38,800 nucleotides of DNA from a virus, in the IMG/VR virus record IMGVR_UViG_3300025141_016326, positions 1-38,800 of that record, one strand, 5' to 3'. Both the position numbers and the translations under genes were made by a program. Positions 1-38,800 of the stretch are shown one piece after another; positions within the stretch are counted from its first letter, which is position 1, and each line of letters opens with the position of its first letter. The notes beneath the pieces are model-generated. The model worked only from the letters and a program-made list of their open reading frames with translations, was not told the DNA's origin and did no database searches.

Positions 1-323
1 GAGAGATGCCAAGCAATGTAAATCCATACTTCTGGCCCTGGTGCTCTTCTCATTTAAGAACATTTAGATCAAACATTCTTTCTAATATTCATGATGATAA
101 TTTTAAAAATATTTTTGGTGAATGGTTCAAGAGAGGCTATGATCAAGCTCTTATGCTTCCTATTTTGTATCTAACAGAGAGTAGAAAGTATATTGATGAG
201 ATATGCTATCTTTATAATATAGATTCTTCGTCCATACCTGCTGATCAAAGAGAGTGGTCAGAGATGGAGCAGATATCAACAATCAACCTTGTTAGGGCAA
301 GAGGGTTTATAGATAAAAAATGA
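1..323 (+). CDS. Family 2-type glycosyltransferase, C-terminal fragment (cut by window start)
   Basis: The reading frame is open to the left edge, so this is the 3' end of a longer gene; the first visible ATG at 6 is probably internal. The visible 105 or so residues contain an HLRTFR stretch followed by EWFKRGYDQALMLPILYL and a YIDEICYLYN segment. That pattern resembles the C-terminal part of GT-A glycosyltransferases common in large phages, where a D-A/Q-A-L helix is followed by a (V/I)P-E-VLY-x-YN segment. This is recalled family resemblance, not a search result. The stop at 321-323 overlaps the next start in an ATGA, so the gene is translationally linked to the epimerase that follows. The N-terminal nucleotide-sugar site cannot be seen. 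Substrate and acceptor are unknown. Confidence 0.6.
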   Translation, partial: EMPSNVNPYFWPWCSSHLRTFRSNILSNIHDDNFKNIFGEWFKRGYDQALMLPILYLTESRKYIDEICYLYNIDSSSIPADQREWSEMEQISTINLVRARGFIDKK

Positions 324-1321
324 GTGTTTTAATAACAGGGGTAGCAGGATTGATGGGCTCTAGGTTAGCAACCTGGATATTAGACAATACAGACTATGAA
401 GTGATTGGTGTTGATGACTTATCGGGCGGTTATGTTCAAAACGTTGATGATAGAGTTAAGTTCTATAGACTAAATCTAATTAATCAGATAGATGAAATTT
501 CTAATATATTTAATTCTCATAGCGTAGAAATAATATATCATATGGCAGCTTACGCTGCTGAGGGTCTTTCGCCATTTATAAGAAGTTTTAATTACAAAAA
601 CAACCTAGTTGCATCTTCTAATTTAATAAATCAGGCTATTGAAAACGATATTAGTCGATTTGTTTTTACAAGTACCATGGCTGTCTATGGAGACAAATAC
701 GACCCTCCCTTTGATGAATCGATGACGCCGTCTCCAATTGATCCGTATGGAATTGCAAAATATGCTGTTGAGCAAGATCTTGCATGTGCTCTTGATCAAT
801 TTGGATTAAAATATACAATTATAAGACCCCATAACGTCTACGGTGTTAATCAAAATATTTGGGACAAGTATAGAAATGTACTGGGCATCTGGATGTATCA
901 GATACTTGAAGGTCAAAATCCAACTATATTTGGAGATGGTGAACAAAAGAGAGCTTTTAGCTACATTGATGACTGCCTAGAACCTCTGTGGAAAGCATCT
1001 CAGCTAGATCAGTGTGTTGGTGAGATAATCAACCTTGGAGGTGTAAAAGAGCACTCAATCAAGGATGCATGCGATATTGTCATCAGAGCAGCTGAGAGTG
1101 ATATTGAACCAGTTTATCTTGAGCCTAGACATGAAGTTAAGAATGCTTGGTCGACTTGGAAAAAGTCCGTTGATGTTTTAGGATTTAATCACACTGTCGA
1201 TCTTGAAGAGGGTGTATCAAGAATGTGGAAATGGGCAAAATCTCAACCAAGAAGAGATAGGTTTGTCTGGAGTGAATATGAGATTAATAAGGGAATATAC
1301 ACTTTCTGGAAGAGCAAATGA
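320..1321 (+). CDS. NAD-dependent sugar epimerase/dehydratase (extended SDR)
   Basis: This 333-residue protein is an extended short-chain dehydrogenase that should change the configuration of, or dehydrate, a nucleotide sugar in the cytoplasm. The Rossmann glycine motif is G7-x-x-G10-x-x-G13. Acidic residues D32-D33 end the second strand, as expected for NAD preference. S118/T119 and the Y143-G-I-A-K147 motif supply the catalytic residues. A C-terminal DP(Y) segment and the sequence around FGDGEQKRAFSYIDD are typical of UDP-glucose 4-epimerase relatives. The length is normal for the family. The start is fixed by an ATGA overlap with the upstream glycosyltransferase, and the stop overlaps the next ATG in the same way. 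The exact sugar cannot be read from the sequence; UDP-galactose or UDP-GalNAc epimerisation is possible. Confidence 0.85.
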   Translation: MSVLITGVAGLMGSRLATWILDNTDYEVIGVDDLSGGYVQNVDDRVKFYRLNLINQIDEISNIFNSHSVEIIYHMAAYAAEGLSPFIRSFNYKNNLVASSNLINQAIENDISRFVFTSTMAVYGDKYDPPFDESMTPSPIDPYGIAKYAVEQDLACALDQFGLKYTIIRPHNVYGVNQNIWDKYRNVLGIWMYQILEGQNPTIFGDGEQKRAFSYIDDCLEPLWKASQLDQCVGEIINLGGVKEHSIKDACDIVIRAAESDIEPVYLEPRHEVKNAWSTWKKSVDVLGFNHTVDLEEGVSRMWKWAKSQPRRDRFVWSEYEINKGIYTFWKSK

Positions 1322-2163
1322 TTGAAATAAAGACAGATGTAGGGGAGTTTACAGTTGAAGCATTTTTAAAAGATGACATCAACAAGGACGCTATATCAAT
1401 TGCTATGGTTACTCATCTTTCTCCAGAGATGACAAGAAATGCAGTAGCTTCTTTTAAAAAATTCTCTGAACATCCAATTGAGATTTATCTTGTTGATAAT
1501 TTTTCTCCGCCTGATGTTGTTGAAGAACTAAAGAAGATAGAAGGAATCAACTTAATACTAAATAGAGGTGAATTTAAATCAATACTAAACGGATATCCTG
1601 ATAGTGTTCTTAACGGTGTGGGAATTGATATTGCATCTAGATTTATAAAGACAAGATATATGTTTACTTGTCACAACGACGTCCTGGCCTACAAGAAGGG
1701 GTGGCTAACCTATCTTAAGTCAAAACTATCTGACTGGGTTGCAGGTGCAGCATTTGGAGAAGACAATAGTAGAATAAAAGCATTGCACATATCAGGCTGC
1801 CTAATAGACCTAGACCTTTATGAGAAAAATAGAAGAAACTGGTATCCAAATTGGAATTCAAAAAAAGAGATGCTTTGGGATGTTGGTGATCACTATACAA
1901 AATTTTTAAGAGACCAAGACTTTAAATACTATGTGTGCGGAAATACACATAATGATCCTAGTATTTTGGATAGAATCAGTGATGATCTAATTGAAAAACA
2001 TCAAATTCATGCTGACAAAGCAATCTCAGAGGAGGGCGATGTCTTATATCTTCACTTAGGAAGAGGAATTACTAAGTTTGCTGGAATCTATAATAAGCCG
2101 GGAAGAACCACATATAAGGGCTGGATTGATTTTGGAAATGAATTATTAAATGGTGAAAAGTAG
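1318..2163 (+). CDS. Putative GT2-like glycosyltransferase
   Basis: A 281-residue protein with a GT-A-like core. A strand ending in VDNFSP (residues 59-64) matches the nucleotide-binding VDNxS pattern of family 2 glycosyltransferases. CHNDV (118-122) is placed where a DxD-like metal and sugar-nucleotide site would lie. The C-terminal part, with a WDVGDH segment and several aromatic residues, is less typical. There is no membrane segment, so it would act in the cytoplasm on an intracellular acceptor. The start overlaps the upstream stop (ATGA). It sits between an epimerase and a methyltransferase, which supports a role in building or decorating a glycan. Specificity is unknown and the family assignment is moderate. 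Confidence 0.6.
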   Translation: MIEIKTDVGEFTVEAFLKDDINKDAISIAMVTHLSPEMTRNAVASFKKFSEHPIEIYLVDNFSPPDVVEELKKIEGINLILNRGEFKSILNGYPDSVLNGVGIDIASRFIKTRYMFTCHNDVLAYKKGWLTYLKSKLSDWVAGAAFGEDNSRIKALHISGCLIDLDLYEKNRRNWYPNWNSKKEMLWDVGDHYTKFLRDQDFKYYVCGNTHNDPSILDRISDDLIEKHQIHADKAISEEGDVLYLHLGRGITKFAGIYNKPGRTTYKGWIDFGNELLNGEK

Positions 2164-2169
2164 ATAGAA

Positions 2170-2946
2170 ATGAATCTAAATAATGTCACATACCAGAATT
2201 TTAAAAATCTCTGTCAGAAAACTCTTGATACACTTGGCGCTGATCAATCTCGCCTTCCTTTCTTGGCTGGTGTTTACTGGTCTGATATTTCAAAAAGAGA
2301 TCCAAAAGATCCAGATCAACCCACTGGTAACGTGATTACTACCTCTGAACCTTCTAAAGAAAATCCTGAATATACAGCCTTTTCTGCAGAGTATGATATA
2401 AATAAGTGTGAAAATTTACTTGATTTTGGATCTGGAACTGGCACATGCAAGGATGAAAATGGTAATTCATTTCTTATGACTTTATGTAAAAATTACTACA
2501 ATCTAGATGCTGACCCTAAAGCAAATTGTAATTTTAAAAGAATAGAAGACATACCTGATAATCTAAAGTTTGATGCCATTGTTGCACATCACTGTCTTGA
2601 ACATGTCGATAGAGATAGCATACAAATCCTTATGAAGGGCCTTTGCTCTAAGCTGGATAGAAACGGTATTATAATGATAATAGTTCCAAATATTTTTAAT
2701 TGGACTTCTTACTCATTTAATTTAGATCACGTTTTACCTCTTACAGTTGAGTCTATTGGTGCCTTTCTCTACATGAACAATGTTGAACCTTTTAAGGCCT
2801 ATCTTGCTTGCAAGAGTCACGATGAATATTTGAGAATTATAGGACACTCTAACGATCCAGATATAGCAAAGATGATGGAGTCTTTAAATAATATCTACGG
2901 TATTCACCCAGCAAGTCAGTTAATTGTGGCCGGAATTAAAAGATAA
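2170..2946 (+). CDS. SAM-dependent methyltransferase (class I)
   Basis: The 258-residue protein shows the class I methyltransferase order of motifs. LLDFGSGTG (83-91) is the SAM-binding glycine loop, NLDADP (111-116) ends the second strand with acidic residues, and VAHHCLEHV (138-146) matches the fourth-strand motif seen in UbiE/Methyltransf_11 relatives. A following GIIMIIVPN strand fits motif III. The N-terminal 80 residues are not part of the SAM fold and may bind the acceptor. The gene starts six bases after the previous stop and its TAA stop overlaps the next ATG (TAATG). In this setting O- or N-methylation of a sugar is the likely job, but the acceptor is not visible. Confidence 0.7.
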   Translation: MNLNNVTYQNFKNLCQKTLDTLGADQSRLPFLAGVYWSDISKRDPKDPDQPTGNVITTSEPSKENPEYTAFSAEYDINKCENLLDFGSGTGTCKDENGNSFLMTLCKNYYNLDADPKANCNFKRIEDIPDNLKFDAIVAHHCLEHVDRDSIQILMKGLCSKLDRNGIIMIIVPNIFNWTSYSFNLDHVLPLTVESIGAFLYMNNVEPFKAYLACKSHDEYLRIIGHSNDPDIAKMMESLNNIYGIHPASQLIVAGIKR

Positions 2947-3851
2947 TGAAGATATTTTTTGATAATGTCAATTTTAATTCAAATTCTGGTCCAAATGGAT
3001 TTGGAAAAAAGCTCTTTAACTGCCTCGAGGAAAAAGGATATCAGGTCTTTGATACACCTATGAGGGCTATTTCTCCAGATATTCAGCTAAGCTTTATAGC
3101 ATCAAATTTTAAACTAGCTCCCATAGTGCAAAGGCTTGATGGAATTTACTTTAACTCTGATCAAGACTTTAACTCTCTAAACGAACCGATTGAAAAAACT
3201 TATCAGGTATCTAGCAGTGTTATATTTCAGTCAGAATTTAATAAACTTCTAACAGAAAAATTCTTTGGGGTTAAAGAGAAGAGCTTTGTGATTCACAATG
3301 GAACGTGTCTCGAAGATATTGAAAACATAGAGCCCTTGGTTTCAAATGATTTAGAAAGATTTGAAAATATCTGGACATGCGCTTCCTCATGGCGACCTCA
3401 CAAAAGATTAAGTGAAAATATAAGATATTTTTCAGAACACTCTTCAGAAAATGATTGTCTTATTGTTGCAGGGGCAAATCCTGATTGCAAGCTTGATCAT
3501 GATAGAGTTTTCTATGCAGGTGTTTTAGACTGGAAGACACTAATATCTCTTTACAAAGCTTCAAAATACTTTATTCACCTTGCCTGGCTAGATCATTGTC
3601 CAAATGTTGTGGTTGATGCTAGGGCATCTGGATGTCATATAATATGCTCCTCTGCCGGTGGAACAAAAGAGATTGCAGGTAAAAATTCTACCATCATAGA
3701 TGAAGATGATTGGGACTTTGCGCCGGTTAGATTGTATAATCCGCCTATCATGGATTTTTCTAAAAAAACATACACTGAAGACGAATCAGATATTGATATT
3801 AAAAATACAACAAATAGATATCTAGAAGCTTTCACGGAGTGCCTTACATGA
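2946..3851 (+). CDS. GT4-like glycosyltransferase (GT-B fold)
   Basis: This 301-residue protein resembles a compact GT-B glycosyltransferase. The second half has the family landmarks: a WTCASSWRPHKR stretch near the hinge, a segment around AGVLDW, and NVVVDARASG (about 220-229) followed by GGTKEI, which corresponds to the donor-phosphate-binding helix of GT4 enzymes. The usual E-x7-E pattern is weakened because the first glutamate is replaced by D224. A DQDFNS segment and a conserved IHNGT motif around residue 116 fit the start of the second domain. It starts on the TAATG overlap with the methyltransferase and ends in an ATGA overlap with the next epimerase. The product is cytoplasmic; donor and acceptor are unknown. 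Confidence 0.65.
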   Translation: MKIFFDNVNFNSNSGPNGFGKKLFNCLEEKGYQVFDTPMRAISPDIQLSFIASNFKLAPIVQRLDGIYFNSDQDFNSLNEPIEKTYQVSSSVIFQSEFNKLLTEKFFGVKEKSFVIHNGTCLEDIENIEPLVSNDLERFENIWTCASSWRPHKRLSENIRYFSEHSSENDCLIVAGANPDCKLDHDRVFYAGVLDWKTLISLYKASKYFIHLAWLDHCPNVVVDARASGCHIICSSAGGTKEIAGKNSTIIDEDDWDFAPVRLYNPPIMDFSKKTYTEDESDIDIKNTTNRYLEAFTECLT

Positions 3852-4894
3852 GAGTCTTAGTCACAGGTGCAGGCGGTTTAATTGGAAGTGAAGCAGTTAG
3901 ATACTTTTTAAAAGATCATCTTGTCTGGGGTATTGACAATGACATGAGATCTACATTTTTTGGCAAAGAAGGCAGTGTCGTTCCTACTATTGAGAAACTT
4001 AAGATAGAAGATGGGTATACACACTTTCACGCTGATATTACTAGTGAAGACCAGATTAGTAGCATTTTTAAAAACATTAAGCCTGATGTCATAATTCACT
4101 GTGCTGCACAGCCTAGTCATGATAAAGCTGCAGACATACCTCTCTTGGACTTTAACGTGAATGCATTTGGGACTATTAATCTTCTAGAAGCGACCAGAAG
4201 ATTTTGCTCAAAAGATGCTGTTTTCATTCACATGAGCACTAATAAGGTCTATGGAGATGGACCAAATAATCTTGAAATTAGTGAGAGTGATGTTAGATAT
4301 GACTTTGCCTCTAGAGAGTTTTCAGAAGGAATCTCTGAGAGCTTTCAAATAGATCAATGCCTTCACTCTCTATTCGGAGCATCAAAGGTATCTGCTGACA
4401 TAGTAGCACAGGAATATGGAAGATATTTTAATATGAATGTTGGAATATTTAGAGGCGGCTGCTTAACTGGGCCCCAGCACGCAGGTGTGGAGCTTCACGG
4501 ATTTTTATCATATATTGTCAAATGTGCGATAATTGGAAGGCCCTACACAGTCTTTGGGTACAAGGGAAAGCAAGTAAGAGATCAAATTCATAGCTACGAT
4601 GTAATCCAGGCTTTTGAGAGATTTATTGAAAACCCAAGACAGGGAGCAGTCTATAATATAGGCGGCGGAAGAGAGAATAGTGCTTCAATTCTTGAGATAA
4701 TACATTATCTGAAACACAATCACAGCTTAGAGTTAAATTATTCAGTGTCAGATAAAAATAGATCAGGAGATCATATCTGCTACTATACTGATCTTAGCAA
4801 GCTGAAGTCTCACTTTCCTGACTGGTCAATAACAATATCTTTAAACAATATAATAGATGATATTATTTTTAATTCTAAGATAGAAAAGGAATGA
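3848..4894 (+). CDS. CDP-paratose 2-epimerase-like SDR enzyme (Phe in the YxxxK position)
   Basis: A 348-residue extended SDR protein. The NAD site is G7-A-G-G-L-I-G13. The landmarks FRGGCLTGPQHAG (201-213) and GYKGKQVRDQIHSYDV (237-252) are typical of the CDP-paratose/CDP-tyvelose 2-epimerase (RfbE-like) subgroup. The expected catalytic motif YxxxK reads F176-G-A-S-K180, so the tyrosine is replaced by phenylalanine. Related sequences with LFGASK at this place are known to me, so this may be a subgroup trait and not decay. A GTG at 3839 is in frame, but the ATG at 3848 forms an ATGA overlap with the upstream stop, as elsewhere here, and starts right at the first Rossmann strand. No CDP-hexose synthesis genes accompany it in the window. 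Confidence 0.8.
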   Translation: MRVLVTGAGGLIGSEAVRYFLKDHLVWGIDNDMRSTFFGKEGSVVPTIEKLKIEDGYTHFHADITSEDQISSIFKNIKPDVIIHCAAQPSHDKAADIPLLDFNVNAFGTINLLEATRRFCSKDAVFIHMSTNKVYGDGPNNLEISESDVRYDFASREFSEGISESFQIDQCLHSLFGASKVSADIVAQEYGRYFNMNVGIFRGGCLTGPQHAGVELHGFLSYIVKCAIIGRPYTVFGYKGKQVRDQIHSYDVIQAFERFIENPRQGAVYNIGGGRENSASILEIIHYLKHNHSLELNYSVSDKNRSGDHICYYTDLSKLKSHFPDWSITISLNNIIDDIIFNSKIEKE

Positions 4895-4909
4895 GGTAAT
4901 GAATTTAAA

Positions 4910-5776
4910 ATGAATAGCGAAGAAGCAAATCAGTTTATAAATAATTTTGAATATTTTATTAGTTTAAAATATGATACAAAATATTTTTATTTTGATTTAT
5001 TTGAAGATATCAGAGTTATAAACAATAGCAGCTTTCAATATTCAGAAAGTCAATTACTTAATTCAGACCTAGTATATCATACACAGGACATAATTGCATT
5101 TAAGTTTATAAAATCAATTAGAGATAAGCATTCTTACTTCTTTAAAGACCTTGATGATGATGTTATTTTAGATATAGGTTCTAGATTTCTATCTGCTGGT
5201 TTTTTTGGTTCAATTTTTAAAAAGGGATTGATATATGTAGAGCTTTTTAATGAAGTGGATATGGAAACTTTAAATCAAAAAATTATAAAGTGTCAGGCAC
5301 AGTCCTTGCCTTTTGACAGCAATTCTTTGTGCTTTATAAGCTCTTTGCACGCAATTGAACATTTTGGGCTAGGAAGATATGGAGATGATATTGATTTTTA
5401 TGGAGACATTAAGGGATTGAAAGAAATGCATCGAGTTCTTAAACCAGGAGGATTTATAGTTACCAGCATTCCTTGTACTTTTCAAAATTCTGTGATTAAA
5501 TTTCATCAACAACGAGTATATAATCCTAATCACTTTGATAAAATTATGAATGAAATTGGTTTTGAAATTTTAAATGATAAAAAGCTACTTGATACTATCA
5601 ATGTGGCTTCTAAAAGTGAATTAGAAAAAAATAGATTGCTTAGAAAAGATTTTAAGCTATTTATTATACCAGCATTTAATGGTTTAATTAGCTGGAATAA
5701 GAATGATTTAGTAAATGCTGATATTGAGAAAGAACAATATTCAGCTTACCTATCTGTATGGAGAAAAAAGTGTTAA
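4910..5776 (+). CDS. Methyltransferase-like protein (DUF268-type)
   Basis: The 288-residue protein contains a class I methyltransferase core in its middle third. VILDIGSR (85-92) is the SAM-loop region, SSLHAIEHFGLGRYGD (144-159) is the post-strand-4 motif, and VLKPGG (176-181) is the classic turn before strand 5. The HAIEHFGLGRYGD signature is typical of the DUF268 group, whose members are found in polysaccharide clusters. The glycine loop is reduced to DIGSR, so SAM binding is likely but not certain. The start is the second of two nearby ATGs after a 15-base gap, and the end overlaps the next gene by 19 bases. It probably modifies a sugar, but the acceptor is unknown. Confidence 0.6.
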   Translation: MNSEEANQFINNFEYFISLKYDTKYFYFDLFEDIRVINNSSFQYSESQLLNSDLVYHTQDIIAFKFIKSIRDKHSYFFKDLDDDVILDIGSRFLSAGFFGSIFKKGLIYVELFNEVDMETLNQKIIKCQAQSLPFDSNSLCFISSLHAIEHFGLGRYGDDIDFYGDIKGLKEMHRVLKPGGFIVTSIPCTFQNSVIKFHQQRVYNPNHFDKIMNEIGFEILNDKKLLDTINVASKSELEKNRLLRKDFKLFIIPAFNGLISWNKNDLVNADIEKEQYSAYLSVWRKKC

Positions 5777-6786
5777 AAGTAACATTTGGAATAGTAAACT
5801 GTAATAGGCTTTTTTACTTTAAGAGCTGTTTAGAAAGTCTTCTGTACACAACAGAAGACTATGAAAATAAAGAGATAATAGTCGTAGATAATGCCTCAGT
5901 CGAAGAAGGAACAGAGGAATATCTATCTGAACTTGAGGATCGAGGATTTAAGGTATTTAGACAAAAAGAGAGAGATCCTTCAAATGAATTTGCTAAAGCT
6001 TTGAATATAATCGTCAGAGAATCCACAGGTGATTTTATTTGCCCCTTACAGGGAGATATGCAATTTGTCTTGAAGGGAGCCTGGCTAAAGGGTTATGTTG
6101 ATTTTTATAGCAATAATAAGGATACTATAGGATGCATGCTCTTAGATGCACAAAGAAATGTAACCAATAATTCTCATTCTCCATTTAAACCTGTTAGCAA
6201 AGAGAGTGATAAATATAAATTTTTAATTGACATGAGAAGAAGTCCGATTATGTGCGCAGGAGATGTTCTTTTTAGTAGAGAGGTCCTCGAAAAAATAGCA
6301 CCATGGTCAGAAAATAATAAAAAGCACGAAGGTGGGCAGGATTCTGAGACAGACATGCTAAGTCGCGTTAGAGATGTTATGATTAGTGAAAATCTAAATT
6401 GGCACTGTGCTGTTCCGATTATTCCACCCTCTGTTGCAATTCAGACTGACCCAAGAGGGACAAATGCTCGAGTTAGAGGCAATAAGAGATATGGAAAGTA
6501 CTTTTCTCCAAAAGAAGGATTTCAATATTATGAAATTTTTAAATTTGATGATGTTGCCAATAAACATGATAATTCTTTCCCTATAGGAATTGAAGATATG
6601 GCAGTTTCAATTGGCTGGGAATCACCGATAGATTCATCAGGAAACTGGAAGAAAAATCCGATAAATCCTGATAATTGTCATCCCTCAGACTACGTTGTTC
6701 TATACGAAGAGGCTATTCTATCTCAACCTGATACTGTTGTCAATGAAGAAGATGCAGACTATATTAAAGACTGGCTGGAAGAATAG
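5758..6786 (+). CDS. GT2-family glycosyltransferase
   Basis: This 342-residue protein begins with a clear family 2 glycosyltransferase domain. TFGIVNCNR opens the first strand, IIVVDNAS (40-47) is the nucleotide-binding strand, and FICPLQGDMQF (93-103) carries the aspartate that normally coordinates metal and the sugar nucleotide. A later GGQDSETDM segment near residue 200 fits the (E/Q)D motif that contains the catalytic base in many GT2 enzymes. The C-terminal 120 residues are outside the core. There is no membrane segment. The gene overlaps the methyltransferase-like gene by 19 bases and its stop is immediately followed by the next ATG. Donor and acceptor are unknown. Confidence 0.75.
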   Translation: MEKKVLKVTFGIVNCNRLFYFKSCLESLLYTTEDYENKEIIVVDNASVEEGTEEYLSELEDRGFKVFRQKERDPSNEFAKALNIIVRESTGDFICPLQGDMQFVLKGAWLKGYVDFYSNNKDTIGCMLLDAQRNVTNNSHSPFKPVSKESDKYKFLIDMRRSPIMCAGDVLFSREVLEKIAPWSENNKKHEGGQDSETDMLSRVRDVMISENLNWHCAVPIIPPSVAIQTDPRGTNARVRGNKRYGKYFSPKEGFQYYEIFKFDDVANKHDNSFPIGIEDMAVSIGWESPIDSSGNWKKNPINPDNCHPSDYVVLYEEAILSQPDTVVNEEDADYIKDWLEE

Positions 6787-7722
6787 ATGAAAGTATTTTG
6801 TCACATACCGAGAGAGAACTGGTTTTGTGATAGATATGGAAAAGAGTATCAGAAATTTTCTTCACACAGCGTTACTTTTAATGATCTAGATTCTGATCTA
6901 TATTGGCTTTTAGCAGGATGGTGCTGGAGACAGATTGATCCTAAGCTTTTATCATTAAAGAAAGTTATTTGCACCATACATCATGAAGTTCCTTGGAAGT
7001 TTGATAATAATAGACTTTCTGAGTTTATGGAAAGAGATAGATTTGTTGACGCTTATCATGTTCCGTGCTTTCAGACAGAAGACTTTATTAGAAAAATTAC
7101 AAAAAAACCAATTATTCAAATTTCTTATTGGGCTAATAATCATCTTTGGAAGGATTTGGACAATGCTGCCTGTAAGAAAAAATACGGTGTTAGTGATAAA
7201 TTTGTTATATCTTCTTTTCAAAGAGACACTGAAGGGGGAGATTTAAAATCACCTAAGCTTGAAAAAGGTCCAGATAGATTTTGTGACTTTGTTAAAAAGT
7301 TTTCAGAAAACTCTGACAAAGAGGTTCACGTTTTGCTAAACGGGTGGAGGAGGCAGTATGTAATCTCTAGGCTTGAAAGCTATGGAATTAACTACAGCTA
7401 CTATGAGCTACCAGATTTTGATGAAATTGTAGACATGTACAATGCAACTGATCTATATGTCGTGGGATCCAGAGTTGAAGGAGGCCCGCAGTCTATAATA
7501 GAGTGTGCACTAACAAAGACACCAATTATTTCAACTAATGTGGGAATAGCTAGAAATATACTGCCTGAAAGCTGTATAATCAATATGGATTCTGATTATG
7601 ATATTTTTATCCCTGGTGACGATTGTGTCCAAGAGGCGTATAGAAATATTCAGAAAATACTCATAGAATCTCATGTTGAAAAATATGACAAACTTTTTGA
7701 AAAAGTGCTAATGGAGATATGA
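6787..7722 (+). CDS. GT4-like glycosyltransferase
   Basis: The 311-residue protein has GT-B features in its C-terminal half: a HVLLNGWRRQ segment, a DEIVDMYNATDLYVVGS strand-helix and VEGGPQSIIECALT (around 230-243), where the glutamates and the following small-residue helix match the donor-binding EGxPxxxxEA pattern of GT4 enzymes. A following STNVGIARN segment resembles the usual T-x-x-G-x-x-E/N element. The N-terminal half contains a TIHHEVPW stretch. It is a soluble cytoplasmic enzyme with no signal peptide. The start abuts the upstream stop and its own stop overlaps the next start in an ATGA. Specificity is unknown. Confidence 0.7.
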   Translation: MKVFCHIPRENWFCDRYGKEYQKFSSHSVTFNDLDSDLYWLLAGWCWRQIDPKLLSLKKVICTIHHEVPWKFDNNRLSEFMERDRFVDAYHVPCFQTEDFIRKITKKPIIQISYWANNHLWKDLDNAACKKKYGVSDKFVISSFQRDTEGGDLKSPKLEKGPDRFCDFVKKFSENSDKEVHVLLNGWRRQYVISRLESYGINYSYYELPDFDEIVDMYNATDLYVVGSRVEGGPQSIIECALTKTPIISTNVGIARNILPESCIINMDSDYDIFIPGDDCVQEAYRNIQKILIESHVEKYDKLFEKVLMEI

Positions 7723-8783
7723 AATATCTTATAACAGGCGGTGCAGGATTTGTTGGAGGAAACTTAGCAATTAAGCTTGCTTCAGATGGAAATAAAGTTT
7801 TATGTATTGATAATTTATCAAGAAGAGGAAGTGAGAATAACCTTAGAAGATTTTTAAATCATAAAAATATAACCTTTAAGCATTGTGACATTAGAAATAG
7901 AGAGGATTTATATGATATAAAGTTTAATCCGGATGTCGTGCTAGAGTGCTCTGCACAGACGACTGCTGTTGACGGATACCAAAATCCTCTTTATGATTTT
8001 ACAAATAATACAATAGGTGTTGTTAATATTCTTGAATTCTGTAGAGAGAGAGGATCTGGAATTATATTCTGGAGTTCTAATAAGGCATACTCTGGAGGGT
8101 TTTGTAATTCTATACCTATGATTGAGAATGATACCAGATTTAAGTGGGATGAGTCTAAAGCCCAGCCTGTTCGAGGGTGGACTTCACTTGGCTTTAATGA
8201 AGAGGGTGATTTAAATGGTGGTGGTCATACAATATACGGTGTCACTAAAAATGCTGCTGACCTTTTAATACAAGAATGGTCTGTGGCTTTTGACATACCT
8301 GCTGTCATAAATAGATTTAGCTGTCTTTACGGTCCTCACCAGTTTGGAAAAGTCTCTCAGGGCTGGATGGTCTGGTTTGCGCTGGCTAAAAAGTTTAACT
8401 TAGATTTATATTATTACGGATTTAACGGAAAGCAGGTTAGAGACTGTCTTCACATTGATGATCTTTATGATCTAGTGTCTAAGCAGTCAACAAATCTATC
8501 TAGACATTATGGAGACTATTATAACGTCGGAGGTGGAGTAAAAAATACTACCTCTATATTAGAGTTTAATACATTCTTAGACAATACGATGTCTGGAAAT
8601 CACAAAGAAGTAAAACTATCAGAATCTAGAAACTCTGATCAAAAGATATACATTTCTGATATTAGCAAGGTCTCTGGAGATTTTAATTGGTCTCCGAAGA
8701 TTTCAATAAGGGAAGGAATGAAGACAGTAGTAGACTGGATTGAAGATAGTAATGAAGATTTTTCTTGGATGACAAGAGGTTAG
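7719..8783 (+). CDS. CDP-paratose 2-epimerase-like enzyme (RfbE type)
   Basis: A 354-residue extended SDR protein. G7-G-A-G-F-V-G13 is the NAD loop, D31 ends the second strand and Y173-G-V-T-K177 is an intact catalytic motif. The segments NRFSCLYGPHQFGKVSQGW (198-216) and GFNGKQVRDCLHIDDL (234-249) are hallmarks of CDP-paratose/CDP-tyvelose 2-epimerases, which invert C2 of a CDP-3,6-dideoxyhexose. It is a diverged relative of the gene at 3848-4894 and keeps the catalytic tyrosine that one lacks. It starts in an ATGA overlap with the upstream glycosyltransferase. Genes for making the CDP-dideoxyhexose substrate are absent, so the real substrate may be a different nucleotide sugar or one provided by the host. 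Confidence 0.82.
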   Translation: MKYLITGGAGFVGGNLAIKLASDGNKVLCIDNLSRRGSENNLRRFLNHKNITFKHCDIRNREDLYDIKFNPDVVLECSAQTTAVDGYQNPLYDFTNNTIGVVNILEFCRERGSGIIFWSSNKAYSGGFCNSIPMIENDTRFKWDESKAQPVRGWTSLGFNEEGDLNGGGHTIYGVTKNAADLLIQEWSVAFDIPAVINRFSCLYGPHQFGKVSQGWMVWFALAKKFNLDLYYYGFNGKQVRDCLHIDDLYDLVSKQSTNLSRHYGDYYNVGGGVKNTTSILEFNTFLDNTMSGNHKEVKLSESRNSDQKIYISDISKVSGDFNWSPKISIREGMKTVVDWIEDSNEDFSWMTRG

Positions 8784-8785
8784 AA

Positions 8786-10414
8786 ATGAAAATATTAGGT
8801 GCGTGGTCTGGACATGACTGTTCTTATTCTGTTATTGATGAGGGGAAACCCGTTGTTCATGATGAATATGAGAGATTTATAAGAGAAAAAGAGCCTGCAG
8901 GAGATTCATTGGGATTTTTTCTTGAAAATTATCCTGATATGCTAGAAGAAATATCACATGTTGCAACTTGCTTTCCTAGCTCTAAGCTGTCTCATTATGA
9001 TGAATCATATAAGAAGGTGATGTCTTCTGTAGAGTCAAGAGGTGGAAATATATTTACAATAGGCCACCATAAGTCACATGCTGCAAACGCTTTCTTCTCA
9101 AGTAATCTAGAAGATGCTACAATTTTAACTTTCGACGGAGGCGGTGTTGAAGAAGACAATGTTGTTACAGCATGCACAATATGGCTTGGAAAGGGAAATA
9201 AGATAGCTCATGTTCATACATTTCCAATGTCTTTTGTTAATATTGGAGGTGTCTGGACCCGGGCTACTAGATATATTTTTCAGCTTCAGTCGGGATGGCC
9301 AAGAGGCCATCAGGCCGGAAGTGTCATGGCAATGGCATCCATAGGAGATCCAGCAAGGTTTCATAATGATTTTTTAAAAATGTTAACTTCAGACATTGCA
9401 ATTGCATCTCATAAGCCAGCTGGTCAGCCTAGAGGGGCTCTAATTCCTGGAAAAGATCCAGTACATCCCTATCTTAACAAGTGGAAGCTCATAGCTGACA
9501 AGGGAGAAAGCGAAAGGTTTGATCTTGCAGCAGGTCTTCAGTCAGCCACAGAGACAGTTATGCGAAGCATCATTGGACAGCTAATTGGTCAAATTCCAAC
9601 TAAGAATCTGTGCTTTTCCGGAGGTGTTTCTCTCAACTGTGTTGCAATTGGGAAGATAAGGTCTTGGTTTCCTAGTATAGAAAATGTCTATGTTACACCA
9701 ACACCTCACGATGGCGGACTTCCCATAGGTGCTTCTCAATATGTCTGGCACCAGATATTAGATAAGCCTAGAATTAACTGGAAAGATAACTTTACACCCT
9801 ATCTAGGTAGAAGCTACAACATTGAAGAAATAGAGGCATCGTTAAAAAATAGATCTGATAAAGTTGAATATAAAAATTCAAATATCTCTAGCCTAATCGG
9901 GCTACTAGATGATCAAAAGATAGTTTCTGTTTTTGGAGGAGGCTCTGAGTCCGGACGTCGAGCACTTGGTAATAGGAGTATTTTAGCTGACCCTAGAAGC
10001 CCGAATATGAAAAAAATGATAAATGAAAAAGTTAAGCACAGACAGTGGTATAGACCCTTTGCTCCTTCTATTCTTAGAGAAGAGGTCGCTAACTGGTTTG
10101 AAATTGATCAAAGTAGTCCGTATATGAGTTTTGCAATTCCCTTAAAGGAAGATTCATTAGAAAAGGTGCCGGCTGTAGCACATCTAGATGGAACAGCTAG
10201 ATTGCAAACTGTCTCTAAGAACGATAATAAGTGGTACTACAACCTTCTTTCTAGATGGAATAAGAAAACAGGGGTGCCAATTTTACTAAATACTAGCTTT
10301 AATGACAGAGAGCCTATTTGTGAAAATCCTGACCATGCTATTGATTGTTTTTTAAGAACTAACATAGACTATCTTTACTTTTCTGATTTTGACCTCTTGG
10401 TATCAAAGAAATGA
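8786..10414 (+). CDS. Carbamoyltransferase (NodU/CmcH family)
   Basis: This 542-residue enzyme transfers a carbamoyl group from carbamoyl phosphate, through a carbamoyl-adenylate, onto a hydroxyl of a small molecule or sugar. The N-terminal ASKHA-fold kinase-like domain starts with WSGHDCSY (H10, D11), carries GHHKSHAANAF (93-103) with the metal-binding histidines, and has TFDGGG (115-120). The C-terminal domain contains ESGRRALGNRSI (388-399) and QWYRPFAPSI, both diagnostic of the family. Length is in the usual range. An in-frame TTG at 8765 exists, but the ATG at 8786 has an AGAGG ribosome site about seven bases upstream and begins directly at the conserved domain. The acceptor here is probably a sugar made by this island. 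Confidence 0.9.
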   Translation: MKILGAWSGHDCSYSVIDEGKPVVHDEYERFIREKEPAGDSLGFFLENYPDMLEEISHVATCFPSSKLSHYDESYKKVMSSVESRGGNIFTIGHHKSHAANAFFSSNLEDATILTFDGGGVEEDNVVTACTIWLGKGNKIAHVHTFPMSFVNIGGVWTRATRYIFQLQSGWPRGHQAGSVMAMASIGDPARFHNDFLKMLTSDIAIASHKPAGQPRGALIPGKDPVHPYLNKWKLIADKGESERFDLAAGLQSATETVMRSIIGQLIGQIPTKNLCFSGGVSLNCVAIGKIRSWFPSIENVYVTPTPHDGGLPIGASQYVWHQILDKPRINWKDNFTPYLGRSYNIEEIEASLKNRSDKVEYKNSNISSLIGLLDDQKIVSVFGGGSESGRRALGNRSILADPRSPNMKKMINEKVKHRQWYRPFAPSILREEVANWFEIDQSSPYMSFAIPLKEDSLEKVPAVAHLDGTARLQTVSKNDNKWYYNLLSRWNKKTGVPILLNTSFNDREPICENPDHAIDCFLRTNIDYLYFSDFDLLVSKK

Positions 10415-10740
10415 AGATTAAAAAGCCCTGGGGATATGAAATTATCTGGGCTAAGACAGACAGCTATGTAGGAAAGATCTTGCACATAAGAGCAGGCCAT
10501 AGACTTTCTAAGCAATATCACCAGACTAAAGAAGAGTCAGTATATGTTATTGAGGGTGTTTTGCACAACTATGATAAAGATGACAATCTTATAAAAATTG
10601 ATATGGGAAAGTCTTTTCACGTTAATCCAAATCAGATTCATAGGTTTGGTGCAGGTGAGTCATCAGTTACAATTGTAGAAGTAAGCACATCTCATTTAGA
10701 CGATGTTGTTAGAATTGAAGATGACTATGGCAGGAATTAA
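10411..10740 (+). CDS. Cupin, mannose-6-phosphate isomerase type II-like
   Basis: A 109-residue single-domain cupin. It starts with KPWGYE and contains KILHIRAGHRLSKQYHQTKE, then VNPNQIHRF and finally VVRIEDDYGR. This order matches the type II phosphomannose isomerase domain, which elsewhere is often fused to GDP-mannose pyrophosphorylase. Metal ligands would come from the QYHQTKE segment and the late QIHRF histidine. It may isomerise a sugar phosphate, or be a small sugar-binding or isomerising cupin acting on another intermediate. It overlaps the carbamoyltransferase stop in an ATGA, and a TTG-initiated glycosyltransferase follows two bases after its stop. No GDP-mannose pyrophosphorylase is in the window. 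Confidence 0.75.
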   Translation: MKIKKPWGYEIIWAKTDSYVGKILHIRAGHRLSKQYHQTKEESVYVIEGVLHNYDKDDNLIKIDMGKSFHVNPNQIHRFGAGESSVTIVEVSTSHLDDVVRIEDDYGRN

Positions 10741-10742
10741 TA

Positions 10743-11654
10743 TTGAAAATATACATTAACAGAAAGCCAAAATCTGGACCTTGGGGCGGAGGAAATAAAA
10801 CTGTTTGTATACTTTCTAAAATGCTTAAGAGCAGATCACATGAAGTGGTTTATAATCTAGAAGATGATGTTGATATTATATTTTGCATGGATCCGAGACC
10901 TGATGAATCAGGCGTATGGTATGGAGACTTTTTAGAGCATAAGAATAAATTTGGATCAAAAATTATCCAAAGAGTTGGAGATATTGGAACACATAGTAAG
11001 CCTGATCTTACTCAGCTAGTAGCTCAAACATTTCAGTTTTCTGATTTTTTTATCTTTCCAAGTGATTGGGCAAGAAGGGCCATAGGGTTCTCCGGTTCAA
11101 ATTATGCCATAGTTAAAAATCAATCTAGGAAGATATTTCATAAATTTAAGAAAGATCTAAAGCTAGCCGGTGATGAAAAAATGAAAATAGTAACACACCA
11201 CTGGTCAACTAACCCTAAAAAAGGCTTTGATTTTTATGAATATTTATCTAAAAAATCAATTGAAAAAAATATTCATGTTACCTTTATAGGAAGAGTCCCG
11301 GAAAGATTTAATACTTCTTTAATTAATTACATAGAGCCTCAAGGTGATGAATCTCTATCTAGACTTCTTCCTCAAAATCATGTCTATTTAACAGCATCTA
11401 TTGAAGAGGCAGGAGCAAATCATGTGGTTGAGGCTCTTGCATCTGGCTTACCAGTAATATATCATGATCAAGGTGGAAGCATTCCAGAATATGTTTCTGA
11501 ATACGGATTGTCATTTAGTAATTTTGAAACTCTGCTAGGCGCTGTTGAAAATATGAGAAATAGATTCAATATATTCAAATCAAGAGCTATGGGATATAAT
11601 ATGTGTCAAGAAGATGCTATAGATTCATATGGAATGATAATAGAAAATGTATAG
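10743..11654 (+). CDS. GT4-like glycosyltransferase (TTG start)
   Basis: The 303-residue protein has a GT-B architecture. The N-terminal SGPWGGGNK segment is a glycine-rich loop at the place where GT4 enzymes bind the acceptor or the donor phosphate. The C-terminal half has KIVTHHWSTNPKKGFD (linker and start of domain 2), FIGRVP, and ASIEEAGANHVVEALASGLP (about 218-237), an E-x7-E-type donor-binding motif, followed by HDQGGSIPE. There is no ATG near the conserved beginning; the frame starts at a TTG at 10743 with a purine-rich stretch (AGGAATTAA) ahead, so TTG is the likely start. It overlaps the next gene by eight bases. Specificity is unknown. Confidence 0.7.
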   Translation: MKIYINRKPKSGPWGGGNKTVCILSKMLKSRSHEVVYNLEDDVDIIFCMDPRPDESGVWYGDFLEHKNKFGSKIIQRVGDIGTHSKPDLTQLVAQTFQFSDFFIFPSDWARRAIGFSGSNYAIVKNQSRKIFHKFKKDLKLAGDEKMKIVTHHWSTNPKKGFDFYEYLSKKSIEKNIHVTFIGRVPERFNTSLINYIEPQGDESLSRLLPQNHVYLTASIEEAGANHVVEALASGLPVIYHDQGGSIPEYVSEYGLSFSNFETLLGAVENMRNRFNIFKSRAMGYNMCQEDAIDSYGMIIENV

Positions 11655-12372
11655 GATTAACATAAGCATAGATGATGTCTCTCCGCATCCCAGATCGTCT
11701 CTGGGGATCATTGAGCAGTGTAATAGGATAATTACCTTATTCCCACTAGCCAAGTTCACCCTGTTTGTTCCTGCCTCATATTGGAGAACTATGAAACCTG
11801 AAGTGTCTACTAAGTTCCCGCTTCAGCTTCATATGTTTTCTGAATTTTGTCAAGCTCTAAGATCACTTCCAAAAGAAAATTTTGAAGTGGGATATCATGG
11901 ATTTTATCATGGAATTCCCGGAAAGACAGACAATGATGAGATGAGAAATCTAACTTATGATCAATGCTGTAAGATGCTAGATGCTATTTTTGATGTTATT
12001 AAGAAGGCTGACTTAGAAGATACTTTTTCTCCAATTCTTCGACCACCAGCATGGAGAATGTCCCACGAATCATTCGATGCCTGTCGTGACAAAGGGATAG
12101 AGGTTCTTGCACTTTCACCTGACACCTATGGTGATGGATCGCTAGACTATGGTAAAAAGGCAGAAGAGTTTAAAAACGTTGTCTACTACAACGTCTGTCC
12201 CCCCCAGAAAGAACTTAAGCTATTTTCAAAAACCGAGATTGTCTATCACGCTTGCGACTGGGATAAGAATTATCTTAGCAAGGAAATGACAGATAGTCTT
12301 ATCGGCTTTTTACAGAAAAATAAAGAAGATATTAAATTTTGTTTCATGAGAGAGATGATTGATGAAAGATAG
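11647..12372 (+). CDS. Polysaccharide deacetylase-like protein (NodB/CE4 fold)
   Basis: This 241-residue protein resembles the NodB-type carbohydrate esterase fold. An early strand ends in SIDDVSP with D9-D10, the place of the catalytic and metal-binding aspartates. EVGYHGFYHG (80-89) supplies H84 and H88, matching the metal-binding H-x3-H motif. LRPPAWR (131-137) matches the conserved RxPxW/Y segment. A late strand contains VYHACDW, with a histidine at the position of the usual catalytic His. Members remove N- or O-acetyl groups from sugars. There is no signal peptide, so the substrate would be an intracellular glycan or precursor. It overlaps both neighbours by about ten bases. Confidence 0.65.
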   Translation: MYRINISIDDVSPHPRSSLGIIEQCNRIITLFPLAKFTLFVPASYWRTMKPEVSTKFPLQLHMFSEFCQALRSLPKENFEVGYHGFYHGIPGKTDNDEMRNLTYDQCCKMLDAIFDVIKKADLEDTFSPILRPPAWRMSHESFDACRDKGIEVLALSPDTYGDGSLDYGKKAEEFKNVVYYNVCPPQKELKLFSKTEIVYHACDWDKNYLSKEMTDSLIGFLQKNKEDIKFCFMREMIDER

Positions 12373-13546
12373 AAAAGAAGAAATACTAGACTTAATTAAG
12401 ATGATTCATTTTGATAATCAAGAGTCAGGAGATTTACAAAAAGACTGGAATAAGTGGAAAGAATCCAATTCTTCTATTGAGTTTCCAACCATACTGGATC
12501 ACAATATCTTTATGAATAGATTGTCACAATACTTTACAAAAGAAGTAATTAGTGAATTTAATCTACTTGCAGATGAAGATTCTGATTTTTTCAAGGAATT
12601 TATAAATCTATTTGATTTAATAAAAGAAAAATCTAATATCTCTGACAGAGATGACTTTAATAAGATATTTAATGACTTAAATATAGGTAAAACACTGTCA
12701 GAGATTGAAGATGCCGGAATTTCAAAATGTGAAGGTCTTTTTACTGACGATGAGCTTTCTACTCTTTGTAATTTTCAAGATCAGGTTTTTGAAGGACTAA
12801 AGGGTGAAATTGAACATTCTGGATATATCTCAATGAATCAAATTTCTGAAAATAAATTTCAAATCAGACATGACAAGACACTAAAAAATCATGGATTATC
12901 CCGTCTTCAGTCAAAGTCTATGGGATTTTTTCATCCAGGCTCTGATGTTTTAATTAAAAATGATTATCTTAGAGCAGTTTTTAAATCATATTATAGAAAT
13001 TTAGATACAGAGTTTCATAGAGCGACGCTAGAGTGGCTTAATCCTTCTCCGTATAATCACAATGGATGGCATTATGACTTACTACGGAATCAATTAAAAG
13101 TTCAAATATTGCTTGATGATGTAACAATAGATAACGGTCCAATGTTCTATGCGATAGGTTCTCATAGAATTTCAAACTCTCTTGAGAGAGATATTAAACA
13201 TAGCATGTTTAAGAATGGAATAAGCAAGAAGTTTTGTTTATTTGGAAAAATGTGGAAAAATCATGAAGCAACTGTAAATGAATGTCATTCAGGATACCTT
13301 TCAGATGATATAGTTGATAACGTTCCTGAGACTATGACATCTGATCCAATTCAAATTTCTGATTTTACATATGATAAATTTATATGCACAGGAAAAAAGG
13401 GAGATTGTGTATTTTTTGAATCTTCAGGGCTTCATTCAGGAAATATAGCAAGATCTGGAATGAGGAAAGATATAGTTTTAACATGTCCTGACAGGCTTCC
13501 TTTTAAAAATAAGTTTTTAGAATTTATCAATAAAAAAGATTGTTAA
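12362..13546 (+). CDS. Phytanoyl-CoA dioxygenase-like Fe(II)/2-oxoglutarate oxygenase
   Basis: A 394-residue protein whose C-terminal two thirds look like the PhyH family. The iron ligands are H237 and D239 in GWHYD and H358 in SSGLHSGN, and R368 in RSGMRKDI is placed to bind 2-oxoglutarate. The segment LDDVTIDNGPMFYAIGSH after the HxD is typical of PhyH enzymes. The first 110 residues form a separate, probably helical, region. An in-frame TTG lies three bases upstream, but ATG at 12362 follows a GAGAGA-type ribosome site. It probably hydroxylates or oxidises a sugar or lipid-linked intermediate. It overlaps the deacetylase-like gene by 11 bases. The substrate is not predictable. Confidence 0.75.
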   Translation: MKDRKEEILDLIKMIHFDNQESGDLQKDWNKWKESNSSIEFPTILDHNIFMNRLSQYFTKEVISEFNLLADEDSDFFKEFINLFDLIKEKSNISDRDDFNKIFNDLNIGKTLSEIEDAGISKCEGLFTDDELSTLCNFQDQVFEGLKGEIEHSGYISMNQISENKFQIRHDKTLKNHGLSRLQSKSMGFFHPGSDVLIKNDYLRAVFKSYYRNLDTEFHRATLEWLNPSPYNHNGWHYDLLRNQLKVQILLDDVTIDNGPMFYAIGSHRISNSLERDIKHSMFKNGISKKFCLFGKMWKNHEATVNECHSGYLSDDIVDNVPETMTSDPIQISDFTYDKFICTGKKGDCVFFESSGLHSGNIARSGMRKDIVLTCPDRLPFKNKFLEFINKKDC

Positions 13547-13547
13547 A

Positions 13548-14186
13548 ATGGGAAAATCAGATCCCTATGTGTATAGAGCATATCTAGATACGCTTGATGA
13601 TCAAAAAGAATATGAATCTATAGGATTCTATGGATTTTCTAAAAGTAACCAGTTCACAGACTGGTTTGTTTCAGATGATAAGAATTTTTATGATTTATCT
13701 CTTGGAAACTGGAATATAAACGAATATCCATATGATAATAGTAAGAAATTCGATCTTATAGTCTGTACTAGGTGCGCATATTTTTCTAAGAATCCTGAAA
13801 AAATGATGTCAAACTTTCACAATCTTTTAAAAGATAACGGTGAGATACTAATTGACTGGGGTCTTGGTGATCATTGGAGATATGATAACTATAAGATCGG
13901 CTGGAAGAAGAATGGTGAGCATGAATCTTTTTATAGCAGTGATAACTATCTTTGGTCATGCTTATGGAATGACGAGTTTTCTCTTCATCCAGAGTTTAAA
14001 GTATTTGAGAAATGGGTTGAAAAACTTGGATATCCAGATGTTAAGATGGCAATAGGGCAAGAGGTTCCTGTTTTGATGGATCTCAATGTGATTTCATCTT
14101 TGTTTGACAGTCCAGGGATAAACATGTTGGCTTTATGGGAGTCAAGTCCACAGCTCTACATAATATTATTTGGAAAGAAGAAATGA
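13548..14186 (+). CDS. Methyltransferase-like protein
   Basis: The 212-residue protein appears to be a short class I methyltransferase relative. KKFDLIVCTRCAYFSKNP is the strand-4 region, after which methyltransferases usually place an acceptor-contacting loop, and MMSNFHNLLKDNGEILIDW matches the helix-turn-strand with an LKDNGE variant of the common LKPGG. The N-terminal SAM loop is poorly preserved: YDLSLGNWNINEY is not a clear GxGxG. It could therefore bind SAM weakly or have lost activity. It starts one base after the dioxygenase stop and ends in an ATGA overlap with the next gene. Function is only inferred from fold resemblance and neighbours. Confidence 0.5.
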   Translation: MGKSDPYVYRAYLDTLDDQKEYESIGFYGFSKSNQFTDWFVSDDKNFYDLSLGNWNINEYPYDNSKKFDLIVCTRCAYFSKNPEKMMSNFHNLLKDNGEILIDWGLGDHWRYDNYKIGWKKNGEHESFYSSDNYLWSCLWNDEFSLHPEFKVFEKWVEKLGYPDVKMAIGQEVPVLMDLNVISSLFDSPGINMLALWESSPQLYIILFGKKK

Positions 14187-15235
14187 ACATAGCTTTTCTT
14201 TGTGAGGGAATGACAGATCTAAGGTATTTTTTACCCTTATATTCTGGACTAAGCAGACATAAGAGCGGAATAAATTTCTATCTTTATTATACTTCAAGTG
14301 GAAAATATAACTCTGTAGACTTAAATTTTAAAAGATTTCTATCGATATTTGAATCAGCTAATTTTTCAGATATTAAGATTTCTCATGCAGAAAATATAGA
14401 TTCATCAACGTTTTTTGATATCTTGTTTACCATTGAAAATATTTCTGATTTTAATATAAAGCCCGGTAAGCAAAATAAAAAATCTATTAAAAGTTCATTC
14501 AACTATGAAAAGAGATTTTGTATTCAGCATGGATTAGATTATTTTAATTTTGCATCAGAGTCTAGTGACTATATTGTTACTGATAAGTGCTATCAAGATG
14601 ATCTCAAGAATAGATTTAATTCTAGTTCTATAGTGTCTAAAGTCCCAATTTCATTTTGGAATATAGATGATCAAATCAATCTAATTCCTAAAAGATTTAA
14701 AGACTATATGGATAAAAAGTCAGCTTTTCTATTTTATCCTGAAAATGGGTATCACAAAGAGGTTCTGGGTATTGTTAATTTTTTAATTAACAAAGATTAT
14801 AACATTGTAATAAAGCAAAGAAGAAAAAATCAAGGGATTCCAAGACCTTATTATGATCATTCTAATATTTCTGTTTGCTTTGATGATATGTGGTATCCTA
14901 GTGAAGCTGTGGTCTTTCCATCACTTTCTACAATTTCTATGGGATTTGGAACTTCAGCCTATTTTGATCTTATTCCTGTTGGAATACCCTATATCGACTT
15001 TGCCCTTCCTGAATATTCAAAGAATATTCAAAAATACAATGGTGATGAATCAATTCCAATAAATAGAAGAGGATATGTTAAGCCTAGTTCTAAGATATTT
15101 TCTTACATAGAAGAATATACAGAAGATTGTTTTTCTGAAATTGAGAGAATTGAGAAAGATTCTCCTGATAGGAGTTTTAAAGATTTTAATCAATATGTTG
15201 ATAAATTCTTAAAAAATTTATTAAAATCTTATTGA
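14183..15235 (+). CDS. Putative GT-B-type glycosyl/glycerophosphotransferase
   Basis: The 350-residue protein begins MNIAFLCEGMTDLRYF, a typical first strand of a GT-B Rossmann domain. The middle has AFLFYPENGYHKEVL (around 180-195) followed by DYNIVIKQRRK, and then a segment with the serine/threonine-rich SLSTISMGFGTSAYFDL and a VGIPYIDF strand. This order resembles CDP-glycerol glycerophosphotransferases and UDP-GlcNAc 2-epimerase-like GT-B enzymes, where the S-T-x-x-x-x motif binds donor phosphates. An ATG at 14135 is in frame, but ATG 14183 overlaps the upstream TGA and follows GGAAAGAAGAA, a good ribosome site, so it is preferred. The exact family is uncertain. Confidence 0.5.
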   Translation: MNIAFLCEGMTDLRYFLPLYSGLSRHKSGINFYLYYTSSGKYNSVDLNFKRFLSIFESANFSDIKISHAENIDSSTFFDILFTIENISDFNIKPGKQNKKSIKSSFNYEKRFCIQHGLDYFNFASESSDYIVTDKCYQDDLKNRFNSSSIVSKVPISFWNIDDQINLIPKRFKDYMDKKSAFLFYPENGYHKEVLGIVNFLINKDYNIVIKQRRKNQGIPRPYYDHSNISVCFDDMWYPSEAVVFPSLSTISMGFGTSAYFDLIPVGIPYIDFALPEYSKNIQKYNGDESIPINRRGYVKPSSKIFSYIEEYTEDCFSEIERIEKDSPDRSFKDFNQYVDKFLKNLLKSY

Positions 15236-15254
15236 ATATTATCTGAGGGAATTA

Positions 15255-16271
15255 ATGTCAAAAAAATCAATTCTTATAACTGGCGGTACTGGGACTTTTG
15301 GAAAGGCCTTTGTAAACTTCTGTCTTGAATCAAATGTTTATGAAAAAATTGTTATCTTTAGTAGAGATGAATACAAGCAGCATAATCTAAAGGGATATCT
15401 TCACAATAAAATAGGTGTCAAACAGACTAATAAGAGATTTAGATTTTTTCTTGGAGATATTAGAGATAGAGAAAGACTTGCGGTTGCCTTTAAAGGTGTC
15501 GACTATGTTATTCATGCTGCTGCTTTAAAGCATGTTCCTTTCTGTGAATATAACCCAGGTGAAGCCATAAAGACCAATGTTAATGGAACAAAAAATGTCT
15601 GCGATATTGCAATTCAGGAAGAGGTTGAAAAGGTTGTAGTTCTTTCAACAGATAAGGCAGTTGAGCCTATTAACTTTTATGGTTCGACAAAAATGCTTGC
15701 AGAAAAGTATTCTATTTTTAGTAATTCTTATAGCAAGAATGATGAAGATTCAAATAAAAAGACTAAAATTTCTTGTGTAAGATATGGAAATGTTATAGGC
15801 TCTAGAGGTAGCATAGTGGAAATATTTAATAGCATGGTTTCAAAGTCTCACTTTAAGATAACAGATGACAAGATGACAAGATTCTGGATGGACATCAGGG
15901 ACTGTGTTGAAATGGTTCAATGGTCAATTGATAACATGGTCGGCGGAGAAATTGTTGTCCCTAAGATTAAAGCATCTAGAGTAGTAGACATAGCAAAGTG
16001 TGTTGACCCACGAAAGCCTATTGAGATTATTGGAATTAGGCCTGGAGAGAAGATACACGAACAGCTTTTAAACAGAAGAGAAAGCGAGAGAGCATTTGGT
16101 GTAGGCAAGTATTTTATAATCACACCTGAAAGCTCTGAGTGGATGAATATAAACGATTACTATTCTACACACTTTAAACCAATAGACAGAGAGAGGTATT
16201 TTTCAGATGATGAAGATATTCAAATGGAAATTACAGAAATTAAAGAGATTATTGAAGCCCATTCATCCTGA
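15255..16271 (+). CDS. pseB: UDP-GlcNAc 4,6-dehydratase (inverting), PseB/FlaA1-like
   Basis: A 338-residue SDR enzyme of the PseB/CapD type, which converts UDP-GlcNAc to a 4-keto-6-deoxy sugar, the first step to pseudaminic acid and to several amino-dideoxy sugars. GGTGTFGKAF (10-19) is the NADP loop. FSRDEYKQ and LGDIRDRERL are family signatures, and AAALKHVPFCEYNP (88-101) is diagnostic. The catalytic residues are D133-K134 and Y142/K146, matching the D-K...Y-x3-K arrangement described for PseB. DKMTRFWM lies in the substrate-binding region. A GAGGGAATTA ribosome site precedes the ATG after a 19-base gap. The 3' end overlaps the radical SAM gene by about 65 bases. The family call is very firm; the precise pathway is inferred. 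Confidence 0.88.
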   Translation: MSKKSILITGGTGTFGKAFVNFCLESNVYEKIVIFSRDEYKQHNLKGYLHNKIGVKQTNKRFRFFLGDIRDRERLAVAFKGVDYVIHAAALKHVPFCEYNPGEAIKTNVNGTKNVCDIAIQEEVEKVVVLSTDKAVEPINFYGSTKMLAEKYSIFSNSYSKNDEDSNKKTKISCVRYGNVIGSRGSIVEIFNSMVSKSHFKITDDKMTRFWMDIRDCVEMVQWSIDNMVGGEIVVPKIKASRVVDIAKCVDPRKPIEIIGIRPGEKIHEQLLNRRESERAFGVGKYFIITPESSEWMNINDYYSTHFKPIDRERYFSDDEDIQMEITEIKEIIEAHSS

Positions 16272-17325
16272 AAAAGAAAGTCACGAAGAGCGATCTTCTG
16301 ATGTTTTTCACTGTTTTGAAGATATAAAGAATGATAATTGGAGAAAATGGGAATCTCAGCACTCTGAAGAGTATAAAAAATATAGAAAAGAGTGGGTTAA
16401 ATATCCAAGAGAGCTTAAGGTAGCTGACAGTCCGCTTCACTTAGATATTGAGGTTTCAAGTCATTGTAATCTAAAGTGTCCATTTTGCTCAAGAACACAG
16501 AGAATAGAAAAAGGGACATGGAGAAAGCCTGGAAATATTGATTTCGAACTTTATAAGAAGATCATAGATGATATGTCAAAAAATGGTGTCTATGCTTTAA
16601 ACTTAAATGTTATAGGGGAGCCACTTCTCCATAAGAAGCTCGGAGAGATGGTCGCTTATGCCAAGTCAAAGGGAATTATTGATATATTCTTTCACACAAA
16701 CGGTGTCCTATTAAATGAGAAAAGATCAAGAGACCTAATCTCTTCAGGTCTTGATAAGCTTATTATATCATTTGACTCTCCTTATAAGGAAAAATATGAA
16801 AAAGTTAGAACGGGCGCTAAGTATGAACAGGTCCTTGAAAACGTAAAGAGGTTTAAAGATATCCGAGAGGAGATGGGTTCTATTACGCCTGTCACAAGAA
16901 TAAACTTTATAAAGCTTCCGGGTGTAACAGAGAAAGAGATAAGGGATATGGTAGATCTTTTTTCTCCCATAGTTGACTCAATAGGTCTTCTTGATTACAT
17001 TGAGTCTGACAATAGCATCAGACAGACTGGAAGATTTAAAAAAGGGTATAAGTCTAATTTTGTCTGCTCTCAGCTCCTTACTAGGCTGACAGTTTATGAT
17101 GATGGAAGAGTTTTTCCGTGCTGCAGTGATTATGATGATGAGCTACCTCTAGGTGATATAAACAATCAGACATTACAAGAAATATGGAATTCTGATGAGC
17201 TTAATCATATTAGAAAAAAGCATTTTGAAGGTAAGTTTTATGAGCTTTCAGCTTGCGCTAAGTGTGATTATGCACTACAGGCAGATGGTGAGTTTAAAGA
17301 TAGAAAGACTGCTGATGAGTATTGA
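16207..17325 (+). CDS. Radical SAM/SPASM domain protein
   Basis: This 372-residue protein has the radical SAM cluster motif C87-x3-C91-x2-C94 in SSHCNLKCPFCSRTQ. It also has NVIGEPLLH (134-142), HTNGVLL (163-169) and SFDSPYKE, the expected strands of the partial TIM barrel. A SPASM-type C-terminal auxiliary cluster domain is shown by C287, C305, C306, C350 and C353, with the hallmark GRVFPCC and LGDINNQTLQEIWNS. Relatives act in peptide modification and in sugar or antibiotic biosynthesis by radical oxidation or dehydrogenation. The gene begins inside the last 65 bases of pseB (ATG-ATG at 16207/16210). A TTG at 16252 is an alternative start, and the first 70 residues are basic and variable. 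The substrate is unknown. Confidence 0.85.
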   Translation: MMKIFKWKLQKLKRLLKPIHPEKESHEERSSDVFHCFEDIKNDNWRKWESQHSEEYKKYRKEWVKYPRELKVADSPLHLDIEVSSHCNLKCPFCSRTQRIEKGTWRKPGNIDFELYKKIIDDMSKNGVYALNLNVIGEPLLHKKLGEMVAYAKSKGIIDIFFHTNGVLLNEKRSRDLISSGLDKLIISFDSPYKEKYEKVRTGAKYEQVLENVKRFKDIREEMGSITPVTRINFIKLPGVTEKEIRDMVDLFSPIVDSIGLLDYIESDNSIRQTGRFKKGYKSNFVCSQLLTRLTVYDDGRVFPCCSDYDDELPLGDINNQTLQEIWNSDELNHIRKKHFEGKFYELSACAKCDYALQADGEFKDRKTADEY

Positions 17326-17331
17326 TTTAAA

Positions 17332-18342
17332 ATGTCCCTAGACTATCTTAATTTAGAGATACCAGAAAATTTTAATGAGTATTGTCTTATTTTTAAAAAT
17401 AATCATAGTAAGATTTATGCTAATTTAATGCCTAAGTGCGGTACAATGTATGTTAGACAGGCAATGTATAATTCAGGAATCTGGAAAACAAATCACCTTC
17501 AACCGGGAACAGATTCATTTTTAGTAAGGAAAAATAATCATCCAGGTGTCTCAATCTTATTATCTCAGGAGCAAGAAGACTTTGCCAACAAGTCAGAGAT
17601 GAGAGTTGATCAGATTAAGGGGCTAATAGATAAAGGACATCTTTGCCCGACTGAAGGTCCGATTCTAAGGGGAGATCACTATATATGCTCTGACTTAAAC
17701 GGACCTTCTTCAGTTATATCTGATAGTGGTGTTGCAAGAGCCTGGAATAGAGATCAAACTAAAATATTTAAAAAAAGACTATTTTGGTTTTCTGTTTTAA
17801 GAAATCCATTTAATTTACTTGTAACTTACTTTACCTTTGGATGGCCGTGGAATAGAAATAGTAATCAAAAAATATTTAGTAGTTTTGATTATTTTATTGA
17901 ATCATATTGTGATCTAGATTATAAATGGCCTGTTGCAAATAATAAGAATTTTTTATTTTTTCCAATATTTGACAACAAGGACAACTGCAGGTGTCCAATT
18001 TTATTTAGACTAGAGTTTATAGATTTTTGTCTGGAGGCTCTTTCTTTACAGTTTGGTTATAAATTTATAAAACCAGAATTGACTAAATCTTCTAGACCGC
18101 CTGGGTCTAGTATAGACAAGTGGAAGTCGTACTATAGTGAAAAGCTTTTTGATCTTGTTTCTAAAAAATGCAAAAGAGAACTATTGGCATTTGGATATGA
18201 TTTTGACGGAATCAAAAAAAATGATAAGAGAAAGATTATTGACTCTTCAAATATAAAATACAGTATTAAAGAAGATAAATTATCTATATTGCCCTATAGA
18301 AGGGAATTAATCTTTAAATCACTGGAGGGATTTCATGAGTAA
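17332..18342 (+). CDS. Sulfotransferase-like protein
   Basis: A 336-residue protein with the two PAPS-binding elements of the sulfotransferase superfamily. MPKCGTMYVRQA (33-44) matches the 5'-phosphosulfate-binding PKSGTxx(L/V) loop, with cysteine in place of serine. FWFSVLRNPFNLLVTYF (151-167) matches the 3'-phosphate-binding RxPxxxxxSxY element, with T in the serine position. The C-terminal region, with WKSYYSEKLFDLVSKKCKRELLAFGYDF, matches the usual terminal helix where the enzyme ends with an x-x-x-x-Y-x-x-D/E-L-x-x-F-G-Y pattern. It would transfer sulfate from PAPS to a sugar hydroxyl or amine. It overlaps the next gene by eight bases. PAPS would have to come from the host. Confidence 0.7.
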   Translation: MSLDYLNLEIPENFNEYCLIFKNNHSKIYANLMPKCGTMYVRQAMYNSGIWKTNHLQPGTDSFLVRKNNHPGVSILLSQEQEDFANKSEMRVDQIKGLIDKGHLCPTEGPILRGDHYICSDLNGPSSVISDSGVARAWNRDQTKIFKKRLFWFSVLRNPFNLLVTYFTFGWPWNRNSNQKIFSSFDYFIESYCDLDYKWPVANNKNFLFFPIFDNKDNCRCPILFRLEFIDFCLEALSLQFGYKFIKPELTKSSRPPGSSIDKWKSYYSEKLFDLVSKKCKRELLAFGYDFDGIKKNDKRKIIDSSNIKYSIKEDKLSILPYRRELIFKSLEGFHE

Positions 18343-19039
18343 GATTTTTTGTGTTATACAGGCTCGATTGACTTCGAAAAGATTTCCAAATAAAATATTT
18401 CAAAAAATAGGAAAAAGATTAGCCATAGAGCATGTTCTTAGTTCTTGTAAAGATTCTATTTCAGAAAAGGTTCTACTTGTAGTTCCAAAAGATCAAAAAG
18501 AAATATTTGAAAACCAGCTAAGTTCAATCTATAATAGTAAAAAGATTTCTATACACGGGGGATCTGAAGACAATGTTTTAGACAGGTATCAGACAAGCCT
18601 AGAAGAAGAAGGCTGTCAAGAAGAAGATATAGTTGTTAGAATAACATCAGATTGCTTTTTAATAAGCCCTATCTTTATTGATAGATCAGTAAGCTATTTT
18701 AAAGAAAAGACTTTCGACTATATTAACAATAGCACGGTTACAAGAGTTTTATCTGCAGACAATCCCGATGATTATCAGACTGATACAGACACGCCGGATG
18801 GATTTAATGTAGAAGTTTTTAACTTTAGATCTCTAATCGAAGCTCACAATAATGCTACCAGCCAATACGATATTGAGCATGTCACACCCTGGATTAAGAG
18901 AAATAAGAAGTGTAGTGTCTTTAATACTGGAAAGATATCATTAACTGGGAAGTTTTCTGTTGATACTCCAGAAGATCTTGAAATAGTCAGGGCTCTCCAC
19001 ACTCTCATAGAGAACAATAGAATATCTTTTGAGGTATAG
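18335..19039 (+). CDS. SpsF-like cytidylyltransferase (NTP transferase)
   Basis: The 234-residue protein belongs to the cytidylyltransferase family that includes SpsF and CMP-nonulosonate synthetases. It starts IFCVIQARLTSKRFPNK, in which QARLxSxRFPxK (residues 9-20) is the nucleotide-binding signature. GGSEDNVLDRYQ and RITSDCFLI follow at the spacing seen in this family, and the aspartate in SDCF is the expected metal ligand. TDTPDGFNVEVF and EHVTPW are further SpsF-type segments. In a cluster with a NeuB-type synthase the simplest role is activation of the nine-carbon sugar as a CMP-sugar. CTGGAGGG upstream of the ATG is the strongest ribosome site in this region. It overlaps the sulfotransferase-like gene by eight bases. 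Confidence 0.82.
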   Translation: MSKIFCVIQARLTSKRFPNKIFQKIGKRLAIEHVLSSCKDSISEKVLLVVPKDQKEIFENQLSSIYNSKKISIHGGSEDNVLDRYQTSLEEEGCQEEDIVVRITSDCFLISPIFIDRSVSYFKEKTFDYINNSTVTRVLSADNPDDYQTDTDTPDGFNVEVFNFRSLIEAHNNATSQYDIEHVTPWIKRNKKCSVFNTGKISLTGKFSVDTPEDLEIVRALHTLIENNRISFEV

Positions 19040-19040
19040 C

Positions 19041-19850
19041 GTGAGATTTTGCATTGTTGGATACGGAAGCATAGGAAGGCGACATCACTCAGTACTTTCT
19101 TCTATTTTTTCTAATTCCTCTTTTGATATAGTTGATTTAAACACAGAGCTAAAAATAGAAGATTGTATCCATAGTGAGTATGATGTTTTAATAATTACAA
19201 CTCCCACTTCTTCTCACCTGGATGTTCTTTCTAGATTTTCTAAAATCAATAGATTGATCTTTATTGAAAAGCCTTTAGATATTTCATCTAAAAAAATTAA
19301 AAAATTTATGGGAGATGTTGATCACAGAAAAGTTCATGTTGGATGTAACCTTAGATTTACTAATGCTTACAGAGATCTTCAAGACATATCGCATAGAGTA
19401 AAAATCGCTAATATTATATCAATGTCGTATCTGCCAGATTGGAGAAAGGGAGATCACAGAGAGAAATATAGCTCTATAATATCGCAGGGCGGCGGCGCTC
19501 TTTTGGATTTTATTCATGAGCCTGATTATGCTTTCTCTTTATTTGGGATGCCTAATTCTTGTCATGTGTTAGAAAAGAGGCTATTTGATATAACAGTTGA
19601 CTCTAATGACACTTGCTCTATGGTCTGGGAATACAATGATAAAATTATTAATTTTTTACTTTCTTATGGAAGTAAAAAATACACTAGAAGTTGCCAGGTC
19701 ATATCAGACGACAGTGAATTGACTAGTATCAATTTTTCTTTAGAAGATATTAATAAATCCTATGAAAATCAGTGGAGGCATATTTTAAAAAACGGTCCTG
19801 TAAATACATACGAAGACTGTTTAAGATTATATCATAAAATAGGATTATAG
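19041..19850 (+). CDS. Gfo/Idh/MocA-family oxidoreductase (GTG start)
   Basis: This 269-residue protein starts RFCIVGYGSIGRRHH, the NAD(P)-binding GxGxxGxxH element of the Gfo/Idh/MocA family. ITTPTSSH (around 52-59) and IEKPLD (75-80), with the EKP motif, confirm the family. The C-terminal domain, with DWRKGDHREKYSSIISQGGG and LLDFIHEPDY, carries the usual substrate-binding H/D residues. These enzymes oxidise or reduce hydroxyl/keto groups of sugars. An in-frame TTG at 19029 exists, but GTG at 19041 sits six bases after a GAGG ribosome site and gives the expected N-terminus. The length is shorter than the typical 330-390 residues, so the C-terminal domain is trimmed. It lies between the cytidylyltransferase and the aminotransferase. 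Confidence 0.8.
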   Translation: MRFCIVGYGSIGRRHHSVLSSIFSNSSFDIVDLNTELKIEDCIHSEYDVLIITTPTSSHLDVLSRFSKINRLIFIEKPLDISSKKIKKFMGDVDHRKVHVGCNLRFTNAYRDLQDISHRVKIANIISMSYLPDWRKGDHREKYSSIISQGGGALLDFIHEPDYAFSLFGMPNSCHVLEKRLFDITVDSNDTCSMVWEYNDKIINFLLSYGSKKYTRSCQVISDDSELTSINFSLEDINKSYENQWRHILKNGPVNTYEDCLRLYHKIGL

Positions 19851-19852
19851 AT

Positions 19853-21103
19853 ATGAAACAAGAAGATCTCTGGGCTAACGCTTTATCACTTATGCCTCGC
19901 GGAACCCAGACAATGAGTAAGTGCCCAGATCAATTTGTTGACGGGGTTTATCCAAAATTTGCAGACAGGGCTGAGGGTGCCTATATTTGGGATCATAAAG
20001 GTAATAAATATTTAGACTTTATGTGCGGCCTCGGCCCAATTATACTAGGATACAATCATGAACCAACAAACAGAGCTGTAAGAGAACAGCTAGAAAAGGG
20101 AATTATATTTTCTTTGCCTACAGTTCTTGAGCAAGAACTGGCCAGTCTTATGATTGAATCCATACCCTGCGCTGAACAGGTTAGGTTTGGAAAGAATGGA
20201 ACTGATGTTGACCTTGCTGCTGTTAGAATTGCTAGATCGTATACTGGAAGAGAGCATATTGCCAAATGTGGATATCATGGCTGGGGAGACTGGCATGCAA
20301 TTAGTCTTAGATCATATGGTGTCCCTGAATCTCTAGGTGAAATAATTCACGAATTTGAATATAACAATCTCGAAAGCCTAGAGAGAATATTAAAAAATCA
20401 CGAATGTGCTGCTGTTATAATGGAAGCTCAGGCTCTTACACCTCCAAAGGATGGATTTCTTCAAGGTGTTAAAGATCTTTGTAAGTCACATGGTGCTCTT
20501 CTAATTTTTGATGAGGTTGTAACAGGATTTCGATGGGATATCGGTGGTGCTCAGTCACACTATGGAGTAACACCTGACCTGGCGTGCTTTGGAAAGGCAA
20601 TGGCAAATGGATTGCCCATATCTGCTATAGCTGGAAAAAAAGAGTATATGAAAGAGCTTGATCATATCTTCTTTTCAATGACATTTGGCGGTGAGTGTCT
20701 TTCCCTTGCAGCAGCTATAGCAACCATTAAAGAGCTTAAGAATAAAGAATATAGTCATATTTGGGATCTAGGAAGAAGATTTGAAGAAGGAATGAACCTG
20801 CTTTCAAGACAGTATGACCTTTCTATAAATTTTGCAGGATCTGGGCCAAGACATAATCTTACATTTTCAGAAGATCACAAAGATCCATCAGGAATGAAAG
20901 ATCTTTTTTATCAAGAAATGGTAAAGAGGGGTGTTTTGTTTTCTAATGTCCTTTATATAAGTTTTGCTCATACAAAGCTAGATATAGAGTTTACACTAAA
21001 TGCTGCTGAAGAATCTTTTAAGACTGTTAAAGAAAATATTGACAATATTGATTCTGTCCTTGAGGGAAAGAGGTCAGTTTCTGTTTTTAGGAAAAATACG
21101 TGA
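19853..21103 (+). CDS. Class III aminotransferase (glutamate-1-semialdehyde aminotransferase-like)
   Basis: A 416-residue PLP enzyme of fold type I. GTQTMSKCPD near the N-terminus, DHKGNKYLDFMCGLGPIILGY (47-67) and FGKNGTDVDLAAVRIAR (112-128) match glutamate-1-semialdehyde 2,1-aminomutase and related class III aminotransferases. IFDEVVTGFR (218-227) carries the PLP-pyridine aspartate D220, and K248 in CFGKAMANGLPISA forms the Schiff base. In this cluster it is more likely to aminate a keto-sugar than to serve heme synthesis. Known PseC/LegC-type sugar aminotransferases belong to the DegT family, so a class III enzyme here is different. Its end overlaps the neuB-like start (GTGA). Confidence 0.85.
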   Translation: MKQEDLWANALSLMPRGTQTMSKCPDQFVDGVYPKFADRAEGAYIWDHKGNKYLDFMCGLGPIILGYNHEPTNRAVREQLEKGIIFSLPTVLEQELASLMIESIPCAEQVRFGKNGTDVDLAAVRIARSYTGREHIAKCGYHGWGDWHAISLRSYGVPESLGEIIHEFEYNNLESLERILKNHECAAVIMEAQALTPPKDGFLQGVKDLCKSHGALLIFDEVVTGFRWDIGGAQSHYGVTPDLACFGKAMANGLPISAIAGKKEYMKELDHIFFSMTFGGECLSLAAAIATIKELKNKEYSHIWDLGRRFEEGMNLLSRQYDLSINFAGSGPRHNLTFSEDHKDPSGMKDLFYQEMVKRGVLFSNVLYISFAHTKLDIEFTLNAAEESFKTVKENIDNIDSVLEGKRSVSVFRKNT

Positions 21104-22125
21104 AAACATTTGTCATAGCTGAGGCTGGTGCTAATCACAATAGAGATTGGAAAATTGCTAAGGGCCTTATAGAAAGTGCTGCTAAGTCAGGCTCAGATGC
21201 TGTAAAGTTCCAAACATATTCCTCAGAGACACTTTACGCTAAAAATACACCTGACTTTGCAGGCTATACAGATATTAATCAGTTAATAAAAGACATTGAG
21301 CTTCCTAGATCTTGGCAAAAAGATCTAAAGCTGCTTTGTGATGACTGCGGAGTAGAGTTTATGTCTACTCCTTTTGATGAAAAGGCAGTTGATGAGCTTT
21401 ATGAAATCGGAGTCAAGAGATTTAAGATAGCTGGATTTGAAGCTACAGATCCAAGAATTGTTCAATGTGTTGCTAGAACGGGTTTACCAATGATAATAAC
21501 ATCTGGTATTAAGTGCGACATCCCTATGATGAAAAATATTTTAGAATGGATTCAGGACGTTAATCCAGAAGCAGACGTAACGTTTCTACATGGAAATCAC
21601 GCTTACCCAACACCGATTTCACAGATATGTCTAGGTCAGATAGGAGTTCTTAAAAGCACTTCTTTTTCTATTCCTGTTAAGATTGGAATATCTGATCACA
21701 CTAGGGGAATATTAATTCCGCCTGTAGCTGTAGCTCTCGGAGCAGAAGTTGTTGAGAAGCATTTTACATTAGACAGAAATATGGAAGGCCCAGATCATCC
21801 ATTCGCGATCCAGCCGCTTGAGCTATCTATAATGGTTCAGAACATTAGATCAGTGGAAAAATCCATGGGTATTAGAGAAAGTAAAGTTTCTGAGAGTGAA
21901 TCTAGTTTTGTTCATGCAACAAGATCAGTAGTAACAAAAAGGCCACTAAAGAAAGGTGAGAGGCTTTCAAGAGAAAATATAACAACAATGAGACCGTGGT
22001 TCGAAGACTCTATTCCAGCTTCAGGCTATCTAGAGATAATAAATGGCAATATTTTTATTCAGAAAGATATTGATTCAGGGACTATTTTAAAACTGTCTGA
22101 CATCTTTGAGAATAAAAATGACTAA
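21100..22125 (+). CDS. neuB: NeuB-family nonulosonate synthase (GTG start)
   Basis: The 341-residue protein condenses phosphoenolpyruvate with a hexosamine-derived aldehyde to make a nine-carbon acid (sialic, legionaminic or pseudaminic type). The TIM barrel starts FVIAEAGANHN (4-14) and has VKFQTY (35-40), FMSTPFDE, FKIAGFEATD, FLHGNHAYPTP, IGISDHT and VEKHFTLDR, all conserved in NeuB/PseI/LegI/SpsE. The last 65 residues form an antifreeze-like SAF domain: TRSVVTKRPLKKGERLSREN leads into the closing strand. Length is normal. It starts with GTG in a GTGA overlap with the aminotransferase stop. The exact sugar cannot be fixed by motifs, so the symbol denotes the family. Confidence 0.88.
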   Translation: MKTFVIAEAGANHNRDWKIAKGLIESAAKSGSDAVKFQTYSSETLYAKNTPDFAGYTDINQLIKDIELPRSWQKDLKLLCDDCGVEFMSTPFDEKAVDELYEIGVKRFKIAGFEATDPRIVQCVARTGLPMIITSGIKCDIPMMKNILEWIQDVNPEADVTFLHGNHAYPTPISQICLGQIGVLKSTSFSIPVKIGISDHTRGILIPPVAVALGAEVVEKHFTLDRNMEGPDHPFAIQPLELSIMVQNIRSVEKSMGIRESKVSESESSFVHATRSVVTKRPLKKGERLSRENITTMRPWFEDSIPASGYLEIINGNIFIQKDIDSGTILKLSDIFENKND

Positions 22126-22795
22126 TTGTATATTTGTCTCTAAGAACAATGAATGGTCAGATTTTCTCTACAAAAGGCTTTCTAACAGTAGTGAAGTTGT
22201 CACCTGGATAAGAATATCAAATATAGATGAGATTCCATTTATAAAAGATCTTAATCCAGACTGGATTTTCTTTTTTCACTGGTCTCACATCGTCTCTAGA
22301 GAGATATGGTCTTCTTATAAGTGTGTTGTTTTGCATACATCTAACCTGCCTCTGGGAAGAGGGGGAAGCCCGATACAGAATCAAATAATGGATAAGGTTA
22401 TTAGCTCAAAGGTCAACGCAATAGAAATGACTGGCCAAGTTGATTCTGGAGGTGTATATTGTTCCAGTGAAATCACACTTCAGGGAAGTCTAAGAGATAT
22501 ATGGATGACAATTGGATCTCAATCTTTTAATCTAATACAGAAATGCATTAAAGAAAATCCGACTCCCATTTGTCAAGATGCAGAATCTGATATGAAAGTC
22601 TATAGAAGAAGAAAGAATTCTAGTCTTAATCTTAATTGTGAAATTTCTAATGTATATGATCAAATTAGAATGCTAGATGGAGAAGGATATCTAAATTCAA
22701 ATATAAAAATAGGAAATTTTGTTATAGAATTTTCTAGAGCTGGATTTGATAATAGGGGAGATTTGATTTGCGATGCTAGGTTTAGAAAGATATAA
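22118..22795 (+). CDS. Sugar N-formyltransferase-like protein
   Basis: A 225-residue protein of the formyltransferase fold (methionyl-tRNA formyltransferase relatives). VLHTSNLPLGRGGSPIQ (71-87) matches the catalytic loop with H73, and QVDSGGVY (107-114) contains the catalytic aspartate D109. The asparagine that usually sits two residues before the histidine is a valine, as far as I recall a common substitution in the HxTDLPxGRGGSPLQ subgroup found in flagellar and surface nonulosonate clusters. It would add a formyl group from N10-formyl-tetrahydrofolate to an amino-sugar. A TTG at 22106 is in frame, but ATG 22118 is preferred and overlaps the neuB-like stop. It overlaps the next gene by 23 bases. 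Confidence 0.75.
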   Translation: MTNCIFVSKNNEWSDFLYKRLSNSSEVVTWIRISNIDEIPFIKDLNPDWIFFFHWSHIVSREIWSSYKCVVLHTSNLPLGRGGSPIQNQIMDKVISSKVNAIEMTGQVDSGGVYCSSEITLQGSLRDIWMTIGSQSFNLIQKCIKENPTPICQDAESDMKVYRRRKNSSLNLNCEISNVYDQIRMLDGEGYLNSNIKIGNFVIEFSRAGFDNRGDLICDARFRKI

Positions 22796-23444
22796 AAATG
22801 TTTTAGTTTTAGCTGCTCATCCCGATGATGAGACACTAGGGTGCGGCGGAACAATTGCCAAACTTTCATCTCTTGGATCTTGTGTTAGACTCTTGACATT
22901 TACAGACGGAGTTAGCTCCCGAGAACCTGGACAAAGAACATCTCAGCTTTCTCAGGTTTCTCATGCTTTGGGAATATTTGAATATAAATCTTTTAATTTT
23001 CCTGATAATAAAATGGATTCAGTCCCTCTTTTAGACGTTGTGAAGAAGATAGAATTTTATATTTCTGATAAAGATATTAGACCTGATCTAGTACTAACCC
23101 ACTCTCCTTTTTGCTTGAACATCGATCATAGAATTGTATATAATGCAACTATAACTGCATTTAGAGGTTTAAATATTTTTAGTCCTATAAAGATAATGTC
23201 ATATGAGGTTCCCTCTTCTTCTGAGTGGATGCCGATGTCTAGGTTTGTTCCAAACTGCTATGTCAATATTGAATCTCAATTAGAAGATAAAATTAATGCA
23301 TTATCATTCTATAAAGATGAGATGAGAGATCATCCTCATCCTAGATCTTTTGATAATGTTAAAAGACTAGCAGCAGTCTATGGTTCTGAATGTGGCCTGG
23401 AGTTTGCTGAAAGATTTATGATCATTAGAGAGGTAGTCAAGTGA
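22773..23444 (+). CDS. PIG-L/LmbE family N-deacetylase
   Basis: This 223-residue protein is a PIG-L-type zinc deacetylase. AHPDDETLGCGGT (15-27) holds the H-x-D-D zinc site, and LNIDHRIVYNAT (115-126) supplies the third zinc ligand H119. Family members remove acetyl groups from GlcNAc-containing substrates such as GlcNAc-inositol or nucleotide sugars. In this position it could expose an amine that the formyltransferase or acetyltransferase next to it then modifies. It overlaps the formyltransferase gene by 23 bases and the acetyltransferase start by four bases (GTGA). No membrane segment is present. Confidence 0.85.
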   Translation: MLGLERYKNVLVLAAHPDDETLGCGGTIAKLSSLGSCVRLLTFTDGVSSREPGQRTSQLSQVSHALGIFEYKSFNFPDNKMDSVPLLDVVKKIEFYISDKDIRPDLVLTHSPFCLNIDHRIVYNATITAFRGLNIFSPIKIMSYEVPSSSEWMPMSRFVPNCYVNIESQLEDKINALSFYKDEMRDHPHPRSFDNVKRLAAVYGSECGLEFAERFMIIREVVK

Positions 23445-23974
23445 TTAAGGGAGAAAAGTGTTTTCTTACAGCTGTTAATCCAGATTCAATAGAGACATTG
23501 AGAAGCTGGAGAAATAACCCAAATCTAAGAAGATACTTTAGAGAGTTTAGAGAAATTAGCAAGCCGATGCAGGATAGCTGGTATAAAAATAGGGTTCTAA
23601 ATAATCCAAATCAGTTTGATTTTGAAATTCACGACAAAGAATCCGGAGGATTAATTGGGCACTGTGGTCTTTACTATGTTAACTGGGTTAACAGAGCAGC
23701 TGAGTTCACCATATACGTCGGCGACTTTAATTTTAGAGGAATGGGAATAGGAAGTGATGCCCTTAGAACATTGATAAAGTATGGCTTTAATGATTTAAAT
23801 CTAAATAGAATATGGTGTGAAGTCTATTCTAACAATGAGGCTATTCACATTTATGAAAAGCTTGGTTTTATTAAAGAAGGTGTTATGAGAGACCAGTATT
23901 ACAATGAAGGAAGATATTGGGATAGCACTATTTTATCAATGCTTAAGAGCGACTGGAATAGAGAAGATTCGTAG
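23441..23974 (+). CDS. GNAT-family N-acetyltransferase (RimL/PseH-like, GTG start)
   Basis: A 177-residue GNAT protein. FRGMGIGSDALRTLIKYGF (98-116) is the acetyl-CoA pyrophosphate loop and following helix. NRIWCEVYSNNEAIHIYEKLGF (122-143) and EGVMRDQYYNEGRYWD are the C-terminal GNAT motif and the signature of the RimJ/RimL branch that includes PseH and SpsD-like sugar acetyltransferases. The beginning, IKGEKCFLTAV and then SWRNNPNLRRYFRE, is also typical. It would acetylate an amino-sugar using acetyl-CoA. The GTG start overlaps the deacetylase stop in a GTGA. With neighbouring PseB-like, aminotransferase and NeuB genes, an amino-sugar substrate is most likely. Confidence 0.85.
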   Translation: MIKGEKCFLTAVNPDSIETLRSWRNNPNLRRYFREFREISKPMQDSWYKNRVLNNPNQFDFEIHDKESGGLIGHCGLYYVNWVNRAAEFTIYVGDFNFRGMGIGSDALRTLIKYGFNDLNLNRIWCEVYSNNEAIHIYEKLGFIKEGVMRDQYYNEGRYWDSTILSMLKSDWNREDS

Positions 23975-23983
23975 GATATTAGA

Positions 23984-24850
23984 ATGAATTGTAAGTATAG
24001 TATAGGAATTATTGGAAACGGATTTGTAGGATCATCAATTGTAGCAGGATTTGGATTGCACGCAAATATAAAAATATATGATAAAAACATTGCTAAGTCT
24101 ATGAATACTATCGAAGAAACTATTAATGATTCTGATTTTATCTTTGTATCTGTTCCAACACCTATGAGAAATGTTACAGGTGGAAAGATTGACTTATTGA
24201 TCATGGATTCCGTCTTTGAAGAGATAAATAGAGTCAACAAGAGAAAAGATAATATTTTTATAGTTAAGTCAACAGTTATTCCTGGAACTGTTGAAAGATA
24301 CGTTAAGATGTATCCTAGTATGAATATTATATTTAGTCCTGAATTTCTGACAGAGAGAGCAGCTAGGTTAGATTTTATTAACACAGCTAGAATAGTTCTA
24401 GGCGGAAAAATGGAGCTACTTGATAAAGCAGAGGACTTGTTCAGAGAGCGGTTTCCTCACACAAAAATTATAAAAACAGATCTTGCTACAGCTCAGTTTA
24501 TAAAATATATGGCAAATTGCTTCTTTTCAGTTAAGCTTTCCTTTATGAATGAAATGCTTCAAGCTGCAGAAGCATATGAAATAGACTGGACTAATGCAAT
24601 CGAGGGATTTATTACAGATGGTAGGATTGGAAATTCACATATCGATGTCCCTGGTCATGATGGGTCTAGGGGTTTCGGAGGAAAATGTTTTCCAAAGGAC
24701 CTCAACGCATTTATCGGATTTTTTGAAGATATAGGTGTGGATCCCACAGTCATGAAAGCTGCTTGGAAAAAGAATTTAGAAATTAGAGATGATCACGACT
24801 GGGCAGAAATAGAGGGCGCTGTAAGTGAAAGTAATAAAGAAGAAGGTTAG
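23984..24850 (+). CDS. UDP-glucose/GDP-mannose dehydrogenase-like protein, short form
   Basis: The 288-residue protein contains the first two domains of UDP-glucose 6-dehydrogenase. GNGFVG (11-16) is the NAD loop, VSVPTP (55-60) and FSPEFLTE (117-124) follow, FIKYMANCFF (172-181) has the conserved lysine and asparagine, and GFGGKCFPKDL (230-240) contains the catalytic cysteine C235. The family usually runs to 390-450 residues with a C-terminal Rossmann-like domain that closes over the nucleotide. That domain is absent here, and the stop is followed within six bases by the next gene. It may be a compact phage form or a truncated one. The expected product is a uronic acid nucleotide. Confidence 0.78.
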   Translation: MNCKYSIGIIGNGFVGSSIVAGFGLHANIKIYDKNIAKSMNTIEETINDSDFIFVSVPTPMRNVTGGKIDLLIMDSVFEEINRVNKRKDNIFIVKSTVIPGTVERYVKMYPSMNIIFSPEFLTERAARLDFINTARIVLGGKMELLDKAEDLFRERFPHTKIIKTDLATAQFIKYMANCFFSVKLSFMNEMLQAAEAYEIDWTNAIEGFITDGRIGNSHIDVPGHDGSRGFGGKCFPKDLNAFIGFFEDIGVDPTVMKAAWKKNLEIRDDHDWAEIEGAVSESNKEEG

Positions 24851-24855
24851 TACAT

Positions 24856-25656
24856 ATGAATAATTTTCCAACAGGTAAGCCTCACATCTCTTTTTCTGAG
24901 ATAAAACAGTGGAAAGAGTGTCCATGGAGGCATAAGCTTTTATACATTGACAAGATTGATCTATTTGAGCCTTCTCCTCATCTTGACTATGGTACCAGTG
25001 TCCATAATGCATGTGAGAGCTATCTCAAGACAGGTAAGATGATGACTGAATCTGCTGAAAAAGAAATTAGAACAGCATTTGAAAAAAATGGAGAGACCTG
25101 GTATGAACAGGGTCATCCACATGTTGATACATGGGTAGACTGGGCTAAGATTAGCCTAGATGCTCTCCCGGGTTATTTTGATGAGACATTTGGAGAGTGG
25201 GAAGCAGTTGAGGCTGAAGAGTATCTTTATGAAGAGATTGACGGAAAAAAGATAAAATTCAAAGGCTTTATTGATGCAATTATCAAGACTAAGGATAAAA
25301 AAGGAAAAGAAATCTATTGGATTCTTGACTATAAGACAGCTCCAAAGTATGGCTGGAGAAAAGAGAAAAAGCAAAGCATTCTTATGACAGCTCAGCTAAT
25401 TTTATATAAGCACTTTTGGTCTAGAAAGCACTCTGTTGCATTGAAGGACATTCGATGCGGTTTTATATTAATGAAGAGGGGAAGTAAGCCTGATAGGTCC
25501 TGTGAGCTTGTTACAGTATCTGTAGGACCCAAGACTCTAGCGCGGGGAATTAAAATGATGAATAACATGATATCCTCTGTCAAGAACAGCATGTTTTTAA
25601 AAAATAGAGATTCCTGTAAGTGGTGTCAATACAAGAACACTAATCACTGTACTTGA
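24856..25656 (+). CDS. PD-(D/E)XK nuclease with Cas4/RecB-like iron-sulfur cysteines
   Basis: A 266-residue nuclease of the PD-(D/E)XK superfamily. ISFSEIKQWKECPW opens the domain, with C22. LDYGTSVHNAC contains H50, FKGFIDAI contains D140, ILDYKT contains D158 and K160, and the downstream TAQLILYKHF contains Q180; together these form the RecB-family H-D-D/E-K-Q active site. The C-terminus has C254, C257 and C265 (CKWCQYKNTNHC), which with C22 match the one-plus-three cysteine pattern that holds a 4Fe-4S cluster in Cas4, AddB and similar proteins. No cas genes or CRISPR repeats are present, so a role in phage DNA recombination or processing is more likely. Confidence 0.85.
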   Translation: MNNFPTGKPHISFSEIKQWKECPWRHKLLYIDKIDLFEPSPHLDYGTSVHNACESYLKTGKMMTESAEKEIRTAFEKNGETWYEQGHPHVDTWVDWAKISLDALPGYFDETFGEWEAVEAEEYLYEEIDGKKIKFKGFIDAIIKTKDKKGKEIYWILDYKTAPKYGWRKEKKQSILMTAQLILYKHFWSRKHSVALKDIRCGFILMKRGSKPDRSCELVTVSVGPKTLARGIKMMNNMISSVKNSMFLKNRDSCKWCQYKNTNHCT

Positions 25657-25701
25657 TTTACTGTATGCTATCTGGGTGTAATATTCCCTATAGGAGAACG
25701 C
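25657..25701 (+). promoter_or_regulatory. 45-base gap with a possible promoter
   Basis: This gap separates the nuclease gene from the first GT4 gene and is one of only two clear spaces in the window. TTTACT (25657-25662) and TAATAT (25679-25684) are 16 bases apart and loosely resemble -35 and -10 boxes of a host-type promoter. TATAGGAG just before the start holds a good ribosome site for the downstream gene. No hairpin or terminator is visible. The match is weak and may be chance in AT-rich DNA. Confidence 0.25.
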
Positions 25702-26946
25702 ATGGAAAAGAAAAAGGTTTTAATTCTATCTGATCACGCTCTTTCGACATCTGGAGTAGGAACTCAGACAAGACATCTAGTTTCAGGATTGTTAGAAAAA
25801 GAATATTGGACCTTTCGACAGTTTGGAGCTGCATTAAAGCATTCAGACTATAGAACTGTTGTTGTCAATGATGATTTTATAATCAAGCCAATAGATGGGT
25901 TTGGGGATAGAGATCTTATAAGAATTACTCTTGCCACCGAGCGACCAGAAATTCTTTTTATATTTACTGATCCAAGATTCTTTATTTGGCTTTTTGAAAT
26001 GGAGGATGAAGTTCATCAGGTATGTCCGCTAGCATGGTGGCATGTCTGGGATAATCTTCCATATCCCAATTATAATCAAGAGCTTTATGACTCAACTGAT
26101 CTAATAAATTGTCACTCTCATCTAACATATCAGATGTGTAATGATCATTTTCCAGAAAAAACAAATTTTATTCCTCATTCTATTCCAGAAAATATATTCT
26201 TTCCCTTACCTGATACTCAGAAGAGCCATTTTAAAGAGCAGATATTAGGAAAGGATCGTCTGGATCATTTTGTTGGAATTTGGGTTAATAGAAATGCAAA
26301 GAGAAAGAGACCTAGCGATGTCATTGAGTCTTGGAAGATATTTCTAGATAAGCTTGAGAAAGAGCAGGGTCATAGGAAGGCAACACTTATTATGCATACT
26401 GACCCACAGGATCCAGAGGGCCCAAACCTTTTTATGGTAACAGAGCTATTCAAGGTTCAGGATAGCATATTCTTTTCAAAAGAAAGGCTAGATTTCGATA
26501 AGATGAATATTCTTTATAATATTTCAGATTTTTGCTTAAATGTAAGCTACGCTGAGGGTTTTGGCTTAGCTACTTTGGAATCTATGCAGGCAGGAATACC
26601 AATAATAGCTGCTAAGACCGGCGGCTTAACGCGCCAAGTTATTGATCATAGAGACGACTCAGAAAATGGAGTCGCTCTTGACATAGAGATGAAAACTCTA
26701 GTTGGTTCCCAGCAGGTTCCGTATATCTATGAAGACTATGTCTCTTGTGAGTCTATTGCAGATGGAATAATGTCTCTTTATAGACTGCCTGAAAAGAAGA
26801 AAAAGAAGCTAGGGGAAAAGGCTAGAGATTATGTTCTTTCTGAGTTTGCATATCAAGATACAGTCGACAAGTGGCATGAAACTATGAAAGATCTGGTTGA
26901 AAATTGGAAAGATGAATATAAGAGCTGGGAATGTATAGAGATTTAA
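25702..26946 (+). CDS. GT4-family glycosyltransferase
   Basis: The 414-residue protein has a full GT-B architecture. The first domain begins KKVLILSDHALSTSGVGTQ, where SGVGTQ is the acceptor/donor loop glycine motif. After an NFIPHSIPENIF linker, domain 2 contains VGIWVNRNAKRKRP with the basic residues that bind donor phosphates, and YAEGFGLATLESMQAG (about 283-298), the E-x7-E donor motif. A KTGGLTRQVI segment follows. This is the best-formed glycosyltransferase in the window. It is separated from the main island by the nuclease gene and a gap with a ribosome site. Substrate could be a glycan, a virion protein or modified DNA; the sequence does not say. Confidence 0.85.
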   Translation: MEKKKVLILSDHALSTSGVGTQTRHLVSGLLEKEYWTFRQFGAALKHSDYRTVVVNDDFIIKPIDGFGDRDLIRITLATERPEILFIFTDPRFFIWLFEMEDEVHQVCPLAWWHVWDNLPYPNYNQELYDSTDLINCHSHLTYQMCNDHFPEKTNFIPHSIPENIFFPLPDTQKSHFKEQILGKDRLDHFVGIWVNRNAKRKRPSDVIESWKIFLDKLEKEQGHRKATLIMHTDPQDPEGPNLFMVTELFKVQDSIFFSKERLDFDKMNILYNISDFCLNVSYAEGFGLATLESMQAGIPIIAAKTGGLTRQVIDHRDDSENGVALDIEMKTLVGSQQVPYIYEDYVSCESIADGIMSLYRLPEKKKKKLGEKARDYVLSEFAYQDTVDKWHETMKDLVENWKDEYKSWECIEI

Positions 26947-26962
26947 TTTGGAGATATGAGAG

Positions 26963-28126
26963 TTGATAAAAGTTTTACTAAGAGCACCCGTTTTAACTGT
27001 AAGCGGATATGGAATTCACTCAAGACAGGTCTTTAAGTGGCTCGAGTCTAGAAGTGACATAGACCTATATGTTCAGCCATTAAACTGGGGAAATACAACC
27101 TGGCTTATCAATCCAGATATAGAAGACGGACTAATAAGCAGGATAATGGAAAAGTCTAGAGAGTATAATGGAAAATATGATATTTCATTCCAGGTTCAGC
27201 TTCCAGATGAGTGGGATCCTACATTAGCTAAAAGTAATGTTGGAATCTCTGCTTTTGTTGAGACAGATAGTTGTAATCCAGCCTGGCTAGATGCAATTAA
27301 TAGCATGGATGCTGTCATTGTCCCAACTACCCATACAAGAGATATTATCAAAAATACTGGACCTACTAGAACCCCTATTCATGTAATTCCTGAATCATAT
27401 TTAGATAAAATTGATGATAGCGAAATTAAGCCCTTAGATCTTCCAATAGAGACAGATTTTAATTTCTTAGTTGTTGGCCAGTTTACTGGAAACGATCCCT
27501 GGAATGATAGAAAGAATATCTTTTATACTATCAAATGGTTCTGTGAAGCCTTTAAGGATGATCCTAGTGTTGGACTAATAATAAAGTCTAATCACGGAAG
27601 AAGCACAAGAATTGATAGAAAGATAACAACATCTGCCCTAAAAGGAATACTAGATGAAGTAAGATCGGGCCCCTTTCCAAAAGTTCATCTTCTTCACGGT
27701 CTGATGAGCGAAGAAGACATGACTGGTCTCTACAGAAGAGAAGATGTCAAGTGTCTTATAAGCCTAACAAGAGGAGAAGGTTTTGGTCTCCCCTTACTAG
27801 AGGCAGCTGCTTCCGGTATTCCTGTAATCGCAACAAACTGGTCAGGACATTTAGACTTTTTGGGTCTTGGAAAGTTTCTACCTATAAGCTATTCCCTCGG
27901 AGAGATACCGGAAAATAAGCCTGATAACAGAATATTCTTTAAAGGAATGAGATGGGCTCAGCCAAGTGAAGAAGATTTTAAGAAAAAAGTAGCTAAGTTT
28001 AGACAGAAGCCTGGACTACCAAAAAAGTGGGCAATAGAACTATCTGAAAAAATAAAAAATAAATTTTCTATTAGATCGATTTGTGATGAATATAATAGTT
28101 TTCTATTTCAGGAATTTAACATATGA
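26963..28126 (+). CDS. GT4-family glycosyltransferase (TTG start)
   Basis: A 387-residue GT-B enzyme. It starts KVLLRAPVLTVSGYGIHSRQ, with the SGYG loop, and continues with FVETDS, a VPTTHTRD segment and VIPESY in the linker. Domain 2 has FLVVGQFTGNDPWNDRKN, and LTRGEGFGLPLLEAAASGIP (about 268-287) is an excellent donor-binding motif. No ATG matches the start; TTG at 26963 follows GGAGATATGAGAG, which acts as the ribosome site. Its stop overlaps the next start in an ATGA. Together with the upstream GT4 gene it forms a pair that is distinct from the glycosyltransferases of the main island. Donor and acceptor are unknown. Confidence 0.83.
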   Translation: MIKVLLRAPVLTVSGYGIHSRQVFKWLESRSDIDLYVQPLNWGNTTWLINPDIEDGLISRIMEKSREYNGKYDISFQVQLPDEWDPTLAKSNVGISAFVETDSCNPAWLDAINSMDAVIVPTTHTRDIIKNTGPTRTPIHVIPESYLDKIDDSEIKPLDLPIETDFNFLVVGQFTGNDPWNDRKNIFYTIKWFCEAFKDDPSVGLIIKSNHGRSTRIDRKITTSALKGILDEVRSGPFPKVHLLHGLMSEEDMTGLYRREDVKCLISLTRGEGFGLPLLEAAASGIPVIATNWSGHLDFLGLGKFLPISYSLGEIPENKPDNRIFFKGMRWAQPSEEDFKKKVAKFRQKPGLPKKWAIELSEKIKNKFSIRSICDEYNSFLFQEFNI

Positions 28127-28419
28127 CTGCTCTTGAGATAACACTCATTATAATCTGTCTTTTTCTTCTTGTTTTGATTTGTGCTTCTTTTTATTTTAAT
28201 TTTAAATTTGGCAAACTAATCTTAGATTTGCAAGATTCAATAGAGGGATCCCTTGATCTTCTTGATCAAAGGTACTTATCAATGTCTAAAGTTCTTGAAA
28301 AGCCTGTCTTTTTTGATTCTTTAGAGGTTAGACAGGTTGTCTCCGATATTAAAGACTGCCGTGATTCTATACTGCTAATTGCAAATAAAATGACATCTAG
28401 TTTTAAAAATAATAATTAA
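28123..28419 (+). CDS. Small single-pass membrane protein, unknown
   Basis: The 98-residue protein has one strongly hydrophobic segment at about residues 4-26 (LEITLIIICLFLLVLICASF and following), preceded by almost no positive charge and followed by KFGK. This gives a predicted N-out, C-in orientation by the positive-inside rule. The remaining 70 residues are predicted helical, acidic and without cysteine. It overlaps the GT4 gene by four bases and is followed within ten bases by the late sigma factor gene. I do not recognise the family. It could anchor a complex at the inner membrane during infection, but there is no direct evidence. Confidence 0.6.
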   Translation: MTALEITLIIICLFLLVLICASFYFNFKFGKLILDLQDSIEGSLDLLDQRYLSMSKVLEKPVFFDSLEVRQVVSDIKDCRDSILLIANKMTSSFKNNN

Positions 28420-28428
28420 AATCGCTTA

Positions 28429-29160
28429 ATGAAAAAAAAATTTAAAAGAATTAGAAGAAAGAGAGGGTCAAAGACTAATCTGTATTTTGACTCAAATACT
28501 CATGACGCTATAGTTAAATTTCAAAATAGTGAATGTAAAAAAGAAAAGTCTAAAACATACATAGACGAAATATTTCCAGCTTTTGATAAGCTAGTTGAAA
28601 ATCTTATCTTTATTCATGGCTTTTCAAAACCCTTTGGTGGTCATGAGAGCTTAAAGAGTGACTGTGTAACATTTTTATATGAGACATTAGAAAAATTTGA
28701 CCCATCTCGAGGAACGAAGGCATTCTCTTACTTTAACGTTGTTGCAAAGAACTGGCTAATAATTCAAAGTAAAAAAAGAATAAAGAGCAATCGGCGCCAT
28801 GTTAGTATTGATGATATTTTATCTCTAAGCCACGGTGATAAGCTGGCTATAGAGACACATAAGACTGTTCCGGCTCAAGATAGTAAGATTATAAAAAGAG
28901 AGTCAATTGAGAGCCTGTTTCAATTAATGGAAAATATTAGAGAGCGTCTTAAAAATGAAAATGAAATAGCTTGTATGGAGGCTATTATAACATTGTTTAA
29001 AAATATAGAAGATCTAGATCTTTTAAATAAACGAGCTGTTTTTGTCTATATGCGGGATCTTTCTAATCTTAATCCAAAACAGCTCTCTGTCGCCATGTCT
29101 GTAATAAGAAAGCACTATAAGGACTTACTTAAGACTGGAGATTTTGACGTATTTTTCTAG
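28429..29160 (+). CDS. 55: Late-transcription sigma factor, T4 gp55-like
   Basis: A 243-residue protein resembling the late sigma factors of T4-like phages, which direct host RNA polymerase to late promoters together with the sliding clamp. The middle has KFDPSRGTKAFSYFNVVAKN (residues about 87-106) followed by WLIIQSKKRIKSNRRHVSID, the region 2-like helix pair that contacts the polymerase coiled coil and the -10 element. The very basic N-terminus (KKKFKRIRRKRGSK) is an extra feature. The protein ends in DFDVFF, an acidic-hydrophobic tail of the kind that binds the sliding clamp in T4 gp55 and gp33. T4 gp55 is about 185 residues, so this one is longer. Baseplate genes follow, as expected for a late-gene control point. 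Confidence 0.75.
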   Translation: MKKKFKRIRRKRGSKTNLYFDSNTHDAIVKFQNSECKKEKSKTYIDEIFPAFDKLVENLIFIHGFSKPFGGHESLKSDCVTFLYETLEKFDPSRGTKAFSYFNVVAKNWLIIQSKKRIKSNRRHVSIDDILSLSHGDKLAIETHKTVPAQDSKIIKRESIESLFQLMENIRERLKNENEIACMEAIITLFKNIEDLDLLNKRAVFVYMRDLSNLNPKQLSVAMSVIRKHYKDLLKTGDFDVFF

Positions 29161-29172
29161 GATTTTAAAAAA

Positions 29173-29541
29173 ATGAGCAAGGCAATTGAAAAACAAATAG
29201 ATCGATTGAAAGACAAAGAGCACAAGATAGAAAGGTTCTCAGATATACTTGACTCTCTAACAAGCACAGAAGACAGAAAGAAGCTTCTGTGGAAAGAAGT
29301 CTATGAAAATGCTATCAATGATAGAGAAAGTGCCAATACACTTTTTACTGATCTACTAATCCAGTGCAAGGGAAATGCATCAAACCACAGCTTATTTGGT
29401 CAGCTTATGTCAAAATACCTTGAGAGAATGTCAAAAAGCAATGACCAGATCTTAAGGCTGGCTGAGCTTATAGCTAAGGAAGACCATGTTTCTGTGGATC
29501 CAAATGCAATATTTGATCAGATAAGAGAAGAAAGTGCGTAG
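29173..29541 (+). CDS. Small helical protein between sigma factor and baseplate hub, unknown
   Basis: This 122-residue protein is charged and predicted almost entirely helical, with segments LWKEVYENAINDRESANTLF and LMSKYLERMSKSNDQILRLA. The N-terminal third is rich in lysine and glutamate and may form a coiled coil. The pattern of a helical domain followed by a KYLERMSKSNDQ helix reminds me of small conserved proteins of marine T4-like phages, possibly packaging or late-transcription related, but I cannot name it. It lacks the hydrophobic acidic tail expected of gp33. It starts 12 bases after the sigma gene and overlaps the hub gene by eight bases. Confidence 0.6.
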   Translation: MSKAIEKQIDRLKDKEHKIERFSDILDSLTSTEDRKKLLWKEVYENAINDRESANTLFTDLLIQCKGNASNHSLFGQLMSKYLERMSKSNDQILRLAELIAKEDHVSVDPNAIFDQIREESA

Positions 29542-31039
29542 AAGGGCTGATGGGACGTCACACAATGACGCATCTGAGCAGTTTAGTGATCTACGTCAAA
29601 GAGTGTCAAGAGGAAGAAGGATACTATATTCAGCTGTTGTAACAGAATTTATAACCAATCCCAGCATTTTTAGTGATGATGAATTAGAGTCTCTTAAGAT
29701 AGGAGATATGGCAGTTGAAAATCCTCAGTATGTTGATAAGATGCCTAGAAATTCAATATTTGCTAGATTGATATCTGATGGTATGGGAAAGTCACAGAAA
29801 GGCTCTCAAATATTTTATCCATTCTTTTCACCTCATCTTTCTATGCCAGTCAAATCAGGTGAGCAGGTCTGGGTAATATTTGAGACACCCGGTTCATCTC
29901 TTGGATATTGGATCTGTAGAAAAGCAACAAATCTCGCAGTTGATGATTTAAACTATACTCATCTAGATAGAATTACTATTGCTCGACCCACAGGAGAGCT
30001 GACAACAAAAGAAAAATACGATAGCTCTTCTGGGGAAAGCACATCTACAGATTTAGAAGCAGTTCTTGCAGAGGCATACGGATATCCGGCTGGAGGTCGA
30101 GGAAGAAGGGCAAACAATACGCTTGGGTCCAGAACTGGTGATGAAAATCCATATGAGGTAATAATTGACTCTTCTATTTCTTATGCCAATTACTTTGTTG
30201 GTGAGCCTGTTCCAAGATTTACAAAAGCCCCTACCGGTCTCACACTTCAGGGATCAAATAACACACTTATATCACTAGATAGAGATAGATCAAGTGGATT
30301 AGAGGAGATTTCTAGCACAGAAGATCAGGGCAGGGGAACAATAGATATAGTCGCTGGTCGAGGTCAGACATCCTCTACATCAGCAATAGGTGAACCCTAT
30401 ATGAATACCAGGGGTTATAATGAAATAGACAAGACACCTGATCTTAGCGGCAATTCTAGCAGCGCTAGTTCTGATGAAATAGATAGATATGGAAACTTTA
30501 ATGCCGAAGGTGATCTAGATTTTGAGAATGATCTATCAAGAATCTATGTCTCAATGAAGACAGATGGAGATGCTAACTTTGGAATCAGTGAGCTAACAGA
30601 TGTATCAGAAGGAGCTACTGTGGTAGCAGATTCTGGTGATGACGCTTACTGTATAATAAACTCTAATCACACGAGAATAATATCTGAAACTGACGGATCT
30701 ATTAAGATAGTCAAAAAGGGTGATAATGAGGCATCAGTTGTTATTAGCTCAGATGGAAAGATAGCGATCATGGGATCTGAGATCTACTTAGGGAGCACAT
30801 CAGAGGGTGCGGTGCATCCGTTTACTCAAGGTGATAACCTCCAAACACTGCTAAATTCCTGGAAAGGTACCATCGAGAGCCTTATTACTAGTGCCGGTGA
30901 ACAGCTTCAGCTAGCTGCAGTTCCCCCGATTGTCGGCGGTCCGGTTGTAGCATGCCAAACAGCTGGTGCAACTCTAAGCGGACTCGAGCTCCTCGACCCC
31001 ACAGATTATTTTACATCAACTGTTATAAAGGGACAATGA
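29534..31039 (+). CDS. 5: gp5-like baseplate hub/spike protein, no lysozyme domain (GTG start)
   Basis: A 501-residue protein placed where T4-like phages encode the baseplate hub. Residues about 70-135 look like the gp5/gpV OB-fold: RNSIFARLISD, IFYPFFSPHLSMPVKSGEQV and VIFETPGSSLGYWICR. The middle is low-complexity, Ser/Gly/Asp-rich. Residues about 345-430, with repeated short strands such as GSIKIVKKGDNEASVVISS and GKIAIMGSEIYLG, fit the beta-helical C-terminal spike of gp5. No lysozyme domain with an E-D-T catalytic set is visible, in contrast to the 575-residue T4 gp5. The GTG start overlaps the previous stop by eight bases. It would form a trimer at the tail tip. Confidence 0.7.
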   Translation: MRRRADGTSHNDASEQFSDLRQRVSRGRRILYSAVVTEFITNPSIFSDDELESLKIGDMAVENPQYVDKMPRNSIFARLISDGMGKSQKGSQIFYPFFSPHLSMPVKSGEQVWVIFETPGSSLGYWICRKATNLAVDDLNYTHLDRITIARPTGELTTKEKYDSSSGESTSTDLEAVLAEAYGYPAGGRGRRANNTLGSRTGDENPYEVIIDSSISYANYFVGEPVPRFTKAPTGLTLQGSNNTLISLDRDRSSGLEEISSTEDQGRGTIDIVAGRGQTSSTSAIGEPYMNTRGYNEIDKTPDLSGNSSSASSDEIDRYGNFNAEGDLDFENDLSRIYVSMKTDGDANFGISELTDVSEGATVVADSGDDAYCIINSNHTRIISETDGSIKIVKKGDNEASVVISSDGKIAIMGSEIYLGSTSEGAVHPFTQGDNLQTLLNSWKGTIESLITSAGEQLQLAAVPPIVGGPVVACQTAGATLSGLELLDPTDYFTSTVIKGQ

Positions 31040-31040
31040 C

Positions 31041-31433
31041 ATGGCATTAGATAAAGAGGCTCTTATATCTAGCATCCAGGCAGCCTTTGATGCTGCTAGT
31101 GAAATTAATGTAGAACAATATACAGATGAGGATACTGGAGAAATTGATACAGAAGAATTCTCTAATGCAGTAAAGACGAAGATGGCGGAGGAATTAGCAG
31201 GTGCTATCTCCAGCTTTGTTGAAGGTGCAGAGATTGAATTTGATGAAGCAAGCATAGATGGGGCAAGCTGGACAGGAAATCTTGTAGTTTCTTCAAACAA
31301 GCTTGAATCTGATAGTGGGTCTAATTATCTTGTTACCTATGACCCGGGAACAGTTTCAATGTCAGATGTTGCCTGGTTTGATGAGCCTACAATATCTGGA
31401 AATGTAACTATTTCTGGTGGGAAGTTGAAATAG
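31041..31433 (+). CDS. Small acidic beta-rich protein between hub and gp25, unknown
   Basis: The 130-residue protein is strongly acidic. The first half is helical (DKEALISSIQAAFDAASEIN) and contains a DEDTGEIDTEEF stretch; the second half is beta-rich, ending with SGNVTISGGKLK. There is no signal peptide, cysteine or membrane segment. It starts one base after the hub gene stop and is followed by a 51-base gap, so it is probably expressed with the hub. A structural or chaperone role in baseplate assembly is a guess from position. It does not look like a PAAR spike tip, which is glycine- and proline-rich with conserved histidines. Confidence 0.6.
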   Translation: MALDKEALISSIQAAFDAASEINVEQYTDEDTGEIDTEEFSNAVKTKMAEELAGAISSFVEGAEIEFDEASIDGASWTGNLVVSSNKLESDSGSNYLVTYDPGTVSMSDVAWFDEPTISGNVTISGGKLK

Positions 31434-31484
31434 TTTTCTTTCATTCTTTCCTTGATTATATTTAATAACTGAAGGAAGATTATC
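31434..31484 (+). promoter_or_regulatory. 51-base gap before gp25, with ribosome site and weak inverted repeat
   Basis: This is the longest space without a gene in the window. It is very AT-rich. GAAGGAAG at 31471-31478 is a good ribosome site for the gp25 start at 31485. TTCCTT (31448-31453) and AAGGAA (31472-31477) are complementary across 18 bases, so the ribosome site could pair with the upstream pyrimidine run. No exact T4 late promoter (TATAAATA) is present; TATATTTA is the nearest. A promoter is possible but not shown. Confidence 0.3.
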
Positions 31485-31979
31485 ATGGCTGCAGATGAAG
31501 TGTATGACTTCAATTCAGTTGGTGTTCAGACCAACGATCCACGATTCTCTCGTGTGGCTGATTCAAAGCCCATAGGGATAAAAACACCCTTGGGCTTAGA
31601 TTCATCAAGAGGGGGTCCGTTTAGGATGCATTTCAATGTATACGATCAGATTAAGGATAATCTTAAAAATCTGATTTTAACAAATAGTGGAGACCGGCTT
31701 GGGCGACAATCGTTTGGAGGAAATCTGCTAGAGCTCTGCACTGAGTTTACATCTAAAGAGTCTTTTGACTCTGAGGCTATGATAAGAATAAAGACTGCTG
31801 TTGCAAAAAGCATGCCGTATGTTGAGCTTTCAACATTTGAGTCTGAAGTTAAATCACTGCCTAGAGATCCTGCAAAGCCTGATGGTATGGCGCTGGTCTC
31901 TGTTAAGATTTCCTACTCAATTCCCAGGCTAAGATCTTCAAATAATGCTTTGGAATTTATACTTTATATAATGGGTTAA
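31485..31979 (+). CDS. 25: Baseplate wedge protein gp25-like
   Basis: A 164-residue protein of the GPW/gp25 family, the sheath-initiating wedge component also related to TssE of type VI secretion. The diagnostic segment is NLILTNSGDRLGRQSFGGNLLEL (62-84), equivalent to the gp25 NLLLTxxGERxxxPxFGxxL motif. TAVAKSMPYVEL follows at the place where many members have an EPR motif; here only the glutamate is retained. T4 gp25 is 132 residues, and the extra length is a 45-residue N-terminal extension. A strong GAAGGAAG ribosome site precedes the ATG. The gp6-like gene follows one base after the stop, the conserved gp25-gp6 order. Confidence 0.85.
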   Translation: MAADEVYDFNSVGVQTNDPRFSRVADSKPIGIKTPLGLDSSRGGPFRMHFNVYDQIKDNLKNLILTNSGDRLGRQSFGGNLLELCTEFTSKESFDSEAMIRIKTAVAKSMPYVELSTFESEVKSLPRDPAKPDGMALVSVKISYSIPRLRSSNNALEFILYIMG

Positions 31980-31980
31980 G

Positions 31981-33840
31981 ATGTCTAGAAGAATTCAAAA
32001 AGATATTAAAAAGAAAAAAGTAAGAAGCTATTTAAATAAAGATTTTGAATCTTTTAAATCAGACTTACTTCTATACGCAAACACTTATTTCTCCGATCAG
32101 ATATCAGACTTTTCTGATGCATCAGTGGGATCTTTGTTTCTTGAAATGGCTGCTTACGTCGGGGATGTTATGTCCTTTTACTTAGACCACCAGTTTAATG
32201 AATTAGATATTTTAACTGCTGTTGAAAGCAAGAACATTGAAAGGCTTGTTCGATCTTCCGGTGTTAAGATCAAGGGTGCTTCCCCGTCTTTTGTAGATGT
32301 TGATTTTTACATCGAGGTGCCAGCTGAGCAGGTTTCAATCAATGGTGTCATAACATCTTTGCCAAAAAATAGTGTTTTGCCCATAATAAAGAAAGGAACA
32401 ACAGTTAGTTCAAAATCAGGAATTGTATTTGAACTAACAGAGGATATTGATTTTTCTTTAAAGGATGAAAACGATAGCTATGTAGCTACATACATCGCAT
32501 CGGAAACTAATACTGAAGGTGAAGTTACAAGTCTAGTGGGAAAGGCATCAGGACAGTGCACCTCAGGTCGAACAGCTACAGAAAGTTTTTCCATACCAGA
32601 TAGATTTGAACCCTTTAGAAAGATTACGCTTTCTTCTCAGAATGTTTCTGACGTAATTGTTGTAAGAGACTCTGAGGGAAATGACTATTACGAAGTTGAT
32701 TCTCTTACTCAGGACACAGTATTTAGTAAGGTTGCCAATTTTGGCTCTGATTCAATTGAGGTTACGGATAGCATACAGCTTATTCCTGCACCCTACCGAT
32801 TTATAATCAAGTCAAGTAGAAAAACAGGCCTAACAACAATAGGATTTGGATCTGGAAGAGCTGACAGCTTAGATAATGATATTATACCGGATCCAAGCGA
32901 AGTTGCCTTACCGATGTACGGGGATAAAAAGACATTTTCAAGAGTTGCAATTGACCCAAACGCTCTCTTAGGAACGAGAACTTTGGGAGTCTCTCCTTAT
33001 AATACAAATATCACAGTTAGATATAGAGCTGGAGGAGGCATTAGCCACAATGTAGGATCTGGTCAGATAGCTTCTATTTCAAGTCTTTCCACTGAATTTG
33101 GATCAGGTGTGGCTTCTGTTACAGCAGCTAGAATAAGGGCTTCAGTTCAGATTAATAATACCAGCCCAGCAGCTGGAGGTGAAGATCCCCTGACTGAGAG
33201 CGAATTAAGAACAACAGCACTGGCATTTAGAAATTCTCAGTCAAGAATAGTTACTCGAGATGACTTGATTGCTAGAGTTTATTCTATGCCTTCTAATTTT
33301 GGCAGAGCTTTTAGGGTAGGTGTTAGATCTAATCCAAACAATCCATTGGCTTCTATGATCTCAGTTATAAGTAGAAATTCAAGCGGTTACTTGACTCTTT
33401 CACCAGATGCTCTAAAAGAAAATATAAAGATCTATATTAATCAATTTAGACTTATTTCGGATGCTATTGATATAGTTGATGCACAAATTATAAATATTGC
33501 TATTAATTATTCGATTATTACTGATGCAACTTCTAATAAAAACCTAGTCTTGCAAAGAGTCAATTCATCTATAAAGAGCTATTTAAAAATTGAAAATTTT
33601 CAAATCGATCAACCGATAGTAGTTTCAGATTTAACTAATCTTATTCTTAATACAGAGGGTGTTGTTTCTTTAGTAGATTTGAATATAGAAAATAGAACGG
33701 GAATAGTTGATGAGAGAGAGTACGCAGAAGCTACATTTGATGTTATTTCAAATCTAAGAAATAATATTTTATTTCCAGTTGAGGGAGCGATTTTTGAGCT
33801 TAAATTTCCCCAAGATGACATAGCCGGCAGTACTGTTTAG
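31981..33840 (+). CDS. 6: Baseplate wedge protein gp6-like (baseplate J)
   Basis: This 619-residue protein corresponds to the gp6/baseplate J wedge subunit, which dimerises to form the inner baseplate ring. The N-terminal part has FSDQISDFSDASVGSLFLEM, AYVGDVMSFYLDHQFNELDI and RLVRSSGVKIKGASPS, all characteristic of gp6-like proteins. The C-terminal half has LRTTALAFRNSQSRIVTRDDLIARV, the baseplate J signature of a helix followed by the VTxxDxxxxx element, and then repeating alpha/beta units. T4 gp6 is about 660 residues, so size agrees. It follows gp25 by one base and is eight bases from the next gene, which supports one late transcription unit. Confidence 0.88.
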   Translation: MSRRIQKDIKKKKVRSYLNKDFESFKSDLLLYANTYFSDQISDFSDASVGSLFLEMAAYVGDVMSFYLDHQFNELDILTAVESKNIERLVRSSGVKIKGASPSFVDVDFYIEVPAEQVSINGVITSLPKNSVLPIIKKGTTVSSKSGIVFELTEDIDFSLKDENDSYVATYIASETNTEGEVTSLVGKASGQCTSGRTATESFSIPDRFEPFRKITLSSQNVSDVIVVRDSEGNDYYEVDSLTQDTVFSKVANFGSDSIEVTDSIQLIPAPYRFIIKSSRKTGLTTIGFGSGRADSLDNDIIPDPSEVALPMYGDKKTFSRVAIDPNALLGTRTLGVSPYNTNITVRYRAGGGISHNVGSGQIASISSLSTEFGSGVASVTAARIRASVQINNTSPAAGGEDPLTESELRTTALAFRNSQSRIVTRDDLIARVYSMPSNFGRAFRVGVRSNPNNPLASMISVISRNSSGYLTLSPDALKENIKIYINQFRLISDAIDIVDAQIINIAINYSIITDATSNKNLVLQRVNSSIKSYLKIENFQIDQPIVVSDLTNLILNTEGVVSLVDLNIENRTGIVDEREYAEATFDVISNLRNNILFPVEGAIFELKFPQDDIAGSTV

Positions 33841-33848
33841 AGGAAATT

Positions 33849-35387
33849 ATGTATAGAATTCTCACTTGTAGTTCAGATACCTACATTACTAATAAAATTA
33901 TTAACAATAAATTTAGAGCTGAAGACGCCAATGTCGGGCAGGCAGGAACTATTGACATCTTTAAGCTTTATAATGAAAACTCTAGTGGATCAATTACAGG
34001 AACCATTGAGGTGTCTCGTGGTCTGTTAAAGTTTGATCTAAACCCGCTCAGACAGCTTACAGGTTCTTCTTTAGATATAAATCACTCATCTTTTAAATGT
34101 ATGTTAAAGATGTATGATGTTTACGGCGGTCAGACTACACCTTCAAGCTTTAAACTAATAGTCTTCCCGCTTTCTAAGTCTTTTGATGAAGGGATTGGCA
34201 GGGATATTGTTAATTTTTCTGATCTTGATTCTTCTAATTTTATAACAGCTTCAGTTATTGATGACACAGTGACACTTTGGGAGCATACAGGAGCAGCAAA
34301 AGAAGGACTTCTAGGATCAAATGATCTTGATATTATATCTAGCGGAAACCTCTCTGATGGAAGCGGTGTTGCAAACATCTGGAAATCACAGACATTTTCA
34401 AAAGGGAGTGAAGATCTTTCAATCAACATAACAACTATGATATCTGCTACACTCGCCAGCCAGATACCTGATTGTGGGCTTAGAGTCTCTTTCTCAGGTA
34501 CACAAGAGACAGATGATAGAACAAGGTTTGTTAAGAGGTTTGCTTCCAAAAACTCTACTAGATTTTCAAAAAGACCTAAGATAGTTGTAACCTATGATGA
34601 CTCAGTTCAAGATCATCACACAGTCTTCTTTTTTGATGTGACTGGGTCTTTGTTTTTAAATAACTTTCATAGAGGAAATCCTACTAACATACTCTCTGGA
34701 ACAAGAAGAAGAGGAATATCTGGTTCTAACTGCATGGTTCTTAAGATATTTTCTGGAGTCAACGGTTCTGGATCTTACTTTGCTAAGCAGTTATCAGCAT
34801 CTCAGCATCAGGTAGGTATTAACTTTATAACAGGTGTCTATTCAGCAACATTTGCAATTTCAGAATTTGAGAGCTCAAGTTTAAGAGAAGAGATTAAAAG
34901 TGCCGGCTCAGCCACATTTACTACTGTCTGGTCTTCTGTTGATGATACAGTTGGATACTATACAGGATCACTTGTTGTTAATACAGTTAAAAGGACATCA
35001 TTTGAAAACTCTCCGAGAAGGCTCTTTGTCAATGTAACAAATTTAAAATCAACATATGTTTCTTCAGAAAAGACCAGGTTTAGAGTTTTTGTTCAAGATG
35101 TTGGAAAGAAGATTGTTGCTACTAAGATTCCTATCGAGACTGTAAGTGAAATATTTACAGATATGCACTATAGAATCAGGGACTTTGAAACAGATGATGT
35201 TATTGTTCCTTTTGACACTGAGTCAAAAGGAACGCTTCTCTCTACAGACTCTAAGGGCATGTATTTTGATTTCTATATGGATTCCCTAGCCCCTGGTAGG
35301 ACTTATATTTTTGACTTTTTAATAAAAGATGAGGGAACAGATCTAGTATTTTCAAATGTCGCAGCTAAATTTGATATCATTAGATAG
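33849..35387 (+). CDS. Virion protein with N-terminal DNRLRE-like beta domain
   Basis: The 512-residue protein is predicted mostly beta. The N-terminal 260 residues show the DNRLRE-like layout found in secreted carbohydrate-binding and lyase proteins: an early DTYI element, EVSRGLLKFDLNPL, a KLIVFPL strand and a closing RPKIVVTYDD strand. The remainder, starting HHTVFFFDVTGSLFLNNF, is a further set of beta repeats with SGTRRRGISGSNC and NVTNLKSTYVSSEKTRFRVF. It lies between gp6 and the gp7-like gene, so it is very likely a baseplate component or attached fibre protein. It is not similar to T4 gp8 in length or motifs as far as I can see. Confidence 0.65.
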   Translation: MYRILTCSSDTYITNKIINNKFRAEDANVGQAGTIDIFKLYNENSSGSITGTIEVSRGLLKFDLNPLRQLTGSSLDINHSSFKCMLKMYDVYGGQTTPSSFKLIVFPLSKSFDEGIGRDIVNFSDLDSSNFITASVIDDTVTLWEHTGAAKEGLLGSNDLDIISSGNLSDGSGVANIWKSQTFSKGSEDLSINITTMISATLASQIPDCGLRVSFSGTQETDDRTRFVKRFASKNSTRFSKRPKIVVTYDDSVQDHHTVFFFDVTGSLFLNNFHRGNPTNILSGTRRRGISGSNCMVLKIFSGVNGSGSYFAKQLSASQHQVGINFITGVYSATFAISEFESSSLREEIKSAGSATFTTVWSSVDDTVGYYTGSLVVNTVKRTSFENSPRRLFVNVTNLKSTYVSSEKTRFRVFVQDVGKKIVATKIPIETVSEIFTDMHYRIRDFETDDVIVPFDTESKGTLLSTDSKGMYFDFYMDSLAPGRTYIFDFLIKDEGTDLVFSNVAAKFDIIR

Positions 35388-35396
35388 GTAATTAGA

Positions 35397-38300
35397 ATGA
35401 AGAAGAAAAGAGTATTAAATCTTAGACAGCCTCATTTATTTAAGCCGTCTACAGTTAGAAGGACTACCAAGCCCGGCGCTACATTTAATAAAGATGTAAA
35501 GCTTAGCACTTTATCAGATACCAATATTGAAAGTACTTCTTCTTTTAGATATGATCAGCCTGGATCTGGATTAAAGTCTACTCAAGAAATTTCAATTGAC
35601 TATAGTAAGTTTGAAAAACATACTTTTTTTAATTCTGCAGTTTCAAAGGTAAATATTGCTTTTGATAGAATTGTTAACGAATTTCCTTTTGATGGGACAG
35701 AGAGAGAAATTGAGGCTTTTATTGATTCTTTGACAGGATATGAAAAGCATATTTTTGATAGCTTTCCTAAGAATATTGGATATCTTGTATTTTCAGGAAC
35801 TGTGTCAGGTGAAGCCTATCACGAAGGGACTTATCTTAAGGTAAATGACAAGGCAGGAACAAGTTATCCTGAATTTTCTAAAAATAAAACTGGAAACAGC
35901 GTTATAAATCCTGGTTTAAGCTCTTTTTCTATTGAGATGCAAATATTTCCTCCTGCAATTGTTAACGACAATCAGGTTATCTGTCAAATGCTTAGCGGAA
36001 CAAATGGAAAATTTGGAAACGGAGGCTTCACCCTGGGATTGTCCAGCTCAGTCAGTACTAGCGAATCAACTTTGATATTTGCTGTTGTTTCTGGTACAAC
36101 ACAACTTCATGCTACTGGAACTATCAATAAGGGGCAGTGGAATCACGTATGTGCTACGTTTAATAGATCTCCTGGAGTTGGAGATTTGCTGCTCTACGCT
36201 AGCGGAAACCTAATAGCCTCATCTTCAGATTCTGCAGATGAAATGGGAACTCTTTCATTCAACTCTGTTATGCCCCTCTATATTGGATCTGGGTCAGCCC
36301 AGAGTCTCGTGCTACAGATGGAAGATCCGACTGATACAGAACAGTCACTTTGGACTCCGCAGCAGACATTTTCTGGATCAATTGATGAATTTAGATTTTT
36401 TCATAAAACAAGAAGCACTATTGATCAAAAAAATACTTCTCTAAAGGAAATATATCCGGATGATGAAGAATCTCTGCGTCTTTATTTTAAGTTTAATGAG
36501 CCGTCTGGTTCTTACAGTATTCCAGATGTAGCTCTTGATAGTTCGGGAAATTCTCTTCATACCAAAATTACAAACTTTGACTCTACAAATTCAAGATTAA
36601 CTGGATCAAATACAGACTGGGGGGTCTGTATGACAGCTGAGAAAAAATTCTTATCACCGATTTTATTTCCTTCTTTTGATAATGTAAGAGGTCTCAACGC
36701 AGACCTATTACATTCTGCTAGCTTGTTTGATAACCAAAATCCAAACATAATAACAAAATTAATACCTCCCCATTATCTCGAAATGGGATCTGAGGATCAG
36801 GGATTTAACTCTATGACTGGAAGCATGGGAGATATGATCAAATCTAATAGCGTCCCAGGGTCATCAGTTATAGGATCACCTCAGATTATGTCTGCATTTT
36901 TACTAATATGGGCAAAGTATTTTGATGAGATGAAGATCTTTATAGATCATTTTTCTAATTTAATTCATATTGACTATGATGATATAGACACAGCAGCAGA
37001 TAAATTTTTACCTTTTGTCGCTAGATATTATGGATTTGATCTTCCGGCAATATTTTCTAACACCAATCCAGAGCAGTTTATCAAAGGTGAAAATATTGAC
37101 GGCACATATTCTGTATCACCTGAATCTCTCAGTTACGTTCAAAATCAAATATGGAAGAGAATTCTAATAAACATTAGCGAGATAAGATCTGCTAAGGGAA
37201 CAAGACATTCAGTTGAAGCAGTCTTTAGAGCAGCTGGAATCGATCCAGATTCATTCTTTACAATTAGAGAGTACGGAGGTCCAACAAAGAGATCTCTGGT
37301 TGGTCTTAGGCAGTCTAGAAAGGAGGTTTCAACAGCTTTAAGCTTTACCGGAAGTCTAGCACCATGGCCAGATTCCACACTGGAAACAACTTCATCTGAT
37401 GGGCTTAACAGTTTAATGCCCATTATTAGATCACCATTTCTATCTGGATCTAGAGTTGAAGCTGGGTATCCTTTTGCAAGGGGTGGATTTAATAATGCAA
37501 AATATGTTGCAGGTGAAATAGTTACACATGGAACATCTACAGATGGCTCAGACGGTCTATTTACATCTGGGTGCTTTACATATGAAGGAACCTATGTGTT
37601 TCCAAGGCTTGTTACCGGGTCCTATCCTGTAAGCCAGAGTCTTATAAGATTTCAAGTAACTGGGTCTACAACACCTTCAGATAGAAATGGTGTTATAGCA
37701 AACCTTATAGTGGTTTCTGGTGCAAGCAACACACTGACCGGCAGTGGTTCAGATCTAAAGCTATTTGTCAGACCTTCATTTGCAACAACATCTGAAAAAT
37801 CACTTGAGATTGCCCTAACTGGGGTAAATATATTTAATGGAGATCATTGGTACGTCTCTTTTGGTAAGGTTAGGTCAGATTCACCTCATCTTGATATAAA
37901 TCCTGAAAATGCTGTCTCTTCATCATATTTTCTAAGGTGTGCTAGGCAGTCTTCTGGAGAAATTGTTGAAACACACCAGACATCTTCATTTTTTATGGAA
38001 ATTTCAAATAGAGGTGCAACTACTAACAAAAGTGTACTTTCATCAAAAGTTTCAACATATAATGCTAGCGGTGTATTTTTTGTAGTAGGTTCCCAGAGCT
38101 TTGGAGACCCTTCTGGAAATTATTTTTTAAATGATGAATCAATAACACCTGACGGAGCCGCGCGTGTAACAACTTTTGCCGGTCGATTGTCTCGGATAAG
38201 ATTCTGGAGTAAGGCACTTGAGTCGGGTGAGTGGAAAGAGCATGTAAGAAACTTTAAATCTCTTGGAGTTAAAAATCCTCTTGTTAATTTTAACTTTAAC

Positions 38301-38800
38301 ACTCTTTCATCCGGATCATTTGAGAGATTAAGAATTGATGCCACGACAGATCAGAGAGTTACAGCTTCAAATAGTCAAGGGGAGATAGAGATATTTGATT
38401 TTTCAAAAAATAGCACAATAAACTCAGAAGGTTCTGCTACACCGTGGATTGCAGCAGACCAGTCTGGTTCAGTTTCATATTATCATCTTTCAGGAACTGG
38501 ATTTGAAAAAAATAAGTCAATAATAAGACCTGAGACTTTTTATTACAGCTTTTTATCACCTAGATTTGATATTGGACAGACAGATAATAAGGTGAGAATA
38601 AGAAGCTTTAAAGATGCTGACAAGCTAAAGAATAGCAATTATGCTGGAAGTGCACCCGTGTATGAAGTCCCACCCTCTGACCAGCCTGATGATGATACTA
38701 GATTTAGTATCGATTATTCAGCTGTCAAAGCTCTAGATGAAGATATAATGAATATTTTTTCATCTCTTGAGTTTTTTGATGATGCTCTCGGTCAGCCAAA
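35397..38800 (+). CDS. Giant gp7-like baseplate wedge protein with two LamG-like domains (cut by window end)
   Basis: The frame is open from ATG 35397 to the window end (1134 complete codons, no stop). Three parts can be seen. Residues about 165-345 form a concanavalin/LamG-like domain: SFSIEMQIFPP, GQWNHVCATFN and SGSIDEFRFFHKT. Residues about 490-690 match the phage tail protein I/gp7 type, with WKRILINISEIRSAKGTRHS (K600-G-T) then VFRAAGIDPDSFFTIREYGG. Residues about 727-955 form a second LamG-like domain ending RLSRIRFWSKALESGEWKEH. T4 gp7 is about 1030 residues and joins the wedge. The gene starts nine bases after its neighbour. The end is missing, so total length is unknown. Confidence 0.75.
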   Translation, partial: MKKKRVLNLRQPHLFKPSTVRRTTKPGATFNKDVKLSTLSDTNIESTSSFRYDQPGSGLKSTQEISIDYSKFEKHTFFNSAVSKVNIAFDRIVNEFPFDGTEREIEAFIDSLTGYEKHIFDSFPKNIGYLVFSGTVSGEAYHEGTYLKVNDKAGTSYPEFSKNKTGNSVINPGLSSFSIEMQIFPPAIVNDNQVICQMLSGTNGKFGNGGFTLGLSSSVSTSESTLIFAVVSGTTQLHATGTINKGQWNHVCATFNRSPGVGDLLLYASGNLIASSSDSADEMGTLSFNSVMPLYIGSGSAQSLVLQMEDPTDTEQSLWTPQQTFSGSIDEFRFFHKTRSTIDQKNTSLKEIYPDDEESLRLYFKFNEPSGSYSIPDVALDSSGNSLHTKITNFDSTNSRLTGSNTDWGVCMTAEKKFLSPILFPSFDNVRGLNADLLHSASLFDNQNPNIITKLIPPHYLEMGSEDQGFNSMTGSMGDMIKSNSVPGSSVIGSPQIMSAFLLIWAKYFDEMKIFIDHFSNLIHIDYDDIDTAADKFLPFVARYYGFDLPAIFSNTNPEQFIKGENIDGTYSVSPESLSYVQNQIWKRILINISEIRSAKGTRHSVEAVFRAAGIDPDSFFTIREYGGPTKRSLVGLRQSRKEVSTALSFTGSLAPWPDSTLETTSSDGLNSLMPIIRSPFLSGSRVEAGYPFARGGFNNAKYVAGEIVTHGTSTDGSDGLFTSGCFTYEGTYVFPRLVTGSYPVSQSLIRFQVTGSTTPSDRNGVIANLIVVSGASNTLTGSGSDLKLFVRPSFATTSEKSLEIALTGVNIFNGDHWYVSFGKVRSDSPHLDINPENAVSSSYFLRCARQSSGEIVETHQTSSFFMEISNRGATTNKSVLSSKVSTYNASGVFFVVGSQSFGDPSGNYFLNDESITPDGAARVTTFAGRLSRIRFWSKALESGEWKEHVRNFKSLGVKNPLVNFNFNTLSSGSFERLRIDATTDQRVTASNSQGEIEIFDFSKNSTINSEGSATPWIAADQSGSVSYYHLSGTGFEKNKSIIRPETFYYSFLSPRFDIGQTDNKVRIRSFKDADKLKNSNYAGSAPVYEVPPSDQPDDDTRFSIDYSAVKALDEDIMNIFSSLEFFDDALGQP

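Follow-up and report, generated by a model that had tools for sequence, protein, structure and literature searches.

The closest described systems are the baseplate wedges built on a (gp6)2-gp7 module, in which the gp7 position is occupied by gp7 in T4, gp17 in XM1 and gpI in P2. T4 gp7 is composed of separate domains and shifts during baseplate rearrangement (PMC3004832), while the tail spikes of XM1 are held by segments of gp17, the counterpart of gp7 (PMC10457771). In addition, Gp119 of phage Vp4 is a baseplate wedge with CBM folds for which binding to host cells has been demonstrated; according to the authors of that work, CBM-containing proteins had previously been unreported in myophages (PMC11406892). 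The domains of Gp119 are regarded as modular, since they are absent from the homologue of a related phage. In a literature search combining LamG or laminin G with baseplate, which covered open-licence papers, no paper came up that describes LamG within a gp7-type wedge. The protein described here resembles T4 gp7, XM1 gp17 and P2 gpI in its position after gp6 and its wedge-type helical core, and it is, like Gp119, a wedge-type protein with carbohydrate-binding-type beta-sandwich domains. Vp4 Gp119, as a CBM-bearing wedge, is its closest precedent, with the difference that the Bacillus phage protein (Herelleviridae) possesses CBM16-like and xylanase-CBM-like domains with demonstrated cell binding, whereas the domains here are of LamG type and family-wide, with putative binding.

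The window, namely the whole stretch of DNA analysed, is a linear IMG/VR viral record of 38.8 kb and is probably a fragment of a longer genome. At its end, an ATG-started frame of 1134 codons (1134 aa) on the + strand, 35397-38798, runs stop-free up to the window edge, so that the open frame of at least 1134 codons claimed in an earlier note is upheld. This gene was annotated as a gp7-like baseplate wedge protein whose 3' end is cut by the window edge. Its nearest relative, in record L002, is 88% identical across all 1134 residues and is encoded by a complete gene (8001-11735, 1244 aa), which places about 110 C-terminal residues beyond the window. The best conserved stretch of the whole protein is an N-terminal helical segment (STQ...HTFFNSA..., residues 60-125, 35574..35771, + strand), of which a weakly matching counterpart is placed before the core in Microcystis phage Mel-JY01. 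At the other end, a conserved C-terminal region (residues 986-1134, 38352..38798, + strand) runs on past the window.

Upstream of the gp7-like gene and on the same strand lie a 512-aa protein, a gp6-like protein, a gp25-like protein, a 130-aa ORF, a 501-aa protein and a late-sigma-like protein. The gp6-like wedge protein (31981..33840), the expected partner of gp7, was matched by Baseplate_J at 23.1 bits, above the cut-off, and by phrog_219 at E=2.4e-16. The gp25-like wedge protein (31485..31979) gave weak Pfam/PHROG matches and was found in 101 relative loci. The order gp25-gp6-512aa-gp7 is kept in about 100 relative loci, one extra gene thus separating gp6 from gp7. That extra gene, encoding the 512-aa protein (33849..35387), has a counterpart in 104 relative loci, invariably between gp6 and gp7, and is 94% identical between the window and L002, exceeding the conservation of gp6. 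A Pfam scan of the 512-aa protein itself gave no match, and in the Mel-JY01 counterpart the N-terminal part matched CBM96 below the threshold; as a lead, the protein is possibly beta-rich and CBM96/DNRLRE-like.

A separate observation concerns the 130-aa ORF (window 31041-31433), situated between the 501-aa protein and gp25, which turned up at only 3 of about 107 relative loci and is the quickest-changing among the genes compared, its L002 counterpart being 47% identical with a dN/dS of 0.41.

The gp7-like character of the protein resides in a helical core (residues 428-664, 36678..37388, + strand). When the window protein itself was scanned with Pfam and PHROG, nothing but the first LamG domain, LamG1, was matched, and neither Tail_P2_I nor Gp7_helical was among the Pfam matches; accordingly, both the core and the second domain, LamG2, were recognised through relatives. 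When the cores of 52 relatives were scanned one by one, Tail_P2_I and Gp7_helical were the two commonest and the only recurring families, albeit as weak, sub-threshold matches (11 of 52, best E=0.0068, and 4 of 52, best E=0.014, respectively). By HHalign, DNQNPNIITKLIPPHYLEMGSEDQGFNSM (residues 445-473, 36729..36815) aligns with residues 642-670 of T4 gp7, inside its Gp7_helical domain (P=0.003). The earlier note had placed a gp7/tail-protein-I signature near residue 600; the tail-protein-I-type KGT motif KGTRHSVEAVFRAAGI is indeed located at residues 600-615 (37194..37241), and the profile similarity behind it is weak but recurs in relatives. The stretch bearing this motif, which is shared with P2 gpI, aligns with gpI residues 71-96 (P=0.034, the P2 gpI relatives retrieved being too alike for a useful profile) and with the protein annotated as gp7 in cyanophage S-CRM01 (P=0.0012). 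Moreover, the core is clearly common to the gp7-position proteins of Mel-JY01, Flavobacterium phage immuto and the uncultured phage LR756508.

Apart from the KGT motif of S-CRM01, comparison of the whole protein with T4 gp7 and with the Kyanoviridae gp7 of S-SSM7 and ACG-2014f yielded nothing significant, and a search of PDB sequences with the core profile gave nothing useful. T4 gp7 shares with the window protein the possession of large added domains as well as the matched Gp7_helical segment, but the additions here are LamG-like instead. Domains V and VI of T4 gp7 (Gp7_5th and Gp7_6th) were not detected in the 1134-aa window part even at E<=1, and both were found by Pfam in T4 gp7. The lack of a match to these domains, together with the weakness of the single Pfam matches to gp7 and tail protein I, would suit a receptor-binding or fibre protein in its own right, following gp6 by chance. 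Such a reading is extremely unlikely in view of the fixed position after gp6, the core similarity from three directions, the retention of the core as far as Mel-JY01, immuto and a 484-kb phage, and the slow evolution of the protein. On the basis of the core similarities and the position after gp6, the product is very probably a gp7-type wedge protein, rather than a close orthologue of T4 gp7.

LamG1 (residues 174-340, 35916..36416, + strand) matched the Pfam family Laminin_G_3 at 46.1 bits against a curated cut-off of 27.6 (E=7.5e-12), and the match was present in 19 of 20 relatives scanned, so that its assignment as a LamG/ConA-like domain is certain. LamG2 (about residues 720-982, 37554..38342, + strand) is a divergent LamG-like beta-sandwich, in which a Pfam scan of the window protein found no match. 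Among the corresponding regions of 69 relatives, Laminin_G_3 was the sole recurrent family, matched in 7 at E<=0.1 (best E=2.4e-4), and the LamG2 profile aligned with that of LamG1 across 188 columns (HHalign, P=2e-5), while no informative hit came from comparing the LamG2 profile with PDB sequences. The possibility that LamG2 is a chance reading was ruled out, as the profile and the structure model concur.

The protein was modelled at full length with AlphaFold2 from an alignment of 72 natural relatives (mean pLDDT 79.7, pTM 0.66), and the model predicts strands through residues 128-402 and 727-982, with residues 428-664 helical. The modelled sandwich of LamG1 extends over about residues 128-402, and residues 727-982 are predicted to be almost all strand, with confidence mostly 75-90 and the same order of elements as in LamG1. 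In both beta regions, the strand run closes with a G-x-x-(D/S)-x-(F/I)-R-F-(F/W) strand followed by a short helix, after which come a further strand and an F-N-(E/T)...SGS-type motif. Pfam for LamG1, together with profile comparison, relatives and AlphaFold2 for LamG2, thereby bears out the earlier claim of a LamG-like domain on each side of the motif, and the model returned a beta-sandwich for both regions, the point on which that claim had been staked. Foldseek against the PDB retrieved pentraxin, PAPP-A, LamG, laminin LG4-LG5 and similar folds; PTX3, PAPP-A, laminin LG4-LG5 and the Bacteroides protein 4dqa share the fold of the modules as otherwise unrelated proteins. A model of the core alone was poor (pLDDT 62), and the Foldseek search from it was empty. 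In BFVD, seven full-length models from uncultured marine viruses, including A0A1B1IV21, A0A516LBS1 and A0A0F7L9Z0, matched nearly the whole protein (query-normalised TM 0.56-0.67, 13-18% identity); they are uncharacterised and have no recorded function. The fold was also partly matched by a model of the ACG-2014f gp7.

A profile scan of IMG/VR gave 468 matching stretches in viral contigs, not all of them from distinct viruses. All 72 aligned relatives carry both domains, with LamG1 spanning 157-193 residues and LamG2 227-336 residues. A further LamG is present between the core and LamG2 in L018/L019 and in L021/L024/L025, the inserted copy in the record of L021 scoring 69.8 bits. In the gp7-like protein of Mel-JY01 (WWT39511.1), the homologous core is followed by a weak LamG-like stretch (HHalign, P=5e-4), whereas the syntenic protein of immuto (YP_010114574.1) has the homologous core without a LamG-like stretch detected on either side; no LamG was detected before the core in either protein, and a Pfam LamG match is absent from both. 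As the simplest reading, LamG2 would be the older domain, with LamG1 and the additional copies having joined later. Five further matches in a bacterial genome collection all fell on MAG contigs (Halobacteriovorax, Methylococcaceae and others), which are too unreliable to name a host.

Two side observations on related proteins may be recorded. A 5187-aa open frame of its own, with three Laminin_G_3 matches (L021, record G004, about 15545-17155), follows downstream of the three-LamG gp7. In cyanophages ACG-2014f (4225 aa, L219 3167-15844) and S-SSM7 (3007 aa, L220 3562-12585), the gp7 annotated as "baseplate wedge initiator" contains a YHYH domain and shows no Pfam LamG.

Mean pairwise identity among the 72 aligned proteins amounts to 36% in LamG1, 43% in LamG2 and 47% in the core, which makes LamG1 the least conserved among the folded parts. 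Near-invariant columns account for 9%, 15% and 19%, respectively, putting LamG2 close to the core. Between the window and L002, dN/dS was 0.058 in LamG1 and 0.095 in LamG2, the core giving 0.065 and gp6 0.073, and the medians across 18 close pairs were 0.093, 0.103 and 0.037 for LamG1, LamG2 and the core, all of these figures being rough because dS was saturated in many pairs. Purifying selection thus acts on LamG1 and LamG2 alike, with a constraint about two to three times looser than that on the core. Positive selection on either domain was considered and ruled out, with no pair near dN/dS=1, though dS was saturated in many of them.

The gp7-like protein is about as conserved as gp6 and gp25, the gp7/gp6 identities in close phage pairs being 87/84, 90/91, 81/90, 65/75 and 95/93%. 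In three pairs with gp7 identities of 87-90%, a large tail protein encoded two genes downstream (L002 12625-15375; L082 10396-13047; L073 10382-13282) showed only 58-62% identity or a partial alignment. Because gp7 tracks gp6 while this second downstream protein diverges, variability of the host-range kind lies downstream and outside gp7, and the variable tail protein would be a better candidate for host choice than the gp7-like protein. The earlier suggestion that the wedge places glycan recognition on the baseplate therefore holds in part: the gp7-type wedge, in terms of synteny and core similarity, and the two LamG beta-sandwiches stand, while purifying selection, gp6-like conservation and the downstream variability speak against a host-selecting role.

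The ConA-like fold is often purely structural in role, which weighs on the question of whether the LamG domains are working lectins that grip host surface polysaccharide and add a second, low-affinity hold to that of the fibres. Such a function, the chief alternative to the reading preferred below, is possible but doubtful: purifying selection acts throughout, with no dN/dS near 1, and LamG1 contains few conserved aromatic columns of the sugar-stacking kind, against which must be set the LamG/pentraxin fold itself, the faster change of LamG1 relative to the core and the insertion of extra LamG copies in relatives. In the pair L082/L088, for instance, LamG1 is 71% identical and the core 95%, and since LamG1 outpaces the core in some pairs, a peripheral binding role may remain for it. 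Lectin activity would also agree with the decoration of host cells by the CBM-bearing wedge Gp119 of Vp4 (PMC11406892).

The baseplate cluster is preceded by an island of glycan genes (window 320-28126), comprising epimerases, glycosyltransferases, NeuB, a carbamoyltransferase, an aminotransferase and UDP-glucose/GDP-mannose dehydrogenase domains. The nearby glycan-making island pointed out in the earlier note is thus confirmed, and it is conserved in relatives: as judged by coordinates, all 11 relatives with enough upstream sequence have glycan genes ahead of the baseplate cluster. In nine relatives compared (L227-L235), the last two glycosyltransferases, GT1d-GT1e, are constant and a PD-(D/E)XK nuclease-like gene is nearly so, and the remaining content of the island varies widely. 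In Mel-JY01 and immuto, glycan genes are few and non-adjacent.

As an observation on the record itself, the island genes of the window and L002 are 62-100% identical (several about 100%) and the baseplate genes 82-95%, a contrast in sequence identity that suggests recent recombination.

Another idea is that the LamG domains bind glycans made by the phage, for example as a latch on a putatively glycosylated part of the virion, or to avoid or recognise sugars placed on infected cells. Proximity of the island to the gp7-like gene would not by itself imply that the LamG domains bind its product. The upstream glycan genes in 11 of 11 informative relatives and the constancy of the GT1d-GT1e pair in nine would favour this idea, but the island varies beyond that pair and the nuclease-like gene while the LamG domains stay conserved, and the few, non-adjacent glycan genes of Mel-JY01 and immuto tell against it as well, so that it appears very unlikely. 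Because the content of the island varies while the gp7 architecture stays, a one-to-one match between lectin and island glycan is unsupported, and the evidence is mildly against it. It is likewise highly improbable that the LamG modules recognise the island glycan, with a phage-made sugar serving to latch or cue the assembly or triggering of the baseplate.

The reading preferred here, which is held with moderate confidence, is that the protein serves as the gp7-type wedge in a T4-related lineage of aquatic myoviruses and that its LamG modules act chiefly in structure or docking. By homology with T4 and XM1, the helical core (residues about 428-664) would pair with two gp6-like copies to form the core of the wedge, flanked by the two LamG/ConA-like beta-sandwiches. 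LamG2 would represent an old, conserved part, probably packing against or docking other baseplate proteins, while LamG1, together with the extra LamG of some relatives, would be a later insertion at the periphery of the wedge. The modules probably dock peripheral parts of the tail, in the position of the extra domains of T4 gp7 and of the XM1 gp17 segments, on whose spike-holding role this docking is modelled. Surface sugars might be contacted weakly and in a general way, though the data would be explained without such contact.

This analysis identifies a gp7-type wedge for a large group of uncultured aquatic myoviruses, in which LamG-type modules are a standing part and whose close homologues sit in databases as unnamed or hypothetical proteins. 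If the modules are purely structural, the family would caution against equating "LamG" in a tail protein with "receptor binding". If they bind sugars, the adsorption of such phages would rest on more than fibres, and the LamG-wedge family would extend the CBM idea developed for Vp4 to another group of phages.
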